Shown here: in pieces, positions 1 through 64,000 of the stretch
Numbering within the stretch: position 1 is the first letter of the stretch
Layout of the letters: each line of letters starts with the position of its first letter
Assembly: GCF_019711595.1 (NCBI RefSeq)
Contig: NZ_JAIGNR010000001.1
Location: forward strand, 124,001-188,000
DNA length: 64,000 nucleotides
Reading direction: 5' to 3'
DNA from: Qipengyuania sphaerica
GTDB taxonomy: Bacteria; Pseudomonadota; Alphaproteobacteria; Sphingomonadales; Sphingomonadaceae
Notes under the pieces: generated by a model
Told to the model about the DNA's origin: nothing
What the model saw: the letters and a program-made list of their open reading frames with translations, nothing else
Databases searched by the model: none
Position numbers and translations under genes: made by a program

Positions 1-852
1 GACGGGGCGGCTGTCGTCAGATACCTGCGCTGGATCGAGGAAAACGCACCCTCGGGCGAAATCGACGAACTGACCGCTGCAGCCAAGCTGCGCGAATTCC
101 GCGGCCTAAGCCCGGACATGAAGGACAGCAGCTTCGACACGATCAGCGCGGCTGCTGGCCATGCCGCGCTGCCGCATTACAAGGTCGACGAGGACAGCAA
201 TATCCCCATCCCGCCCTCGAGCATCTACCTGTGCGATTCGGGCGGACAGTATCTCGATGGTACGACCGACATCACCCGTACCGTCTGGGTCGGTCCGGGC
301 GAACCGACGGCCGAAATGGTCGATCGCAACACCCGCGTCCTCAAGGGCCATATCGAGCTTGATCTTGCACGCTTCCCCGACGGGACCAGCGGCGGCGCGC
401 TCGATGCGCTGGCCCGCATGCATTTGTGGCAGGTCGGCATGGATTACGGCCATGGCACCGGCCACGGCGTCGGCAGCTACCTCTCGGTCCACGAAGGTCC
501 GCAGCGCATTTCCAAGCCCGGTGGTGCCTTTGCCGGGACCGGCGCGCCTTTGCGCGAAGGGATGATCCTCTCGAACGAGCCGGGCTATTACAAGCCGGGC
601 GAATACGGCATCCGGATCGAGAACCTCGTGCTGGTGGTCGACGCCGATATCGAGGGCAGCGAGGGCAAATATCTCGGCTTCGAAACGCTCACGCATGTGC
701 CGCTCGACCGCAGGCTGGTCGACAAGTCGCTCCTCACGGCACGCGAGATAGAGTGGTGGAACACCTATCATGCACGCACCCGCGAGATCCTCGCGCCGCA
801 GCTCGAGGGCGAGGACCTCGCCTGGCTCGAGCGGGAATGCGCCCCCTTGTAG
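1..852 (+). CDS. M24 family metallopeptidase (Xaa-Pro aminopeptidase type), 3' part
   Basis: The open frame runs in from the window edge, so the N-terminal part is missing and 283 residues are visible. It carries the pita-bread metal-binding fold of aminopeptidase P: metal-ligand aspartates in CDSGGQY and GTTDITRT, the histidine motif GHGTGHGVGSYLSVHEGPQ, and the glutamates of SNEPGYY and GIRIENL. The family cleaves X-Pro N-terminal bonds of peptides using two metal ions in the cytoplasm. The ending (GEDLAWLERE) is a typical C-terminus of bacterial aminopeptidase P. The next gene lies 61 bp downstream on the same strand. Identification of the family is firm; the exact peptide substrate is not visible. 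Confidence 0.93.
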   Translation, partial: DGAAVVRYLRWIEENAPSGEIDELTAAAKLREFRGLSPDMKDSSFDTISAAAGHAALPHYKVDEDSNIPIPPSSIYLCDSGGQYLDGTTDITRTVWVGPGEPTAEMVDRNTRVLKGHIELDLARFPDGTSGGALDALARMHLWQVGMDYGHGTGHGVGSYLSVHEGPQRISKPGGAFAGTGAPLREGMILSNEPGYYKPGEYGIRIENLVLVVDADIEGSEGKYLGFETLTHVPLDRRLVDKSLLTAREIEWWNTYHARTREILAPQLEGEDLAWLERECAPL

Positions 853-853
853 G

Positions 854-873
854 ATTACGTATGTTCACGTAAT
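854..873. promoter_or_regulatory. Inverted repeat upstream of the VOC gene
   Basis: The arms ATTACGT (854-860) and ACGTAAT (867-873) form a perfect 7-bp inverted repeat around a 6-nt spacer. It starts one base after the peptidase stop codon and ends about 40 bp before the VOC start. There is no T-run, so a terminator is unlikely. It could be a dimeric regulator operator, but no regulator is encoded next to it. Confidence 0.3.
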
Positions 874-913
874 GTTCCGGCGGTCGCGAGTCGTTTTCTG
901 AAGGAGCAGGCGA

Positions 914-1309
914 ATGATCGGTTACGTTACGGTGGGCACAAACGACCTCGAGAAGGCGGCCAAATTCTATGACGCTATCGCGGCCGAAATGGGCGTGGGG
1001 CGGATGATGGAATTCGAAACCTTCATCGCCTGGGGCAAGTGGGATGGCGGCGCGGGCGTTGCAGCGACCAAGCCGTTCGACGGCAATGCGGCGAGTGTCG
1101 GGAATGGCACGATGGTGGCGCTCGAGGCCAAGGACCGCGACCAGGTCAAGCGGCTTTACGACATCGCGCTCGCCAACGGCGGGTCCTGCGAAGGCGAACC
1201 CGGTCCGCGCGGCGAACCCGACGAGAACGGCATGCTGTTCTACGCCGCCTATTTCCGCGATCCGGACGGCAACAAGCTCAACGCCTATCTGATGGACAAG
1301 GTCGGCTGA
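914..1309 (+). CDS. VOC superfamily (glyoxalase/bleomycin-resistance-like) protein
   Basis: A 131-residue protein with the paired beta-alpha-beta-beta-beta modules of the vicinal oxygen chelate fold. The opening MIGYVTVGTNDLEKAAKFYDA and the ending YFRDPDGNKLNAY are diagnostic of the glyoxalase-like subgroup, and the final glutamate ligand position of true glyoxalase I is not obviously kept. The start has GAAGGAGC about 8 bp upstream (AAGGAG at 901-906). Members bind a divalent metal and act on small electrophiles or antibiotics, but the substrate here cannot be read from the sequence. It resembles the VOC protein in the formaldehyde operon (35203-35583) in size and C-terminal motif. Confidence 0.85.
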   Translation: MIGYVTVGTNDLEKAAKFYDAIAAEMGVGRMMEFETFIAWGKWDGGAGVAATKPFDGNAASVGNGTMVALEAKDRDQVKRLYDIALANGGSCEGEPGPRGEPDENGMLFYAAYFRDPDGNKLNAYLMDKVG

Positions 1310-1420
1310 GCGAGATGGCTTTCGGTCATGTGAACATGGCGGGCTGAATGCGACACTTCGTTACAATTCAGCCTCTCTTCGGCATAAAGCTGCGACAATA
1401 CACTCCTAAAAGTGATACAT

Positions 1421-1478
1421 GAGCTGCGGCGGGATCGAAGTGTTTCTCCCCTCCCCTCCCGACGGACCGTCGCAGCTC
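1421..1478 (+). other. Stem-loop in the leader of the EF-hand gene
   Basis: GAGCTGCG (1421-1428) pairs with CGCAGCTC (1471-1478). The enclosed loop holds a second tight palindrome, GACGGACCGTC (about 1461-1471), and a pyrimidine-rich run. The structure ends about 12 bases before the ribosome binding site of the EF-hand gene. It may be a 5' UTR stabiliser or regulatory element; no known riboswitch class is recognised. Confidence 0.3.
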
Positions 1479-1500
1479 TCCCCTTTTGCTGGAGAGTATG

Positions 1501-2175
1501 ATGAACAAGACCGCACTGACCCTTTCCGCCGCTGCGCTGGCCCTAACCGGGACTGCCGCGCTGGCGCATGGCCACATGACCAAGATGGACACCGATGGTG
1601 ACGGCAACGTCACCCGCGCCGAACTCACCGCGCATGCCGACGAGATGTTCGCAAAGATGGATGCGAACAATGATGGCGTAATCGACGCGAATGACCGTCA
1701 GGCACATGGCGCGGAAATGTTCGCCAAGGCCGATACCGACGGCGATGGCGAATTGTCGCAGACCGAGATGAAGGCGATGCACGAAGCGCGCATGGAACGG
1801 CGTGAAGCACGCCGCGAAGCCCGTGCCGATCGCCGCGCAGACCGCATGGCCGCGCGTTTCGCCAAGATGGACACCGACAACTCTGGTGGCCTCTCGCAGG
1901 ACGAACTCAAGGCGATGCATGAAGCACGCAGCGAACGTCATGCCGGAAAGCGAGGCAAGCGTGGTCACGGCATGCGCGGCGGCATGCACATGATGCGCAT
2001 GGCCGATGCCGATGGCGACAAGGCCGTCACCCGCGCCGAATTCGATGCGGCTCTCGCGGCTCATTTCGCCAAGGCCGATGCCAATGGCGACGGTGCAATC
2101 TCCGCCGAGGAGCGCGAGGCGATGCACCAAACAATGCGTGCCGAGCGGAAGGCAAAGCGCGAAGCCGCGCAGTAA
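1501..2175 (+). CDS. Exported EF-hand calcium-binding protein with six loops
   Basis: A 224-residue protein with a cleavable signal peptide (about residues 1-23, ending TAALA-HG). It carries six EF-hand-like loops: DTDGDGNVTRAE, DANNDGVIDAND, DTDGDGELSQTE, DTDNSGGLSQDE, DADGDKAVTRAE and DANGDGAISAEE. Arginine-rich helices separate the middle loops (RREARREARADRRADR). The chosen start is the second of two adjacent ATGs, 4 bases after GGAGAG; the first lies at 1498. The product should be periplasmic and bind several Ca2+. The fifth loop has Lys at a position normally taken by Gly, so it may bind weakly. A response-regulator/kinase pair follows in the same direction, which suggests calcium- or envelope-linked signalling by association only. 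Confidence 0.92.
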   Translation: MNKTALTLSAAALALTGTAALAHGHMTKMDTDGDGNVTRAELTAHADEMFAKMDANNDGVIDANDRQAHGAEMFAKADTDGDGELSQTEMKAMHEARMERREARREARADRRADRMAARFAKMDTDNSGGLSQDELKAMHEARSERHAGKRGKRGHGMRGGMHMMRMADADGDKAVTRAEFDAALAAHFAKADANGDGAISAEEREAMHQTMRAERKAKREAAQ

Positions 2176-2176
2176 C

Positions 2177-2197
2177 GCGCTTGCGCATGGCAAGCGC
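2177..2197 (+). other. Intercistronic stem-loop between EF-hand gene and response regulator
   Basis: GCGCTTGC (2177-2184) pairs perfectly with GCAAGCGC (2190-2197) around a 5-nt loop, two bases after the EF-hand stop codon. No T-run follows, so it is not a classic intrinsic terminator. It could protect the upstream message from 3' exonucleases and so uncouple EF-hand protein levels from the regulators. Confidence 0.5.
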
Positions 2198-2223
2198 CGC
2201 ACGGTAGGCGCGGCGAGGATTAC

Positions 2224-2952
2224 ATGACCGACACCGCGCCAACCACCCTCCTGCTCGTCGACGACGAACGCAGCCTTCGCGAACCCCTGGCCGAGTATCT
2301 CACCGGCCAGGGGTTCGCCGTGCGCGAGGCGGAAAGCGCCGCTGCTGCGCGAACGGTGCTGGGCAGTGACACCCCCGATCTCGTCCTGCTCGACATCATG
2401 ATGCCGGGGGAGGACGGCCTTTCGCTCTGCCGCCACCTCGTTGAAACGAAAAAGCTCCCGGTTATCCTCCTGACGGCCAAGGGCGAAGCGATGGACCGCA
2501 TCATCGGCCTTGAAATCGGCGCCGACGATTATGTCACCAAGCCCTTCGAGCCGCGCGAACTGGTCGCGCGCATTCGCTCGGTCCTGCGCCGGTCCGAACG
2601 CGAGCCGGTGCTTCCTGCCGAAGACCAGCTCTACCACTTCGAAGGCTGGACGCTCGACCCGCTGAAGCGGCGTCTCACGGATCCCGACGGCACGCTCGTC
2701 CCGATTTCCACTGCCGAATTCCGCATGCTGCGCGCCTTCTGCGATCATCCGCGCCGGGTGCTCGATCGTGACCAGCTGCTCGACATGGTGCAGGGCCGCG
2801 AGGCGCAACTGTTCGACCGCGCGGTCGACAACCAGGTCAGCCGCCTGCGCCGCAAGATCGAGGCCGACAGCCGCAACCCGCATTTCATCCAGACCGTGCG
2901 CGGCGGAGGTTACCGCTTCGGTGCGGAAGTGACGCGCGCAGGCCAGCAATGA
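2224..2952 (+). CDS. OmpR/PhoB-family response regulator
   Basis: A 242-residue two-domain regulator. The receiver domain (about 8-120) has the acidic pair in LLVDDE, phospho-acceptor Asp57 in LVLLDIMMPGEDG, Thr in ILLTAKG and Lys in DDYVTKPF. A C-terminal winged helix (about 135-235) contains VDNQVSRLRRKIE and ends TVRGGGYRFG, typical of OmpR-type DNA binding. Its stop overlaps the kinase start (ATGA), so the two are translationally coupled. It should be phosphorylated by the following kinase and control transcription. Target genes are unknown, with the EF-hand gene immediately upstream an obvious candidate. Confidence 0.95.
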   Translation: MTDTAPTTLLLVDDERSLREPLAEYLTGQGFAVREAESAAAARTVLGSDTPDLVLLDIMMPGEDGLSLCRHLVETKKLPVILLTAKGEAMDRIIGLEIGADDYVTKPFEPRELVARIRSVLRRSEREPVLPAEDQLYHFEGWTLDPLKRRLTDPDGTLVPISTAEFRMLRAFCDHPRRVLDRDQLLDMVQGREAQLFDRAVDNQVSRLRRKIEADSRNPHFIQTVRGGGYRFGAEVTRAGQQ

Positions 2953-4409
2953 AGCGACTTCTGCCCAAGAGCCTGCTCGGCCAGGTCACGCTCGCGATCG
3001 CGGTGACGCTGTTCCTCGTGCAGGGCATCAACGCCTACCTTGCATGGACCATCGAAAAGGACCGGGTCGAAACAGGACTTGTCAACACGCTGAGCCTGCG
3101 CCTGGTGGCGATGGGTCGTATTGCGGATATGGACGATGGCGAGCTTGTCGTCGATCTCACGCCGCAACTGGAAAATGCGGAGCGACGCCGCTTCCGACCT
3201 CATAGCGAGAGGCGTGGCCCGCCCGGGGCGCGTCGGCCTCGCAGGGCTTTCGCCGGAACCGATTTTGCGCGTGCCGACACCTTCCTGACCCTGGATGGGG
3301 ACCGGAGGCTGCCAGCTCTCGAGGAAAGGCTGGGTGAAACCTTGCGCAATAATGGGCGCGACTTCGCCGATATCCGTATCGTCGAGCGGGAAGTCTCAAA
3401 CGATCCCGTCGCGCAGCGCTTTCTGGAGCGGCTGGCCCGGCGGCGCGGCATGACTCCGGCGGACCTGCCCGAGAAAATCGCCGTCGCCGGAATCAGCAGC
3501 GGCGAAGGCTGGGAAATAGTCCGCGCACCGATTTATCGGCCCCACGAACATTTCGGCCCGCTGTTTCCGCTGCTGAGGGCGGCGATGTTGACCGGCCTTC
3601 TTGTCATCGTGCTCTGGCTCGTCCTGCGCCGTATCACCGGCCCGCTCGCGCAGCTTACCGAGCGCACCCAGCGATTTTCGGAGAATCCTGCGGCAGTGGG
3701 GCAGGTCGAACCGCGCGGACCTGAAGACGTGCGTGTCCTTATCGAGGCGCATAACGAGATGGAAGCGCGGATCGGCGCCATGCTCGACGAGAAGGACGTC
3801 ATGCTCGGTGCGATCGGGCACGACCTCAAGACCCCGCTGGCCGCGCTGCGCGTACGGATCGAGAATCTCGAGGGCGACGCCGAAGCCAAGGCGAAAATGG
3901 CCGAGATCATCGCCGAGACTTCGCGCACGCTGGACGATATCCTGATGCTCGCCCGCGTCGGCCGCCATGATGTCGAATTCGAGGTGGTCGACCTATCCGC
4001 GCTGGCCGCCACGCTGGTCGAGGAGTTCGAGGATCTCGGCAAGCCTGTCACTCTGGGGACGACTGAGCGGCGCAAGCGGGGAATTCAGGTCACCTGGCTA
4101 AAGCGCGCGCTGCGCAATCTGATCGAGAACGCGATCCGCTACGGCGGCTCGGCGCGCTTGTCGGTGACCAGCGAGAACCGCGCTGCGATCCTTGCGGTCG
4201 AGGATGACGGACCCGGCATCGCGCCCGAACTGATAGATACCATCGCCGAACCCTTCGCGCGCGGCGAGGCAAGCCGCAATCGGGCCACCGGCGGTGCCGG
4301 GCTCGGCCTCGCCATCGCGCGCGCGGTGGCGGAGCAACACGGTGGCAGGCTGGTCCTCGAAAATCGCGAGGAAGGCGGTCTGCGCGCGGAAATCCGTCTA
4401 CCGCTCTAA
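2949..4409 (+). CDS. Membrane sensor histidine kinase, partner of the upstream regulator
   Basis: A 486-residue transmembrane kinase. The first membrane helix is about residues 10-32 and the second ([15 protein letters not shown]) about 208-226. Between them is a periplasmic sensor region of roughly 175 residues that opens with an Arg/Pro-rich stretch ([19 protein letters not shown]). A HAMP linker follows, then the H-box [14 protein letters not shown] with His291 as the probable phosphorylation site. The ATPase domain has [11 protein letters not shown] (N box), DDGPGIAP (G1) and [12 protein letters not shown] (G2). The start overlaps the regulator stop by 4 bp. The signal sensed is unknown. 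Confidence 0.94.
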
Positions 4410-5932
4410 CGCATCAAGCCGCCGACGATATTGCGCACGAAGGCGTTAAGGCCGGTGCGAACCGGATCGGCGCGCGATTTCTTGCCCAGGACCGTCGCTA
4501 CTGCAATCGAGGACAGCGAGCCGGCTGCGGCGGTAGCCGCGGCCTTGCCGGCCTTGGTCCACATGGAAGGAGACTTGCGCTCGCGCTTGCCGACTTCCTC
4601 CCGGCCCTTTTCGGCGACCTCCTTGGCCGTGGCTTCGGCATCGGCGGCCTTCTGCGCAAGCACTTCCTCGGCGCTCTCGCGGTCGACCGCCTCGTCGTAT
4701 TTGCCGTCGAGGTCGCTCACCGAATTGATGATCTTGCGCTCTTTCTCGGTCACCGGACCAAGGCGCGAATGCGGCGGCTTGATCAGCGTGCGCTGGACCA
4801 CGCCTGGTGCGCCGTCCTCGTCGAGGGTCGAGACCAGCGCCTCGCCGACCTTGAGCTGGGTGATCGCCTCTTCGACATCGAGATCGGGATTGATGCGGAA
4901 TGTCTCCGCCGCCGCCCTGATCGCGCGCTGGTCGCGCGGGGTGAAGGCGCGCAGGGCATGCTGGATGCGGTTGCCGAGCTGTCCGGCGATCTTCTCCGGA
5001 ATGTCGATCGGGTTCTGGGTGACGAAATAGACGCCCACGCCTTTGGACCGGATCAGGCGCACAACTTGTTCAACCTTGTCCTCGAGCGCATCCGGAGCAT
5101 CGTCGAAGAGCAGATGCGCTTCGTCGAAGAAGAAGACGAGCTTCGGCTTTTCCGGATCGCCCACTTCTGGCAGCGTCTCGAACAGTTCGGCGAGCAGCCA
5201 CAAGAGGAAGGTCGCGTAGAGTTTCGGGCTGCGCATCAGCTTGTCGGCGGCGAGCACATTGATGATCCCGCGGCCCTGTTCATCGGTGGCGAGGAAATCG
5301 TCGATCTCGAGAGCCGGTTCGCCGAAGAAGCGGTCCGCTCCCTGGCTTTCGAAACTGAGCAGCTGGCGCTGGATCGCGCCGACGCTGGCCTTGGAGACAT
5401 TGCCGTAGGTGCCGGACAATTCGCTGGCGTTTTCATAGGCAAAGGTCAGCATCGCCTGCAGGTCGCCGAGGTCTAGCAGCAGGAGATTGTTCTCGTCGGC
5501 ATAGCGGAAGACGATGTTGAGCACGCCTTCCTGTGTGTCGTTCAAATCGAGCAGGCGCGCGAGCAGCAGCGGACCCATTTCCGAAATCGTCGTCCGGATG
5601 GGGAAACCCTTTTCACCGTAGAGGTCCCAGAAAACCGCGGCATTGTCGGCATAGGCATAGTCTTCCATGCCCAGTTCCTTCGCGCGGGTTTCCAGCTTGT
5701 CGGCATGCTTGAACTGTGGCGATCCGGCCATCGAGATACCCGCAAGGTCACCCTTCACGTCGGCGACGAAGACCGGCACGCCATTGGCGGAAAAACTCTC
5801 GGCGAGGCCCTGCAGCGTCACCGTCTTGCCAGTGCCGGTTGCGCCCGCGATCAGGCCGTGGCGGTTGGCCTGTTCGAGCCGGAAATATTGCTTCTCGCCA
5901 TTCGCGCCGAGGCCAAGAAAAATCGTGCTCAT
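4406..5932 (-). CDS. HerA/FtsK-like ATPase of the DUF853 family
   Basis: A 508-residue P-loop ATPase beginning MSTIFLGLG, with GGGAG 5 bp upstream on the minus strand. Walker A is [10 protein letters not shown] (about residue 31) and Walker B is [13 protein letters not shown], followed by the arginine-containing [14 protein letters not shown] segment of HerA-type translocases. The C-terminal 110 residues are rich in Ala, Glu and Lys, probably helical, and end in an amphipathic tail. Proteins of this family (YjgR-like) are conserved in proteobacteria but their role is not settled; the fold suggests nucleic-acid or protein translocation. The stop codon overlaps the end of the convergent kinase gene by 4 bp. 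Confidence 0.9.
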
Positions 5933-6039
5933 AGTGCTCCCGCCAGTCAATTTGCGTGTATCGATGTGGCGCAGCGTGGTCCTTGCGGTCAAGCAATGGC
6001 TCGACTTGGGCGCACAGGGCTGTAAATGCTGGGGCCACG

Positions 6040-7851
6040 ATGGCGGGCAGACATCCCTTTGTATTGCTGGACGATGCACGGACAAGCGGCGCTGCCGACG
6101 CCCTGTTCTACGAGAACCCGCGCGCCATTTTCGTCGCCAACCGGCCAGACGAGGTCGAGGAGGTGCTTGCAGCTGCCGAGGCCGCGCGGCGCGAAGGCGG
6201 CGAGCTGGCGGGTTATATCGCCTATGAGGCGGGACTTGCCCTGGAGGTACGGCTTGCCGGTCTGGCTGCAGCGAAGACTGGAGGCGCAGGGCCGCTCGTC
6301 TGGCTTGGCCTTTTCGATGCACCGACACGGATTGCCGCCGATGCCATGGCCGATTGGCTGGCATCACGCGTGCAGGGACCGGGCGGCGTCGGCCCGCTTG
6401 AGCCGCAGCTGTCACCGGGCGGCTACGAAGCGGCCTTCGAGCAGCTGCAGGAAGCGATCCGCGCAGGCGATATCTACCAGGCCAACCTGACCTTTCCGCT
6501 GGCCGGCAATTTCACCGGCGACCCGCTGGGGCTCTATGCTGCGCTGCGACCGGCGGCGCAGGCGGGCTATGGCGGAGTGATCTTCGACGGCTCGCACTGG
6601 CTGCTGAGCCTGTCGCCCGAACTTTTCGTCTCGCTCAAGGGCAGCGAGGCCAAGGCCAAGCCGATGAAGGGTACGCGCCCGCGCTCGGCCGACGAGGCGC
6701 AGGACAAGGCTCTGGCAGAGGAGCTGGCCTCTTCGGTCAAGGACAAGGCCGAGAACCTGATGATCGTCGACCTGATGCGCAACGATCTCAGCCGCGTGGC
6801 GATAGCGGGCAGCGTCCGCGTCGACGAACCCTTCGCCATCGAGAGCTATCCGACGGTCCACCAGATGGTCAGTGTGGTCCGTGCCGACCTGAAGGAGGGC
6901 ATGGGCGCAACCGATCTCGTGCGCGCGCTGTTCCCTTGCGGGTCGATTACCGGCGCGCCGAAAATCCGCGCGATGGAACTGATCGACCAGGTCGAGCGCG
7001 AACCGCGCGGCCCCTATTGCGGGGCCATCGGACGGATCGGCGCAGACGGCGATGCGGCGTTCAATGTCGCCATCCGCACGCTGCGCCTCACGGAAATTGA
7101 GAATGCGCGCGGCAAGGCCGTGCTCGGGGTGGGCGGGGCGATCGTTGCCGACAGCGAGCCGCGCACCGAATGGCGCGAGGCGCTGCTCAAGGGCGCGTTC
7201 GCGTCCAAGTCCTCGCCCGATCACAGGGCGGCGCAGTTCGATCTGATCGAGACCATGCGCTTCACACCCGAAGAGGGCATCCCGCTGCTCGAAATGCACC
7301 TCGCGCGGATGAAGCAGAGCGCCGCCGAACTCGGTTTCAGTTTCGACCGCCACGAGGCACGCAACCAGATGCACGCCTGCTGCTTCGTCCTCGATGGACC
7401 GAGCCGCGTGCGCCTGTTCGCCTCGCGCAGCGGCGCGGTGGCGCTGGAGGCGTGCGCCATGCCGGAGGGCTGGCCCGAACCTGCGCAGTGCGTGGTCCTG
7501 CCGCTGCCGGTGAACCCGGGCGACTGGCGCCTGCGCCACAAGACCACCGATCGCGGCTTTTACGAAGCCGGACAGGAAGTGGCCCGCCAGCGCGGCGCGC
7601 ACGAGGCGCTGTTCGTGCGCGAGGACCGCTTGCTGACCGAGGGCTGCATCACCAGTATCTTTGTCGAGCGCGACGGCCTATTGCTCACGCCGCCCGCGAC
7701 GCTCGGCCTGCTGCCGGGTGTGTACCGCCAGTCGCTGCTCGAAGAAGGCAAGGCGCGCGAGGCTGAGCTGACCATCGCCGATCTCGAGGACGGCTTCTTC
7801 CTCGGCAATGCCGTGCGCGGCCTGATGCGCGCGGAACTGAAAGTGAAATGA
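6040..7851 (+). CDS. pabB: Fused aminodeoxychorismate synthase component I / aminodeoxychorismate lyase
   Basis: A 603-residue fusion. The first ~375 residues are the chorismate-binding PabB domain: KPMKGTRPR active-site lysine segment, [14 protein letters not shown], and [19 protein letters not shown]. Residues ~385-603 form a class-IV aminotransferase-like PabC domain, ending with [12 protein letters not shown] and [21 protein letters not shown]. Together the two domains convert chorismate plus ammonia to 4-aminodeoxychorismate and then to 4-aminobenzoate for folate. The glutaminase subunit PabA is not in the window. The gene is divergent from the DUF853 ATPase, with 107 bp between them. 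Its last 4 bases overlap the next gene, so the two are coupled. Confidence 0.94.
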
Positions 7852-8504
7852 CCCAGATTCCGATCATCTTCGAAGACGGCGAAGCGCTCGTCATCGACAA
7901 GCCTGCCGGCCTTCCGGTCGATCGCCCCAAGCGTGGCGGTCCCTGCCTCGAAGACCATTTCGAGCAATTGAAGCTGGGCTTCCAGCGCGCGCCGCATCCC
8001 GTCCACCGGCTCGACACCGATACCAGCGGCTGCCTGCTGCTCGCGCGCAATCCCAAGGCGCTGAAGCGCTTCGCCAAGGCCTTCGAGGACCGGCTGGTCG
8101 AGAAGCGCTATCTCGGCATCCTGTCGGGCATTCCCGAGGGCGAGGAGGGCACGATCGAGCTCTCGCTGTCCAAGATCAGCAGTGCGGGCAAGGGCTGGCG
8201 CATGATCGCGGCGAAGAAGGGCAAGCCCTCTATCACCCACTGGCGCAAGCTGATGGAGCACGACGGCAAGGCGCTCATCGAATTCCGCCCCGAGACGGGC
8301 CGCACCCACCAGATCCGCATCCATTGCGAGGCGGGGCTCGGCATGCCCCTGCTCGGCGATCCGGTCTATGGTTCGGCGAAAGGTGCGCCGCGCACCATGC
8401 TCCATGCCGCGGGGCTCATCGTCCCGCGCGGAACCAAGCCGACGATCGAGGCCGCCGCGCCGCTGCCGCGCGATTTTGCGGCGCTTGGCTTTGCGGATGG
8501 GTAG
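7848..8504 (+). CDS. RluA-family RNA pseudouridine synthase
   Basis: A 218-residue single-domain enzyme without an S4 domain. The family signature HRLDTDTSGCLLLARN (from about residue 48) holds the catalytic aspartate, and LIEFRPETGRTHQIRIHCE (about 142-160) matches the conserved C-terminal motif. It should isomerise specific uridines in rRNA or tRNA. The precise target (RluA-, TruC- or RluC-like) cannot be decided from sequence alone. It overlaps pabBC by 4 bp upstream and arfB by 8 bp downstream, and is therefore likely co-transcribed with both. Confidence 0.92.
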   Translation: MTQIPIIFEDGEALVIDKPAGLPVDRPKRGGPCLEDHFEQLKLGFQRAPHPVHRLDTDTSGCLLLARNPKALKRFAKAFEDRLVEKRYLGILSGIPEGEEGTIELSLSKISSAGKGWRMIAAKKGKPSITHWRKLMEHDGKALIEFRPETGRTHQIRIHCEAGLGMPLLGDPVYGSAKGAPRTMLHAAGLIVPRGTKPTIEAAAPLPRDFAALGFADG

Positions 8505-8901
8505 GATTGCCGACAAGGCGCTGGAAATAGCCGAGGAGAAGTTCATCGCCTCCTCGGGCCCGGGCGGGCAGAACGTCAACAAGGTGGCCACTGCCGTCCA
8601 GCTGCGCGTCGACGTGTTCCAGCTCGGCATGCCGCCCGATGCCTTCGAGCGGTTGAAGGAGGTGGCGGGGAGCAAGTTTACCAAGGCGGGCGAAATCGTG
8701 CTTACCGCGAATGAATACCGCACGCAGGAACAGAATCGCGAGGCCGCGCGCGAGCGGCTGGTGGCGCTGCTGGGCGAGGCGCTCACGCCGCCCAGGAAAC
8801 GCAAGAAGAGCCGCGTCAACCGGGTGGGCAAGGTGAAACGACTGAAGGCGAAGAAGGCGCGCGGCGAGGTGAAGGCCAATCGCGGCAAGGTGGACTGGTA
8901 G
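8497..8901 (+). CDS. arfB: Alternative ribosome-rescue factor ArfB (peptidyl-tRNA hydrolase, GGQ type)
   Basis: A 134-residue protein with the release-factor catalytic loop SSGPGGQNVNKVATAVQLR near the N-terminus. It has a basic, unstructured C-terminal tail (RKRKKSRVNRVGKVKRLKAKKARG) of the sort ArfB inserts into the empty mRNA channel. It releases peptides from ribosomes stalled on non-stop mRNAs. The start ATG lies inside the end of the pseudouridine synthase gene, 8 bp before its stop. ArfB can act as backup to tmRNA-mediated trans-translation; no tmRNA gene is seen in the window. Confidence 0.94.
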   Translation: MGRIADKALEIAEEKFIASSGPGGQNVNKVATAVQLRVDVFQLGMPPDAFERLKEVAGSKFTKAGEIVLTANEYRTQEQNREAARERLVALLGEALTPPRKRKKSRVNRVGKVKRLKAKKARGEVKANRGKVDW

Positions 8902-8944
8902 CGCGGAAGGCTTCGACGCTTGACTTTTCCCCGTGAATCACACA

Positions 8945-8990
8945 AAGGGCGCGCCGGACGGCGGTGCAGCTCGCGCCGCCCTTATTATTT
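8945..8990 (+). terminator. Probable terminator after arfB
   Basis: AAGGGCG (8945-8951) pairs with CGCCCTT (8977-8983) around a GC-rich interior that can fold further, and the 3' arm is followed by ATTATTTC. It would end the pabBC-rlu-arfB transcript. A TTGACT hexamer at 8920-8925 lies just upstream, so the hairpin could instead sit in the leader of the L33 mRNA. Confidence 0.4.
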
Positions 8991-9032
8991 CGGCTGAAAT
9001 CGGCCCCTCAGAAAGATCTTTAGGAACACGCC

Positions 9033-9200
9033 ATGGCGAAGCCCGCAACCGTCAAGATCAAGCTCGTCTCGACCGCCGACACGGGCTTCTACTACGTGAC
9101 GAAGAAGAATCCGCGCAACCACACCGAAAAGTTCGTCTTCAAGAAGTACGACCCGGTGGCGCGCAAGCACGTCGAATTCAAGGAAGCCAAGATCAAGTGA
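9033..9200 (+). CDS. rpmG: 50S ribosomal protein L33
   Basis: A 55-residue basic protein of exactly the usual bacterial L33 length, reading [18 protein letters not shown] and ending VEFKEAKIK. The central [23 protein letters not shown] is the L33 core. It has no CxxC pairs and so is the zinc-independent (C-minus) form. L33 sits near the E site of the large subunit. TAGGAAC precedes the ATG by about 6 bp. It appears to be monocistronic, 131 bp after arfB and 88 bp before lolA. Confidence 0.97.
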
Positions 9201-9288
9201 TCTGGCCGGCCCGTGTGGCCGATAAGCTGAACGGCGGGAACGCCTTTAGTTCAGTGACAGTTCAATGCTCCGAACCTAAATCAGGAGC

Positions 9289-9951
9289 ATGAGCACCTTG
9301 TCTATCTTCAAGAATCGCCCCGTCGCCTCTGCACTCGCCCTCGCACTCAGCGTTGGCGTGCCCGCGACGTTTTACGCTGCACCCGCCCCCGTCGAGGCGG
9401 CGGCCGGCGACCTCGACCAGGCGGTCGCGGCGCTGCGCGGCATTTCGACCATGAAGGCGAATTTCGTCCAGACCGACCGCAACGGCCAGGCCGTTTCGGG
9501 CGTGATGACGCTTAAGCGCCCCGGCAAGATCCGTTTCGAGTACGAAAAGGGCGTGCCGCTTCTCGTCGTGTCGAACGGCAAGTCGATGTACATGATCGAC
9601 TACGAGGTGAACCAGGTCCAGCGCTGGCCCATCAAAAATTCCCCGCTCGGCGCGCTGCTCGACCCTAGCCGCGACGTCAAGAAATACGGCAAGCTGATTC
9701 CGACCGGTCATGACGATGTGGTCAGCATCGAAGTGCGCGATCCCAAGCGCCCCGAATTCGGTGTCATCACGCTTATCTTCGCGCGCGATGCTTCTGCGCC
9801 CGGCGGTCTTCGCCTGACGCACTGGGTGGCGCTCGATGCGCAGAATCACCGGACCACTGTGCGGCTGAACAACAACCGCTATGGCGTCGCCGTTGCTGAC
9901 AGCGCATTCACCTTCAAGGACCCGCGCCGCACGTCTCGTCGCCCGGGATAA
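9289..9951 (+). CDS. lolA: Outer-membrane lipoprotein carrier protein LolA
   Basis: A 220-residue periplasmic protein with a signal peptide (about 1-36, ending PAPVEA-AAG). It shows the LolA motifs MKANFVQTDRNGQAVSGVMTL, PGKIRFEYEKGVPLLVVSNGK and NQVQRWPI. LolA shuttles lipoproteins from LolCDE to the outer membrane. The start is ambiguous: AGGAG (9283-9287) is only one base from the ATG at 9289. It is 10 bases from an in-frame TTG at 9298, which would give a protein three residues shorter with an equally good signal peptide. Confidence 0.93.
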   Translation: MSTLSIFKNRPVASALALALSVGVPATFYAAPAPVEAAAGDLDQAVAALRGISTMKANFVQTDRNGQAVSGVMTLKRPGKIRFEYEKGVPLLVVSNGKSMYMIDYEVNQVQRWPIKNSPLGALLDPSRDVKKYGKLIPTGHDDVVSIEVRDPKRPEFGVITLIFARDASAPGGLRLTHWVALDAQNHRTTVRLNNNRYGVAVADSAFTFKDPRRTSRRPG

Positions 9952-9982
9952 ACGCTTCGGCGACAGCCCGTTTTCTGTTTGC

Positions 9983-10134
9983 GGTTTCTCGAGAGCGAAT
10001 GTTCATTGAGCAGCAAGCCGAAGGGGCGTAATCCTAGGGACATCGAAGCGGCGGGCGGCAATTTCCCCCCTGTTGATTGCCTCAGCCCTCAAGGTCGCTC
10101 GGTATCCAAGCGTGACGAACGCTCACAAGGAACC
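9983..10134 (+). ncRNA. ssrS: Candidate 6S RNA
   Basis: A ~150-nt non-coding region between lolA and xth folds into an interrupted rod. The closing stem pairs GGUUUCU (9983-9989) with AGGAACC (10128-10134), GAGC (9993-9996) with GCUC, and GUUC (10001-10004) with GAAC, separated by small internal loops. The top hairpin pairs GGGC-GGCAAU with AUUGCC-UCA-GCCC. Between closing stem and top hairpin lies a largely unpaired central region of about 30 nt per strand. This closing stem/central bubble/terminal hairpin plan, the size, and E. coli-like words such as AUGUUC in the 5' strand and GCUCGGU in the 3' strand fit 6S RNA, which mimics an open promoter and binds sigma70 RNA polymerase. A strong terminator follows at once. 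The identification is by structure, not by a covariance search. Confidence 0.65.
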
Positions 10135-10167
10135 CTCAAGCCAATGCCCCCGGCTTGAGGGTTTTTT
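10131..10167 (+). terminator. Strong Rho-independent terminator of the 6S-like RNA
   Basis: A perfect 12-bp stem, AACCCTCAAGCC (10131-10142) with GGCTTGAGGGTT (10152-10163), encloses a 9-nt loop and ends in a run of six T. Its first bases overlap the 3' strand of the closing stem of the candidate 6S RNA. It separates that transcript from xth, whose start is about 47 bp downstream. Confidence 0.9.
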
Positions 10168-10213
10168 GTATGGAGGTGTGGACCGGGTGGCGTGAGCGCC
10201 CTATCTCCGCGCG

Positions 10214-11005
10214 ATGGTTTCTGTCGCTACCTGGAATATCAATTCCGTCCGCCTCCGCATGCCGATCGTCGAGCGTTTCCTGAAGGAGAGCGCTCCCGAC
10301 GTCCTCTGCCTGCAGGAGATCAAGTGCCAGGAGCACCAGTTCCCTTACGAGGCGTTCAAGGCGCTGGGCTACGAACACGTCGCGGTGCACGGCCAGAAGG
10401 GTTATCACGGGGTCGCCACGGTCAGCCGTGTGCCGATCCGCGAATTCTCGCGCCACGACTGGCAGGACAATGGCGAGGCGCGCCATGTCGGGGTGGAACT
10501 TCCCGACCATGACGGGATGATCATCGAGAACGTCTATGTCCCGGCCGGCGGGGACGAGCCCGACCGCGAGATCAATGTGAAATTCGGCCAGAAGCTCGAT
10601 TTCCTCGAGCGGATGACGCGCTGGGCCGACACAGTCGACCGGCCGACGCTGATCGTGGGCGATTTCAACATCGCGCCGCTCGAAAGCGATGTCTGGAACC
10701 ACAAACAGCTGCTGAAAGTCGTCAGCCACACGCCGGTCGAGGTCGAGAGCCTGCAGCGCTTCATGGATGCGCATGGCTGGTCTGACATCGGGCGCGAGCA
10801 TATCAAGGCGCCGGAGCGCTATTACAGCTGGTGGAGCTACCGCGCGAAGGACTGGAAGGCGAACGACCGCGGCCGCCGTCTCGACCACATGTGGGCGAGC
10901 CCCGAACTGGCGAAACAGGCCACAGGGCACTCGGTTCATGAATATGCGCGCGACTGGGAAAAGCCGTCGGACCACGTGCCGCTGGTAACGGAGTTCGACA
11001 TCTGA
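10214..11005 (+). CDS. xth: Exodeoxyribonuclease III
   Basis: A 263-residue member of the exonuclease/endonuclease/phosphatase fold. Motifs in order are ATWNINSVRLR, CLQEIKCQE (metal-binding Glu), GYHGVATVSR, VGDFNIAPLESD (catalytic Asp/Asn), SWWSYRAKDWKANDRGRRLDHMWAS and SDHVPLVTEF (catalytic Asp-His). The enzyme repairs abasic sites by AP endonuclease and 3'-5' exonuclease activity. The length is normal. Its stop codon lies within a few bases of the presumed ribA start region, so xth and ribA are probably co-transcribed. Confidence 0.96.
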   Translation: MVSVATWNINSVRLRMPIVERFLKESAPDVLCLQEIKCQEHQFPYEAFKALGYEHVAVHGQKGYHGVATVSRVPIREFSRHDWQDNGEARHVGVELPDHDGMIIENVYVPAGGDEPDREINVKFGQKLDFLERMTRWADTVDRPTLIVGDFNIAPLESDVWNHKQLLKVVSHTPVEVESLQRFMDAHGWSDIGREHIKAPERYYSWWSYRAKDWKANDRGRRLDHMWASPELAKQATGHSVHEYARDWEKPSDHVPLVTEFDI

Positions 11006-11040
11006 GCGAGCCATCTCCCTCGCGGCGTGCAGCGCTGGCG

Positions 11041-12063
11041 GTGGACGCGCTGCGCCACGGCTGGCCGCTCGCGATCGATGGAGCGCCGCTGCTGCAGCCG
11101 GTGGAGACGGCGTTTTCGGATGTCTCGGGCGAAGCGATGCTGGTCTCGGCCAGCCGCGCCGCGACATTGAAGCTCGCCAACCAGATCGAGGCCGCTGCTC
11201 CGCGCAAGCCCGTGCTGATGCGCGGCGCGGATGTGTTCGACCTGCCCGCCGCGCTGGCGGTGGCCGACCCCGCGCTCGATTTGCAGAGCCCGCTCAAGGG
11301 GCCGTTCAAGGCGCTGCCGCTCGAATGGGAAGAGCAGGCGCGCGCCGCGCTTGAGCTGGCGAGGATAGCGGGAATCCTGCCGGCCTTTATCGTCGATCCG
11401 CAAGGGGCGGGCGAAGCAGCGTCACTCCAAGCCAGCGATGTCGCCGCCTTCACCGATCCGCAGCGGCTGAACATCGCGACGCGCGCAAAACTGCCCGTGG
11501 CTGCTGCCGAAGGGGCGCGCATCGTCGCGTTCCGCAGCCCCGACGACACGCGCGAACATGTCGCGCTCGTCATCGGCAAGGAAAGCTCGGGCACGCCGCC
11601 GCTGGTTCGCCTCCATTCCGAATGCCTCACCGGCGATATCCTCGGCAGCCTTAAATGCGATTGCGGGCCGCAACTCGATGCGGCGCTTCGCGCAATGAGC
11701 GTAGAAGCGGACAAGGGCGGCTGGGGCGTGCTGCTCTATATGCGGCAGGAGGGGCGCGGCATCGGCCTCGTCAACAAGTTGCGCGCCTATCGCTTGCAGG
11801 ACCAGGGCTTCGACACGGTCGATGCCAATACCCGGCTCGGCCTTCCCGACGAGGCGCGTGACTTCCCGACGGCTGCCCGGATGCTGGACCTGCTTGGCGT
11901 CAAGGAGGTGCGGCTGATGACCAACAATCCTGCCAAGGTCGAAGCGCTCGAGGGCGAGGGTGTCACCGTTGCCAAACGCGTCCCCCATTCGCTTCCCGAC
12001 AATCCGCATAACGCGCGCTATCTCGCCACCAAGCGCGACCGGGCAGGGCATATCCTGCCATGA
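11041..12063 (+). CDS. ribA: GTP cyclohydrolase II (riboflavin biosynthesis)
   Basis: The C-terminal ~200 residues carry the RibA signatures: LVRLHSECLTGDILGSLKCDCGPQL (zinc cysteines), YMRQEGRGIGLVNKLRAY (catalytic Arg region) and RLMTNNPAKVEAL. The enzyme opens GTP to the first riboflavin intermediate. The ~125-residue N-terminal extension lacks the active-site features of RibB. The start given is GTG 11041. However, the same frame is open upstream to a CTG at 11002 that overlaps the xth stop (CTGA) and would add SEPSPSRRAALA, a natural-looking N-terminus. GTG is therefore a conservative choice. Its stop overlaps the next ATG by 4 bp. Confidence 0.92.
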   Translation: MDALRHGWPLAIDGAPLLQPVETAFSDVSGEAMLVSASRAATLKLANQIEAAAPRKPVLMRGADVFDLPAALAVADPALDLQSPLKGPFKALPLEWEEQARAALELARIAGILPAFIVDPQGAGEAASLQASDVAAFTDPQRLNIATRAKLPVAAAEGARIVAFRSPDDTREHVALVIGKESSGTPPLVRLHSECLTGDILGSLKCDCGPQLDAALRAMSVEADKGGWGVLLYMRQEGRGIGLVNKLRAYRLQDQGFDTVDANTRLGLPDEARDFPTAARMLDLLGVKEVRLMTNNPAKVEALEGEGVTVAKRVPHSLPDNPHNARYLATKRDRAGHILP

Positions 12064-13538
12064 GCGATGCTCCGGGTCCCGATGTCCTCGTGGTCGGCGC
12101 AGGTGCTGTCGGCATTCCCCTGGCGGTGCGTCTCCATCGCGCCGGGCTTCGCGTTGTCGTGATCGATGCCGGACCGGCGCAGCCCGACGGCAGCTGGCAG
12201 GCCCGCAATGAAGGGCCCGAGCCGCTCCAGCCCTATCCCGGCCTGACCGAAGGCAGGATGAAAGTCGTGGGCGGCACGACCCGCCTGTGGGGCGGGCAGC
12301 TCAATCCATTCTCGAGGCATGATTTTGCCCGGGTGGACGAGTCGGGAAGGCAGCTCTGGCCGATCGACTGGGACGAATATTGCGCCACTCTGGACGCGGC
12401 TTACGACATTCTGGGCGTGAGCGAAGCGGCCCGCGCCACCGATGCCGTATTCGCGCGCAAGTCCGGCTCTCCGGTGGAGTTTGCCGAAGGGCTCGTTGCC
12501 GGGCTCAATCTGTGGCTACCCCAGCCCGATTTCGCAAAATTTTTCGAAACCGATATCGCGAAAATTGACGTCCGCCCCGCGACTTCGGCACGCCGTATCT
12601 CCTGCGGTGAAGACGGCATTTGCACGGTAGGGCTGGAAGGGCCGGGCGGGAGCGAAACCTTTTCGCCCCGCCATATCGTGCTCGCCGCCGGCAGTATCGA
12701 GAATTCGGCGATATTGATGCGTAGCGCCGCCATCGATCCAGCGTTGCCCTTCGCCGCAAATGCCCATCTCGGCGCGCATTATTTCGACCATCTTCACGGC
12801 ATCGTCGGTACGCTAGCGCCCGCAGACCCCAGGCGCATACGCGCGCTGTTCGACGGGATTTTCGAGGGCGGGCGGAAGTACGGTGTGAAGATCAAGCCGT
12901 CCTCCCCGCCGCCTACAAGGCCGAGCATGGCAATGACGCTCAATGCCAGCACGCCCGGCATGATCGTGCGCGACGCGCTTGCCACGGGGCGACGGATCGG
13001 CACGGCAGTCCAACTGGCGCGGGCGATTATCCCGGCGGCGTGGCGCTATGTGCGCCATCGCCGCATAGCCTCCATGTTCGACGACACGATCCCGCTCGGC
13101 ATCGAGGTCGAGCAGATTGCGGCGTCGGAGCGAAGGGTCGTGCTGGAAGACAGGGTTCCGCCCGAGGAGGCACGGGCAGGGGTGGCGTGGTCGGTCGATC
13201 CCGCGCTGGTACCGCATATCGCCGATTTCGTCGAGGAAGCGGGCAGGTCGCTAGTGGCGGCGGGGCTTGGCAAGGTCACGCTCGACCCGGCCTTCGCCGC
13301 GCGCGATCCGGGCGCCATCAGCGCATTCCACGATGCTTACCATCACATGGGCGGCACCCGCATGGCGACGAGCGCAGACAGCGGGGTCGTCGATGCCGAA
13401 TGCCGCGTGTTCGGCACGGCCAACCTCCATGTTGCGGGGGCGTCGGTGTTTCCGACCGGCAGCTATGCCAATCCCACTCTTACTGCGATCGCGCTGGGCC
13501 AAAGGCTGGCAGATCGCCTGATCGAGCAATGTCGCTGA
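12060..13538 (+). CDS. GMC-family FAD-dependent oxidoreductase
   Basis: A 492-residue flavoprotein. The N-terminal VLVVGAGAVGIPLAVRLHRAG is the Rossmann FAD-binding motif. VVGGTTRLWGGQ matches the GMC flavin loop. The C-terminal HHMGGTRMATSADSGVVD and GASVFPTGSYANPTLTAIAL are the GMC C-terminal motifs, with His in HHMGG and Asn in ANPT at the active site. It probably oxidises an alcohol or sugar, with the substrate unknown. The coding region overlaps ribA by 4 bp and the aldo/keto reductase by 10 bp. The pair with that reductase suggests sequential steps on one carbohydrate or polyol. The central part has no obvious membrane anchor. Confidence 0.9.
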   Translation: MSDAPGPDVLVVGAGAVGIPLAVRLHRAGLRVVVIDAGPAQPDGSWQARNEGPEPLQPYPGLTEGRMKVVGGTTRLWGGQLNPFSRHDFARVDESGRQLWPIDWDEYCATLDAAYDILGVSEAARATDAVFARKSGSPVEFAEGLVAGLNLWLPQPDFAKFFETDIAKIDVRPATSARRISCGEDGICTVGLEGPGGSETFSPRHIVLAAGSIENSAILMRSAAIDPALPFAANAHLGAHYFDHLHGIVGTLAPADPRRIRALFDGIFEGGRKYGVKIKPSSPPPTRPSMAMTLNASTPGMIVRDALATGRRIGTAVQLARAIIPAAWRYVRHRRIASMFDDTIPLGIEVEQIAASERRVVLEDRVPPEEARAGVAWSVDPALVPHIADFVEEAGRSLVAAGLGKVTLDPAFAARDPGAISAFHDAYHHMGGTRMATSADSGVVDAECRVFGTANLHVAGASVFPTGSYANPTLTAIALGQRLADRLIEQCR

Positions 13539-14446
13539 ACCTTGCGGCCCGGCTGATATACGGCTGCGGCAGGCTGGCAGGCGGAGTGTCCGCAGGCGCA
13601 TCGGCTGACTTGCTCCGGCAGGCTTTCGATGGCGGTATCACCGCTGTCGATGTGGCGCCTTCCTATGGCCTCGGGCTGGCCGAAAAGGTGGTGGGCCGGG
13701 CCGTGCGCGATCATGCATCTGTCAGGGTGACGACCAAGGTCGGTATCCCGCGCCCACACTTGGGCTGGACCAAGAGCGTGGCGCGTGCGGCCAAGCGAGG
13801 GCTCGGCTCCTCAGCCCCGCGCTCGTTCGAGGGATTTGCGCCCCTCGAACCCCCGGCGCGATATGATTTGGCGGATTTCTCGCACCCGGCCCTGCGCGAT
13901 TCGCTGGCGCGATCGCACGAGGCATTGGGGCGGATCGATGCCGTGCTGCTCCATAATTGCGGGCCTGAAGAGGCAACACCGGAATTGCTAGGCGAGTTCG
14001 AAGCGCTTTCTGCGGGGCTGGCGGCCGCGCCGGGATACGGCAATCAGGCACGTTGGGATCAGGCGACCGACGCTGCGTTTCCTGTCCACTTCATCTCCCA
14101 GACCGCTATCGATCCTGTCTGGCTGGTCGGCGACAGCATCCCGACAACCCGCGAGCGAGCGGAGCTGCATTCGCTTCTCCCCACCGCCGAATGGCTGGCG
14201 CGTTCCGATCCCGGGTTCTCGGCTCGTTGGGATGTCGCGGCCAAGGCTGTTTCAGGTCCCATGGGGGCGGCCAGGATCGCTGCGATCCTCGCTCTGGTCT
14301 CGGTGAGGGTCCCGCAAGCCACGCTCATCATATCAAGCACCCGGCGAGAGCGTTTGACCCAAATGCTCGATGCAGTGCACAAGGTCGGGACCATGATTTC
14401 ACCCGAGGAAATCGCCGCGATTTTTACGAGGGAAGCACGTCCATGA
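13529..14446 (+). CDS. Aldo/keto reductase
   Basis: A 305-residue TIM-barrel oxidoreductase starting MSLNLAARLIYGCGRLAGG. The catalytic tetrad is visible: Asp and Tyr in TAVDVAPSYGLG, Lys in TTKVGIP and His in VLLHNCGP. The usual C-terminal NADPH-binding RxxK region is loosely represented by STRRERLTQM. It begins inside the GMC gene, 10 bp before that gene's stop, and its end overlaps the GNAT start (ATGA). This tight coupling implies a common pathway with the GMC enzyme, but no substrate can be named. Confidence 0.88.
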   Translation: MSLNLAARLIYGCGRLAGGVSAGASADLLRQAFDGGITAVDVAPSYGLGLAEKVVGRAVRDHASVRVTTKVGIPRPHLGWTKSVARAAKRGLGSSAPRSFEGFAPLEPPARYDLADFSHPALRDSLARSHEALGRIDAVLLHNCGPEEATPELLGEFEALSAGLAAAPGYGNQARWDQATDAAFPVHFISQTAIDPVWLVGDSIPTTRERAELHSLLPTAEWLARSDPGFSARWDVAAKAVSGPMGAARIAAILALVSVRVPQATLIISSTRRERLTQMLDAVHKVGTMISPEEIAAIFTREARP

Positions 14447-14943
14447 CCGCGCTCACCATCCGCCCCGAAAAGCCCGCCGACCATGCACAGATTGCGGTGC
14501 TGACCGATGCAGCCTTTGCCGAAGTCGAGCATAGCGACGGCAGCGAGGTGCGGATCGTCGAAGGTTTGCGGCAGGATGGCGATCTCGCCCTCTCGCTGGT
14601 CGCGGAAGACGGCGAGCGGATTATCGGCCACGTTGCCGTGTCGCCCGTCACTATCTCGGACGGGAACGAGGGTTGGTACGGACTAGGCCCGATCAGCGTA
14701 TTGCCGCAGCACCAGCGCGAAGGCGTCGGATTGCGGCTGATGCAGCGGGCGATTGCGGACATGCGCGAAATGGGCGCGAAGGGCATCGTCCTGCTTGGCG
14801 AGCCTGCCTATTATTCGCGTTTCGGCTTCGAGCACGACCCGAAGCTCACCTATCCCGGACCTCCGCCCGATTATTTCCAGCGTCTGGTGCTCGACGGCGA
14901 TGCGCCGGGCGGGACCGTGCGTTACGCGCCCGCTTTCGGCTGA
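14443..14943 (+). CDS. GNAT-family N-acetyltransferase
   Basis: A 166-residue acetyltransferase. The acetyl-CoA loop is the SVLPQHQREGVGLRLMQRAI segment (Q/RxxGxG/A motif), preceded by beta-4 (YGLGPISV). It opens MTALTIRPEKPADHAQIAVLTDAAF and has the YYSRFGFEHDP feature seen in YhbS-like members. The acetyl acceptor is unknown. The start overlaps the reductase stop by 4 bp, and the 3' end overlaps the convergent psd gene by 22 bp. Confidence 0.9.
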   Translation: MTALTIRPEKPADHAQIAVLTDAAFAEVEHSDGSEVRIVEGLRQDGDLALSLVAEDGERIIGHVAVSPVTISDGNEGWYGLGPISVLPQHQREGVGLRLMQRAIADMREMGAKGIVLLGEPAYYSRFGFEHDPKLTYPGPPPDYFQRLVLDGDAPGGTVRYAPAFG

Positions 14944-15782
14944 AGCCGCTTGCCGATCGCTTGTCCCATGCGGACGGCATCGCCAGCTTTCAGCGAGGTA
15001 TCCCATTCGACCTTGCCGGGTTCGAAGAGCAGCACCACGGTCGAGCCGAGGATGAAGCGGCCCATTTCATCGCCCGCCGCGAGCTGGTGGGCGGTCGGCT
15101 CGAAGCTTTCGCGCACGAGCCGCGGATGGTGCGTTTCGACGAGGCCCGACCAAACGGTCTCGATCCCTGCCACGATCATCGCGCCGACCATGACGCTGGC
15201 GAATGTACCGTCGGGGCCGGTGAAGATGCAAGCCAGCCGCTCGTTGCGCGCGAAAAGCCCGTCGACATTCTCCGCCGTGACCTGGTTCACCGAGAACAAT
15301 TCGCCCGGGACATAGGTGGTCGACGCCAGCGACCCTTCTGCGGGCATGTGGACGCGGTGATAGTCGCGGGGCGAAAGGTAGATCGTTGCGAAACTGCCGC
15401 CTTCGAAGCGCCTGGCTGCTTCCTCGTCGCCGCCGAGCAATTGTGCGGCGGTGAAGTGCCGCCCCTTGGCCTGGAAGATGCGTCCTTCCTCGATCCGTCC
15501 GATCTGGCTCACCGCACCATCGGCGGGGCTCAGGATTTGCGTCGTACTATCTGCCAGCGGGCGCATGCCGGGCTTCAGTTCGCGCGTGAAGAAGTCGTTG
15601 AAGCTCCTGAACTCCTCCACTCCGCGCGCGGCCTGGCTCATGTCGACATCATAGGCATCGATGAAGCGGCGGATGAGCAGGTTCTTGAGCCACGGAACCT
15701 CGGAGGAGGCGATCCTGCCAGCTCCGCGCGAGACGGCGTGGTGGGGGAGCGCATGCTGGAGCCAGATGAAGGGTGAACTCAT
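14922..15782 (-). CDS. psd: Phosphatidylserine decarboxylase (proenzyme)
   Basis: A 286-residue enzyme of bacterial Psd length. It contains SPADG (Asp88), YLSPRDYHRVHMP (catalytic His) and the autocatalytic cleavage site FILGSTVVL, with Ser247 of LGST becoming the pyruvoyl group. It makes phosphatidylethanolamine at the inner membrane. The partner synthase gene pssA is not adjacent. The gene is convergent with the GNAT gene and overlaps it by 22 bp, so antisense interference at the 3' ends is possible. A DksA-like gene lies upstream on the same strand, 27 bp away, and may share its promoter. Confidence 0.96.
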   Translation of the reverse strand: MSSPFIWLQHALPHHAVSRGAGRIASSEVPWLKNLLIRRFIDAYDVDMSQAARGVEEFRSFNDFFTRELKPGMRPLADSTTQILSPADGAVSQIGRIEEGRIFQAKGRHFTAAQLLGGDEEAARRFEGGSFATIYLSPRDYHRVHMPAEGSLASTTYVPGELFSVNQVTAENVDGLFARNERLACIFTGPDGTFASVMVGAMIVAGIETVWSGLVETHHPRLVRESFEPTAHQLAAGDEMGRFILGSTVVLLFEPGKVEWDTSLKAGDAVRMGQAIGKRLQPKAGA

Positions 15783-15809
15783 GGACAGGGCCTTGGACCG
15801 AGCCGCGCC

Positions 15810-16073
15810 TCAGCGCAACTGGCTGTCCTTGCTCCCGCGCCGGTTGATGCCCGATTGGCGCGTGGCAGCATCGCGCCCCGACTGGCACTGGACACAGGTG
15901 CGCACACCGGGGAGAGCCTCGCGCCGCTTCTCCGGAATCTCCTCGCCGCATTCATCACAATATTTCGCGCTTTCGCCGCGTGGCATGCGCGCGCGGGCGG
16001 CGCTGACTGCGTCGCTCACCGTATCGTCGATCTGGTCCTGAACCGCGCCATCGCGCGCCCAACCGCCTGCCAT
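15810..16073 (-). CDS. DksA/TraR-type C4 zinc-finger protein
   Basis: An 87-residue protein with a short N-terminal helix (MAGGWARDGAVQDQIDDTV, acidic) and a zinc finger in which CDECGEEIPEKRREALPGV is followed by TCVQCQ. This is the TraR/DksA short form, without the long coiled coil of full DksA. Such proteins can enter the RNA polymerase secondary channel, but several small members have unknown roles. The basic tail RRGSKDSQLR closes the protein. It is followed by psd on the same strand. Confidence 0.88.
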   Translation of the reverse strand: MAGGWARDGAVQDQIDDTVSDAVSAARARMPRGESAKYCDECGEEIPEKRREALPGVRTCVQCQSGRDAATRQSGINRRGSKDSQLR

Positions 16074-16121
16074 GAAAAGCTCCTTTGCGCCCTCAACGGG
16101 CGAGAAGCCGAGGGCGTTCCG

Positions 16122-16229
16122 TCAGAACAGCAGTGCGGCGAGAGGGATAAGGCCGACCGAAGCTGCCGCAACCGCCCCCACGATCCACTCGGGGATCCGC
16201 TGGGGGTTCGAGGCGGCCAGTTTTGCCAT
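16122..16229 (-). CDS. Possible 35-residue single-span membrane peptide
   Basis: A short minus-strand frame reads MAKLAASNPQRIPEWIVGA and continues as a hydrophobic Ala/Val/Leu segment that ends LAALLF. It would be one transmembrane helix with a short cytoplasmic N-terminus. Codon choice resembles neighbouring genes, but no Shine-Dalgarno sequence is visible upstream of the ATG. It lies between the ribbon-helix-helix gene and the DksA-like gene on the same strand. I do not recognise it; it may be a chance frame. Confidence 0.4.
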   Translation of the reverse strand: MAKLAASNPQRIPEWIVGAVAAASVGLIPLAALLF

Positions 16230-16324
16230 GAGGAAAGTTATACGGCGAAAAGGTTAAGAGCGGTGCAAGCCGCATCATGGTGAAACACCATAAAATTTTG
16301 CGGTTTCCTGCGCGGTAACCTTTG

Positions 16325-16519
16325 TCAGTCCCCCGAAGGCGGCCGTCCCCTGCGCGGCGGTTTCGATGGTTTCACCTCGATCCCGCGCGTCTTCAGGGCT
16401 TCGCGCAAGAGCATCTCGATCTGCGCATTGGCGCTGCGCAATTCATCTGCGGCAAGGCGCTCGACCGCGGCGTGGACCGCCGGGTCGAGACGCAAGGCAA
16501 AGGCTTTTTTCTGCGACAT
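16325..16519 (-). CDS. Ribbon-helix-helix (Arc/CopG-like) DNA-binding protein
   Basis: A 64-residue protein: KKAFALRLDPAVHAAVERLA is a typical RHH beta-strand plus helix A, followed by SANAQIEMLLREALK as helix B. A basic, proline-rich tail ends in RRGRPPSGD, a possible AT-hook-like element (RGRP). It starts 27 bp downstream of the SPFH gene stop and is presumably in its operon. Its target could be the AT-rich palindrome upstream of the SPFH gene. It is not next to a recognisable toxin, so a classical antitoxin role is not supported. Confidence 0.85.
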   Translation of the reverse strand: MSQKKAFALRLDPAVHAAVERLAADELRSANAQIEMLLREALKTRGIEVKPSKPPRRGRPPSGD

Positions 16520-16546
16520 GGTGAAGCCTCAGCGCATCGGCCCGCC

Positions 16547-17458
16547 CTAGTAGAGCGAGCCCGTATTGATGACCGGATGCGCTTCCTTCTCTCCGCACAG
16601 CACGACCATCAGGTTGGACACCATCGCCGCGCGGCGTTCGTTGTCCATGTCGACGATATCGTCCTGCGCGAGCTTGGTCAGCGCATCCTCGACCATGCCG
16701 ACCGCGCCGAGGACGATCTTGGCACGCGCCGCGATGATGGCATCGGCCTGCTGGCGCTTGAGCATGGCGCTGGCGATCTCGCTGGCATAGGCGAGGTGGG
16801 TGAGCCCCGCCTCGTCGACCACCACGCCGGCGACCTTGAGGCGGTCGTTGAGTTCTTCGAGCAGTTCGGCATTCACCACTTCGGCACCGCCGCGCAGCGT
16901 GACTTCCTCGCCCTCGAAATCGTCATAGGGATGGCGCGAGCCGACCGTACGCAGGCCCGCCTCGATCTGGATGTTCACGAATTCCTTGTAATCGTCGACG
17001 TCGAAGCTCGCCTGCGCCGTATCGCGCACGCGCCACACCACGTTGCAGGCGATCTCGATCGGGTTGCCGCGCAGATCGTTGATCTTCACGCGTTCGGAAT
17101 GGATGTTGTGGGCGCGGGCGGAAATCTTCTTCTTGCCCATCCACGGCCAGACCCAACGCAACCCCTCGGTACGTTCGGAGCCCTTGTATTCGCCGAACAG
17201 CGTGATGACCGCGGCCTGGTTGGGCTGGATCATGAAGAAGCCCGAGGCGAGGATGAGCACGCCGATGAGCGAGGCGAACAGCGTTCCCGCAAAGGCGACC
17301 TTGTCGCCCTTCGTCGGATAATCCCCGGGCGCCATGCCCGGTATGATGAAGGCGAGCGCTGCGAGTACCACCAACAGCACCAGCAGCATGATATAGCCAT
17401 TGTAACTGGTCGCCGCGGTTTCGCGGCTGGTCTTCATTCCGGTCATTTCGACAGACAT
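16547..17458 (-). CDS. SPFH/Band 7 (stomatin-prohibitin family) membrane protein
   Basis: A 303-residue protein with two adjacent hydrophobic segments near the N-terminus (GYIMLLVLLVVLAALAFIIPG and AGTLFASLIGVLILASGFFMI). An SPFH domain follows: IQPNQAAVITLFGEYKG, CNVVWRVRDTAQASFDVDDYKEFVNIQIE and a helical region with MLKRQQADAIIAARAKIVLGAV. SPFH proteins form oligomeric membrane scaffolds. It has GGAGGAGTTACAC before the start. The RHH gene follows in the same operon. A second, NfeD-linked SPFH protein is encoded at 59956, so this is an independent system. Confidence 0.92.
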   Translation of the reverse strand: MSVEMTGMKTSRETAATSYNGYIMLLVLLVVLAALAFIIPGMAPGDYPTKGDKVAFAGTLFASLIGVLILASGFFMIQPNQAAVITLFGEYKGSERTEGLRWVWPWMGKKKISARAHNIHSERVKINDLRGNPIEIACNVVWRVRDTAQASFDVDDYKEFVNIQIEAGLRTVGSRHPYDDFEGEEVTLRGGAEVVNAELLEELNDRLKVAGVVVDEAGLTHLAYASEIASAMLKRQQADAIIAARAKIVLGAVGMVEDALTKLAQDDIVDMDNERRAAMVSNLMVVLCGEKEAHPVINTGSLY

Positions 17459-17475
17459 GAGTGTAACTCCTCCGA

Positions 17476-17499
17476 TATAATTATGATATCATATTTATA
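17476..17499. promoter_or_regulatory. AT-rich palindrome upstream of the SPFH-RHH operon
   Basis: A perfect 10-bp palindrome ATGATATCAT (17483-17492) sits inside a longer near-palindromic AT-only stretch (tataatt on the left, atttata on the right). This is conspicuous in a high-GC genome. It lies 18-41 bp upstream of the SPFH start, where a promoter and operator would be. The RHH protein encoded downstream is a plausible autoregulator, by inference only. Confidence 0.5.
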
Positions 17500-17529
17500 T
17501 CGCGAGGCGCAAATGTCAAATGATATCGC

Positions 17530-19308
17530 TCAGTGCCGCGCGATCTCCATCAGGAAGCGCTCGCCATAGGCTTCGAGTTTCTTGCCGCCGATGCCGCCGA
17601 TCCGGCCCATTTCGGACATGGTCGATGGCCGCGCGGCGGTCATTTCGCGCAAAGTGCTGTCGTGGAAAATGACATAGGGCGGGACCTGCGCCTCGCTCGC
17701 CAGCTCGCGGCGCAGTTCGCGTAGCGCCTCGAACAGGGGATCGCCGACGGGGTTGGCCTCGTCTCCGCCGCGCCGACCCCGGCTGCGCTGGCGCTTCGGC
17801 GGGACAACGATTTCGACCTCGCGTTCGCCCTTGATGATCTCGCGGGCGCTGCCGCCCAGCGCCAGCCCGCCGTGCTCGGTCGGGACGAGGTCGCCGCGCG
17901 CCTGCAATGCGCGGCCCAATGGCTGGAGCAGGCGCGCGTCCTCGCCTTCCACGATGCCGTAAACGCTTAGCCGGTCGTGCCCGCGCTGGCGTATGCGGTC
18001 GTCCTCGGCGCCGGTGAGGACTTTTTGCAGATGCCCCATGCCGAAGCTCTGGCCGGTGCGATAGACGGCGGAAAGAAGCTTGCGGGCTAGCTCGGTCACA
18101 TCGGTCACGCCCGGCTTGTCGAGGCAATTGTCGCAATTGCCGCAGGTCTCGGGTGGGTCCTCGCCGAAATGGCGGAGCAGCACGGCGCGGCGGCAATGCG
18201 GGGTCTCGACTAGTGCGGCAAGCGCATCGAGCCGCGCACGCTCGGCATTGCGGCGTTCCTCGTCCACCTCGGACAAGCGCATGCGTGCGGTGGCGAAATC
18301 GCCCGCGCCCCAGAACATCGTCGCCGCCGAGGGATCTCCGTCGCGGCCTGCACGGCCGGTCTCCTGGTAATAGGCCTCGATCGATTTCGGCACGCCGACA
18401 TGCGCCACGAACCGCACGTCGGGCTTGTCGATGCCCATGCCGAATGCGACCGTGGCGACGATGACCATGTCTTCCGACACGACGAAGGCGGCCTGGTTGG
18501 CGGCGCGCGTCTCGGGGTCGAGACCGGCGTGATAGGGCAGGACCTTCCGTCCGGTCGAGGCCGCGAGCTTCTCGGCAAGGTCCTCCACCTTCTTCCGGGT
18601 CTGCGCATAGACGATGCCCGGCCCCGGCCTTTCGGTCATCAGCGTCGCGAGCTGGCGCACCGGATTGTCGCGGTGGCGGATGGCGTAGCGGATATTGGGA
18701 CGGTCGAAGCCCGCCAGCACCAACCCGTCCTCGGGTATGCCGAGCTGGGTGAGCACGTCGGCGCGCGTCTGCCGGTCCGCCGTCGCTGTCAGCGCTAGGC
18801 GCGGGACTTGCGGGAAGGCGTCCATCAGTGGCCGCAGCATGCGGTAGTCGGGGCGAAAATCATGGCCCCATTCGGATACGCAATGCGCCTCGTCGATGGC
18901 GAAGAGCGCGAGTCTTGTCGAATTCAGGAAATCGCGAAAGGCAGGCTGGCTCGCGCGTTCGGGTGCGACATAGAGGAGGTCGAGCTCCCCGGCGCGGAAG
19001 GCGTCCTGCGTTTCGCGCCAGTCGGAATCGGCGCTGGTCAGTGTGGCGGCGCGGATGCCGTTTGCACGCGCCGAACGTAGCTGGTCGTGCATCAGCGCGA
19101 TCAGCGGGCTGATGACCACGCAGGTGCCCTCAAGCATGGTCGAGGGAAGCTGGTAGGTCAGCGACTTGCCCGCACCCGTGGGCATCACCGCAAGGCTCGA
19201 CCGGCCCGAAAGCGTGCGCTCGACCACCTCGGCCTGCCGCCCGCGGAAATCGTCGAAGCCGAATGTGGCGCGCAAGTGTTCGCGGGCAGTGTCGAGAGTG
19301 GCGACCAT
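17530..19308 (-). CDS. recQ: ATP-dependent DNA helicase RecQ
   Basis: A 592-residue helicase starting MVATLDTAREHLRATFGFDDFRG. Motifs in order are FRGRQ (motif 0), MPTGAGKSLTYQ (Walker A), FAIDEAHCVSEWGHDFRPDY (DEAH box plus aromatic loop), ALTATAD, TVAFGMGIDKPDVRFV and QETGRAGRDG. The RecQ zinc site is RHFGEDPPETCGNCDNC, followed by a winged helix and a C-terminal HRDC domain (LFEALRELRRELASEAQVP). It unwinds DNA 3'-5' in recombination and fork repair. Longer in-frame upstream codons exist, but homology begins at this ATG. Confidence 0.95.
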   Translation of the reverse strand: MVATLDTAREHLRATFGFDDFRGRQAEVVERTLSGRSSLAVMPTGAGKSLTYQLPSTMLEGTCVVISPLIALMHDQLRSARANGIRAATLTSADSDWRETQDAFRAGELDLLYVAPERASQPAFRDFLNSTRLALFAIDEAHCVSEWGHDFRPDYRMLRPLMDAFPQVPRLALTATADRQTRADVLTQLGIPEDGLVLAGFDRPNIRYAIRHRDNPVRQLATLMTERPGPGIVYAQTRKKVEDLAEKLAASTGRKVLPYHAGLDPETRAANQAAFVVSEDMVIVATVAFGMGIDKPDVRFVAHVGVPKSIEAYYQETGRAGRDGDPSAATMFWGAGDFATARMRLSEVDEERRNAERARLDALAALVETPHCRRAVLLRHFGEDPPETCGNCDNCLDKPGVTDVTELARKLLSAVYRTGQSFGMGHLQKVLTGAEDDRIRQRGHDRLSVYGIVEGEDARLLQPLGRALQARGDLVPTEHGGLALGGSAREIIKGEREVEIVVPPKRQRSRGRRGGDEANPVGDPLFEALRELRRELASEAQVPPYVIFHDSTLREMTAARPSTMSEMGRIGGIGGKKLEAYGERFLMEIARH

Positions 19309-19424
19309 CCATCCCTGTTGCCACACGGCGCGCCCCGCGCAACCGTGCTCCGCGCATTTTCCCCTTGGCGAAGGAGCTTCCCTGCGATTAACCACGCCGC
19401 AGACCCAATCCCAAGGAGAATGCC

Positions 19425-19709
19425 ATGAAATTCCATATCGCCGCCGTTGCTGCTGCCAGCCTCGCCCTCGCCGCCTGCGGCAGCTCGAACGACGCTTCGA
19501 CCGAAGCTGAAGCCGACACCGTCGAAGTCGCTGCGGACGAAGCGATGGAGCCGGTCACCGAAGTGCCGGTCGCCGATCCGGCTGCCGATCTCGAGGCAGC
19601 TGCCGACGATGCGGCAACATCCGAGGCCGAAGCGGCATCGGTCCAGGCAGCAGGCGACGAGGCCGCTGCCACGGCCGAAGCCGCGCTCGACGCGATGAAC
19701 GAAGAGTAA
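19425..19709 (+). CDS. Small acidic lipoprotein A
   Basis: A 94-residue protein with a lipoprotein signal peptide (MKFHIAAVAAASLALAACG, lipobox LAAC, modified Cys18). The mature part is almost entirely Ala, Glu, Asp, Val and Thr (EAEADTVEVAADEAMEPV), predicted acidic and helical or disordered. AAGGAG lies 9 bp before the ATG. It closely resembles the lipoproteins at 25742-25987 and 26146-26403 in signal peptide and composition. No enzymatic domain is seen. Localisation should be the inner or outer membrane via Lol; residue +2 is Gly, so there is no Asp retention signal. Confidence 0.85.
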   Translation: MKFHIAAVAAASLALAACGSSNDASTEAEADTVEVAADEAMEPVTEVPVADPAADLEAAADDAATSEAEAASVQAAGDEAAATAEAALDAMNEE

Positions 19710-19798
19710 TGCCGAAAAGGGGGCGGTGCGGCTGGTTCGCCCGCCCCTTTTCCGTAGCGGCTTTGGCAGCCGCACCAAGGGGAGATAGCATCGCCGCC

Positions 19799-19987
19799 AT
19801 GAACCGACTCGTCCTGCTGCCCGCGCTGGCCCTGGTGGCCTGCAATTCCTCCACCGAAGGTGCCGATCCCGGCCCCGTCACACAGGAGGAGGCCGAGGCG
19901 CTGGACGACGCCGCCTCGATGCTCAACGAACAGCGGATGGTCTCGGAAACGCCCGTGCCGGAAGCCGGCGAGGAGGCAGGCGAATGA
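19799..19987 (+). CDS. Small acidic lipoprotein B
   Basis: A 62-residue putative lipoprotein: MNRLVLLPALALVACNSS has a short signal and lipobox LVAC, followed by an acidic stretch (TQEEAEALDDAASMLNEQR) ending in EAGEEAGE. The only purine-rich site (AGGGGAGA) is farther upstream than ideal. Its stop overlaps the acyl-CoA dehydrogenase start by 4 bp (ATGA), which supports translation. It is another member, by composition only, of the acidic lipoprotein set in this window. Function unknown. Confidence 0.7.
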   Translation: MNRLVLLPALALVACNSSTEGADPGPVTQEEAEALDDAASMLNEQRMVSETPVPEAGEEAGE

Positions 19988-21165
19988 GCACTCCCAATCC
20001 CGGCATGGACCAGGACACTTTCGACCAGTTCCTCGAACAGCTCGAACGCTACGTCCGCGAGCGGCTGATCCCGGCTGAAAAGGACGTCATCGAGCAGGAC
20101 AAAGTCCCCGACGATATCCTTGCCGAGATGAAGGACATGGGCCTGTTCGGCCTCACCGTGCCCGAAGACCATGGCGGCGCGGGTCTCAACATCACGCAAT
20201 ATGCGCGAGTAGTGCAGACCATGGCCTATGCCGCGCCGGCATTCCGCTCGATCTTCTCGATCAATGTCGGGATGTTCAACTCGGCGATCAAGAATGGCGG
20301 AACGGCAGAGCAGCAGGCCGAATGGTGGCCGCGCATCGCGGGCGGCGAGATCGCCTGCTTCGGCCTCACCGAACCCGGTAGCGGATCGGACAGCGCAGCG
20401 ATGCAGACCATGGCGAGGCCAGACCCGGACGGGAATGGCTGGATCCTCAACGGCACCAAGCGCTACATCACCAATGCCCCGCATGCCGATGTCGCGCTGA
20501 TCATGGCGCGCACGGAGAAGGAAGCGCTGCCCAAGAATGCGCATGTCTCCGCCTTCATCGTGCCGATGGATACGCCCGGCATCTCGACCGGCAGTCCGGA
20601 CAAGAAGATGGGCCAGTCGGGCAGCCATATCTCCGACGTGATGCTCGACGACGTGCATGTGCCGGGCGAGGCGCTGCTAGGCGGCGAGACCGGGCAGGGC
20701 TTCCGCTTCGCCATGATGAGCCTCGACAATGGCCGCATCTCGGTCGGCGCGGCGAGCGCGGGCTATGCGCGCCGTGCGCTCGACAGCGCGATCAAATATG
20801 CGAACGAGCGGCAGGCCTTCGGCGAACCGATCGCCAATTTCCAGCTGATCCAGCAGATGCTCGCCGAAAGCTGGACCGAGATCTACGCTGCCGAGGCGAT
20901 GATGGCGGACGTCACCGCCCGCGTCGATCGCGGCGAGGATACGGTGAAGCATGCCGCCGCGTTCAAGGTCTTCGCCTCCGAGATGTGCGGCCGCGTGGTC
21001 GACCGCGTTGTGCAGATCTATGGCGGGGCGGGCTATCTGGCCGAATACGATGCCGAGCGCTTCTTCCGCGATGCGCGCATCTACCGCATCTACGAAGGCA
21101 CCACGCAGATCCTCCAGCTGCAGATCGCCAAGCGCATGCTGCGCGAATATGCCGCGGGCCTCTGA
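19984..21165 (+). CDS. Acyl-CoA dehydrogenase
   Basis: A 393-residue flavoenzyme. ACFGLTEPGSGSDSAAM is the FAD/substrate signature, and LNGTKRYITNAPHAD and the C-terminal QIYGGAGYLAEYDAERFFRDARIYRIYEGTTQI are the ACAD hallmarks. The catalytic base is probably the Glu of YEGTTQ. It introduces a trans-2 double bond into an acyl-CoA and passes electrons to ETF. The chain-length or branched-chain specificity is not readable. It is first of three genes (dehydrogenase, CaiB-type CoA transferase, thiolase) separated by 3 bp each, which look like one acyl-CoA degradation operon. Confidence 0.95.
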   Translation: MSTPNPGMDQDTFDQFLEQLERYVRERLIPAEKDVIEQDKVPDDILAEMKDMGLFGLTVPEDHGGAGLNITQYARVVQTMAYAAPAFRSIFSINVGMFNSAIKNGGTAEQQAEWWPRIAGGEIACFGLTEPGSGSDSAAMQTMARPDPDGNGWILNGTKRYITNAPHADVALIMARTEKEALPKNAHVSAFIVPMDTPGISTGSPDKKMGQSGSHISDVMLDDVHVPGEALLGGETGQGFRFAMMSLDNGRISVGAASAGYARRALDSAIKYANERQAFGEPIANFQLIQQMLAESWTEIYAAEAMMADVTARVDRGEDTVKHAAAFKVFASEMCGRVVDRVVQIYGGAGYLAEYDAERFFRDARIYRIYEGTTQILQLQIAKRMLREYAAGL

Positions 21166-21168
21166 GGG

Positions 21169-22395
21169 GTGTATAACCTCCTAGGCGACCTCTCGATCAT
21201 CGAGGCTTCCAGCTTCGTCGCCTCGCCCACCGCCGGATTGTATTGTGCGCAAATGGGCGCCGAGGTGATCCGCGTCGATCACAAGGAGGGCGGTCTCGAT
21301 TACGACCGCTACATGCTGACGAAGGAAGGTCGATCGCTCAGCTGGGAGAACCTAAACCGGGCGAAGAAGTCGGTCGCGCTCGACTTGCGCAGCGGCGAAG
21401 GACGCGAGCTGCTGGTGGAACTGGCGGCAAAGACCGGCAATCTCATCACCAACCTGCCCGAGAGGAGCTTCCTCTCGCACGAGGCCGTGGCGGCGAATTG
21501 TCCCGACCTCGTCAGCGTGCGGATCATGGGCTGGCACGACGGGCGGCAGGCGATGGATTTCACCGTCAACGCGGCCAGCGGCTATCCGCTGATGTGCGGC
21601 CCGGAGGAATGGGACGAGGCAACCGCGCCGCCGGTCAACCAGGTGCTGCCCGCATGGGATTTCATTACCGGGGCCTACTGCGCCTTCGCGATGGTGTCCG
21701 CGATCCGTCACCGTGACCAGACGGGTGAGGGCAGCGAGCTTCGCGTTCCCCTGGGCGATGTCGCCATCGGCACGGTTGCCAATAGCGGGGCGATGGCCGA
21801 GATGCTCTATCGCGGCGGCGACCGCGAGCGATTGGGCAATGCCATCTGGGGCGCCTTCGGACGCGACTTCCGCACCAAGGACGGCGTGCGCTTCATGGTT
21901 GCCGCGCTGACGGCCAAGCAATGGGCTGGACTGGTGGCAGCCTTCGCACTCGAAAGTGAGATTGCCGCGCTCGAGCAGGAATGCGGCGTGCGTTTCGCAG
22001 ATGGCGACGATCCGCGCTTCAGGCATCGCCATGCGCTGTTCGACCTGTTCCAGTCCCGCGCCGACACTATTGATTGGTCGGAACTGGAAACCCGCATGGG
22101 CGCTGAAGGCTGCACCTTCGAGCGCTATCGCACCATGCACGAGACAGCGAACGACCCGGTGCTGGTGCAGGACAATCCGCTCTTCATGCGCACTGCCGAT
22201 AACCCCAGCGGCTTCGAATATCCGGCCACCCGCAGCTTCGCCAATATCCCGGGGCGCGGGGCGGGTGCGCCGGCGCCTGCACCCTATCTCGGGCAACATA
22301 CCGAAGAGGTCCTTGCGACAAGGCTCGGCCTCTCATCGGGCGCGATCGGCGCCTTGGTCGACCGCGATATCGCCCGCCTTTCCGATAAGGACTGA
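21169..22395 (+). CDS. CaiB/BaiF-family (class III) CoA transferase
   Basis: A 408-residue protein beginning at GTG, 3 bp after the dehydrogenase stop. The N-terminal Rossmann-like region IIEASSFVASPTAGLYCAQMGAEVIRVDH and the KKSVALDLRSGEGRELLVELAAK segment are typical. The catalytic aspartate is probably that of LPAWDFITGAYCAF. These enzymes move CoA between carboxylic acids. The C-terminal ~40 residues (PATRSFANIPGRG...APYLGQHTEEVLATRLGL) match the family. Together with its neighbours it probably activates an acid for beta-oxidation-like breakdown. Confidence 0.92.
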   Translation: MYNLLGDLSIIEASSFVASPTAGLYCAQMGAEVIRVDHKEGGLDYDRYMLTKEGRSLSWENLNRAKKSVALDLRSGEGRELLVELAAKTGNLITNLPERSFLSHEAVAANCPDLVSVRIMGWHDGRQAMDFTVNAASGYPLMCGPEEWDEATAPPVNQVLPAWDFITGAYCAFAMVSAIRHRDQTGEGSELRVPLGDVAIGTVANSGAMAEMLYRGGDRERLGNAIWGAFGRDFRTKDGVRFMVAALTAKQWAGLVAAFALESEIAALEQECGVRFADGDDPRFRHRHALFDLFQSRADTIDWSELETRMGAEGCTFERYRTMHETANDPVLVQDNPLFMRTADNPSGFEYPATRSFANIPGRGAGAPAPAPYLGQHTEEVLATRLGLSSGAIGALVDRDIARLSDKD

Positions 22396-22398
22396 TGC

Positions 22399-23631
22399 AT
22401 GACTGAATTACGCCGCGTAGCCATCTGCAAGCCGTTACGCACACCCGTCGGCAAGTTCCTCGGCAGCCTTGCCCCGCTCGAGGCGGGCGAACTGGGTGCG
22501 GTCATCATCAAGGCGCTAGTCGAGCGTTCGGGCATCGACCCTATGCGCATCGACGACGTGGTATTCAGCCAGGGCTATGGCAGCGGCGAGGCGCCGGCCA
22601 TCGGACGCTGGAGCTGGCTCGCGGCGGGCTATCCGATTGAGGTGCCGGGTTTCCAGCTCGACCGGCGGTGCGGATCGGGCCTGCAGGCCGTCGCGACCGC
22701 GGCGATGATGGTGCAGACCGGCATGGCCGACTGCGTGCTCGCGGGCGGGGTCGAGAGCATGTCCAATGTCGAGCATTATACCACCAAGGCGCGGCATGGC
22801 TCTCGCCTCGGCGACATGGTGCTGTGGGACCGGCTGACGCGGGGGCGCCTGATGAGCCAGCCCATCGAGCGCTTCGGGGTCATCACCGGGATGATCGAGA
22901 CGGCCGAGAACCTCGCCAAGGATTACGATATCAGCCGCGAGGCATCGGATGAATTTGCCGTGCGCAGCCATCTCAATGCAGCCAAGGCATGGGAGGAGGG
23001 CAAGTTCGACGAGCAACTCGTGCCGGTCGAGATCCCCCAGCGGCGCGGCGACCCGGTCCTCTTCGCAAAGGATGAAGGCTTCCGCGCCGATGCGAGCATG
23101 GAAGTTCTGTCCGCGCTGCGCCCGATCGACGGCAAGCGCGATCCCGATGCCATCGTCACGGCTGGCAATGCCAGCCAGCAGAACGATGCGGCCGCTGCCT
23201 GCCTCGTGGTGGCCGAGGACAAGGTGGAGGAGCTCGGCCTCGAACCGATCCTGTGGTTCCATTCGTGGAGCGCTGCAGGTTGCGATCCATCGCGCATGGG
23301 CATCGGCCCGGTCCCGGCGGTCGAGCGGCTCTTTGCTAAAAACGGCCTCGGCTGGGATGATATCGGCCTCATCGAGCTCAACGAAGCGTTCGCCCCGCAA
23401 GCGCTGGCGGTAATGAAGGGCTGGGGTTTCGCCGATAACGACAGCCGCCGCGAGATCGTCAACGTCAACGGCTCGGGCATTTCGCTCGGCCACCCCATCG
23501 GCGCGACCGGAATCCGCATCCTTGCCGACATGGCGCACGAGATGCAGCGGCGCGAGGTGCGCTACGGGCTTGAGACCATGTGCATCGGTGGCGGACAGGG
23601 CATGGCCGCCGTGTTCGAACGCGCGGCCTAG
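22399..23631 (+). CDS. Thiolase (acetyl-CoA C-acyltransferase family)
   Basis: A 410-residue thiolase. The nucleophilic Cys is in DRRCGSGLQAV, the catalytic His in GHPIGATGIRIL and the second Cys in ETMCIGGGQGMAAVFE. NASQQNDAAAACLV and LNEAFAPQALAV are further family motifs. It cleaves 3-ketoacyl-CoA with CoA or runs in reverse. It closes the three-gene acyl-CoA operon. Its TAG stop (23629-23631) is part of a CTAG that marks the left edge of a MITE-like insertion, so the insertion lies immediately after the coding region without changing it. Confidence 0.95.
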   Translation: MTELRRVAICKPLRTPVGKFLGSLAPLEAGELGAVIIKALVERSGIDPMRIDDVVFSQGYGSGEAPAIGRWSWLAAGYPIEVPGFQLDRRCGSGLQAVATAAMMVQTGMADCVLAGGVESMSNVEHYTTKARHGSRLGDMVLWDRLTRGRLMSQPIERFGVITGMIETAENLAKDYDISREASDEFAVRSHLNAAKAWEEGKFDEQLVPVEIPQRRGDPVLFAKDEGFRADASMEVLSALRPIDGKRDPDAIVTAGNASQQNDAAAACLVVAEDKVEELGLEPILWFHSWSAAGCDPSRMGIGPVPAVERLFAKNGLGWDDIGLIELNEAFAPQALAVMKGWGFADNDSRREIVNVNGSGISLGHPIGATGIRILADMAHEMQRREVRYGLETMCIGGGQGMAAVFERAA

Positions 23632-23905
23632 GGTCAGGACTCATTACTGGCGCGGAGCGTGGTTGGGAGCAATTGGCCACAGCGGAGCGGTGTGCGAGAA
23701 ACGGGAGCGCAGGAAATGCCGTGGCATTTTCAAGCTTTCGTGACGCTGCACAGTGGCCAATTGACTCAATCCTCAGGACGGCAAAATGATTTCGATCTCG
23801 AACAAAACCGCGTTTGCAAAGGCAATGAGCCTATGCTGCACGCAGTTTCGCCCGATATCTTCGTCATTTTGCCGCCACGCCCGTGCCAGTAATGAGTCCT
23901 GACCC
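23631..23905. mobile_element. MITE-like miniature inverted-repeat element, non-coding
   Basis: A ~275-bp segment has perfect 21-bp terminal inverted repeats: the left end (23631-23651) begins GGGTCAGGAC and the right end (23885-23905) finishes GTCCTGACCC. It is flanked on both sides by CTAG (23628-23631 and 23905-23908), consistent with a TA or CTAG target duplication. No frame inside resembles a transposase. The size, perfect ends and target duplication fit a non-autonomous element mobilised by a transposase encoded elsewhere. TA or YTAR-type targets are used by some IS630 and IS5-family elements, so either could be the parent. It sits between two convergent genes and keeps both stop codons intact. 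Confidence 0.85.
23670..23874. repeat. Nested inverted repeats inside the MITE-like element
   Basis: There are three internal inverted repeats. CAATTGGCCAC (23670-23680) pairs with GTGGCCAATTG (23753-23763), and this arm itself encloses AAATGCC/GGCATTT (23714-23729). CGGCAAAATGA (23779-23789) pairs with TCATTTTGCCG (23864-23874). With the outer 21-bp repeats the element can fold as a three-way junction with two side arms, either as extruded DNA or as RNA read through from either flanking gene. Confidence 0.8.
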
Positions 23906-24675
23906 TAGCTTTCGGGGAAATTCTCGATCGGCTTGAGGACGCCGTAGGTCTCTTCGAGCGGCTCGCTGCCCAGGTCGGGAAAGTCGATTGCGGCAGGCTC
24001 GCATTGGGTATCGGGCAGGCGGTCGAGCAGGTCGCGCACCAAAGTCAGCCGCCCGCGTTTCTGGTCGTTGAAATCTACGAGCGTCCACGGCGCCCATTCG
24101 GTATGCGTGGCGCGTAGCATCTCCTCCCGCGCGTTAGTGTAGGCATCGTATTTGTCGCGCGCGGCGAGGTCGATGGGAGAGAGCTTCCAGCGTTTCAGCG
24201 GGTCTTCGAGCCTCTCGCGCAGCCGCTCTTCCTGGCGCTCCTGGTCCGCGCCGAGCCAGTATTTGAACAGCAATATGCCATCGTCGACGAGCATCTTTTC
24301 GAAGGTCGGTACCTGATCGAGGAATCGCTCGACCTGCTCGGGCTCGGCGAATCCCATCACCTTTTCGACGCCTGCCCGGTTGTACCAGCTGCGGTCGAAC
24401 AGCACGATTTCGCCCGCCGTCGGCAGGTGTGCGACATAGCGCTGGAAATACCACTGGCCCTGTTCGTCCTCGGTCGGCTTGCCCAGCGCGACGATGTGGC
24501 ACTGGCGCGGATTCAGCCTTTCGGACACCGCGCGGATCGCGCCGCCCTTGCCCGCGGTATCGCGCCCTTCGAACAGCACGACGATGCGCTGGCCTGTCAC
24601 CCGCGCCCAGCGCGCCATGGCCACCAGCTCCTCCTGCATCGGCTCCAAAGCCGCTTCGTAATCCTTGCCCTTCAC
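23905..24675 (-). CDS. ppk2: Polyphosphate kinase 2 family protein
   Basis: A 256-residue P-loop kinase: Walker A VVLFEGRDTAGKGGAI (about 33-47), the lid/Walker B region EIVLFDRSWYNRAGVEKVMGF, and LSPIDLAARDKYDAYTNAREEM. It transfers phosphate between polyphosphate and nucleotides (GDP/ADP or NMPs), supporting NTP regeneration and stress energy metabolism. The class cannot be assigned with certainty, although the single-domain length fits class I. The TAG stop reads from the CTAG at 23905-23908, the right-hand duplication of the MITE-like element. It is divergent from phhA. Confidence 0.93.
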   Translation of the reverse strand: MKGKDYEAALEPMQEELVAMARWARVTGQRIVVLFEGRDTAGKGGAIRAVSERLNPRQCHIVALGKPTEDEQGQWYFQRYVAHLPTAGEIVLFDRSWYNRAGVEKVMGFAEPEQVERFLDQVPTFEKMLVDDGILLFKYWLGADQERQEERLRERLEDPLKRWKLSPIDLAARDKYDAYTNAREEMLRATHTEWAPWTLVDFNDQKRGRLTLVRDLLDRLPDTQCEPAAIDFPDLGSEPLEETYGVLKPIENFPES

Positions 24676-24731
24676 CCGTGGCTCCTCCCGATTTGTATGC
24701 GGCCGCCAAAAAGACTATCTAGCGCAACGAT

Positions 24732-25673
24732 ATGGCTACGCTAGCAGAACCCGAACAGGACTTTACCCGGCTTCCCGAAATGCCGGAGGATGTCTTTACC
24801 GCGCCGCTGAAGAAACCGGACCACGTCGGCGACGACTGGCTGGAGCCCAAGCAGACCGAGTATTCGTCCGAGGACGATGCGATCTGGAATGACCTGTTCG
24901 CGCGCCAGATGGACATGCTGCCCGGGCGCGCTGCGAGTTCCTTCATGGCGGGGCTGCAGAAACTGAACCTCAATCGCGGCGGCGTGCCCGAGTTCGGCAA
25001 GCTGAGCGAGGATCTGGGGGCGCTGACGGGCTGGAGCGTGGTGCCCGTGCCGATGCTCATCCCCGATCACGTATTCTTCTGGCACCTTGCCAACCGCCGC
25101 TTCCCGGCGGGCAATTTCATCCGCACGCGCGAGACCTTCGACTACATCCAGGAACCCGACGTGTTCCACGATGTCTTCGGCCATGTGCCGATGCTGACCG
25201 ATCCGGTCTATGCCGACTACATGCAGGAATATGGCAAGGCCGGCTGGAAGGCGATGCGCTACAACCGGCTGAAGGCGCTGGGTTCGCTCTACTGGTACAC
25301 GGTCGAATTCGGCCTGATCGAGGAAAAGCCGGGCGACATTCGCGCCTATGGTGCGGGCATCCTGTCGGGTCCGACCGAGGCGGTCTATTCGGTCGAGGCC
25401 GAAAGCCCCAACCGGATCATGCTCAACGTCGACCGCGTGATGCGCACCGATTACGTGATCAGCGATCTGCAGCCGACCTATTTCGTCATTCCCAGCTTCG
25501 AGGACCTTTACCGCCAGACGGTGGAGCGCGATTTCGACAAGCTCTACAAGAGCCTCGGGGCAGGGTTCACCTATGCCAATACCGCGGTGATCGACGTAGA
25601 TTACGTGGTCAATCGCGGCACGCTCGAATACACGCTGCGCGGGGGCAGGGGCAGCGGCGCGAAACCTGTCTAG
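24732..25673 (+). CDS. phhA: Phenylalanine 4-monooxygenase
   Basis: A 313-residue pterin-dependent hydroxylase. PDVFHDVFGHVPMLTDP supplies the two Fe(II) histidines, and the third ligand is the Glu in YTVEFGLIEE. YGAGILSGPTEAVYSVE and FVIPSFEDLYRQ also match the family. It converts phenylalanine to tyrosine with tetrahydrobiopterin. The N-terminal ~40 residues vary between species. The intergenic distance to divergent ppk2 is only 56 bp, so their promoters must overlap. A hairpin terminator lies 11 bp after the stop. Confidence 0.96.
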   Translation: MATLAEPEQDFTRLPEMPEDVFTAPLKKPDHVGDDWLEPKQTEYSSEDDAIWNDLFARQMDMLPGRAASSFMAGLQKLNLNRGGVPEFGKLSEDLGALTGWSVVPVPMLIPDHVFFWHLANRRFPAGNFIRTRETFDYIQEPDVFHDVFGHVPMLTDPVYADYMQEYGKAGWKAMRYNRLKALGSLYWYTVEFGLIEEKPGDIRAYGAGILSGPTEAVYSVEAESPNRIMLNVDRVMRTDYVISDLQPTYFVIPSFEDLYRQTVERDFDKLYKSLGAGFTYANTAVIDVDYVVNRGTLEYTLRGGRGSGAKPV

Positions 25674-25683
25674 GGCAAAAGGA

Positions 25684-25711
25684 AAGGGCCCCGGATCGCT
25701 CCGGAGCCCTT
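25684..25711. terminator. Terminator between phhA and acidic lipoprotein C
   Basis: AAGGGC-C-CCGGA (25684-25695) pairs with TCCGG-A-GCCCTT (25700-25711) around a 4-nt TCGC loop. T-rich sequence follows on the minus strand (TTTCCTTTT), with a weaker AT-rich stretch on the plus strand. It probably serves the convergent lipoprotein gene and perhaps both directions. Confidence 0.75.
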
Positions 25712-25741
25712 CGATAATTATTCCCGAAGGAATGGACTGGC

Positions 25742-25987
25742 TTACATGCCGTCCATTTCGTCGGCCTGCTCTTCCAGAGCGTCTTCGACGTCGTCAGCCT
25801 GCTCGTTGAGAGCATCGGCTTCGGCTTCCATGCCGGCTTCTTCAGCAGCGTCGGCCTGGTTTTCGAGATCGGTTTCCATGGCTTCAGCCTGGTCTTCCAT
25901 GGCTTCTTCCTGCGGGCCGTCACATGCGGCAAGGCCGAGGCTCAGGGCAGCGGCAGAAGCGACGAAAGCGGTCTTTGCGAATTTCAT
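25742..25987 (-). CDS. Small acidic lipoprotein C
   Basis: An 81-residue lipoprotein: MKFAKTAFVASAAALSLGLAACDG gives a signal peptide with lipobox LAAC (Cys22). The mature 60 residues are dominated by Ala, Glu, Asp and Met with a heptad-like pattern (EEAMEDQAEAMETDLENQAD, then NEQADDVEDALEEQADEMDG). It should be a highly negative helix, perhaps coiled coil, tethered to a membrane. Asp after the lipid-modified Cys is, in enterobacteria, an inner-membrane retention signal. AGGGGA precedes the ATG. It is a tandem paralogue of lipoprotein D upstream. Confidence 0.88.
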   Translation of the reverse strand: MKFAKTAFVASAAALSLGLAACDGPQEEAMEDQAEAMETDLENQADAAEEAGMEAEADALNEQADDVEDALEEQADEMDGM

Positions 25988-26091
25988 TTGGGTATCCCCT
26001 TGAGTGGTTATGATCGCGTCTCCGGCGTGTCCGGATGCAATCTTCATGGCTAAAATGTGTCAGGGCGGCGATTGGTTCCGCCGCTGCAAAA

Positions 26092-26129
26092 GAAAACGGC
26101 CCGAAAGCGCTTCCGGGCCGTTTCTTTTT
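26092..26129. terminator. Terminator between acidic lipoproteins C and D
   Basis: AAACGGCCCG (26094-26103) pairs with CGGGCCGTTT (26114-26123), with partial extension inwards. The flanks are T-rich on the plus side (CTTTTTC) and TCTTTTG on the minus side. As the gene at 26146 is on the minus strand, it should end that transcript before lipoprotein C. Confidence 0.85.
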
Positions 26130-26145
26130 CCTATGGAACAGCGTC

Positions 26146-26403
26146 TTAGTTGACGGCTTCTTCCATGCCCTCGGTCATCGCATCGGTGTCGCCTTCGGCA
26201 GCATCTTCGATGTCGTCGGCCTGGGCTTCCATGGCGTCGGCTTCTTCGTCGCTGATCATGCCGGCATCTTCCATGTCGTCGGCCTGAGCTTCCATGGCTT
26301 CAGCTTCTTCTTCAGCAGCTTCTTCTGCCGGGCTGTCGCAAGCGGCGAGGCCGAGGCTGAGGGCTGCGGCCGAAGCGACGAGGGTAGCTTTGGTGAACTT
26401 CAT
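26146..26403 (-). CDS. Small acidic lipoprotein D
   Basis: An 85-residue lipoprotein with a signal nearly identical to that of lipoprotein C (MKFTKATLVASAAALSLGLAACDS; lipobox LAAC). The mature part contains two copies of a repeat (EAMEAQADDMEDAG and DAMEAQADDIEDAA), and Ala/Glu/Asp/Met dominate. AAAAAGGGGAATC precedes the start. The gene has its own terminator and lies 158 bp upstream of its paralogue, so the pair arose by tandem duplication but each is a separate transcription unit. Function unknown; an anionic counterpart of small envelope lipoproteins such as Lpp is one possibility. Confidence 0.88.
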   Translation of the reverse strand: MKFTKATLVASAAALSLGLAACDSPAEEAAEEEAEAMEAQADDMEDAGMISDEEADAMEAQADDIEDAAEGDTDAMTEGMEEAVN

Positions 26404-26478
26404 TATGATTCCCCTTTTTTAAAGGGACTCGCGGCGCTGGCCGTCTGTCCCGGATCGAATGGATAACGTGTGGCTAAA

Positions 26479-26733
26479 TTATGGCAAGGCTCTTGCGCGA
26501 AGGACATTGTAGAGCGCGATCAGCACGATAGCGCCGAGCATCGCCCACATCAGCGTGCTGGCCCGGATCGCGCCGAGGAATACACCGCCCGAAGTGGCCA
26601 TGCCCACGCCCAGCGAACCGACGACACCGGCCACGACATTCCGCAGAATTCCGCGCCCGTCTTCGATCTGCAAGGCGATCGTCGCCAGCCAGCCGAGCAA
26701 GGCTCCGGTAACGATCAGGATAATCAGGCCCAT
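26479..26733 (-). CDS. GlsB/YeaQ/YmgE family stress-response membrane protein
   Basis: An 84-residue protein made of three hydrophobic helices: MGLIILIVTGALLGWLATIAL, RNVVAGVVGSLGVGMATSGG and STLMWAMLGAIVLIALYNVL. Glycine-rich helices and the GWLA motif near the start fit the transglycosylase-associated (YeaQ/YmgE) family, which is often induced by general stress. The biochemical role is unknown. It is flanked by lipoprotein D downstream and uppP upstream on the same strand with gaps of 75-89 bp, so an operon is uncertain. Confidence 0.85.
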   Translation of the reverse strand: MGLIILIVTGALLGWLATIALQIEDGRGILRNVVAGVVGSLGVGMATSGGVFLGAIRASTLMWAMLGAIVLIALYNVLRARALP

Positions 26734-26822
26734 TCAAACTTCCTTACGTGCGTATTCCGCACTCCAATCCACACAGCTGCCGAATGGTTCCGCAAATGCG
26801 ACGAACAGCGCCGGACAAAGGC

Positions 26823-27617
26823 CTAGAGAAGGGTCAGCAAGGCCACGCCCAGGATGACGCGATAGACAACGAAGACCAGCATCGAGGCCTTCTTCAGGAA
26901 GTTCATCAGGAACATCATCGTGGCAAGCGCGGTGAAGAAGGTCAGCACGCCCGATACGAGCGCATCCTGCTGCATCTGGGCGGTCGCCTCCGACAGGTCG
27001 AAAGCGGCGAGGAGGCCCGCCCCGAAAACTGCGGGAATGGCCAGCAGGAAGGAAAAACGGGCCGATTCGACGCGTCCGTAGCCAAGAGCGCGCGCGGCGG
27101 TCATCGTCGCGCCCGAGCGGCTGGTGCCGGGAATCAGTGCCAGCGCCTGAGCCAGCCCGACGAGAATAGCGTCCTTGAGGCTCATGTCCTCATAGGCCTT
27201 GGTTTGCTTGCCGAACTTGTCGGCGAGGCCGAGCAATATGCCGAAGATGATGAGATTGGTCGCGACGAGATCGGTCGAGCGGAAACCTTCGAGATAGCCG
27301 CCCAGCTTGATGAACAGCCCGGCGAGCACGGCGGGGATCGTGCCGATCGCGATGAACCAGAACAGCCGGCGCTGCTCGTCATCCTTGCCGAGGCCAACGC
27401 TCGCGAAACCGCCGCGCGCGAGGCCCATCACGTCCTTGCGGAAATAGAGTATGATCGCGAGCAGCGAGCCGACATGCACCGCCACATCGATCAGCGGGCC
27501 CTGGTCGGGGAAATCGGTCAGCTTCGGGATGAGGATCAGGTGTCCCGACGAGGAAATCGGCAGGAACTCGGTGATCCCCTGGACGATCGCGATGATCAAT
27601 TCTTGAAGGAAAGTCAT
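26823..27617 (-). CDS. uppP: Undecaprenyl-diphosphatase
   Basis: A 264-residue polytopic membrane enzyme with both UppP signatures, QGITEFLPISSSGHLIL near the N-terminus and IPGTSRSGATMTAARALG around residues 155-175. It dephosphorylates undecaprenyl pyrophosphate to recycle the lipid carrier for peptidoglycan and other envelope polymers, and can give bacitracin tolerance. Roughly eight membrane helices can be seen. Length is normal for BacA/UppP. Confidence 0.96.
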   Translation of the reverse strand: MTFLQELIIAIVQGITEFLPISSSGHLILIPKLTDFPDQGPLIDVAVHVGSLLAIILYFRKDVMGLARGGFASVGLGKDDEQRRLFWFIAIGTIPAVLAGLFIKLGGYLEGFRSTDLVATNLIIFGILLGLADKFGKQTKAYEDMSLKDAILVGLAQALALIPGTSRSGATMTAARALGYGRVESARFSFLLAIPAVFGAGLLAAFDLSEATAQMQQDALVSGVLTFFTALATMMFLMNFLKKASMLVFVVYRVILGVALLTLL

Positions 27618-27634
27618 GGGTTCACTCCCATGAA

Positions 27635-27675
27635 GAAAGGGCGGAGCAAGTCAAGCGACCTGCTCTGCCCTTCTA
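27635..27675 (-). terminator. Terminator after the M13 peptidase gene
   Basis: Read on the minus strand, GAAGGGCAGAGCA pairs with TGCTCCGCCCTTT (one mismatch) around a 12-nt loop, followed by CTTC. It lies 22 bp after the peptidase stop and just before the uppP start, so uppP has its own promoter or depends on read-through. Confidence 0.6.
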
Positions 27676-27697
27676 TCGTTTTGCGCCGCGGCGCGAC

Positions 27698-29827
27698 TTA
27701 CCAGATACGGATCCGTTCTTCGGGCGGCAGGTACATGTCGTCGTCTTCGGTCACGCCGAAAGCTTCGTACCATTCGTCCATGTTGCGCACGACGCCGTTG
27801 GTCCGGTATTCTTCGGGACTGTGCGTGTCGGTGCGCAGGCGGTTGCGATAGTTTTCCTCGCGCTGCTGCGAACGCCATACCTGCGCCCAGGCAAGGAAGA
27901 AGCGCTGGTCGCCGGTGAAGCCGTCGATCACGGGGACTTCCTGTCCTTCGGTAGCGATCTTGTAGGCCCGGTAGGCGAGGCTGAGGCCGCCAAGGTCGCC
28001 GATATTCTCGCCCAGCGTGAGGCGGCCGTTGACGCAGGTCTCGCCGGAATCCAGCGGGCAGAAGGCGTTATACTGCTCGACAAGCGCATTGCCGAGTTCG
28101 TCGAAAGCAGCGCGGTCGGCATCGGTCCACCAGTTCTCAAGCGCGCCGGTCGAATCGAACTTCGAACCCTGGTCGTCGAAACCGTGGCCGATTTCGTGGC
28201 CGATGACGCCGCCGATGGCTCCGTAGTTTACCGCAAGGTCTGCATTCGCGCCGAAGAACGGCTGCTGCAGGATTCCTGCCGGGAAGACGATCTCGTTCTT
28301 CAGCGGGTTGTAATAGGCGTTCACCGTCTGCGGCAGCATGCCCCATTCGGTCCGGTCGATCGGCTGGCCCAGCTTGTCGAGCATATCGCGCCATGCCCAG
28401 TGCGCTGCCGCCATGCGGTTGCCAAGCGGGTTACCTGCTTCGATGGCGAGGCCCTCATAGGTTTCCAGATTGTCGCGATAGCCGATCTTCGGGTCGAAGC
28501 TGGTGAGCTTGGCCATGGCCTGCTCCTTGGTCTCCTCGCCCATCCAGTCGATTTCGTCGATCGACTGCGCCATTGCCTTGCGCAGATTGGCGACCAGCTC
28601 GTCCATCGCGGCCTTGCTGGCCGGCGGGAAGTAACGCTCGACATAGGTTGCGCCCAGCAGTTCGCCGAGCATTCCTTCAGTCGAACCGATGGCACGCTTC
28701 CAGCGCGGGCGCTGTTCGGGCGTGCCGCGCAGCTTGTTGCCGAAGAAGGCGAAACTCGCCTCGTCGAAGCGGGTCGGCAGGATGGAGGCATTGTTCGAGA
28801 GGAACTGCGCGACGGTCCACGCCTTCAGCGTGTCGATGGGCGTACCCTGAAGCAGGCCAAGCATGCCTTCGAAGCCGCTGCCCAGCTTGTCCATGGTTTC
28901 CGCCGTCAGGCCGAGTTCCTTGGCGCGCTCCTCGCTCGGGCGCAGGTTGAAGACGATCAGGCGGTCGGTCTCCCCGAAGCCGCTCGCTTCGACCATGGTG
29001 GCAATCGGGAAGTCGCCCGCAAGCTCGCGCAGTTCGGCGGGCGTAAAGGGGTTGTAGATCAGGTCGAGGTTGCGGCTCGCTGCCCGGTCAGAGGCAATCT
29101 CGCGCGCAATCGTGTCTTCCATCTCGTATACCGCGGTCGCGGTGGCTTCCGGATTGGCATAGCCTGCTTCGGTGAAGAGGAAGGTCAGATATTCGCGATA
29201 GGCGGCCTTGATGCCTTCGCCCTTCTCGGTTTCGTCGAGGTAATAATCGCGGTCGGGCATGCCGAGGCCGTCCGAGCCGAGATATACCGAATAGCGATCC
29301 GGCTCCTTGGCATCGACTTCAACCTGCCCGCCGAGCGGCGAGGGATAGCCCGGGGTCGACCACAGGGTCACGAGACCTTCCAACGTGTCGGCGGCCATGA
29401 TGCGATCGAGATAGACCTGCGCCGGGGCGAGGCCGGCAGCGTCGATGGCATCGGTGTCGAGGTAGGAGCGGTACGCATCGACGAGGCGCTTCTCGTCGGA
29501 GGTCAGCGCGGCCGCGTCCTTCTTCATCAGGTCATCCATCAGCGCCTTGACGTCGGAAACCGACTTTTCGCCCAGCAGGGTGAAGGCACCGAAGCGGCTA
29601 TATTCGGACGGCAGCGGATTGGCGTCGAGCCACTTCTGGTTGGCATAGGCGAAAAAGTCGTCGCCCGGATCGATGTCTTCCGACAGCAGCTTGGGGTCGA
29701 CCCCCCATTCGCCGAAGCTCATCGTGGGCGCGGCAGTGGCCTCGGCAGCCGCATCTTCGGCGACGGCGGGAGCGCTCAGCGCAAGGGCCAGAGCGGACGC
29801 TCCGAGGGCAAGGATTCTGGTCTTCAT
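27698..29827 (-). CDS. M13-family (neprilysin/PepO-like) zinc metallopeptidase, exported
   Basis: A 709-residue protein with a signal peptide (MKTRILALGASALALALSAPAVA). The zinc motif is HEIGHGFDDQG at 544-548, the third ligand is in ENIGDLGGLSLAYRA, and the substrate-binding NAYYNPLKNEIVFPAGILQ precedes it. The N-terminal M13 domain (SEDIDPGDDFFAYANQKWL) is complete. The C-terminus ends ERIRIW as in typical bacterial M13 enzymes, which end close to CxxW. It cleaves oligopeptides in the periplasm or cell surface. GGAGA precedes the ATG. An unusually long antisense open frame covers the gene but is judged a shadow of codon bias. Confidence 0.95.
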   Translation of the reverse strand: MKTRILALGASALALALSAPAVAEDAAAEATAAPTMSFGEWGVDPKLLSEDIDPGDDFFAYANQKWLDANPLPSEYSRFGAFTLLGEKSVSDVKALMDDLMKKDAAALTSDEKRLVDAYRSYLDTDAIDAAGLAPAQVYLDRIMAADTLEGLVTLWSTPGYPSPLGGQVEVDAKEPDRYSVYLGSDGLGMPDRDYYLDETEKGEGIKAAYREYLTFLFTEAGYANPEATATAVYEMEDTIAREIASDRAASRNLDLIYNPFTPAELRELAGDFPIATMVEASGFGETDRLIVFNLRPSEERAKELGLTAETMDKLGSGFEGMLGLLQGTPIDTLKAWTVAQFLSNNASILPTRFDEASFAFFGNKLRGTPEQRPRWKRAIGSTEGMLGELLGATYVERYFPPASKAAMDELVANLRKAMAQSIDEIDWMGEETKEQAMAKLTSFDPKIGYRDNLETYEGLAIEAGNPLGNRMAAAHWAWRDMLDKLGQPIDRTEWGMLPQTVNAYYNPLKNEIVFPAGILQQPFFGANADLAVNYGAIGGVIGHEIGHGFDDQGSKFDSTGALENWWTDADRAAFDELGNALVEQYNAFCPLDSGETCVNGRLTLGENIGDLGGLSLAYRAYKIATEGQEVPVIDGFTGDQRFFLAWAQVWRSQQREENYRNRLRTDTHSPEEYRTNGVVRNMDEWYEAFGVTEDDDMYLPPEERIRIW

Positions 29828-29957
29828 GTAAATTTCTCCGGTCAGTCCCGGTCGTGCACGCTCCCCTAAGCGCACATGCGACCATGCAACGACCTCTATC
29901 AGCTATTTGGGCCGGGAGTCGCGGTTCATCGACGATTTACGCCTATTGATCGATGGA

Positions 29958-31775
<1,818 letters not shown>

Positions 31776-31845
31776 CGCCGCCCAACTAGGCCCGGGGCGC
31801 GGCAAAATCCACAGGCGAAAGGCGTATATGGCACTTTTACCCTAT

Positions 31846-31860
31846 TTGTGCATTGCACAA
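31846..31860. promoter_or_regulatory. Palindrome, candidate PhaR operator upstream of phaZ
   Basis: TTGTGCATTGCACAA is a perfect 7-1-7 palindrome with the TGC-N3-GCA core described for PhaR, the PHB-responsive repressor of alphaproteobacterial PHA genes. It lies about 84 bp upstream of the PHA depolymerase start and between divergent genes. The assignment rests on motif form and the neighbouring gene; PhaR itself is not in the window. Confidence 0.55.
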
Positions 31861-31943
31861 TGACGTTTCTACCGTCACAAAGTCCGCTTTCGGACGGGCC
31901 GCAGCATAGAAAACAAGAGCGCGGCCAGCAGGGGACGCATTGA

Positions 31944-33164
31944 ATGCTGTATCACGTACACGAATTGCAGAAGAGCTGGCTGTCGGGCGCCAGCACATGG
32001 GCCTCGATCGGCGCGGAGATGCTCTCCAACCCGGCGCTGCCCTTTGGCTACATGGGCATGGGTCCGATGGCGGCGAGCGCGCTCGAGGTCTTTGCGCACG
32101 CAACCGCCACCTATGGCAAGCCCGCCTGGGGCATCGAGACTGTCGAGAAGGATGGCAGGCATCACCCGGTCGTTGAGGCCACCGTCGTCAACAAGCCCTT
32201 CGGCGATCTCAAGCGCTTCCGCCGCGAGGATTTGCCCGAGGATGCGCCGCGCCTCCTGATCGTCGCGCCGATGAGCGGGCACTTCGCCACGCTGCTGCGC
32301 GGTACGGTCGAGCGGATGCTGCAGAACTACACCGTCTACGTCACCGACTGGGCTGATGCGCGCAACGTGCCGCTGCACGAGGGCCATTTCGACCTCGACG
32401 ATTACATGGATTACGTGATCGAGTTCCTCGAGCATATCGGCCCCGGCGCGCACGCCATGGCGGTATGCCAGCCCTCGGTTCCTGTGTTTGCCGCCACCGC
32501 GATCATGAACCGCGACGGGCACGAATGCGCGCCGAAGACGCTGACCATGATGGGTGGACCGATCGACACGCGCTGCTCGCCCACCAGCGTCAACGACCTC
32601 GCGATGGAGCGCCCGATCGAGTGGTTCCGTCACAATGTCATCGCCACTGTCCCGATGCAGTATCGCGGCGCAGGGCGGCAGGTGTACCCCGGCTTCATGC
32701 AGCTCGCCGGCTTCATGAGCATGAACCTCGGCAATCACATGATGAGCCATTACGAGATGTTCAAACACCTCACGGTCGGCGACGAGGCCTCCGCGCAGGC
32801 GACGAAGGATTTCTACGACGAGTACCGCAGCGTCTGCGACATGACAGCGGAATTCTACCTCCAGACGGTGCAGGAGGTCTTCCAGGACCACTCGATCCCC
32901 AACGGCACCTTCATGCATCGCGGCAAGCGCATCGACCTCGGCGACATCACCGGTACCGCGCTGTTAGCCATCGAGGGCGAGCGCGACGATATCTCGGGGC
33001 TGGGCCAGACCCGCGCTGCGCTGGAGCTGACGCCGAACCTCGATGCCTCGAAAAAGCGCTACTACATGGCCGAAGGTGCCGGGCATTACGGCATCTTCAA
33101 CGGCAGCAAGTGGCGCGGCAAGATCGCCCCCGTGGTAGAGGAATTCATTGCGGCGCATGGGTGA
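31944..33164 (+). CDS. phaZ: Intracellular polyhydroxyalkanoate depolymerase
   Basis: A 406-residue alpha/beta hydrolase of the intracellular PHB depolymerase family. VCQPSVPVFAATAIM (from Cys175) replaces the usual GxSxG lipase box with a cysteine-type nucleophile, as in PhaZa1 of Cupriavidus. YVTDWADARNVPLHEGHFDLDDYMDY is the conserved oxyanion/cap region, and GHYGIFNGSKWR near the C-terminus holds the catalytic His. It degrades storage PHB granules in the cytoplasm. GAGGGG-like purines precede the ATG, with a candidate PhaR operator further upstream. The PHA synthase genes are elsewhere. Confidence 0.94.
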   Translation: MLYHVHELQKSWLSGASTWASIGAEMLSNPALPFGYMGMGPMAASALEVFAHATATYGKPAWGIETVEKDGRHHPVVEATVVNKPFGDLKRFRREDLPEDAPRLLIVAPMSGHFATLLRGTVERMLQNYTVYVTDWADARNVPLHEGHFDLDDYMDYVIEFLEHIGPGAHAMAVCQPSVPVFAATAIMNRDGHECAPKTLTMMGGPIDTRCSPTSVNDLAMERPIEWFRHNVIATVPMQYRGAGRQVYPGFMQLAGFMSMNLGNHMMSHYEMFKHLTVGDEASAQATKDFYDEYRSVCDMTAEFYLQTVQEVFQDHSIPNGTFMHRGKRIDLGDITGTALLAIEGERDDISGLGQTRAALELTPNLDASKKRYYMAEGAGHYGIFNGSKWRGKIAPVVEEFIAAHG

Positions 33165-33210
33165 GAGTTGTCACACTACGGTTGAATGAATCTAATGGGC
33201 GACGCTGGGC

Positions 33211-33795
33211 ATGTATGAAGAAGAGGGTGATACCGCTCACATCTCCTTCCAATGGGTAGTCGGCGATACGAAAGCGCACGAACAGAATGTGCGCGAGATG
33301 ATCGGTTTTGACCACTCCTACGCAATTGCGATTTTCTCGCGGGTGGTTGCATTTGTCCTTACCTATTTCGTGGCGAAGGCCTTGCTGCCGGATACCGATT
33401 TTTTCGTGCTGATTTGGATCGTGCTGGCCGCCAGCCTCTCGATATGGGTCTCGCTCGGGGTTGAGATTTTTCTCATTAGAATGCTTGAACGATTGCAAGC
33501 AGTCGATCCCAAACGAGTTGGTTGGAATTCTGTTTGGCTGGATTCTTCGGGGGTCTCCTGGAGCACCGAAACCAGCGAGGACTATACAAGCTGGCTTGGT
33601 GTTATCGATGTAATCGAGCAAGAAGGTTCACTTTGGATCAAGACCGGACCGGCTCATGGATATTACATTCCGCCGAGAGTCTTCGCGTCCGTAGAAGAAC
33701 TTACGAATTGCAAAAAACTAATCGAGAAACTGAGGAACGACCCCGTACCTCCGAAGCATCTTGTTGGGACCAGCGATGGCATGGTCAAGCACTGA
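33211..33795 (+). CDS. YcxB-like two-span membrane protein, atypical composition
   Basis: A 194-residue protein with two membrane helices (about 37-59 and 62-90, FFVLIWIVLAASLSIWVSL). A C-terminal soluble domain has GYYIPPRVFASVEELTNCKKLIEKL, which resembles the end of YcxB-like proteins (typically an F/Y-x-P-x-R-x-F motif). The codon use is visibly more AT-rich than in its neighbours (many AAA, GAA, TTT, ATT codons), suggesting later acquisition. It follows phaZ by 46 bp but need not share its function. The product would face the cytoplasm with its C-terminal domain. Role unknown. Confidence 0.75.
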   Translation: MYEEEGDTAHISFQWVVGDTKAHEQNVREMIGFDHSYAIAIFSRVVAFVLTYFVAKALLPDTDFFVLIWIVLAASLSIWVSLGVEIFLIRMLERLQAVDPKRVGWNSVWLDSSGVSWSTETSEDYTSWLGVIDVIEQEGSLWIKTGPAHGYYIPPRVFASVEELTNCKKLIEKLRNDPVPPKHLVGTSDGMVKH

Positions 33796-33854
33796 GAGCA
33801 CTGTGAGCTCGCGCGCTTGAGCTCCTTGGCCGGGGGAAATTTCTCGCCCGGCGA

Positions 33855-34694
33855 TCACCCCAATCTCTCCGCATGCCACGCCACATGTTCGGCCATGAAG
33901 GTCGAGATGAAGTAATAGGAGTGGTCGTAGCCCTCCTGCATGCGGATTTCGGCGGGGATGCCGGCCTTGGCACATGCCATCGAGAGCAGGCCGGTCTTGA
34001 GCTGCTTTTCGAGGAAGTTGTCCGCCGTGCCCTGGTCGACCAGCAGGTGATCGAGCCGCGCGCCGTTATCGATCAGCGCGACTGTGTCGTACTCGGCCCA
34101 GGCCTCGCGGTCCTCACCGAGATAGCGTGACAGCGCCTTCTCGCCCCATGGCACCTTGGAGGGCGCGACGATGGGGGCGAAGGCGCTTACCGAGCGGAAG
34201 CGTCCGGGATTGCGCAGCGCGATTGTCAGCGCGCCGTGCCCTCCCATCGAATGGCCGGTGATGCCCTGGCGCGCCATGTCGGCGGGGAAGTTTGCCTCGA
34301 CCAGTGCGGGCAACTCGTCCTCGACATAGCTGCGCATGCGGTAGTGCTTCGACCACGGCTCGCGGGTTGCATCGACATAGAAGCCCGCGCCCTTGCCAAA
34401 ATCGTATTCCTCCGCCGCATCGGGCACGGCCTTGCCGCGCGGGCTGGTGTCGGGCGCGACGAAGATCACGCCATGCTCGGCACAGGCGGCGCGATATTCG
34501 CCCTTCTCGGTGACATTGGCATGCGTGCAGGTGAGGCCTGAGAGATACCACAGCACCGGCAGCTTCGCGCCCTCTTCATGCGGCGGGACATAGACCGAGA
34601 ACATCATCTCCGTCTCCGTCGCCTCCGACTGGTGGGTGAGGACGAACTGGTCACCGCCATGGGCCTTGTTCTGCGAGAGGTATTCGAGCGTCAT
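33855..34694 (-). CDS. fghA: S-formylglutathione hydrolase
   Basis: A 279-residue esterase-D family hydrolase. The nucleophile is in ITGHSMGGHGALTIAL, and SGLTCTHANVTEKGEYR and FVAPDTSPRGKAVPDAAEEYDFGKGAGFYVDAT are diagnostic. QEGYDHSYYFISTFMAEH carries the catalytic His. It hydrolyses S-formylglutathione to formate and glutathione, the second step of formaldehyde detoxification after FrmA, which is encoded in the same operon. The start overlaps the upstream deacylase stop by 4 bp (ATGA). Confidence 0.96.
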   Translation of the reverse strand: MTLEYLSQNKAHGGDQFVLTHQSEATETEMMFSVYVPPHEEGAKLPVLWYLSGLTCTHANVTEKGEYRAACAEHGVIFVAPDTSPRGKAVPDAAEEYDFGKGAGFYVDATREPWSKHYRMRSYVEDELPALVEANFPADMARQGITGHSMGGHGALTIALRNPGRFRSVSAFAPIVAPSKVPWGEKALSRYLGEDREAWAEYDTVALIDNGARLDHLLVDQGTADNFLEKQLKTGLLSMACAKAGIPAEIRMQEGYDHSYYFISTFMAEHVAWHAERLG

Positions 34695-35206
34695 GCGGTC
34701 TCCTGAACCGGGATTTCTGCGATCAGCGGCGCATGGCCCCACTCTTCGAGCAGCCGCAAGCAATCCGCGCCGGACAGGCCGATGGTCGCGGTGTTGCGAA
34801 GCGGGTGGACGTTGATGCGCTCAGCATCAGCAAGGCCGCGGTCGAGCACCACGGTGATGCTGCCGGGTTCGGCGTGTATCGCACCAAGCGGCGTTACCGA
34901 CCCGGGCGTAAGGCCGAGCAGTCGCTCCATGTCCTCTGGCTTGCCGAAGCTCACCCGCTTGCAGCCGATGGCTTGGGGAAGCGCCTTCAGGTTTACGCGC
35001 ATTTCGGCAGGCACGGTGACCAACCAGAACGCGCCGCCCGCATCCTTGAGGAACAGATTCTTGGTATGCTCGCCGGGGATCGCGGCCTTGATCCCGCGGC
35101 TTTCCTCGACGGTGAACACCGCCTCGTGTTCGTGATGCTCGAAGGGGATCGCGAGCGAGGCCAAATCCGCCCGCAATCCTTCTTCGCCGCGCAGCCTATC
35201 GCTCAA
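34691..35206 (-). CDS. YbaK/ProXp-type aminoacyl-tRNA deacylase
   Basis: A 171-residue single-domain editing protein of the YbaK/ProX family. FTVEESRGIKAAIPGEHTKNLFLKD contains the conserved tRNA/CCA-binding lysine region (KNLFLKD), and TPLGAIHAEPGSITVVLD contains the GxxxP-like loop. It probably clears mischarged tRNA(Pro). The start chosen is TTG, whose TTGA overlaps the stop of the VOC gene, matching the ATGA overlap at its other end. A GTG eight codons upstream is the alternative. Its placement between formaldehyde-oxidation genes is odd. Confidence 0.88.
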   Translation of the reverse strand: MSDRLRGEEGLRADLASLAIPFEHHEHEAVFTVEESRGIKAAIPGEHTKNLFLKDAGGAFWLVTVPAEMRVNLKALPQAIGCKRVSFGKPEDMERLLGLTPGSVTPLGAIHAEPGSITVVLDRGLADAERINVHPLRNTATIGLSGADCLRLLEEWGHAPLIAEIPVQETA

Positions 35207-35583
35207 TCGGTGACCCGGTGCAGTGCGCACAGCTTGTTGCCGTCCGGATCGCGCAGATAGGCGAGGTACATCTTCATGCCGCCGCCTTCGCGGATGCCGG
35301 GCGGGTCTTCGATCGATGTGCCGCCGGCTTCGACGCCCGCTGCGTGCCAGGCATCTGCCTGTTCGGGGGTCATCGCGAAACCGATGGTGCAGCCATTGCC
35401 GTGGGTTGCCGGCTGCCCGTCGATCGGCGGGGTGACGAGGAAAATCCCGCCATTGTGCATGTAGACCAGCCGGCCCTTGGGATCGAGGCTGCCCTCGCGC
35501 CCGCCCATCGCCTTGAAGGTGGCGTCATAGAACTTTTTCGAGCGGTCGATATCGTTCGAACCGACCATCATGTGCGAATACAT
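35203..35583 (-). CDS. VOC-family protein in the formaldehyde operon
   Basis: A 126-residue glyoxalase-like protein: MYSHMMVGSNDIDRSKKFYDATFKAMGG at the start and YLAYLRDPDGNKLCALHR at the end. VOC proteins of this kind often sit next to frmA/adhC in alphaproteobacteria and are sometimes annotated as glutathione-related lyases. GAGGAGACGAG precedes the ATG. It begins 23 bp after the frmA stop and overlaps the deacylase start by 3 bp. The context suggests an accessory role on a glutathione adduct; the activity is unproven. Confidence 0.88.
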   Translation of the reverse strand: MYSHMMVGSNDIDRSKKFYDATFKAMGGREGSLDPKGRLVYMHNGGIFLVTPPIDGQPATHGNGCTIGFAMTPEQADAWHAAGVEAGGTSIEDPPGIREGGGMKMYLAYLRDPDGNKLCALHRVTD

Positions 35584-35606
35584 TTCTCGTCTCCTCAAAA
35601 ATCCTG

Positions 35607-36716
<1,110 letters not shown>

Positions 36717-36810
36717 CTGAAACGAATCTCCTCTTCCGCAATCGGTAGGCACGGCGAAGGGCAGCGGCAAGTTGCTTTGTGTTAAGACTTGCGCGCATAG
36801 GGCTGGCCTT

Positions 36811-37182
36811 ATGAAGATCATCGCACCGCTCGTCGCACTCGCCCTTGCCGCTCCTGCCCTCGCGCAGGAAGACGCTCCCGCCAGCCCGCAGCTCTCGCTC
36901 GAGCAGGCGACCAACCTGCGCTGCGGCGTGGTGTTCGGCACGGTCGCGGCGGCGCAGGACCGGGGCGAGGAAGCCGCGCTCGAGCTTCCGGCCATGAAGG
37001 AGCGCGGCCGCGAGTTTTTCGTGCGCACCACCGCGCAGCTGATGGACGATGAAAACCTCGACCGCGATGCGGTAAAGGCGCTTGTCTTCGGCCAGGTCGA
37101 GGAAATCGTCGCCACCGATTTCACCGATGTGGCGGAGGAATTCCCGGCCTGCCTGCTGCTGCTGGAGGCCTCGGGCCTCTAA
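36811..37182 (+). CDS. Small exported protein of unknown function
   Basis: A 123-residue protein with a clear signal peptide ([21 protein letters not shown]). The mature part has two cysteines ([11 protein letters not shown] and FPACLLLLE), which could form one disulfide, and acidic helices. It is divergent from frmA with 94 bp between. I do not recognise a family; it could be a periplasmic or surface protein. The next small exported gene (37255) follows 72 bp downstream in the same direction. Confidence 0.75.
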
Positions 37183-37254
37183 ATCCCCGCGTTCAGCCCC
37201 CTTTCAGCGAGCTTTTGCTAAACCGCGAAAGTCGCAGAAAACCGGGGGATTCCC

Positions 37255-37731
37255 ATGCGTAAACTTGTCCTGACCGCCCTTTCCGCTGCCGCGATCGCCG
37301 CGCCTGCACCCCTGCTCGCGCAGGATGCCGAGGCAGACGAACCGCTTGCGCTGGAAGATCCCGAAAAGCCCTTCTCCGAAATGGCGGAGAAGATGAAGGA
37401 CCCCGAGCGCCAGCGCCAGATGGCGCTGATGCTGCGCACGATGAGCGAAGTCCTGCTCGACATGCCGCTCGCCCCGATGATGGAGGCGATGGGCGAGATG
37501 TCGAAGGACATGACCGGCAAGGATATGCCGGATGTCGACCCCGACGCCACACTGCGTTCGATGTCGCCTCAGGCCGAGCGGATCCCTGAAGAAATCGAGG
37601 AGAACCTGCCGCGCGCGCTCGATGCGATGGGCTCGATGGCCGAGGCGTTCGAGAAGATGATGCCCGCCCTGCAGGAAATGGGTGAGGTCATGGCCGAGCG
37701 GATGAAGGACATCGAAGTCCCCGCCGACTGA
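37255..37731 (+). CDS. Methionine-rich exported protein
   Basis: A 158-residue protein with signal peptide MRKLVLTALSAAAIAAPAPLLAQ. The mature chain has an unusual number of Met, often spaced 3-4 apart on predicted helices (RQMALMLRTMSEVLLDMPLA, then MMEAMGEMSKDMTGKDM, and EMGEVMAERMKD). It has no Cys and almost no aromatic residues. Such Met-face helices can bind Cu(I) or act as sacrificial oxidation targets, but neither is shown. GGGGGATTCCC precedes the start. It lies between another small exported gene and a GST gene. Confidence 0.75.
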   Translation: MRKLVLTALSAAAIAAPAPLLAQDAEADEPLALEDPEKPFSEMAEKMKDPERQRQMALMLRTMSEVLLDMPLAPMMEAMGEMSKDMTGKDMPDVDPDATLRSMSPQAERIPEEIEENLPRALDAMGSMAEAFEKMMPALQEMGEVMAERMKDIEVPAD

Positions 37732-37811
37732 TTATCCATGTAAAATTTTGACACACTGCGCCTGCGCCATGTGGACGCGGGCGCGCGGGTGATGCATGGG
37801 GTGGGCCAGTC

Positions 37812-38483
37812 ATGTGGCAGCTCCACCAATTCCCTTTATGCCCCTTCAGCCGCAAGCTGAGGCTGGTGATGGCCGAAAAGTCCATCGCCTATGAACTGGT
37901 GCGCGAGAACCCCTGGGAAGGGCGCGATGCCTTCTGGCAATTGAATCCGGCAGGCCGCACGCCGGTGCTGCACGACCCGGCGCGCCGGGTGACGCTATGC
38001 GACAGCCAGGCGATCTGCGAATTCCTCGAAGAGACGGTCGAGCGCAATCCGGTCATCCCCGGAAAGGCCTCGCAGCGCGCGGAAATCCGCCGGTTGACCG
38101 CTTTGTTCGACGAGAATTTCTACGCCGACGTGACCGAGCCCGCGCTGCACGAGAAGATGAAGAAGCGCATCATCACGCGCCAGCCGCCCGACGGGCAGGT
38201 GCTGCGCCAGATGGGGCGGATGCTGCACGGCCATCTCGACTATATCGACTGGCTGGTCGACACGCGGCAGTGGCTGGCCGGGCCGCAGCTAAGCCTCGCC
38301 GACCTCACCTGCGCGGCGCATCTCTCGGTGGTCGATTACCTCGGCGCGGTCGACTGGCGCGGGCACGAACAGGCGCAGGGCTGGTACATGGTCATGAAAA
38401 GCCGTCCCAGCTTCCGCCCGCTGCTGAGCGAGAAGATGGATGGCCTGCCCCCGCCACGGGAATATGCTTCGCTGGATTTGTGA
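37812..38483 (+). CDS. Glutathione S-transferase family protein, possibly FzlA-like
   Basis: A 223-residue protein: GST N-terminal thioredoxin-like domain (LHQFPLCPFSRKLRLVMAEK, NPAGRTPVLHD, DSQAICEFLEE) and an all-helical C-terminal domain (LSLADLTCAAHLSVVDYLG). It could be an ordinary GST. The length, aromatic N-domain (ENPWEGRDAFW) and acidic extreme C-terminus (EYASLDL) recall FzlA, the GST-like FtsZ-binding division protein of alphaproteobacteria, whose C-terminal tail is functionally important. The FzlA assignment is inference; GST fold membership is firm. Confidence 0.88.
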   Translation: MWQLHQFPLCPFSRKLRLVMAEKSIAYELVRENPWEGRDAFWQLNPAGRTPVLHDPARRVTLCDSQAICEFLEETVERNPVIPGKASQRAEIRRLTALFDENFYADVTEPALHEKMKKRIITRQPPDGQVLRQMGRMLHGHLDYIDWLVDTRQWLAGPQLSLADLTCAAHLSVVDYLGAVDWRGHEQAQGWYMVMKSRPSFRPLLSEKMDGLPPPREYASLDL

Positions 38484-38496
38484 GGACTGGCCGCTC

Positions 38497-38808
38497 TTAC
38501 AATATCACACCCTGGCGATAGGCGATTTTTGCAGGTCCGTAGACCTTGCTGCCGCGTTTGGTAATCTCCAGTGAAATAGCCGCGCGATCAATCCGAGTAA
38601 GTAGCACTCCAAGGCAGTCATATAGTGTCATGTCGCGCCCGATTTCGGCCTCGACATGTAGGTCGATCCGGTCTGGAGCGGGACCGAAGTTCCGCACCAC
38701 GGCATTGTCGCCGTAGAACCGTCTAACCGTCTCCACGATGAAGCTCTCTTCCTCTTTGGTCAGGGTTGCAGGTTTCTGCGGCGGCAGGGGTTCAGATGCT
38801 TCGGGCAT
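38497..38808 (-). CDS. Conserved-looking hypothetical protein, 103 residues
   Basis: A soluble 103-residue protein with Pro-rich N-terminus (EPLPPQKPATL) and an alternating alpha/beta pattern: KEEESFIVETVRRFYGDNAV, then DRIDLHVEAEIGRDMTLYDCLGVLL and ISLEITKRGSKVYGPAKI. No signal or membrane helix. It is somewhat AT-richer than neighbours. It is encoded between the convergent GST gene and mutM on the same strand as mutM, 34 bp downstream of it. I do not recognise a family. Confidence 0.65.
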   Translation of the reverse strand: MPEASEPLPPQKPATLTKEEESFIVETVRRFYGDNAVVRNFGPAPDRIDLHVEAEIGRDMTLYDCLGVLLTRIDRAAISLEITKRGSKVYGPAKIAYRQGVIL

Positions 38809-38842
38809 GTGCGAATAATAGCTTGAAGACGTTTCTGCTCAA

Positions 38843-39658
38843 TTACCTCTGACACACCGGACAGAACCACGTGCTTCTCCCGCCCTGTACGATGCGGCGG
38901 ATCGTGCCGCCGTCCTCGTGGTGGCAGGGTTCGCCCTCGCGGCCATAGACGTGGAAGCGGGTGGCGAAATAGCCCAGGTTGCCGTCGGGCTGGGCGAAAT
39001 CGCGCAAGGTGCTGCCGCCGTCGCGGATGGATCGCTCCAGCACGTCCTTGATCGCGGGGACGAGGCGGCGAAGTTGCGGCATGGTCACCTTGCCGCCGGC
39101 CTTTCGCGGGTGGATGCCCGCATGCCACAGCGCCTCGCAGACATAGATATTGCCGAGGCCCGCCACGATGCTCTGGTCGAGCAGCAGCAGCTTGATCGCC
39201 TGCTTGCGCCCGCGTGTCGCCTCGCGCAGGTGTTCGGGCGTGAGGCCATCACCCAGCGGCTCCGGCCCCAGCGCGGCGAAGGGTTTCCATGTCACCAGCT
39301 CGCCATTGGTCATCAAATCGACCGACCCGAAGCGGCGCGGGTCGTTGAGGGCGAAGCGGTGGCCCGCGGTCTCGATCACCAGATGGTCGTGCTTCTCGTC
39401 CACCTCCGGATCGATCCGCCAGCGCCCGCTCATACCGAGGTGGAACACCATCGCGTGGTCGCGGCTGGTGTGAATGAGGCCGTATTTCGCCCTTCGCGTC
39501 AGATGCGTCACGCTCGCCCCGGTCAGCGCCTGCACCAGATCGGGCGGGAAGGGGCGGCGCATATCGGGGCGGTTGACGGTCACGCGCGTGATCGTCTCGC
39601 CTTCGAGGAAGCGCGCAAGCCCGCGCACAGTGGTTTCGACTTCGGGAAGCTCCGGCAT
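38843..39658 (-). CDS. mutM: Formamidopyrimidine-DNA glycosylase
   Basis: A 271-residue Fpg protein. The catalytic N-terminus is PELPEVE (Pro1 and Glu2 after Met removal), with KYGLIHTSRDHAMVFHLGMSG, QSIVAGLGNIYVCEALWHAGIHP and the H2TH segment. It removes 8-oxoguanine and cleaves the AP site. The C-terminal zinc finger is non-canonical: GEPCHHEDGGTIRR has one Cys where four-Cys fingers have two, while the second pair (FCPVCQ) is intact, so zinc may be held by Cys/His or Asp. It is divergent from ubiE with 56 bp between. Confidence 0.96.
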   Translation of the reverse strand: MPELPEVETTVRGLARFLEGETITRVTVNRPDMRRPFPPDLVQALTGASVTHLTRRAKYGLIHTSRDHAMVFHLGMSGRWRIDPEVDEKHDHLVIETAGHRFALNDPRRFGSVDLMTNGELVTWKPFAALGPEPLGDGLTPEHLREATRGRKQAIKLLLLDQSIVAGLGNIYVCEALWHAGIHPRKAGGKVTMPQLRRLVPAIKDVLERSIRDGGSTLRDFAQPDGNLGYFATRFHVYGREGEPCHHEDGGTIRRIVQGGRSTWFCPVCQR

Positions 39659-39714
39659 GAATTCCCCTCTAACACCCTTTGCGCCCGGCTCAATTCCCCC
39701 TAAGGCGCTTCGCC

Positions 39715-40446
39715 ATGAGTGACACCGTTTCCTTCGGATACGAAGATATCGATGCGAGCGAAAAGACCGGCCGCGTGGGCGAGGTCTTTTCCAATGTCGC
39801 GGCCAAGTACGACATCATGAACGACGCGATGAGCGGCGGGATGCACCGTCTGTGGAAGGACCGCTTCGTGCGCCGCGTGAAGCCGCAGCCGGGCGAGCAG
39901 ATCCTCGACATGGCGGGCGGCACGGGCGACATCGCCTTCCGCATGGCGGACAAGGGCGCGAGCGTGACCGTGTCCGACATCAACCAGGACATGCTCGACG
40001 TCGGCATCGAACGCGCGATGGAGCGCGGGATCGACGGGCTGGTCTGGTCCCGCCAGAATGCCGAGGAGCTGGCATTTTCGAGCCGCACTTTCGATGCCTA
40101 CACCATCGTCTTCGGCATCCGGAACGTGACCTTCATCGACAAGGCGCTCAAGGAGGCGCACCGCGTGCTGAAGTACGGCGGGCGCTTCTATTGCATGGAG
40201 TTCAGCCAGACCGACTGGCCCGGCTTCAAGGAAGTCTACGACCTCTATTCGCACCAGCTCATGCCCAAGATCGGCAAGGCCATCGCCAATGACGAGGACA
40301 GCTATCGCTACCTCGCCGAATCGATCCGCCGTTTCCCCAGGCCTCCCGAATTCGAAGCGATGATCCGGGGTGCGGGCTTCGAGAACACGCGGGTCGAGAA
40401 AATCCTCGGCGGCGCGGTCAACATCCATTCGGGGTGGAAAGTCTAA
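39715..40446 (+). CDS. ubiE: Ubiquinone/menaquinone C-methyltransferase UbiE
   Basis: A 243-residue SAM methyltransferase beginning MSDTVSFGYEDID. It has UbiE signature 1 (VFSNVAAKYDIMNDAMSGGMHRLWKD), motif I LDMAGGTGDIAFRMA, and signature 2 (RVLKYGGRFYCMEFSQ). It C-methylates the benzoquinol ring during ubiquinone synthesis. The next gene, ubiB, starts 3 bp after the stop. Order mutM-ubiE-ubiB-coaBC-dut is a common alphaproteobacterial arrangement. Confidence 0.96.
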   Translation: MSDTVSFGYEDIDASEKTGRVGEVFSNVAAKYDIMNDAMSGGMHRLWKDRFVRRVKPQPGEQILDMAGGTGDIAFRMADKGASVTVSDINQDMLDVGIERAMERGIDGLVWSRQNAEELAFSSRTFDAYTIVFGIRNVTFIDKALKEAHRVLKYGGRFYCMEFSQTDWPGFKEVYDLYSHQLMPKIGKAIANDEDSYRYLAESIRRFPRPPEFEAMIRGAGFENTRVEKILGGAVNIHSGWKV

Positions 40447-40449
40447 AGG

Positions 40450-42012
40450 GTGGCGAAACCCGCAACGCATATCTGGCGGCTGCTCAAATGGGGCCGCACG
40501 CTTGCGCGCCACGGTGCGCTGCGCGGGATCGAGCGCGATCCCAACACGCCGCCGCCGGTCAAGCGGCTCGCGCGCATCGCCCGTTTCGGCACGGTGCAGC
40601 CGAAGACGCCCGACTATGCCGGGGCCTTCCGCGATATCGGTCCTGCGGCAATCAAGCTCGGCCAGACGCTGGCGACGCGGCCCGACCTCGTGGGCGAGGA
40701 AGCGGCCAGGAACCTGCTCAGCCTGCAGGACAATTTGCCGCCCGTCCCCTTCGAGCAGATCAAGGCGAGCATCGAGGCGAGCTTCGAACAGCCGCTCGAG
40801 GCGCTATGGTCAGAATTCGACCCCGTGCCCGTCGGCGCCGCTTCGATCGCGCAGGTCCACCGCGCCGTGACGACCGAGGGCCGGCAGGTCGCGGTGAAGG
40901 TCCTGCGCCCCGGCGTGCGCGAGCGGTTCGCGCGCGATATCGACACCTATGAATGGGCCGCCGCGCATCTCGAAAGCTTCGGCGGCGAGGCCGCGCGCCT
41001 GCGCCCGCGCCTGACCATCGCCAATTTCAAGCGCTGGACCAATCGCGAACTCGACCTGCGGCGCGAGGCTGCCAGTGCGTCGGAACTGGCCGAACACATG
41101 GTCGGCACGGAGAAATACGAAATCCCCGGCATCGACTGGGACCGCACCAATGGCCGGGTGATGACCGTCGACTGGATCGACGGGATCAAGATCAGCAATA
41201 CCGAGGAACTGCGCGCTGCGGGCCACGATATGGACGAGCTGGCGAGCCGCCTCGTGCTCGCCTTCCTCAAGCAGGCGATTTCGGCAGGTTTCTTCCATGC
41301 CGACATGCACCAGGGGAACCTGTTCGTTAAGCCCGACGGCACCATAGCTGCGATCGATTTCGGCATCATGGGCCGGATCGACCGGCGCGCGCGTATGTGG
41401 CTGGCGGAAATCCTCTATGGGCTGACGACGGGCAACTACCGCCGCGTCGCCGAAATCCACTTCGAGGCGCAATACGTGCCCAGCTATCACAATGTCGACG
41501 AGTTCGCGACGGCGCTGCGCGCGGTGGGCGAGCCGATGCGCGGCAAGCCGGTGAGCGAATTGTCTGTCGGCCAGATGCTCGACGGGCTGTTCGCCATCAC
41601 CCGCGATTTCGACATGCAGACGCAGCCGCATTTGCTGCTGCTGCAGAAGACCATGGTGATGGTCGAAGGCATCGCAACCCAGCTCAATCCCAGCATCAAC
41701 ATGTGGGACGTGTCGGCCCCCTATGTCCGCAGCTGGATTCGCGACGAACTCGGCCCCGAAGCCGCGATTGCCGACCGTATCCGGGAGGATACCGAGACGT
41801 TGCTGCGCATCCCGGATCTCGTGCGCCGGATCGAGGACCGCTTCCCCCCCAAGGGCGGGGCGCCCGAACCGCCGCCGCTGCCCGACATCGAGCTGATGTG
41901 GGACCGCCGCGAGCGCCGCCAGAAGGACCGCAGCTGGTTAGGCTATATCGCCGCCGCCGCTGTCGGCGGGCTCGGCGTTTGGGCCGCGGTTACGCAGGGC
42001 CTGCTGGGCTGA
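40450..42012 (+). CDS. ubiB: UbiB, atypical kinase-like protein of ubiquinone biosynthesis
   Basis: A 520-residue ADCK/UbiB-family protein starting at GTG. KLGQTLATRPDLVGEEAA is the KxGQ motif, VPVGAASIAQVHRA the Ala-rich nucleotide loop, and GFFHADMHQGNLFVKPDGTIAAIDFGIMGR the catalytic HxDxxxGN and DFG-like motifs. Two C-terminal hydrophobic segments (YIAAAAVGGLGVWAAVTQGLLG) anchor it in the membrane. It supports ubiquinone assembly as an ATPase rather than a hydroxylase. Its 3' end overlaps the convergent small membrane protein gene by 23 bp. Confidence 0.95.
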   Translation: MAKPATHIWRLLKWGRTLARHGALRGIERDPNTPPPVKRLARIARFGTVQPKTPDYAGAFRDIGPAAIKLGQTLATRPDLVGEEAARNLLSLQDNLPPVPFEQIKASIEASFEQPLEALWSEFDPVPVGAASIAQVHRAVTTEGRQVAVKVLRPGVRERFARDIDTYEWAAAHLESFGGEAARLRPRLTIANFKRWTNRELDLRREAASASELAEHMVGTEKYEIPGIDWDRTNGRVMTVDWIDGIKISNTEELRAAGHDMDELASRLVLAFLKQAISAGFFHADMHQGNLFVKPDGTIAAIDFGIMGRIDRRARMWLAEILYGLTTGNYRRVAEIHFEAQYVPSYHNVDEFATALRAVGEPMRGKPVSELSVGQMLDGLFAITRDFDMQTQPHLLLLQKTMVMVEGIATQLNPSINMWDVSAPYVRSWIRDELGPEAAIADRIREDTETLLRIPDLVRRIEDRFPPKGGAPEPPPLPDIELMWDRRERRQKDRSWLGYIAAAAVGGLGVWAAVTQGLLG

Positions 42013-42391
42013 CCTTGCCCGCGGGGAAGGTCTTGATGGCCAGCAACATGACTATGACGTGCAGCGCCTCGACCGCCATCGGGCCGTACCAAAGGTCGTA
42101 GTCTCCAACGACGATCAGGTTCACCAGTCGCCCGGTGAAAGCGATCACGAACAGCATGAGTGCGGGCCACAAGATATCGCCCCGGCGCTTCCACGCGGCC
42201 CAGCCTTCGCAGAATGCGGCAACGAGGAAAAATGCCGTGAAATCGGCGCGCATCGAGGACAGGCCCTGTTCGTTTGGCGATTGCAGCCCGAAATCTGCGC
42301 CCGCCGTGGCGGGGTCGAAGAAGAAGCTCAACCCCAGGAACAGGTTCAGCAGCGCGCCGAGCGCCAGCAGGACCACCAGAATGAAATGCAT
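41990..42391 (-). CDS. Small four-span membrane protein, unknown function
   Basis: A 133-residue protein with about four hydrophobic segments (MHFILVVLLALGALLNLFLGLSFFF, FTAFFLVAAFCEGWAAW, LWPALMLFVIAFTGRLVNLIV, PMAVEALHVIVMLLAI). It resembles small DUF4345/DoxX-like membrane proteins in layout, but I cannot assign it firmly. The gene is convergent with ubiB, overlapping by 23 bp, and divergent from coaBC. Confidence 0.75.
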   Translation of the reverse strand: MHFILVVLLALGALLNLFLGLSFFFDPATAGADFGLQSPNEQGLSSMRADFTAFFLVAAFCEGWAAWKRRGDILWPALMLFVIAFTGRLVNLIVVGDYDLWYGPMAVEALHVIVMLLAIKTFPAGKVSPAGPA

Positions 42392-42577
42392 GTCGTTTCC
42401 CCCTCGTTACCGATTTCTTCACCATAGGCTGCCAAGGCTGGACTTGGATAGCGTGCTTTTGTGCGCTGGCAATGACGGACAGGGGGCGCTAGCAAGCGCA
42501 TCGATGACGCAATGGGAATTCACCAGCCGATCGGCGCGGACAGTGCTTCGCGCCATGACAACAGCGGGAATGGCGGC

Positions 42578-44329
42578 GTGAGCGGCCCGAAGATCCTGCT
42601 CGTGATCGGGGGCGGTATAGCCGCCTACAAGTCTTGCGAGCTCGTTCGCCTCATCAAGCGTGCGGGCGGCGATGTCACCTGCGTGCTGACCGAAGGCGGC
42701 CAGCAGTTCGTCACGCCGATGGCGCTTGCCGCATTGAGCGAAAACAAGGTCTATACCTCGCTCTTCGACCTCAAGGATGAGGTCGAGATGGGGCATATCC
42801 AGCTGAGCCGGAATGCCGATCTCGTGGTCGTCTGCCCGGCAACGGCGGACCTCCTCGCCAAGATGACCGCCGGCATTGCCGACGATCTGGCGACCACGCT
42901 GATCCTCGCAACCGACAAGCCGGTCATCACCGTTCCGGCGATGAACGTCCGCATGTGGGAGCATTCGGCCACCCAGCGCAACGCCGAATGGCTGCGCCAG
43001 GCGGGTGTCACCGTGATGGACCCGGACGAGGGCGCGATGGCCTGCGGCGAATTCGGCCCCGGACGCCTGCCCGAGCCGGTCGCCATCCTGCAGAAGATTG
43101 CCGAAACGCTCGACATGGATATCGACGTGCCCGAGCTTGCGCCGCCCGCGCCGCAGCTTGCCGCACCGGTCGCCAAGAAGGGCAAGGACGAAAAGCTCGT
43201 CGAGGAAGTCGCGGAGGTCGAGCTCGAAGAGCCCGATGTCGACGAGGAAGAATACGACGAGGAGGAAAGCTCCTCTTCGGGTTCGGGCCTCGGCAGCCTT
43301 CTGAATTCGATCATCCCGCGCAGCACCAAAAAGCGCAGCCACGAGGAAATCGAACAGGATTTCGACGAAGCCGACTTCGAGGAAGGCGAGATCGATTTCG
43401 ACGAGGACGTCTTCGACGAGGACGGCAAGTTCGCTCCCGATCTCGACGGCCCGCTGCTCGCCAAGAAGGGCGGGGCCGCTGCTGCGCCGCCGACCGACAA
43501 GGAAGCGATCAACGACCAGGTCGGCAAGAAGGACGCACGCGCAAAGGCGCAGCCGCTGCCCGAAGAATATGACGAGGAGCCCGACGCGGCCGAGGCGATT
43601 GCCGCCGACCCGCTCTACGGCCAGGCGATCTTCGACGAGGATCCCGAGCACCGTCCGCTGCACGGCAAGCACGTGCTGGTTACCGCCGGCCCGACGCGCG
43701 AGCCGATCGATCCGGTGCGCTACATCGCCAACCGCTCGAGCGGGAAGCAGGGCTTCGCGATTGCCGCCATGGCCGCAGCTGCAGGCGCGCGCGTGACGCT
43801 GGTCACCGGGCCGGTCCACCTACCCACGCCGCTGGGCGTCGATCGCATCGATGTCGAAACCGCCGACGACATGGCCGAGGAAGTGCGCAATGCGCTGCCC
43901 GCCGATGCCGCCTTCATGGTCGCCGCCGTGGCCGACTGGAAGAGCCGCCACGTGGCCGCCGAAAAGATGAAGAAGCGCGGCTCTGCACCGCCCGCTCTGA
44001 TCCTTGCCGAAAACCCCGATATCCTTGCCGCCGTGGCAGCAGGCCGCAAGCGTCCGCACCTGCTCATAGGCTTTGCTGCCGAGACCGAGAACGTGGTCGA
44101 GAACGCCAAGTCCAAGCGCAAGCGCAAGGGTGCCGACTGGATCGTCGCCAACAATGTCGCCTTCGCCGAGGGCGAGAGCGTGATGGGCGGGGACCTCAAC
44201 CAGGTCCACATCGTCACCCCGAACGGGGTTGAAAGCCTGCCTGAAATGCCCAAGGAAGAAGTCGCGCGCGAACTGGTACGTCGCGCAGCCGAAGCGCTAG
44301 TGGAGCCGGAAGAAGACCCGCGTGACTGA
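42578..44329 (+). CDS. coaBC: Bifunctional CoaBC with a ~175-residue acidic linker
   Basis: Phosphopantothenoylcysteine decarboxylase/phosphopantothenate-cysteine ligase, 583 residues against roughly 400-430 in most bacteria. CoaC domain ~1-180: [55 protein letters not shown]. CoaB domain ~361-583: [29 protein letters not shown], with [28 protein letters not shown]. Residues ~182-357 between them are low-complexity acidic sequence ([18 protein letters not shown], then [16 protein letters not shown]). The start is uncertain: GTG 42578 gives the canonical N-terminus; ATG 42512 in frame would add 22 residues. The last 8 bp overlap dut. Confidence 0.94.
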
Positions 44330-44783
44330 TCCGATTGGTGTGCAAGTAAAGAGATTGCCGCATGGACACGGGCTCGAGCTGCCCGCCTATGCGACGAGCG
44401 GCGCGGCCGGCATGGACGTGCTCGCCGCCGAAAGCGTTACGCTCAAGCCCGGACAGCGGTATGCGGTGGCGACCGGCCTCGCGCTCGCCATCCCGCAGGG
44501 TTACGAAATCCAGGTCCGCCCGCGTTCGGGGCTGGCTTTGAAGCACGGCATCACCGTGCCCAACACGCCCGGCACGATCGACAGCGATTATCGCGGCGAA
44601 TTGAAGATCATCCTGATCAACCATTCGGACGACAATTTCGAGATCGCCCGCGGCGACCGCGTGGCGCAGCTCGTGCTGGCTCCGGTCGTGCAGGCCCGCT
44701 GGAACGAGGTCGACGAACTCGACGATACCGAACGCGGCGAAGGCGGCTTCGGCTCGACCGGCGGGCACGAAAAGCTGGTCTAG
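44322..44783 (+). CDS. dut: Deoxyuridine 5'-triphosphate nucleotidohydrolase
   Basis: A 153-residue trimeric dUTPase with all five motifs in order: [43 protein letters not shown] and [10 protein letters not shown]. It removes dUTP and supplies dUMP for thymidylate synthesis. It starts inside the coaBC gene. Its TAG stop forms a palindromic CTAG (44780-44783) that also serves as the stop of the convergent membrane-protein gene. Confidence 0.97.
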
Positions 44784-45067
44784 TCGAACAGGCCCACGGC
44801 CAGTTCCGACCACACCAGCAAAAACAGTCCCAGCATTGCCGCAATCGCGAGCAGCTTGCCGCGCAGCCTGAGCGTCGTGCGCAGAGCGAGTTCGACCCCC
44901 AGGCCGACAAGCAGCAGCAGTCCGGCCATGATCGCGAAATCGCCCGGTCCCCATGCCACTTCGGCCGTAAATTGCATCGCGACAGCTGGTATCAACAGGA
45001 CCGCCGCGGCTAGCGCCCAGTAGGCGATGCGAACCCGGCTGAAAGCGGACGAAGCAAGCGTGGTCAT
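44780..45067 (-). CDS. Three-span membrane protein, unknown function
   Basis: A 95-residue protein with three hydrophobic helices: [36 protein letters not shown] and [23 protein letters not shown]. No known domain is recognised. Its stop codon is the minus-strand reading of the CTAG shared with dut. The upstream region (45068-45178) contains the terminator of the DUF4136 gene. Confidence 0.8.
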
Positions 45068-45118
45068 CGGGCTATCTCCCTGAAATCGGGCGGTTCATAC
45101 CATATTTGTCGCAAACGA

Positions 45119-45158
45119 AAAAGGGCGGCCCGATCCATGGCCGCCCTTCTCCTTTGTC
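45119..45158 (-). terminator. Terminator after the DUF4136 lipoprotein gene
   Basis: AAGGGCGGC (45121-45129) pairs with GCCGCCCTT (45140-45148) around a 10-nt loop. On the minus strand the stem is followed by CTTTTTCGTTTG, giving a good T-tract 30 bp after the DUF4136 stop. The plus-strand side (CTCCTTTG) is weaker. Confidence 0.8.
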
Positions 45159-45178
45159 CCGTCCGGGATTGAGTGCCG

Positions 45179-45928
45179 TTAGCGAACCCGGCGTACGGTG
45201 TTCTCGTCTTCCGGCTTGACCGTGATGCGCACCGTCTCGCCCGAATTGCCGGGGAAATCGGTGAACATAGCTTCGACCAAGTTCGGCACGAGATAACCGA
45301 GGCGGCTCGAGCGCGACAGGGCCTGCGCCTTGCCTTCGAACAGCCGCTCGCCGGTCGCGGTTCGGTCGATCTTCATGTCGATGCCGCTGGCATAGACGGT
45401 GTAGCTGCGCACTTCCGGGCCGCCGAACCACGGATCGTAGAAGCCGTAGCCCCATGCGCCGCCTCCGCCGATGCGGAGCACCCTGCCATCGCGGGTGCGC
45501 ACATAGCGCGGGCGATAGAAGGGATCGCGGTAGCCGTAGCCATAGCCGAAGCGGCTGCGATAGCCGTACCAGGGCGAATAGAACGGGTCGCGGAAACCGG
45601 TCGAGCGGATACGCTCGCGGCCCTCGTCGACGCCGTAATCGAAGCGTACCAGCAGCGTGGCGTCCTCGGGCGATGCGGCCTGCACATAGCCGAGGCGCTC
45701 CATCTGCGCTTCGACGAGATCGGCATATTGCGCGAACTCGAGACCGCCGGCGAGCGACGGGTCATCGGCAACCACGGCAAAGCTCTCGCCCTGCGGCGCG
45801 GGAAGCTGCGTCTGGAAGCGCTTCACATCGGCATTGAAGCCGGTGGTGCAAGCCGCGAGGCTCGCCAGGAAAATCGGAACGGAGGCCAGCTTGAGTGTGC
45901 GCCCCCAACCCTTTGCACGGGTAGTCAT
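45179..45928 (-). CDS. DUF4136 family lipoprotein
   Basis: A 249-residue envelope protein: signal peptide ending SVPIFLASLAACTTG (lipobox LAAC), then the DUF4136 pattern of FNADVKRFQTQLP, a middle domain, and ELFEGKA-like repeats with a C-terminal LVEAMFTDFPG. A Tyr/Gly/Arg-rich central stretch (SPWYGYRSRFGYGYGYRDPF) is typical of this family in sphingomonads and may be surface exposed. Function unknown; probably outer membrane. A ~265-bp region separates it from divergent yebC. Confidence 0.88.
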   Translation of the reverse strand: MTTRAKGWGRTLKLASVPIFLASLAACTTGFNADVKRFQTQLPAPQGESFAVVADDPSLAGGLEFAQYADLVEAQMERLGYVQAASPEDATLLVRFDYGVDEGRERIRSTGFRDPFYSPWYGYRSRFGYGYGYRDPFYRPRYVRTRDGRVLRIGGGGAWGYGFYDPWFGGPEVRSYTVYASGIDMKIDRTATGERLFEGKAQALSRSSRLGYLVPNLVEAMFTDFPGNSGETVRITVKPEDENTVRRVR

Positions 45929-46193
45929 AAGCTCTGGTCCTTTCGTATCGCGTTCGGTCCGCCACCTTATTGCGAGGGAGCCTATACACGATTATCTCGA
46001 AAATGTCGCCGCGTGCCATTTCCCCAGGGCATTCTTCCAGCGAATGATCAGTGTTTTAGCGGTAAGGCCATGAATGCGCTTTGAATGCGCGGATTCACAA
46101 ATGTTGCAGTTTCCAGGAGGGTTGTCGGCACGGGTGGAGCGCGGCTAAAGGGACGCGCACAACCTTCCCACAGAATACGGCGAACAGATTCCC
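45929..46193. promoter_or_regulatory. Divergent intergenic region between the DUF4136 gene and yebC
   Basis: This 265-bp gap should hold both promoters. Visible features are a short direct repeat GAATGCGC (about 46071 and 46084) and an inverted pair GGTTGT/ACAACC (about 46120-46125 and 46159-46164) upstream of yebC. I see no coding frame, tRNA, known riboswitch or strong sigma70 hexamer pair that I would defend. Confidence 0.3.
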
Positions 46194-46940
46194 ATGGCAG
46201 GCCATTCCAAGTTCAAGAACATCATGCACCGCAAGGGTGCGCAGGACAAAAAGCGTTCGAACCTTTTTTCCAAGCTCAGCCGCGAAATCACCGTGGCGGC
46301 CAAGATGGGCATGCCCGATCCGGACATGAACCCGCGCCTGCGCCTCGCGGTCAATGCCGCCAAGAGCCAGTCGATGCCCAAGGACAATATCCAGCGCGCG
46401 ATCGACAAGGCCTCTGCTGGTGATGCGGAGAATTACGAGGAAGTCCGCTACGAAGGCTATGGCCCGGGCGGCAGCGCGATCATCGTCGAAGCGCTGACCG
46501 ACAACCGCAACCGCACCGCCACCGCCGTGCGCACCGCCTTCAGCAAGAACGGCGGCAACCTCGGCACCGAAGGCAGCGTGCAGCACGGCTTCGAACGGCT
46601 CGGCCTGATCGAATATCCGGCGAGCGCGGGCGACGAGGAGAAGGTCCTCGAAGCCGCGATGGAAGCGGGCGCCGAGGACATCGAGAGCACCGAGGACGGG
46701 CACACCATCTGGACCGCTGCAGACGATCTCCACCAGGTCGCGGGCGATCTCGAAAAGGCGCTGGGCGAGGCCGAGAACGTCAAGCTCGCGTGGAAGCCCA
46801 ACCTCACCGTCGACATGGACGAGAAGAACGCATCGACGCTGATCAAGCTGATCGATGCGCTCGAAGACGATGACGATGTCCAGACCGTCTGGGGCAATTA
46901 CGAGATCTCGGACGAGGTCATGGAGAAGGTCTCGGCATGA
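46194..46940 (+). CDS. yebC: YebC/PmpR family (TACO1-like) protein
   Basis: A 248-residue protein with the conserved start [20 protein letters not shown] and the motifs [20 protein letters not shown] and [19 protein letters not shown]. YebC proteins act as DNA-binding regulators in some species and as translation factors easing ribosome stalling on proline stretches in others. The length is typical. It precedes a 30-residue membrane peptide and ruvC, as yebC-ruvC are commonly linked in proteobacteria. Confidence 0.95.
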
Positions 46941-46953
46941 GGCTTGGCAGAGG

Positions 46954-47046
46954 ATGAAATGGCGCGAACTGGCCATCCTCCTCTGCCTGGGCGGCACATT
47001 CCTGATCGCGATCCTGTGGCGGCTCGGCGTCCTCGTCGGGCTGTGA
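46954..47046 (+). CDS. 30-residue single-span membrane peptide between yebC and ruvC
   Basis: The frame reads MKWRELAILLCLGGTFLIAI and then ends LWRLGVLVGL. It has a basic N-terminus followed by one transmembrane helix. GGCAGAGG lies about 5 bp before the ATG. It fills the 119-bp space between yebC and ruvC, starting 13 bp after the yebC stop and ending 13 bp before ruvC. The fit into the operon and the charged/hydrophobic pattern support a real gene. No family recognised. Confidence 0.55.
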   Translation: MKWRELAILLCLGGTFLIAILWRLGVLVGL

Positions 47047-47059
47047 GGGGATCGAGCGA

Positions 47060-47533
47060 GTGATCATCCTCGGCCTCGACCCTTCGCTCAGCTGCACCGG
47101 CTGGGGCGTGATCCGCAGCGAAGGCTCGCGCATCATGCATATCGCCAACGGGCAGGTGCCGACCGACGCCAAGGCCTCGATGCCGCGCCGGCTGTCGCTT
47201 TTGCAGACCTCGCTCGACGCGGTGATCGCCGAATTCCGGCCCGACCGCGCGGCAGCCGAAGAAGTCTTCGCCAACAAGAACCCGCAATCGACATTGAAGC
47301 TGGCACAGGCGCGCGGCGCAGTGCTGGCGGCCTGCGGGGCGGCAGGGCTCGATGTGAACGAACACGCCGCGCGGCTGGTGAAGAAGGCCGTCGTCGGCAC
47401 GGGCGGGGCGGACAAGACGCAGGTTCAGGCCATGCTCAAGGTGCTGCTGCCGGGCGCGAAGATCGCCGGCGCCGATGCCGCCGACGCGCTCGCCGTGGCT
47501 ATCGCCGATGCGCATCTCGCGCGCGATTACTGA
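47060..47533 (+). CDS. ruvC: Holliday junction resolvase RuvC
   Basis: A 157-residue endonuclease starting at GTG. The four acidic catalytic residues are in LGLDPSLSCTGWG, AAEEVFANKNPQST and GADAADALAVAIADAH. RuvC resolves Holliday junctions with RuvAB, which are not in the window. It follows yebC and the 30-residue peptide in the same direction, and the ArsC-like gene starts 11 bp downstream. Confidence 0.96.
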   Translation: MIILGLDPSLSCTGWGVIRSEGSRIMHIANGQVPTDAKASMPRRLSLLQTSLDAVIAEFRPDRAAAEEVFANKNPQSTLKLAQARGAVLAACGAAGLDVNEHAARLVKKAVVGTGGADKTQVQAMLKVLLPGAKIAGADAADALAVAIADAHLARDY

Positions 47534-47544
47534 AAGGACTTCGA

Positions 47545-47892
47545 TTGACCATCCAGCTTTACGGTATCCCCAATTGCGACACCGTCAAGAAGGCGCGCAA
47601 ATGGCTCGAAGCGCAGGGGCTCGACTACGCCTTTCACGATTACAAGAAGGAAGGCGCGGATCGCGGCAAGCTCGAAAGCTGGAGCGATGCGGCGGGCTGG
47701 GAAGCACTGCTCAACAAGCGTGGCACCACCTTCCGCAAGCTGGAAGAGGCGGACAAGGCCGATATCGATCGCGCGAGGGCGATTGACTTGATGCTGCAAT
47801 ATCCAAGCATGATCAAACGCCCGGTAGTAGAACATCCGGGCGGCGTGCTGGTCGGGTTTTCGGAAGGATCGTGGGCGGCGGCACTTCAGTAG
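47545..47892 (+). CDS. ArsC/Spx-family thioredoxin-fold protein (YffB-like)
   Basis: A 115-residue protein: IQLYGIPNCDTVKKARKWLEAQGLDYAFHDYKKEG. There is a single N-terminal Cys (NCDTV) rather than CxxC, and a C-terminal RPVVEHPGGVLVGF that matches YffB/ArsC-like proteins. It may be a glutathione-dependent reductase; true arsenate reduction is unproven and no ars operon is near. The start is TTG preceded by AAAGGAC. It lies 11 bp after ruvC. Confidence 0.9.
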   Translation: MTIQLYGIPNCDTVKKARKWLEAQGLDYAFHDYKKEGADRGKLESWSDAAGWEALLNKRGTTFRKLEEADKADIDRARAIDLMLQYPSMIKRPVVEHPGGVLVGFSEGSWAAALQ

Positions 47893-48053
47893 CCGCTGTC
47901 GCTGCCCCAGCCATGGTTGTCGCCCGCAGTCAGGCCGCGCGCATTCTCGTTCGCCCCGCCCGTGATCTGGCGGTGCAACGTGTCGAAATCGTTGCCCGAC
48001 AAATAGAGCAGGCCGACAAGCACGGCTGCACCGAGGAGGAGTTTCTTGAACAT
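47886..48053 (-). CDS. 55-residue membrane-anchored protein, divergent from glpQ
   Basis: The frame opens MFKKLLLGAAVLVGLLYLSG, an N-terminal membrane anchor or uncleaved signal, followed by a polar 35-residue tail (DFDTLHRQITGGANENARG, ending GWGSDSGY). Its ATG (48051-48053) and the glpQ ATG (48052-48054) share the same CATG, so the two genes start head to head and the glpQ ribosome binding site lies within this coding region. No Shine-Dalgarno sequence is evident. Its 3' end overlaps the convergent ArsC-like gene by 7 bp. Unknown function; moderately confident that it is real. Confidence 0.5.
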   Translation of the reverse strand: MFKKLLLGAAVLVGLLYLSGNDFDTLHRQITGGANENARGLTAGDNHGWGSDSGY

Positions 48054-49101
48054 GGCTAGGGATATTGCCCGATTCGTCGTTAAGATCGTGCTAATTTTCA
48101 GCCTTGCCGCCGGCGCCTCTGCGGTTAACGCTGAAGGCATGCTGGTGATCGCGCACCGCGGTGCCAGCGGCGAGCGGCCCGAACACACGCTGGCGGCCTA
48201 TGAACGCGCGATCGATCAGGGCGCGGACTATATCGAGCCCGACCTGGTGGTGACCAAGGACCTCGTGCTGGTCGCGCGCCACGAGAACGAGCTGTCGGAT
48301 ACCACCGATGTCGCCTCTCGCGAGGAATTCGATGGCCGCAAGCGCACCAAGACCATCGACGGGCGGCTGGTCAGCGGCTGGTTCGCCGAGGACTTCACCC
48401 TCGCCGAGCTGCGAACGCTGCGCGCCAAGGAGCGCCTGCCCGGCCTGCGCCCCGCCAATGCGCGTTTCGACGGCCTGTATGCAATCCCGACCTTTGCCGA
48501 GATCGTCCAGCTGGTGCGCGCGAAGGAAGCCGAAACGGGGCGCACGATCGGCCTCTATCCCGAGCTCAAACATCCGACCTTCCTCCTGCAGGAAGCCGGC
48601 ATCGACAGCGTCGACCTGCTGGTCAGCGCTCTGGGCAAAGCCGGACTCGACGATGCGGACGATGCGGTTTTCGTGCAGAGCTTCGAAGTCGCACCTCTCC
48701 GCCGGCTGGACCGTCTGGTCGATGTGAAGCTCATCCAATTGCTAAAGGAAAGCGATGGACCTGCCGACGAGCCGGGCATGCGCTATGCAGACATGCTTTC
48801 CCCCAGCGGCTTTGCCGAGATCGCGCGCTATGCTGACGGCATCGGCGTTCCTATCACGCTGCTGCTCGATGGAAACGGCTATGGCACGCCGATCATTTCG
48901 CAAGCGCAGTCTGCGGGCCTTGCAGTCCATGGCTGGACCGCGCGAAAGGAAAACGCCTTTCTGCCGCCGCCATTGAAATCGACCGGTGGCGAAGCAGAGA
49001 GGGGGGATATGGAAACGCTGGTAGGCCTGTTGCAGCGCGCCCGGGTTGGGGGCGTCTTCACCGACGACCCGGCGCTCGTGCTCACAGCGCTCGGGCGGTG
49101 A
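48052..49101 (+). CDS. glpQ: Glycerophosphodiester phosphodiesterase, exported
   Basis: A 349-residue GDPD-family enzyme with a signal peptide (RFVVKIVLIFSLAAGASAVNA). VIAHRGASGERPEHTLAAYERAIDQGADYIEPDLVVTKD holds the first catalytic His plus the metal-binding Glu/Asp. VARHENELSDTTDV holds the second His. LYPELKHPTFL and VHGWTARKEN complete the barrel. It releases glycerol-3-phosphate from phospholipid headgroup diesters in the periplasm. GGAGGAG precedes the start by 11 bp. The 3' end overlaps convergent ubiG by 20 bp. Confidence 0.95.
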   Translation: MARDIARFVVKIVLIFSLAAGASAVNAEGMLVIAHRGASGERPEHTLAAYERAIDQGADYIEPDLVVTKDLVLVARHENELSDTTDVASREEFDGRKRTKTIDGRLVSGWFAEDFTLAELRTLRAKERLPGLRPANARFDGLYAIPTFAEIVQLVRAKEAETGRTIGLYPELKHPTFLLQEAGIDSVDLLVSALGKAGLDDADDAVFVQSFEVAPLRRLDRLVDVKLIQLLKESDGPADEPGMRYADMLSPSGFAEIARYADGIGVPITLLLDGNGYGTPIISQAQSAGLAVHGWTARKENAFLPPPLKSTGGEAERGDMETLVGLLQRARVGGVFTDDPALVLTALGR

Positions 49102-49840
49102 CGATATAGTTGAGCGAAAGGTCGTCCGAAAGGTGCAGGCCTTTCATCGGCGAGAAGGCGATGCCCCTGGGTTCGCCCATCGCAAGACCGGCCTCGGCAA
49201 GGATCGCGTCCAGCTCTTCGGGCGTTACGAAATCATCCCAGTGATGCGTGCCCATTGGGATCAGGCCCAAACCCTCCGCCGCCCCGATCATCAGCGCGCG
49301 GCTGCGGACGGTGCGGTTGGGGGTGGAAAGGACCATCAGCCCGCCGGGCGCAAGCCGCGCGGCGAGTTCGCGGGCGAAAGCCTGCTTGTCGGCGACGTGC
49401 TCGATCACCTCCATAGCGGTGACGAGGTCGAATGTCCCTATGTCCTGCGCGGCGAGTTCGCCCGCCATGTAGCGGATGTCGAGACCGCTGCGCTCGGCAT
49501 GGATCGCGGCGGCAGCCACGTTCTCGGGTGCGGCATCCACGCCGGTCACATCCGCGCCCAACCGGGCGAGCGGTTCGCACAGCAGTCCTGCCCCGCAACC
49601 TACGTCGAGCGCGGACTTGCCGGCCAGCGGCTTCGAATCGCGCACATCGCCCGCCCAATGAAGGTCGATGGCATCGCGCAGGAAACCAAGGCGAATGGGG
49701 TTCAGCTTGTGCAGCATGGCGGACGAACCCTTGGGGTCCCACCAGTCGGCCGCCAGTCTGCCGAAATGCGCGGCCTCATCGGGACGGATCGTTTGCCCGC
49801 CTGAAGGATTGCTTGGACGGCTCGTGGTTGCATCGCTCAT
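49082..49840 (-). CDS. ubiG: Ubiquinone biosynthesis O-methyltransferase UbiG
   Basis: A 252-residue SAM methyltransferase: AAHFGRLAADWWDPKGSSAMLHKLNPIRLGFLRD is the UbiG N-terminal signature, ALDVGCGAGLLCEPLARLGADVTGVD motif I, and MEVIEHVADKQAF, MVLSTPNRT and GTHHWDDFVTPEEL follow. It performs both O-methylations in ubiquinone synthesis. It is divergent from lysC (54 bp apart) and convergent with glpQ. Confidence 0.97.
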   Translation of the reverse strand: MSDATTSRPSNPSGGQTIRPDEAAHFGRLAADWWDPKGSSAMLHKLNPIRLGFLRDAIDLHWAGDVRDSKPLAGKSALDVGCGAGLLCEPLARLGADVTGVDAAPENVAAAAIHAERSGLDIRYMAGELAAQDIGTFDLVTAMEVIEHVADKQAFARELAARLAPGGLMVLSTPNRTVRSRALMIGAAEGLGLIPMGTHHWDDFVTPEELDAILAEAGLAMGEPRGIAFSPMKGLHLSDDLSLNYIVTARAL

Positions 49841-49893
49841 GCACCGTGGCTAGCAGCCTCAAGGTAAGCATTCCAGCACGGAGACATTCCCGC

Positions 49894-51174
49894 TTGGCCC
49901 GTATCGTGATGAAATTCGGCGGCACCTCCATGGCGGGGACCGAACGCATTCGCCGCGTCGCCAATATCGTGCGCAAGCAGGCGGCGGGCGGCAACGAGGT
50001 CGCCGTGGTCGTCAGCGCCATGGCGGGCGAGACAGATCGCCTCGTCAATTTCTGCCGCGAGGCCAATGCGCTTTACGATCCGGCCGAATACGATGTGGTG
50101 GTGGCGAGCGGGGAGCAGGTCACATCGGGCCTGCTCGCGCTGACGCTGCAATCATTGGGCTGCAAGGCGCGCAGCTGGCTCGGCTGGCAGCTTCCGGTGC
50201 GCACTATCGAGGCGCATGCCAAGGCCCGTGTCGACAGCATCGACGGCGAGGCGCTGGGCAAGTCGATGGCGGCGGGCGAGATCGCGGTCATCCCCGGCTT
50301 CCAGGGCGTTTCCGAAGATGGCCGTATCACCACCATGGGTCGCGGCGGCTCGGACACGTCTGCCGTCGCGGTGGCAGCGGCGGTCAATGCCGATCGCTGC
50401 GACATCTACACCGATGTCGACGGCGTCTACACGACCGACCCGCGCATCGTCGCCAAGGCGCGCAAGCTGAAGGCGGTGACCTACGAGGAAATGCTCGAAC
50501 TGGCGAGCGTGGGGGCCAAGGTGCTGCAGACCCGCAGCGTCGGGCTAGCAATGAAGGAGGGCGTGCGTGTGCAGGTCCTCTCCAGCTTCGTGGGTGACGA
50601 CGCAGTCCCCGCGGACGAGCTTCCGGGCACGATGATCGTGTCGGAAGAGGAAATGGACGAATTGGTGGAGAAGGGCGAAGTGGAACGCCAGCACGTAACC
50701 GGCATCGCGCACGACAAGAACGAAGCCAAGATCATCCTCACCCGCGTGCCAGACAAGCCGGGCTCGGTGGCGCATATCTTCGAGCCGCTCGCGCAGGCCA
50801 GCATCAATGTCGACATGATCATCCAGAACGTCGGCCGCGACAAGGGCGAGACCGACGTGACCTTCACCGTGCCGCAGGCCGACCTCGCCCGCGCTCAGGC
50901 GCTGCTCGAGGACAAGCGCGACGAGATCGGCTACAACCGCCTCATCACCGACAGCAAGATCGCCAAGATCAGCGTCGTGGGCGTCGGGATGAAGAGCCAT
51001 GCGGGTGTCGCCAGCACCATGTTCCAGGCGCTCGCCGATCGCGGGATCAACATCCAGGCGATCACCACGAGCGAAATCAAGGTCAGCGTGCTGATCGACG
51101 AGGACGAGACCGAGCTGGCGGTGCGCGTGCTGCATACTGCCTATGGGCTCGATGCTGCGGACGAAGCGGCCTAG
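49894..51174 (+). CDS. lysC: Aspartate kinase
   Basis: A 426-residue kinase. The TTG start gives the usual N-terminus (ARIVMKFGGTSMAG) and has GGAGA about 9 bp upstream; the ATG at 49909 would cut the first strand. GRGGSDTSAVAVAAAVNADRCDIYTDVDGVYTTDPR is the nucleotide/aspartate region. Two C-terminal ACT domains (from about 265, LTRVPDKPGSVAHIF, and ISVVGVGMKSHAGVASTMF) would mediate feedback inhibition by lysine and threonine. It is the entry enzyme of the aspartate family pathway. Its TAG stop shares a CTAG with the convergent DUF2306 gene. Confidence 0.96.
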   Translation: MARIVMKFGGTSMAGTERIRRVANIVRKQAAGGNEVAVVVSAMAGETDRLVNFCREANALYDPAEYDVVVASGEQVTSGLLALTLQSLGCKARSWLGWQLPVRTIEAHAKARVDSIDGEALGKSMAAGEIAVIPGFQGVSEDGRITTMGRGGSDTSAVAVAAAVNADRCDIYTDVDGVYTTDPRIVAKARKLKAVTYEEMLELASVGAKVLQTRSVGLAMKEGVRVQVLSSFVGDDAVPADELPGTMIVSEEEMDELVEKGEVERQHVTGIAHDKNEAKIILTRVPDKPGSVAHIFEPLAQASINVDMIIQNVGRDKGETDVTFTVPQADLARAQALLEDKRDEIGYNRLITDSKIAKISVVGVGMKSHAGVASTMFQALADRGINIQAITTSEIKVSVLIDEDETELAVRVLHTAYGLDAADEAA

Positions 51175-51704
51175 GCGAACAGCCACAATCCGAACAGGCG
51201 GTCGGGCAGGAAAGCAAATCCCCCCGGGATGATCAGCGCACCGAGGTACATGCCGGTGATGTGCTTGCGATGCTCGTCGATCCTGCCGGCCCGTGCGGTA
51301 CGGACCACGTTCCATGCGCCCAGCAGCGTGTAGGGCACGAAGATGTGGATCCAGCTGAAGTCGGTTCCGCCGCGCACGAAGGTAATGGCGATGGCTGTCG
51401 TCACCATCAGCGCAATCCAGACCTTGCCGAGCAGCTTGTGCCGCGCATCGCCCTTGCGCGAGAGCAGCAGGTAGGCGCCCAGCGGAACGGCAGGCAGGAC
51501 GGTGGCGACATGGATGAAGATTGCAGGATTGCGATAGTGCGGCAGGTCCGGCGCGAGGCCGGTCAGCCATTTGAACAGCGCGACCGCTGCTGCAAGCGTG
51601 ACGAGGCTGGCGCCTGAAGCGACCAGCGCCATCATCCGTGGCGAGTTCTCGAGACGCGGTTTTGCCGGTTGGCGGTTCTGGGAAGGCAGGAAGATTGCGG
51701 CCAC
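51171..51704 (-). CDS. DUF2306 membrane protein
   Basis: A 177-residue protein starting at GTG, with GGAG 8 bp upstream. An N-terminal polar tail (PSQNRQPAKPRLENSPR) is followed by about four membrane helices (LVASGASLVTLAAAVALFKWL, AIFIHVATVLPAVPLGAYLLL, WIALMVTTAIAITFV, MYLGALIIPGGFAFLPDRLFGLWLF). HKLLGKVWIALM and DEHRKHITGMYLG are characteristic. A haem-related or redox membrane role is sometimes suggested for such proteins; none is proven. Its stop is the reverse reading of the CTAG at the end of lysC. An alternative start is ATG 51633-51635. Confidence 0.85.
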   Translation of the reverse strand: MAAIFLPSQNRQPAKPRLENSPRMMALVASGASLVTLAAAVALFKWLTGLAPDLPHYRNPAIFIHVATVLPAVPLGAYLLLSRKGDARHKLLGKVWIALMVTTAIAITFVRGGTDFSWIHIFVPYTLLGAWNVVRTARAGRIDEHRKHITGMYLGALIIPGGFAFLPDRLFGLWLFA

Positions 51705-51863
51705 GATACTTGCTCCAAATTGCTGTTTCTCCCACAGCTTGGCGGGATCGGGCCTCCTTGCAACGCGGGATGCGCGGACTGGCGGGCAGCTACGCGAAAT
51801 GCGCCGAATTCGGGCACTTGCGCACTTTACGAAGCGCGAATGGGCGCTAGTTTGCGCAGCGAA

Positions 51864-52637
51864 ATGAGCAACGACCTCCAGGCACAATCGACCCCCGCCA
51901 TCAGGAGTTTCCTGATCGACCTAGCCGTAATGACGGTGATCGGGATCGTACTGGCGCTGATCGGTCCGTTCGGCAGCTTCCAGGAGCCGATCGCCATGCG
52001 GCTGATCGTCTGGCTTGGTTTCGCCTATGTCGGATATGCGCTCTATGCGCCGATCGACGGGGTCGCGCAGAAGATGGCCCCTCGCCTCGACTTGCCGGTC
52101 TGGGCAGTGCGCCTTGCCGCCTGTTTCGTGGCCTCGGTCCCGATGGCGGTTGTAGTGTGGGTTCTCCCGCGCCTGCCCGACCGGGTGCGGATACCCGATG
52201 CCAATACCGCGCTCGAGCAATATCTCTACGTGTTCCTGGTTGGCGGACTGGTCACGGTGATTTTCACGCTGCTCCATCGTGCAAAGCCCCCGGAAGGCAT
52301 TGTGCCGCATCGGGTAGAGGCCGCGCAGGTCCGCTTCCTCGAACGCCTTCCGCCGTCGCTCGGATCTGAGCTGGTCGCGCTGGAAATGGAAGACCACTAC
52401 GTCCGTGCGCATACGCCTCTCGGTTCGGACCTGGTCCTTTTGCGGATGCGCGATGCGGTTGCCGAACTCGAAGGTCTGGACGGGGCGCAGGTCCATCGCA
52501 GCTGGTGGGTCGCGCGCGGCGCGGTCGAAGACGTCAAGCGCGAAGGGCGCAACATCCGGCTCGTCCTTGCCAACGGCATCGAGGCACCGGTTGCGCGCGC
52601 CAATGTAAAACCGCTCCGCGATGCGGGCTGGTTATAG
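51864..52637 (+). CDS. Membrane-bound LytTR transcriptional regulator
   Basis: A 257-residue protein. Four membrane helices span roughly 18-145 ([75 protein letters not shown]). A C-terminal LytTR DNA-binding domain spans about 158-257 ([48 protein letters not shown]). This membrane-LytTR architecture is common in Erythrobacteraceae and Caulobacter relatives. Targets are unknown. It precedes purT by 11 bp. Confidence 0.9.
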
Positions 52638-52648
52638 GGAAACGGAAA

Positions 52649-53812
52649 ATGGCTTTCACCGCGAAGATCCTGCTGCTCGGTTCGGGCGAACTGGGGCGCG
52701 AATTCGTGATCTCGGCCAAGCGGCTCGGCGCCTATGTCATCGCCTGCGATGCCTATGACCACGCGCCGGCCATGCAATTGGCCGATGCGCGCGAGGTGTT
52801 CCCGATGCTCGACGGCGAAAAGCTGCGCGGCGCAGTCGAGAAGCATCGGCCGGATTATGTCGTGCCGGAAATCGAGGCGATCCGGACCTCGGTCCTTGCG
52901 GAGCTGGAAGAGGAAGGCTTCACCGTGGTCCCCTCGGCCCGCGCTGCGCAGCTGACGATGAACCGCGATGCGATCCGCGATCTTGCGGCGAACGAGCTGG
53001 GCCTCGTCACTTCGAAATACCGCTACGCCAAGAACCTCGACGAAGTGCGTGCGGCGGCCGAGCACACAGGCCTTCCCTGCGTAATCAAGCCGGTCATGTC
53101 GTCCTCCGGCAAGGGCCAGAGCACGGTGCGCGAGGCAGCCAGGCTCGAGGAGGCGTGGGACTACGCCTGCGCCAATATGCGCGGCGACCGGCAGCGCGTG
53201 ATCGTCGAGCAGTTCGTCGATTTCGACTACGAGATCACGCTGCTGACTGTGCGCCACAGGGATGGCGTGACATTCTGCCCGCCCATCGGCCACCGGCAGG
53301 AGCGCGGGGATTACCAGGAGAGCTGGCAGCCCACGCCCATGTCCGGCGCGGCCATCGCGAAAGCACAGGAGATGGCGAGGCGGGTGGTGGACGACCTGGG
53401 CGGTTACGGCCTCTTCGGCGTCGAATTCTTCGTGAAGGGCGAGGAGGTGATCTTCTCCGAACTGAGCCCCCGCCCGCACGACACGGGAATGGTGACGCTG
53501 GTGAGCCAGAACCTCACCGAATTCGACCTCCATGCCCGCGCGGTCATGGGCCTGCCCGTGCCGCCGGAACTTCGTGCGCGACCCTCTGCCAGCGCGGTCA
53601 TCCTCGCCGAGCGCGACAGTGAGGCGCTTTCTTACGAAGGTATGGCAGAAGCGCTGTCCGAACCCGGCACGGACCTGCGTATCTTCGCCAAGCCCACCAG
53701 CCGTCCCTATCGCCGCATGGGGGTCGCGCTGGCCACGGCAGGCGACACCGACGAAGCCCGGCGCAAGGCCCGCGATGCGGCGCACAATGTCCGGATCGTC
53801 TACGGCGACTAG
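52649..53812 (+). CDS. purT: Formate-dependent phosphoribosylglycinamide formyltransferase
   Basis: A 387-residue ATP-grasp enzyme: [29 protein letters not shown] at the N-terminus, then [26 protein letters not shown] (ATP lysines), [28 protein letters not shown] (metal Glu), and a C-terminal lid. It uses formate and ATP to formylate GAR in purine synthesis, bypassing 10-formyl-THF. Formate could come from the formaldehyde operon or PurU, both in this window. Confidence 0.97.
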
Positions 53813-53859
53813 AGCAAGCAGCTTGCCGTAAGTGCAGGTGCAAACTAAGCGCCTCCTCC

Positions 53860-54876
53860 ATGACAGACTATCCCAAGACCGATCGCCTGATGCAGCGCGG
53901 CGCAGAATTTCTCGGCTCGCGGTACGCCATCCTGTGCGGCGCCATGAGCTGGGTGTCCGAACGCAATCTCGTCTCCGCCATCTCCAACGCCGGCGGTTTC
54001 GGCGTGATCGCTTGCGGCGCGATGACGCCCGAATTGCTCGAAACCGAGATCGCCGAGACGCAGAAGCTCACCGACAAGCCTTTCGGCGTGAACCTCATCA
54101 CCATGCACCCGCAGCTCTTCGACCTGATCGAGGTCTGCGACAAGGCGGGGGTCAGCCACGTGGTGCTGGCCGGCGGCATCCCGCCAAAGGGCAGCGTCGA
54201 GGCGATCAAGGGCGGTGACAATCCGGCCAAGGTGATCTGCTTTGCGCCCACGCTGGCGCTGGCCAAGAAGCTGCTGCGCTCGGGCGCCGATGCGCTGGTG
54301 ATCGAGGGCATGGAAGCAGGCGGCCACATCGGGCCGGTCTCGACCAGCGTGCTCGCGCAGGAAATGCTGCCCGAACTTTCCGAAGAGCATCTCATCTTCG
54401 TGGCTGGCGGTATCGGGCGTGGCAATGCGATCGCCGGGTATCTCGAGATGGGAGCAGCTGGCGTGCAGCTCGGCACGCGCTTTGCCTGCGCTACCGAGAG
54501 CATCGCGCACGAGAATTTCAAGAAGGCCTTCTTCCGCGCGAATGCGCGCGATGCGATCGCCAGCGTACAGGTAGACCCGCGCCTGCCGGTGATCCCCGTG
54601 CGCGCGCTGAAGAACAAGGGGACCGAGGAGTTCACCCGGAAACAGATCGAGGTTGCGGGCGTTCTGGACCGTGAAGAGATCGCCATGGAAGAAGCACAGC
54701 TCCAGATCGAACACTATTGGGCGGGCGCGCTGCGCCGCGCCGTGATCGATGGCGATGTCGAGAACGGCAGCCTCATGGCGGGCCAGTCGGTCGGCATGCT
54801 CAAGGCCGAAGAACCCGTTGCGGACATTATCGAAAAGCTGATGGCGCAGAGCGAGGACGCGCTGACGCGCAGGTGA
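53860..54876 (+). CDS. Nitronate monooxygenase / 2-nitropropane dioxygenase family protein
   Basis: A 338-residue FMN-binding TIM barrel. It has ILCGAMSWVSERNLVSAISNAGGFGVIACGAM at the start, DALVIEGMEAGGHIG (phosphate-binding and catalytic His region), FVAGGIGRGNAIAGYLEMGAAGVQLGTRFACATE and the GQSVGM ending. The family includes nitronate monooxygenases and FabK-type enoyl-ACP reductases; the EGxEAGGH motif is common to both, so the activity is not settled. It is followed 1 bp later by a 108-residue gene of unknown role. Confidence 0.9.
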   Translation: MTDYPKTDRLMQRGAEFLGSRYAILCGAMSWVSERNLVSAISNAGGFGVIACGAMTPELLETEIAETQKLTDKPFGVNLITMHPQLFDLIEVCDKAGVSHVVLAGGIPPKGSVEAIKGGDNPAKVICFAPTLALAKKLLRSGADALVIEGMEAGGHIGPVSTSVLAQEMLPELSEEHLIFVAGGIGRGNAIAGYLEMGAAGVQLGTRFACATESIAHENFKKAFFRANARDAIASVQVDPRLPVIPVRALKNKGTEEFTRKQIEVAGVLDREEIAMEEAQLQIEHYWAGALRRAVIDGDVENGSLMAGQSVGMLKAEEPVADIIEKLMAQSEDALTRR

Positions 54877-54877
54877 A

Positions 54878-55204
54878 ATGGAAATCCACAGGCTCGACCT
54901 AGACGTCGCGATCTATCGCGACCGGGTGCAGGTAACGCACCGGCCGACCGATACCTTCGTCGACCAGCGGGCCGAATATCCCTTTTCTACCGAGCGGTCG
55001 GTGGTCGGCCATGCGCGCTTCCTCGAGGACACGATGGTTCGCGCGATCCGGCAGATCCTCAAGGAAGGTGGTTTTTCGCTGCGCGATCCCATCGCCCGCG
55101 TCGTGCGCTGCGACGGTCCGCTGGCCGAGGACGAACGCGTGATCGTCGAACATGCGCTGCACGAAACCGGCATGAAGCAGGTCATCTTCGAACTCGAAGA
55201 GTAG
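54878..55204 (+). CDS. Hypothetical protein, 108 residues
   Basis: A soluble 108-residue protein: MEIHRLDLDVAIYRDRVQV, then FVDQRAEYPFSTERSVVGHARFLEDTMVRAIRQILKEGG and RVIVEHALHETGMKQVIFELEE. The pattern is beta-rich at the start with two helices in the middle. No signal or known motif is recognised. It starts 1 bp after the nitronate monooxygenase stop and is likely co-transcribed with it. Confidence 0.7.
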   Translation: MEIHRLDLDVAIYRDRVQVTHRPTDTFVDQRAEYPFSTERSVVGHARFLEDTMVRAIRQILKEGGFSLRDPIARVVRCDGPLAEDERVIVEHALHETGMKQVIFELEE

Positions 55205-55275
55205 CAACGCTGGCTTGGGCGGGGCCTAGACCTTCGCGCTTGCCAGCGGCACGCCCGCCGCGCCAATAGGCCGGA

Positions 55276-56130
55276 ATGAGCGAACCTCTCGTCCTGACCC
55301 TTTCCTGCGCCGATCGCCCCGGCATCACCGCGCGCGTCACCTCCTTCCTCTTCGAGCGTGGCGGCAACATCCTCGAGGCGCAGCAGTTTGGCGACCGCTC
55401 CTCGGACGCCTTCTTCATGCGCGTGGAATTCGACCCGGGTGAGGGTACGCGGGAGGAAATCCGCGAGGACTTCGCCTCGCTGGCCGGCGAATACGCGATG
55501 GACTGGAAACTCGCGCTGCGAGACCGTCCGCGCCGCGTGCTGATCATGGTCAGCAAGTTCGACCATTGCCTCGCCGACCTCCTCTATCGCTGGCGCATAG
55601 GCGAAATGCCCATGGAGCCGGTCGCCATCGTATCGAACCACCCGCGCGAGGCGATCGAGCATACGCCGCTCGGGGATATTCCCTTTCATCACCTGCCGAT
55701 CACGCGCGACACCAAGGAAAGCCAAGAAGCGCAGGTGCGCGAATTGGCGGATCGCTACGATGCCGAGCTCGTCGTCCTCGCCCGCTACATGCAGATCCTC
55801 TCCGACGAGCAGGCTGCGCATTTCTCGGGCCGGTGCATCAACATCCACCATTCCTTCCTGCCCGGCTTCAAGGGTGCCAAGCCCTATCACCAGGCCCACC
55901 AGCGCGGGGTCAAGATGATCGGCGCGAGCGCACATTACGTCACCGCCGATCTCGACGAGGGGCCGATCATCCACCAGGCCGCCGAACCGATCAGCCACGC
56001 CGACACCCCCGATGAACTGGTCCGCAAGGGCCGCGAGATCGAAAGCCGCGTGCTGGCCGAGGCGGTGCGACTGCACCTTGAAGAACGCGTCCTCCTCAAC
56101 GGCCAACGCACGGTGGTGTTCAGGAGCTGA
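55276..56130 (+). CDS. purU: Formyltetrahydrofolate deformylase
   Basis: A 284-residue enzyme. The N-terminal ACT domain ([27 protein letters not shown], about 5-85) senses methionine/glycine in E. coli. The catalytic domain has [46 protein letters not shown], with the N-H-D catalytic set. It hydrolyses 10-formyl-THF to THF and formate, supplying formate to PurT. The preceding 71-bp gap contains no clear terminator. Confidence 0.96.
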
Positions 56131-56226
56131 CGTTCGTCTTGGCGATTGCGCCCTTCGCAGATTGCGTATCGCTGTGAGGCCCTTTCCTTGTCTACAAGTG
56201 TAGGCGAACTATGGGAGGGACCTTTG

Positions 56227-57648
56227 ATGTCTACGCGACGTACGATCCTGAAGCAGGGGGCAGCCAGCTTCGCTGCCTTCGTGGCTCTCGGCAAGGGTAG
56301 CCTGGCCGCCGCTCACACGACCAACGCAGGAATGAAACTCGTTCCCGACGAGGCCGGCCTGCTCGATTTGCCCGAAGGGTTTTCCTATCGCGTGCTGTCG
56401 CGCAGCCGCGAAGTGATGAGCGACGGTTTCATGACCCCCGGAAGCTTCGACGGTATGGGCTGTTTCGCGCACCCGACCGATCCGAACAAGGTCACGCTGG
56501 TGCGAAACCACGAAATCTTCGCCGATATGGATCATGACATGCCCTTCGGGGACGACCTTGAACTGCTCGACAGGCTGCCCGAAGCGAAGCTCTACGACTG
56601 GCGCACGACAGGCGAAGACGGCGGGCGTCCCTTCTATGGCGGGACGACCACGCTGACGGTCGACCTGGAAAGCGGCGAAACCGTCGAGGAGCACTTGTCG
56701 CTGGTGGGCACGACAGGGAATTGCGCCGGCGGTACGACGCCTTGGGGCAGCTGGCTTACCTGCGAGGAACAGATGCTCCAGCCGGGCGAAAGCGGGGCGC
56801 AAAAGCATCACGGCTTCGTCTACGAGGTGCCCTCGGCCGCGCGGGGAATCGTCGATCCCGTCCCGCTCAAGGCGATGGGCCGCTTCGTGCACGAGGCCGC
56901 ATCGGTCGATCCGGCAACCGGCATCGTCTACATGACCGAAGACAATATGCACGGCCTGTTCTGGCGCTTCATTCCGGACGTTCCGGGAGAGCTTGCGAGA
57001 GGCGGAAGATTGCAGGCGCTCGCGGTCGAAGGCTGGGACAGTGCCGATCTCAGGAACTGGCCTGTCGACTGGTCGCGCCCGGGTGCGCGCCGGGTCGAGC
57101 AGGGCGAGCGCTTCGTTACCCGCTGGATCGATCTCGATGATGTAGAATCGCCCAATGCCGATCTTGCACGGCGCGGCTTCGATGCCGGCGCGGCGATGTT
57201 CTGCAGGGGCGAAGGTCTGGCCTATGGCGTCTCGGGCGAAGGCAAGAGCGCGCATTTCTTCAATTGCACGCAGGGCGGCGTTGCGCGCACCGGCCAGGTC
57301 TGGCGCTACGACCCGTCGCCGCAAGAGGGTGGCGAGGGCGAACCGCAGGGCACGCTCACACTGCTCCACGAAAGTCCCGGTGCCGACACGCTCGACCTGT
57401 GCGACAACCTCGCAGTCTCGCCCTGGGGCGACCTCATAATCTGCGAAGACGGGATGGGTCAGAACTATTTGCGCGGGCTTACGCCACAAGGCGTGGTCTA
57501 TGATCTTGCCCGCAACGCGCATGAAGATGGCGCGGAGTTTTGCGGTTCGTGTTTCTCGCCCGACGGCAGCACGCTGTTCGTCAATGTGCAGTCGCCCGGC
57601 ATGACTTACGCGATAACGGGCCCCTGGGAGGCTCTGGGGCGCGGCTGA
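56227..57648 (+). CDS. PhoX-like (DUF839) exported phosphatase family protein
   Basis: A 473-residue protein with an N-terminal twin-arginine-type signal (MSTRRTILKQGAASFAAFVALG). Beta-propeller motifs of the DUF839/PhoX family follow: LVRNHEIF, GGTTTLTVDLESGE, GNCAGGTTPWGSWLTCEEQ, GRFVHEAASVDPATGIVYMTEDN and CFSPDGSTLFVNVQSPG. Characterised PhoX enzymes are Ca2+/Fe3+ phosphatases exported folded by Tat, although many DUF839 members have no proven activity. No Pho box is recognised upstream. GGGAGGGACC precedes the start. Confidence 0.85.
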   Translation: MSTRRTILKQGAASFAAFVALGKGSLAAAHTTNAGMKLVPDEAGLLDLPEGFSYRVLSRSREVMSDGFMTPGSFDGMGCFAHPTDPNKVTLVRNHEIFADMDHDMPFGDDLELLDRLPEAKLYDWRTTGEDGGRPFYGGTTTLTVDLESGETVEEHLSLVGTTGNCAGGTTPWGSWLTCEEQMLQPGESGAQKHHGFVYEVPSAARGIVDPVPLKAMGRFVHEAASVDPATGIVYMTEDNMHGLFWRFIPDVPGELARGGRLQALAVEGWDSADLRNWPVDWSRPGARRVEQGERFVTRWIDLDDVESPNADLARRGFDAGAAMFCRGEGLAYGVSGEGKSAHFFNCTQGGVARTGQVWRYDPSPQEGGEGEPQGTLTLLHESPGADTLDLCDNLAVSPWGDLIICEDGMGQNYLRGLTPQGVVYDLARNAHEDGAEFCGSCFSPDGSTLFVNVQSPGMTYAITGPWEALGRG

Positions 57649-57740
57649 CCTTTCTCCTCCTCTCGGTAGCGTTTCTATCGCCTTGTCCATCGCCGGAGCG
57701 CTGCTAGGATCGGCGCGGACGGGCGAAGGGAGAGAGATGC

Positions 57741-58610
57741 ATGTGCAATAGCGATCAATTGGCCAACTGGGCGAAGGGTGGCATGACGCGGCGGAGTTTC
57801 GGCGGCGCTGCAATGGCTGCAGGAGCGGTTGCATGTGCCCCGATGGATGAGGGCACTGCCGCATCTTCGGAAGCTTCTTCGGCCTCCATGCGAGCCGTCA
57901 GTTTTACGACCGACGCCGGCACTCTCGACGGCGAGTTCTATACTGCCGGGGACACGCCGCGCCCCGGAGTGATCTTCTGGCCCGACATCGCTGGGATCCG
58001 TCCTGCAAAACGCCAGATGGCAAGCCGTCTGGCCGAGGCGGGCTATGCCGTCCTGCTCGCCAATCCCTATTACCGCGACGTTGCCGGGCAGCAATTCGAG
58101 GATTTTGCGGACTTTGCAGGCAATGGCGGATGGCCGAAAGTCACGCCATGGCGCGAGAAGTTCACCGCCCAAACCATTGCTGCCGACAATGCGGCGGCGG
58201 CGGCATGGCTTTATGAACAAGCGCAGGTCGACAGCGATCGCGGGATCGGCGTTCAGGGCTATTGCATGACCGGCAGCTTTGCTGTGCTGGCTCCCTCGGC
58301 CGACGATCACATCCACGCCGGCGCCAGCTTTCACGGCGGCGGCCTCGTTCGTGAGGGCGCTTCCAGTCCGCACCGTTCACTGCGCGAAGACGCGCATTAT
58401 CTGATTGCGATCTCACAGGATGACGACGCAAAGGCGCCCGGCGACAAGATAGCCTTGCGCGAAGCGGTCGAGGCCTCGGGCACGACGGCGGAAGTCGAGG
58501 TCTATCCGGCCGATCATGGCTGGTGCGTGCTCGACAGCCCGAGCTACGACCAGCAACAAGCGGAGAAGGCCTGGACGAGGTTGCTCGCTACCTATTCAGA
58601 GGCATTATGA
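57741..58610 (+). CDS. Tat-exported dienelactone hydrolase family protein
   Basis: A 289-residue alpha/beta hydrolase. It begins MCNSDQLANWAKGGMTRRSFGG, where TRRSF fits a twin-arginine signal, and the signal ends GAVACAP, a possible lipobox. VQGYCMTGSFAVLAPS carries the cysteine nucleophile typical of dienelactone hydrolases. AGVIFWPD-like strand and YPADHGWCVLDSP (catalytic His) follow. The substrate is unknown; bacterial exported DLH proteins are often of general esterase type. The gene overlaps the following beta-lactamase-like gene by 4 bp. Confidence 0.88.
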   Translation: MCNSDQLANWAKGGMTRRSFGGAAMAAGAVACAPMDEGTAASSEASSASMRAVSFTTDAGTLDGEFYTAGDTPRPGVIFWPDIAGIRPAKRQMASRLAEAGYAVLLANPYYRDVAGQQFEDFADFAGNGGWPKVTPWREKFTAQTIAADNAAAAAWLYEQAQVDSDRGIGVQGYCMTGSFAVLAPSADDHIHAGASFHGGGLVREGASSPHRSLREDAHYLIAISQDDDAKAPGDKIALREAVEASGTTAEVEVYPADHGWCVLDSPSYDQQQAEKAWTRLLATYSEAL

Positions 58611-59860
58611 TCGGCAGGATCGTCGCAGTTGCGGCGACGCTCCTTGCCACGCCCCTGTCCGCCCATGAATATGAGCCGGATTGCGAGCGCATTGCGGCTT
58701 TTCTCGATAGCGCGGTAGCCGGGCAGCGAGTCGCAGGGGCTTCCGCCATGGTCTGGAAGGACGGCGAGGAGCGTTGCTTCGACGCAGCCGGTGTCGCCGA
58801 CCGCGAGCAGGACCGCCCTTTCGCGCGCGACACGCTTGTCCAGTTCTTCTCCATGACCAAGCCGGTCACCGGGGTCGCGCTGATGACATTGTGGGAGCAG
58901 GGCAGGTTCGGTCTCGACGATCCGCTCTACTGGCACCTGCCGGAATATGAGCACGTCCAAGTCCTTCGCGGAGAAACCGAAACGGGCGAGCCGATCACCA
59001 GCGCGCCTTCGCGTCCGATCACCGTGCGCGATATCCTGCGGCATACTGCGGGCTTCACCTATGGTGCCGATGGCAATCCGCAGAATGCAGCGGATCGCGT
59101 ATGGGAAGAATTGCTGCCGCTTTCACCCGACAAATCGCTCGCCGAGTTCTCGCAGGCGATGGCGAAAGTGCCGTTGCTGTTCGATCCGGGCACGCACTGG
59201 AGCTACAGCGCCGGTGTCGACGTGCAGGCGCGGCTGGTGGAGGTGCTGTCGGGCAAGCCCTTCGCGCAATATGTCGAGGAAACCATCTTCGACCCGCTCT
59301 CAATGGATGGCATTGGCTGGCCGAATACCCGGACCGACCTTCATCGCCTGGCGACGATCTATGACGTCGGGCCGGGTGGAACCTTTACCCCGGTGCTGAA
59401 CCCGGACTGGGTTGCTGCGGGCTTCGTCGGGAAGCCGATGACCATGGGTGGTGGCGGGCTGGTCGGGACGGTCGACGATTATGCGCGTTTCGCCCTCATG
59501 CTGCTGGGCGAAGGGGCACTCGGTGACGTCCGCATCCTCAGGCCCGCCACGGTGAGGTTGATGGCGACCGACCACCTCGATCCGGCGATCGCGCCCGAAA
59601 ACCGCTCGTTCCTTCCCGGCAAGGGCAGCGGGGGCTTCGGTTTCGATTTCTTCGTCCGCACCGCGCCTCCGCAAACGCCGGAAGAGAACCGCGGCAGCGT
59701 TGGCGAATTCTTCTGGGACGGCTGGCCGAGCATGCTGTTCTGGGTCGATCCGCAGCAGGACATGGTCGTAATCCTCGCCACGCAGAAAATGCCTTTCGAC
59801 GACCAGCTGCATCACGATTTCCGCGATGCCGTCTACGGCGGGGAATATACCGGTCGGTAA
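58607..59860 (+). CDS. Serine hydrolase of the beta-lactamase (class C/esterase) family
   Basis: A 417-residue protein with a signal peptide (RIVAVAATLLATPLSA-HEY). The SxxK motif is FFSMTKPVTGVAL. The second motif is HWSYSAGVD (YxA rather than YxN), and a C-terminal GGGGLVGTVDDYARFALMLL plus SVGEFFWDGWPSMLFWVDP follows. The YxA change and lack of KTG favour an esterase or peptidase over an antibiotic-resistance enzyme. It starts inside the dienelactone hydrolase stop (ATGA). Confidence 0.9.
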   Translation: MIGRIVAVAATLLATPLSAHEYEPDCERIAAFLDSAVAGQRVAGASAMVWKDGEERCFDAAGVADREQDRPFARDTLVQFFSMTKPVTGVALMTLWEQGRFGLDDPLYWHLPEYEHVQVLRGETETGEPITSAPSRPITVRDILRHTAGFTYGADGNPQNAADRVWEELLPLSPDKSLAEFSQAMAKVPLLFDPGTHWSYSAGVDVQARLVEVLSGKPFAQYVEETIFDPLSMDGIGWPNTRTDLHRLATIYDVGPGGTFTPVLNPDWVAAGFVGKPMTMGGGGLVGTVDDYARFALMLLGEGALGDVRILRPATVRLMATDHLDPAIAPENRSFLPGKGSGGFGFDFFVRTAPPQTPEENRGSVGEFFWDGWPSMLFWVDPQQDMVVILATQKMPFDDQLHHDFRDAVYGGEYTGR

Positions 59861-59955
59861 TCCCTCGCGAATAATGGCATGACGGCATCCGGTTTTACTT
59901 GCCCGCCGATACAGGCGCGCTAGCATGGCCGGCGGGATCATTCAGGGGGTCAAAA

Positions 59956-60987
59956 ATGGATTTGCTAGCGTTTCTTATCGCCATCCTAGTCTTCGTCGTA
60001 CTCTTCGTTGCGATGGGCGTACGCGTCGTCAAACAAGGCTATGTCTACACGATCGAAAGGTTGGGCAAATTCACCCTGGCCGCAGAGCCCGGTCTCCATC
60101 TCATCATCCCGATCGTCGACCGCGTCGGGCAGAAGGTGAACATGATGGAGCAGGTGCTCGACATTCCGGGCCAGGAAATCATCACTGCCGATAACGCCAT
60201 GGTCGGCACCGATGCGGTGGTGTTCTTCCAGGTCCTCGATGCCGGCAAGGCGGCCTACGAGGTGTCCAACCTCTATGCCGCGATCATGGCGCTGACGACC
60301 ACCAACCTGCGTACCGTGATGGGTTCGATGGACCTCGACGAAACCTTGTCGAAGCGTGACGAGATCAACGCGCGCCTCCTCAGCGTGGTCGATCATGCGA
60401 CCTCGCCCTGGGGCGTGAAGATCACCCGCGTCGAGATCAAGGACATCCGTCCGCCCATGGACATCTCCGAAGCCATGGCGCGCCAGATGAAGGCCGAACG
60501 CCTCAAGCGTGCAGAAATCCTCGAAGCGGAGGGCGACCGCGCATCCAAGATCCTTCGCGCCGAAGGTGAAAAGCAGTCGGCCATCCTCGAGGCCGAAGGC
60601 CGCCGCGAATCCGCCTTCCGCGACGCAGAGGCCCGCGAGCGCGAAGCCGAGGCAGAAGCCAAGGCAACGCAGGTCGTGAACGAAGCCATCGCCGGATCGG
60701 GCGGGCAGGCGCTCAACTACTTCGTGGCGCAGGAATACACCAAGGCGGTGGGCAAGTTCGCCACCAGCCCCAATGCCAAGACCATCCTCTTCCCTGTCGA
60801 GGCGACCCAGCTCATCGGCTCGCTCGGCGGGATCGGCGAACTGGTCAAGGGCATCACCGACGATCGCCCGGGAGGCGGTGGCGGTGCGCCGCGCGGTCCC
60901 GCGCCTTCGCCCGCACCCGCGCCGCGTCCGCAGCAGCGCAGCGCGCAGAGCAGCGTTCCGCGTAGCGGCAGCATGGGAGGCCAGTGA
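59956..60987 (+). CDS. SPFH/Band 7 protein (QmcA/paraslipin-like), NfeD-linked
   Basis: A 343-residue protein: one N-terminal membrane helix (LLAFLIAILVFVVLFVAMGV), an SPFH domain (VKQGYVYTIERLGKFTLAAEPGLHLIIPIVDRVGQKVNMMEQVLD) and a coiled-coil charged region rich in Glu/Ala (KAERLKRAEILEAEGDRAS onward). The last ~35 residues are Gly/Pro/Arg low complexity (PGGGGGAPRGPAPSPAPAP). SPFH proteins of this type form cages around membrane domains and pair with NfeD. The stop overlaps the nfeD ATG (TGATG). Confidence 0.94.
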   Translation: MDLLAFLIAILVFVVLFVAMGVRVVKQGYVYTIERLGKFTLAAEPGLHLIIPIVDRVGQKVNMMEQVLDIPGQEIITADNAMVGTDAVVFFQVLDAGKAAYEVSNLYAAIMALTTTNLRTVMGSMDLDETLSKRDEINARLLSVVDHATSPWGVKITRVEIKDIRPPMDISEAMARQMKAERLKRAEILEAEGDRASKILRAEGEKQSAILEAEGRRESAFRDAEAREREAEAEAKATQVVNEAIAGSGGQALNYFVAQEYTKAVGKFATSPNAKTILFPVEATQLIGSLGGIGELVKGITDDRPGGGGGAPRGPAPSPAPAPRPQQRSAQSSVPRSGSMGGQ

Positions 60988-61430
60988 TGGAATGGTTCAG
61001 CTCGCTCGATCCGTTCTGGGTCTGGCTCGCCGTCGGCCTGTTCCTGTTTGCAGCCGAAATCCTCGTGCCGGGGTTCTTCCTGATGTGGCTGGCCGGGGCA
61101 GCGCTGGCGACCAGCGTCGTCGCCTTCATCATGCCGGGAGCAATCCCGCTGCAGGTGACCGTCTTTGCGGTACTGTCGATCGTCGCGGTTTTCATCGGCC
61201 GCAACTATTTCCGCAGCAATCCGATTCTGGAGGCGGACCCCAAGATGAACCGGCGGGGCATGCGGCTGGCGGGAGAGATCGCCACCGTGGTTTCGCCCAT
61301 CGATGGCGGCACGGGCCGGGTGAAGCACGGCGATAGCGAATGGCTCGCCAAGGGCTGCGATGCGGCCGTGGGCGACAAGGTCCGCATCAGCGGCAGCGAC
61401 GGCGCGGTCCTGATCGTCGAACCGCTCTGA
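60987..61430 (+). CDS. NfeD family membrane protein (short form)
   Basis: A 147-residue protein: two to three helices (FWVWLAVGLFLFAAEILVPGFFLMWLAGAALATSVVAFIM, LQVTVFAVLSIVAVFIG), then a C-terminal OB-fold (LAGEIATVVSPIDGGTGRVKHGDSEWLAKG and GAVLIVEPL). It is the short NfeD without protease domain. It is translationally coupled to the SPFH gene by TGATG overlap; GGGAGGCC lies upstream. A GTG one codon earlier is an alternative start. Confidence 0.93.
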   Translation: MEWFSSLDPFWVWLAVGLFLFAAEILVPGFFLMWLAGAALATSVVAFIMPGAIPLQVTVFAVLSIVAVFIGRNYFRSNPILEADPKMNRRGMRLAGEIATVVSPIDGGTGRVKHGDSEWLAKGCDAAVGDKVRISGSDGAVLIVEPL

Positions 61431-61439
61431 GGCAAAGGA

Positions 61440-62390
61440 TTACGCGCTGAGGCGCTCGGCGAAACGGCCGTGCTTGCGGAAGCGCGTCATCCACTTGTCG
61501 AGGAACAGGCCCAATGGCTTGGGCTCGATATCGAACTTGTCGAAACCGGGATAATTGCCGCTGGCGACATTGCCCTGCTTCAAGAGGTTCCACTGGTCGC
61601 TGCCCATCGGCGTGCCGGGCAGTGCTGCGAATAGCGCGGACAGACCATCGGGCATCGGCAGGAAAGTCCGCTCGCGGCGCTGGGCAGCGGCAATCCGCTC
61701 ATTGATCTCCATCATGGTCAGCGCTTCGGGGCCGCCCAGCTCGTAGGTCTTGCCGCCATGCTTGCCGGGATGCTCGAGCGCCTGCGCAATCGCCTCGGCG
61801 ACATCGTCGACATAGACCAGCTGCAGCTTCGCCTCGGGCCCGAAGACGGGCAGGACGGGGATCTTGGAAATCAGCTCGCCGAACATGTTGAGGAAATTGT
61901 CGTCCTTGCCGAAGATGATCGAGGGGCGGATGATGGTGGCCTTCTTGAAAGCCTCATGCACGCGCGTCTCACCGAGGTGCTTGGCGCTGGCATATTCGTT
62001 GACCGTATCTTCGTCCGGCTCGGCCGCGATGGCGCTGACATGGACGAAACTGGTCGCACCGGTCTTTTTCGCGGCCTCGGCCATCCAGCCCGGCGCCTCG
62101 CCCATCAGCTTGCGCAGATCGCCATCGAAGCTGCCGACAAGGTTCACCACCGCGTCCGCGCCCTCGATGCATTTCTCGACGCTGTCGCGCTTGGTCGCAT
62201 CCATGCGCACGAACTGCAGCTGGCCGAGGTTCGCAAGCGGCTTCAGCTTGAAGGCAGCCTGCGGGTCGCGCCCGCAGATGCGCAGCCTTGCCCCGCGCGA
62301 AAGCAGCGCCTGCGCCACGTAATTGCCGAGGAAGCCGGTGCCGCCCATCAGGACCACCATCTTGCCGTTCAATGCGCCGCTTTTTGCCAT
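61440..62390 (-). CDS. NAD(P)-binding protein of the complex I NDUFA9-like family
   Basis: A 316-residue atypical short-chain dehydrogenase: VVLMGGTGFLGNYVAQALLSRGARLRICGRDP is the Rossmann glycine motif. SAKHLGETRVHEAFKKATIIRPSIIFGKDDNFLNMF, LPVFGPEAKLQLVYVDDVAEAI and KTYELGGPEALT match NDUFA9-like proteins. The YxxxK catalytic pair is replaced (YASAKH), as in non-catalytic NDUFA9 homologues. In alphaproteobacteria it may stabilise complex I. It is convergent with nfeD. Confidence 0.92.
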   Translation of the reverse strand: MAKSGALNGKMVVLMGGTGFLGNYVAQALLSRGARLRICGRDPQAAFKLKPLANLGQLQFVRMDATKRDSVEKCIEGADAVVNLVGSFDGDLRKLMGEAPGWMAEAAKKTGATSFVHVSAIAAEPDEDTVNEYASAKHLGETRVHEAFKKATIIRPSIIFGKDDNFLNMFGELISKIPVLPVFGPEAKLQLVYVDDVAEAIAQALEHPGKHGGKTYELGGPEALTMMEINERIAAAQRRERTFLPMPDGLSALFAALPGTPMGSDQWNLLKQGNVASGNYPGFDKFDIEPKPLGLFLDKWMTRFRKHGRFAERLSA

Positions 62391-62493
62391 GTCGTTCGTC
62401 TCGGATAATCGGAGTGGGATTCGTCGGGTGCGCCCTAGCCATAAGCGGATGGCTGCTGCAAGCGTTCCGCGTGCCGCGCCGGTGCAATTAGCG

Positions 62494-62521
62494 TTGACAA
62501 GGCAACGCCGCCTTCGCTAGT
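62494..62521 (+). promoter_or_regulatory. Sigma70-type promoter for tRNA-Leu
   Basis: TTGACA (62494-62499) is followed after 16 bp by GCTAGT (62516-62521). This gives a consensus -35 and an alphaproteobacterial-style -10, typical of strong housekeeping promoters. The predicted start is about 45-50 bp upstream of the tRNA. Confidence 0.65.
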
Positions 62522-62575
62522 GGCCCGCGCCTACCCGAGACGCTGACTCGTATGATCAGCACGTCTCGAAAGTGT

Positions 62576-62662
62576 GCCCAGATGGCGGAATTGGTAGACG
62601 CACCGTCTTCAGGTGGCGGCGCTCGCAAGGGCGTGGAGGTTCGAGTCCTCTTCTGGGCACCA
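62576..62662 (+). tRNA. tRNA-Leu (CAG)
   Basis: An 87-nt cloverleaf including encoded CCA. The acceptor stem pairs GCCCAGA with TCTGGGC, and the D-arm GCGGAATTGGTAGACGC is class-II type. The anticodon stem is CCGTC/GGCGG with loop TTCAGGT, giving anticodon CAG at 62610-62612 (reads CUG). A long variable arm and GTTCGAGT T-loop follow, and ACCA ends at 62662. The identity is firm from the Leu-type D-loop and class-II variable arm. Confidence 0.97.
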
Positions 62663-62733
62663 TTTTCCCTTATCGATATCAACACTCTGCAGTGGCTGGA
62701 CAGCCGCATCGCTGCGCCATAAACCCGCGCCCG

Positions 62734-63597
62734 ATGAGAGAGCTGACCGTTTCCGTCCTCCAATTGCCGCTCGCCCGCAAGGACGAGGCGGAGAATATTG
62801 CCGCCGTTGCCGAGCTGGTCGAGGAGGCTGCCGGCAAGGGAGCGCAGGTGATCCTGCCGCCCGAGCTATTCGCCGGCGAGTATTTCTGCCGCGAGGAAGA
62901 GGAGGAGCTGTTCTCGCGCGCCCGGCCCACTGCCGAGCACCCCAGCGTCCTTACGATGCAGGCGCTGGCCGGGAAACTCGGCGTGGCGATCCCGACCAGC
63001 TTTTTCGAGCGCGACGGGCATCACTATTACAACACGCTTGCCATGATCGGACCCGACGGGGAGATCATGGGGACCTATCGCAAGAGCCATATCCCCGACG
63101 GGCCGGGCTATGAGGAAAAATACTATTTCCGCCCGGGCAATGACGGCTTCAAGGTCTGGGATGTCTTCGGGGCGCGCATCGGCGTCGGCATCTGCTGGGA
63201 CCAGTGGTATCCCGAATGCGCGCGGGTGATGGCATTGAAGGGTGCCGAGGTGCTGTTCTATCCCACCGCCATCGGTTCGGAACCCTATGATGTCGATCTC
63301 GACACCAGCCGCATGTGGCGCCGGGCAATGATCGGCCACGCGGTCTCGAATTGCATGCCCGTCTGCGCAGCCAACCGGATCGGGCACGAGGGGCCCGCCG
63401 ACCGCCAGCAGAGCTTCTACGGCCACAGCTTCATTTCCGACGAGTGGGGCGACCTCCTGGACGAATATGGCGCATCGGACAGCGGTTCGCTGGTGGCCAC
63501 GCTCGATCTCGACCGCGCGGCCAGGCACCGCGCGGGCATGGGCTTTTTCCGCGATCGCAGGCCGCAACTCTACGGGCGGATATGCGAAGACATCTAG
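62734..63597 (+). CDS. aguB: N-carbamoylputrescine amidase
   Basis: A 287-residue nitrilase-superfamily amidase. The catalytic triad is Glu in LPPELFAGEYF, Lys in YRKSHIPDGPGYEEKYYF and Cys in GVGICWDQWYPECARVMAL. The GPGYEEKYYFRPGNDGF segment is specific for AguB. It converts N-carbamoylputrescine to putrescine, ammonia and CO2 in the agmatine route of polyamine synthesis. Agmatine deiminase AguA is not next to it in the window. The following short gene overlaps its end. Confidence 0.95.
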   Translation: MRELTVSVLQLPLARKDEAENIAAVAELVEEAAGKGAQVILPPELFAGEYFCREEEEELFSRARPTAEHPSVLTMQALAGKLGVAIPTSFFERDGHHYYNTLAMIGPDGEIMGTYRKSHIPDGPGYEEKYYFRPGNDGFKVWDVFGARIGVGICWDQWYPECARVMALKGAEVLFYPTAIGSEPYDVDLDTSRMWRRAMIGHAVSNCMPVCAANRIGHEGPADRQQSFYGHSFISDEWGDLLDEYGASDSGSLVATLDLDRAARHRAGMGFFRDRRPQLYGRICEDI

Positions 63598-64000
63598 GCA
63601 GCAATTCGGGTCGCACCATCAGTCAGGACCAGCTCGACCGGCTCTACACCGCCGCACTCGAAGCTGCGATCGGGCGGATCGAGAAGGACGGGCATTTCCA
63701 CCCTCTGGTTTTCGAACTGCGCGCCAACGGCACGATCCAGGCGGTTGCCGTGCTGGAGACGGGCGAGGTCGACAATACGCGCGGGCCGATCGACCGGCTC
63801 GTCGCACTGCTCAGGCCGCGCGCCGAGGATGGCACGATCGATGCCGCCGCCATCGTGCGTCTGCGCGAAGAGGGCGTTGCCGAGGTGCGGATGCGCGCGC
63901 GCAACTTTTCGGCGAATATCGACGTGCTTTTCTCGGTCGAGACCAGCGGCCTCGTCAAACGCAAGCGGCGGATCGAACTCGGCGATGTCGCCGCGCGCGA
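63582..64000 (+). CDS. Hypothetical protein, partial (runs off the window)
   Basis: An open frame starts at ATG 63582, overlapping the aguB end by 16 bp, and stays open to the window edge (139 residues visible). MRRHLGSNSGRTISQDQLDRL opens it, followed by ALEAAIGRIEKDGHFHPLVFELRANGTIQAVAVLETGE. Then come alternating helix and strand segments including LLRPRAEDGTIDAAAIVRLREEG. It could be a small unknown domain; no family recognised. Internal Met codons may be the true start, but codon use supports coding from the beginning. Confidence 0.6.
   Translation, partial: MRRHLGSNSGRTISQDQLDRLYTAALEAAIGRIEKDGHFHPLVFELRANGTIQAVAVLETGEVDNTRGPIDRLVALLRPRAEDGTIDAAAIVRLREEGVAEVRMRARNFSANIDVLFSVETSGLVKRKRRIELGDVAAR

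Follow-up and report, generated by a model that had tools for sequence, protein, structure and literature searches.

Convergent genes that share a stop

How can a mobile element enter the very point at which two convergent genes stop and leave both of their proteins as they were? The question is raised by a locus of Qipengyuania sphaerica that lies in a window of 64,000 nucleotides (contig NZ_JAIGNR010000001.1, positions 124,001 to 188,000 of the forward strand), where 275 bp (23631-23905) stand between two TA copies at the junction of a thiolase gene and a convergent PPK2 gene, identified by Pfam matches to Thiolase_N/C and PPK2, respectively. The features of the locus, with the evidence on which each is placed, are the following:

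22399..23631, plus strand: thiolase gene; its TAG stop is made of the left TA copy and the first G of the element
23905..24675, minus strand: PPK2 gene; its TAG stop is made of the right TA copy and the last base of the element
23628..23908, minus strand: whole element with its CTAG borders (terminal inverted repeats, fold, borders)
23629..23630, no strand: left copy of the duplicated TA (empty sites, outer bases)
23906..23907, no strand: right copy of the duplicated TA (empty sites, outer bases)
23631..23655, plus strand: left terminal inverted repeat (outer part the same as insertion sequence ends)
23881..23905, minus strand: right terminal inverted repeat (arm complementarity)
23670..23763, no strand: hairpin B, with arms 23670-23689 and 23744-23763 (fold, pair counts)
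23763..23876, minus strand: hairpin A, together with a short hairpin and the few bases after it (match to covariance model R1, pair counts)

The minus strand of the window is called the A-first orientation, with hairpin A located 5' of hairpin B. The CTAG borders start at 23628 and 23905, as a first-pass annotation of the sequence had stated, and the open reading frames end at 23631 and 23905, which confirms its further claim that the left CTAG supplies the thiolase TAG (23629-23631) and the right CTAG the PPK2 TAG (23907-23905 on the opposite strand). The two stop codons are separated by 273 bp in this genome. The arms 23628-23655 and 23881-23908 are 96% complementary over 28 nt and identical over the outer 24 nt, CTAG included; the terminal inverted repeat had been described as perfect and 21 bp long, and while the repeat is indeed perfect, its length was slightly understated.

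As also claimed, no transposase-like frame lies inside the element: none of the four small open reading frames (69-77 amino acids) that overlap it and were scanned has a Pfam match. There was no Rfam match at E ≤ 1 within 23300-24200, and no intrinsic terminator (a GC-rich stem followed by a T run) within 23500-24050. The stretch 23628-23908 is small, carries terminal inverted repeats (TIRs) and has no transposase, as expected of a MITE.

Empty sites and target duplication

PPK2 matches were obtained in 49 of the 60 genus genomes, and 30 of these loci, that of the window's genome included, were read. Among these 30, the site between thiolase and PPK2 is filled by the element only in the window's genome. 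At 11 loci the site is empty and the stops of the two genes have exactly 4 bp in common, the shared 4-mer being CTAG at 8, CTAA at 2, and TTAG at 1, and at the other 18 loci the genes are separated by 850-1397 bp of other sequence. The idea that removal of the element would leave a single 4-mer stopping both genes is therefore supported by 11 relatives that keep exactly such an empty site, and the ends of both the thiolase and the PPK2 in the window's genome coincide with those in these relatives. Relative to the empty site, the element is an insertion with a target duplication.

The family of the element was scored at 72 distinct sites with detectable TIRs, so that several copies at different loci are also established, and TA is present at both borders of 42 of them. 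The outer bases of these 42 copies are C..G in 15, T..G in 8, C..A in 8, T..A in 7, and other combinations in 4. Since the outer bases vary separately on the left and on the right, which a 4-bp duplication cannot give, the duplicated unit is the TA within YTAR. The earlier proposal that the insertion duplicated its target at a double stop and left the proteins unchanged is thus upheld, but not its reading of CTAG as the duplicated unit. The 30 sites without TA on both sides, which weigh against insertion of this kind, are put down to decay, errors of the automatic boundaries, and four doubtful sites (L081, L082, L086, and L120) that come from weak model matches.

The comparison of the locus in close relatives had been proposed in the first-pass annotation, together with a search for copies, empty sites, and an insertion sequence with the same ends, and all three of these were found. 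Copies exist elsewhere and the empty sites support a shared stop 4-mer, so neither of the two outcomes named there as contrary to its reading, presence at this locus in all relatives with no other copies and unrelated flanking CTAGs, occurred.

Association with stop codons

YTAR in register is a stop codon on both strands, and TAG is formed on each side because the terminal G and C of the element complete the TA copies. When open frames of at least 60 codons were considered (the longest of the three frames, independently of gene annotation), 38 of the 42 TA-flanked sites touched one or two stops and 12 touched two convergent stops. The corresponding figures for background YTAR in the same flanks were 45 of 111 (one or both sides) and 6 of 111 (both sides), an enrichment with Fisher p values of 1.4e-8 and 2.5e-4, respectively. 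Compared with background CTAG in the same flanks (21 of 33 and 3 of 33) the enrichment was weaker, with p values of 0.009 and 0.045. Of the 32 solitary scar sites described below, 26 touch one or two stops and 8 touch two. The preference for stop codons holds across the element family. Genes run into the element on the B-first strand alone at 20 of the 42 sites, on the A-first strand alone at 6, on both at 12, and on neither at 4.

Within the whole window, CTAG was observed 41 times against 81.5 expected from dinucleotide shuffles. Five of these 41 positions (24741, 26823, 44780, 51171, and 63594) pass a crude two-sided open-frame test, which makes plausible the earlier statement that two other gene pairs in the window share a CTAG stop.

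Family and distribution

The copy in the window shares 89% identity with one from another genus (G085) and 79% with one from its own (G040). Most copies are about 264 bp long, and the first set of full copies ranged from 262 to 281 bp. We searched for the family with the covariance model R1, built on hairpin A, which matches the window copy at G000:C1:147763-147876 (the window offset being 124000). The own genome holds two R1 copies, the second of which (G000:C1:248628, L004) has unusual ends, GGCTCACAGTGC, similar flanks to those of L014 in G022 of the same genus, and 186 of 200 core positions identical to it.

R1 matches were found in 8 of the 60 genus genomes (2 of them, G041 and G057, with weak matches only), in 54 of the 396 genomes searched in the order (8 of which have nothing but weak matches: G161, G315, G434, G544, G566, G090, G629, and G649), and in 3 of 385 genomes of the class, namely the own genome and two with weak matches, all of these counts being lower bounds because above about 40 genomes the filters are stricter and few candidates are scored per genome. 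All but one of the 54 genomes of the order (53) belong to a single family. Twelve chosen genomes each carried 2-11 copies over about 85 bits; low-score matches, many of which fall at the same place on the other strand, were not counted as copies. Family matches were present in 2 Novosphingobium records among 72,556 plasmids, the phage records gave none, and a contig scan with an overly specific sequence pattern gave a single MAG contig.

Folding and covariation of the core

Folded as RNA, the window element has z scores of -12.8 (plus strand) and -13.6 (minus strand), with none of 200 shuffles as stable, and a z score of -11.4 with DNA parameters. The copies fold as a TIR stem, hairpin A, a short hairpin, and hairpin B. 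RNAalifold on 32 full copies gave 102 pairs, 84 of them with two-sided change, and paired cells make up 95.7% in the alignment. The covariation score was 0.551, compared with 0.174 for shuffled alignments and at most 0.106 for slid structures. Two explanations of this pairing were weighed.

The first, which we regard as possible if somewhat short of an even chance, is that mutation itself keeps the pairing: one arm of a DNA hairpin would template the repair of the other, leaving homogenised arms, inversions, and joint changes of the ends. Consistent with it, a comparison of L091 with L121 (both in G630) shows that the whole of hairpin B has been turned round in L091 without leaving its place, while the ends and hairpin A keep their orientation; judged by score, hairpin B is inverted in 1 of 58 copies and hairpin A in 0 of 58. 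Both ends also differ together between L125 and L135, two copies of one genome in which 184 of 200 core positions are identical whereas only 7 of 20 and 8 of 20 positions are identical in the outer 20 nt. Arm copying alone, however, predicts perfect palindromes and no strand bias, and two observations, the conservation of internal loops and the excess of G-U in hairpin A, speak against it as the sole cause.

The second, which goes beyond a passive MITE, is that the core is selected as A-first single-stranded RNA, perhaps as a 3'-UTR stability or processing element or as a small RNA. The covariation just described agrees with such selection, and so does hairpin A, which has 126 G-U against 7 A-C cells and, by pair columns, 20 against 4 (p = 0.0015); the alignment rows are related and the cells are not independent. 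The TIR stem points the same way by cells (28 against 7) but not clearly by columns (10 against 4, p = 0.18). The loop columns of hairpin A are, moreover, better conserved (0.872) than its stems (0.777). Hairpin B, in contrast, has no wobble bias (13 against 25 cells, p = 0.07), nor are the loops of this hairpin (0.738) better conserved than the stems (0.757). The direction of the incoming genes, which read B-first alone far more often than A-first alone (20 and 6 sites), is against the simplest form of the RNA idea, the lack of an Rfam match also counts against selection as RNA, and on balance we consider this second explanation rather unlikely. What best accounts for the pairing is a combination of the two: arm-templated repair, to which the inversion and the joint end changes point, together with some selection on the single-stranded A-first form, to which the wobble bias points.

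A candidate helper

The 13-mer at the end of the element occurs 130 times in 12 genomes, compared with once for the reversed control. Apart from full copies, these occurrences fall on truncated copies, on small copies with internal deletions, on what are probably scars of deletion, and on one further element, an insertion sequence (IS). In G380 this IS is 841 bp long and complete at both ends (TAGGGTCAGGACCCATTGAT / TAGGGTCAGGACTCATTGAT), with CTAG borders. Its second frame is DDE_Tnp_1 according to Pfam, and two incomplete copies of the same IS type (L258 and L260) have DUF4096 as the first frame; a Pfam scan of the first frame of L259 gave no identification. Along its whole length, the G380 IS shares 81.7% identity with plasmid elements that carry the ISKpn12 annotation (among the matches listed, 25 of 648), and the single ISKpn12-annotated copy that was read has the same ends as the MITE and the G380 IS. 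The MITE shares about 17 bp of end sequence with the IS found, and ends common to the element and an IS5-family IS are thus established. A related IS in G431, also of 841 bp, has the ends CTAGGCTCAGGACTCACTGATC, and the MITE copies L027, L097, and L131 have GGCTCAGGAC ends. In G162, which holds two MITE copies, there are 7 short C-terminal transposase matches, of which the 3 inspected carry TAGGGTCAGGACTCATTGATTG. The IS427 group label for this IS5-family candidate was assigned from its size and the 2-bp duplications; a table in PMC3281130 gives IS5/IS427 elements at 832-865 bp, with 2-bp duplications in all but one.

Some transposase match was present in 11 of the 21 element-bearing genomes, while the window's genome and 9 more gave none; a helper in the same genome would support the model without being essential to it. 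Several of the matches are only 39-47% identical or short, and these need not be helpers. As the window's own genome has no match to the related transposase now, the helper was probably only temporary in this lineage, either lost or transient.

The earlier suggestion that the transposase is supplied elsewhere agrees with the empty sites, the copies at other loci, and the IS with the same ends, from which we infer the action of an ISKpn12-like transposase on the element. An IS5-family DDE transposase of this type, supplied in trans, would have recognised the ends of the element, which would have been inserted at the TA of the CTAG that stopped both convergent genes; the TA would have been duplicated and the terminal G and C would have rebuilt TAG on each side, so that both proteins end as before. 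We consider it highly probable that the element is a non-autonomous structured MITE moved in this way, by an ISKpn12-like IS5-family transposase, into a shared-stop CTAG.

Other movers would be very improbable. An IS630/Tc1-mariner transposase, which targets TA and has been proposed for RUP (PMC2229807), would account for the TA duplication, and IS630 matches were found in 9 of 15 genomes searched, including the copy-rich G558 and G343, but the other 6 (the own genome, G383, G570, G431, G162, and G380), several of them copy-rich, have none, and the IS found with matching ends belongs to the IS5 family; this candidate is therefore disfavoured. A REPIN-like single-strand mechanism of the Y1/RAYT type has an equally slight chance, for all that it would fit the two hairpin units and the very stable folding, given the TA duplication relative to the empty site and ends that are those of a DDE-type IS. 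REPIN/RAYT elements depend on a Y1 transposase and are not known to make a target duplication.

Apparent exchange of ends and probable deletion scars

The ISKpn12-like ends are not the only ones in the family. A tree was built from 58 cores (of the 72 sites, 12 failed the orientation motif test and 2 the length limits), with end types that allow up to 2-3 mismatches and 5 rows relabelled by hand from 'other' to TCAGGAC. A second, loosely defined end type, TAGG-CGTAAACTC, is found in 11 rows and requires 9 changes on this tree, at least 5 of which are forced by well-supported branches. The scatter of the end labels is close to that of shuffled ones, with 9 changes for CGTAAAC against a shuffled mean of 10.4; it shows repeated change and says nothing on clustering.

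Five plasmid loci match the second end type, and one of them (L299) is a MITE copy. Two have an IS5-family transposase frame just inside the end: L298 (Rhizorhabdus), with DUF4096 and DDE_Tnp_1, the element measuring 854 bp with 6 mismatches of 20 at the far end, and L297 (Rhizobium), with DUF4096, where a far end was looked for in vain. L296 shows a frame of similar appearance deeper inside, and L295 has no such frame. The DDE parts of the two IS5-family lineages are 36% identical over 134 residues. Judging from these sequences, the two ends appear to have been replaced jointly, and on repeated occasions, by a second type that resembles the ends of another IS5-family lineage.

In 12 genomes we found 32 solitary sites of 15-18 bp, YTAGGGTCAGGACC(C)TAR (for example, L172, L175-L184, L245, and L247), a count that excludes crude scar labels followed by TAT (L230, L234, and L246). 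They look as if the element, or an IS whose ends are the same, had been lost almost precisely by deletion between short direct repeats that lie in these ends. Among the loci compared, none carried the complete element in one genome and a scar in a second. A solitary TIR half, a truncated copy, lies directly at the stop of a convergent gene in G085 (L300, about 1237-1264).

The family thus appears to borrow its transposase from known IS5-type insertion sequences and to exchange ends. The element is not simply an IS cut short: it carries a conserved multi-hairpin core that shows compensatory changes, its ends are interchangeable, and it has probably left deletion scars. We tentatively put forward, while leaning somewhat against it, the wider reading that a mobile structured core of the Sphingomonadaceae, not bound to any single transposase, repeatedly swaps both TIRs in one step to those of whichever IS5-family lineage is present (TAGGGTCAGGAC of the ISKpn12-like lineage or TAGG-CGTAAACTC of another), and that the core is kept by selection on its single-stranded A-first form.

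Comparison with known elements

The element resembles ISKpn12 and the IS427 group of the IS5 family in its ends, TAGGGTCAGGACYCATTG, and in inserting at TA/CTAG, but those elements encode a transposase and measure about 830-865 bp, whereas the MITE has 275 bp here, mostly about 264 bp elsewhere, and no transposase. RUP of Streptococcus pneumoniae and ERIC/RU-1 of enterobacteria are, as described in PMC2229807, likewise short, with TA at their ends and long stem-loop transcripts, and RUP has TIRs in common with an IS. RUP is, however, 107 bp long and paired with IS630-Spn1, and ERIC is 127 bp long, while the MITE described here is about 264 bp long with an IS5-family candidate helper and, unlike both, has two arms and a TIR stem, compensatory changes, and changing ends. 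The CIR repeats of Caulobacter and other alphaproteobacteria share with it the alphaproteobacterial host and two hairpin arms with a linker, but by their description in PMC2229807 CIRs have a conserved GANTC and unpaired ends, whereas the ends of the MITE pair as TIRs and the GACTC of the window copy is not conserved among copies. A title cited in PMC6471742 says of IS870 of Agrobacterium that it depends on a CTAG target for the creation of a stop codon. The stop in that case belongs to the open reading frame of the IS itself, and at the locus described here it is two host genes that have their stops restored. Among the titles and abstract beginnings listed, we found no earlier description of such an element in sphingomonads; PMC4741004, on a Sphingopyxis genome, and PMC12306157, a survey of REPs, may contain one.

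Significance

The locus provides a clean and harmless insertion, proven by empty sites, into a stop common to two genes. The copies of the family form a natural series in which to ask why bacterial MITEs keep elaborate hairpins, whether through selection on RNA or DNA structure or through arm-templated repair. They also illustrate how a non-autonomous element may switch helpers, as this one appears to do, by switching both of its ends.
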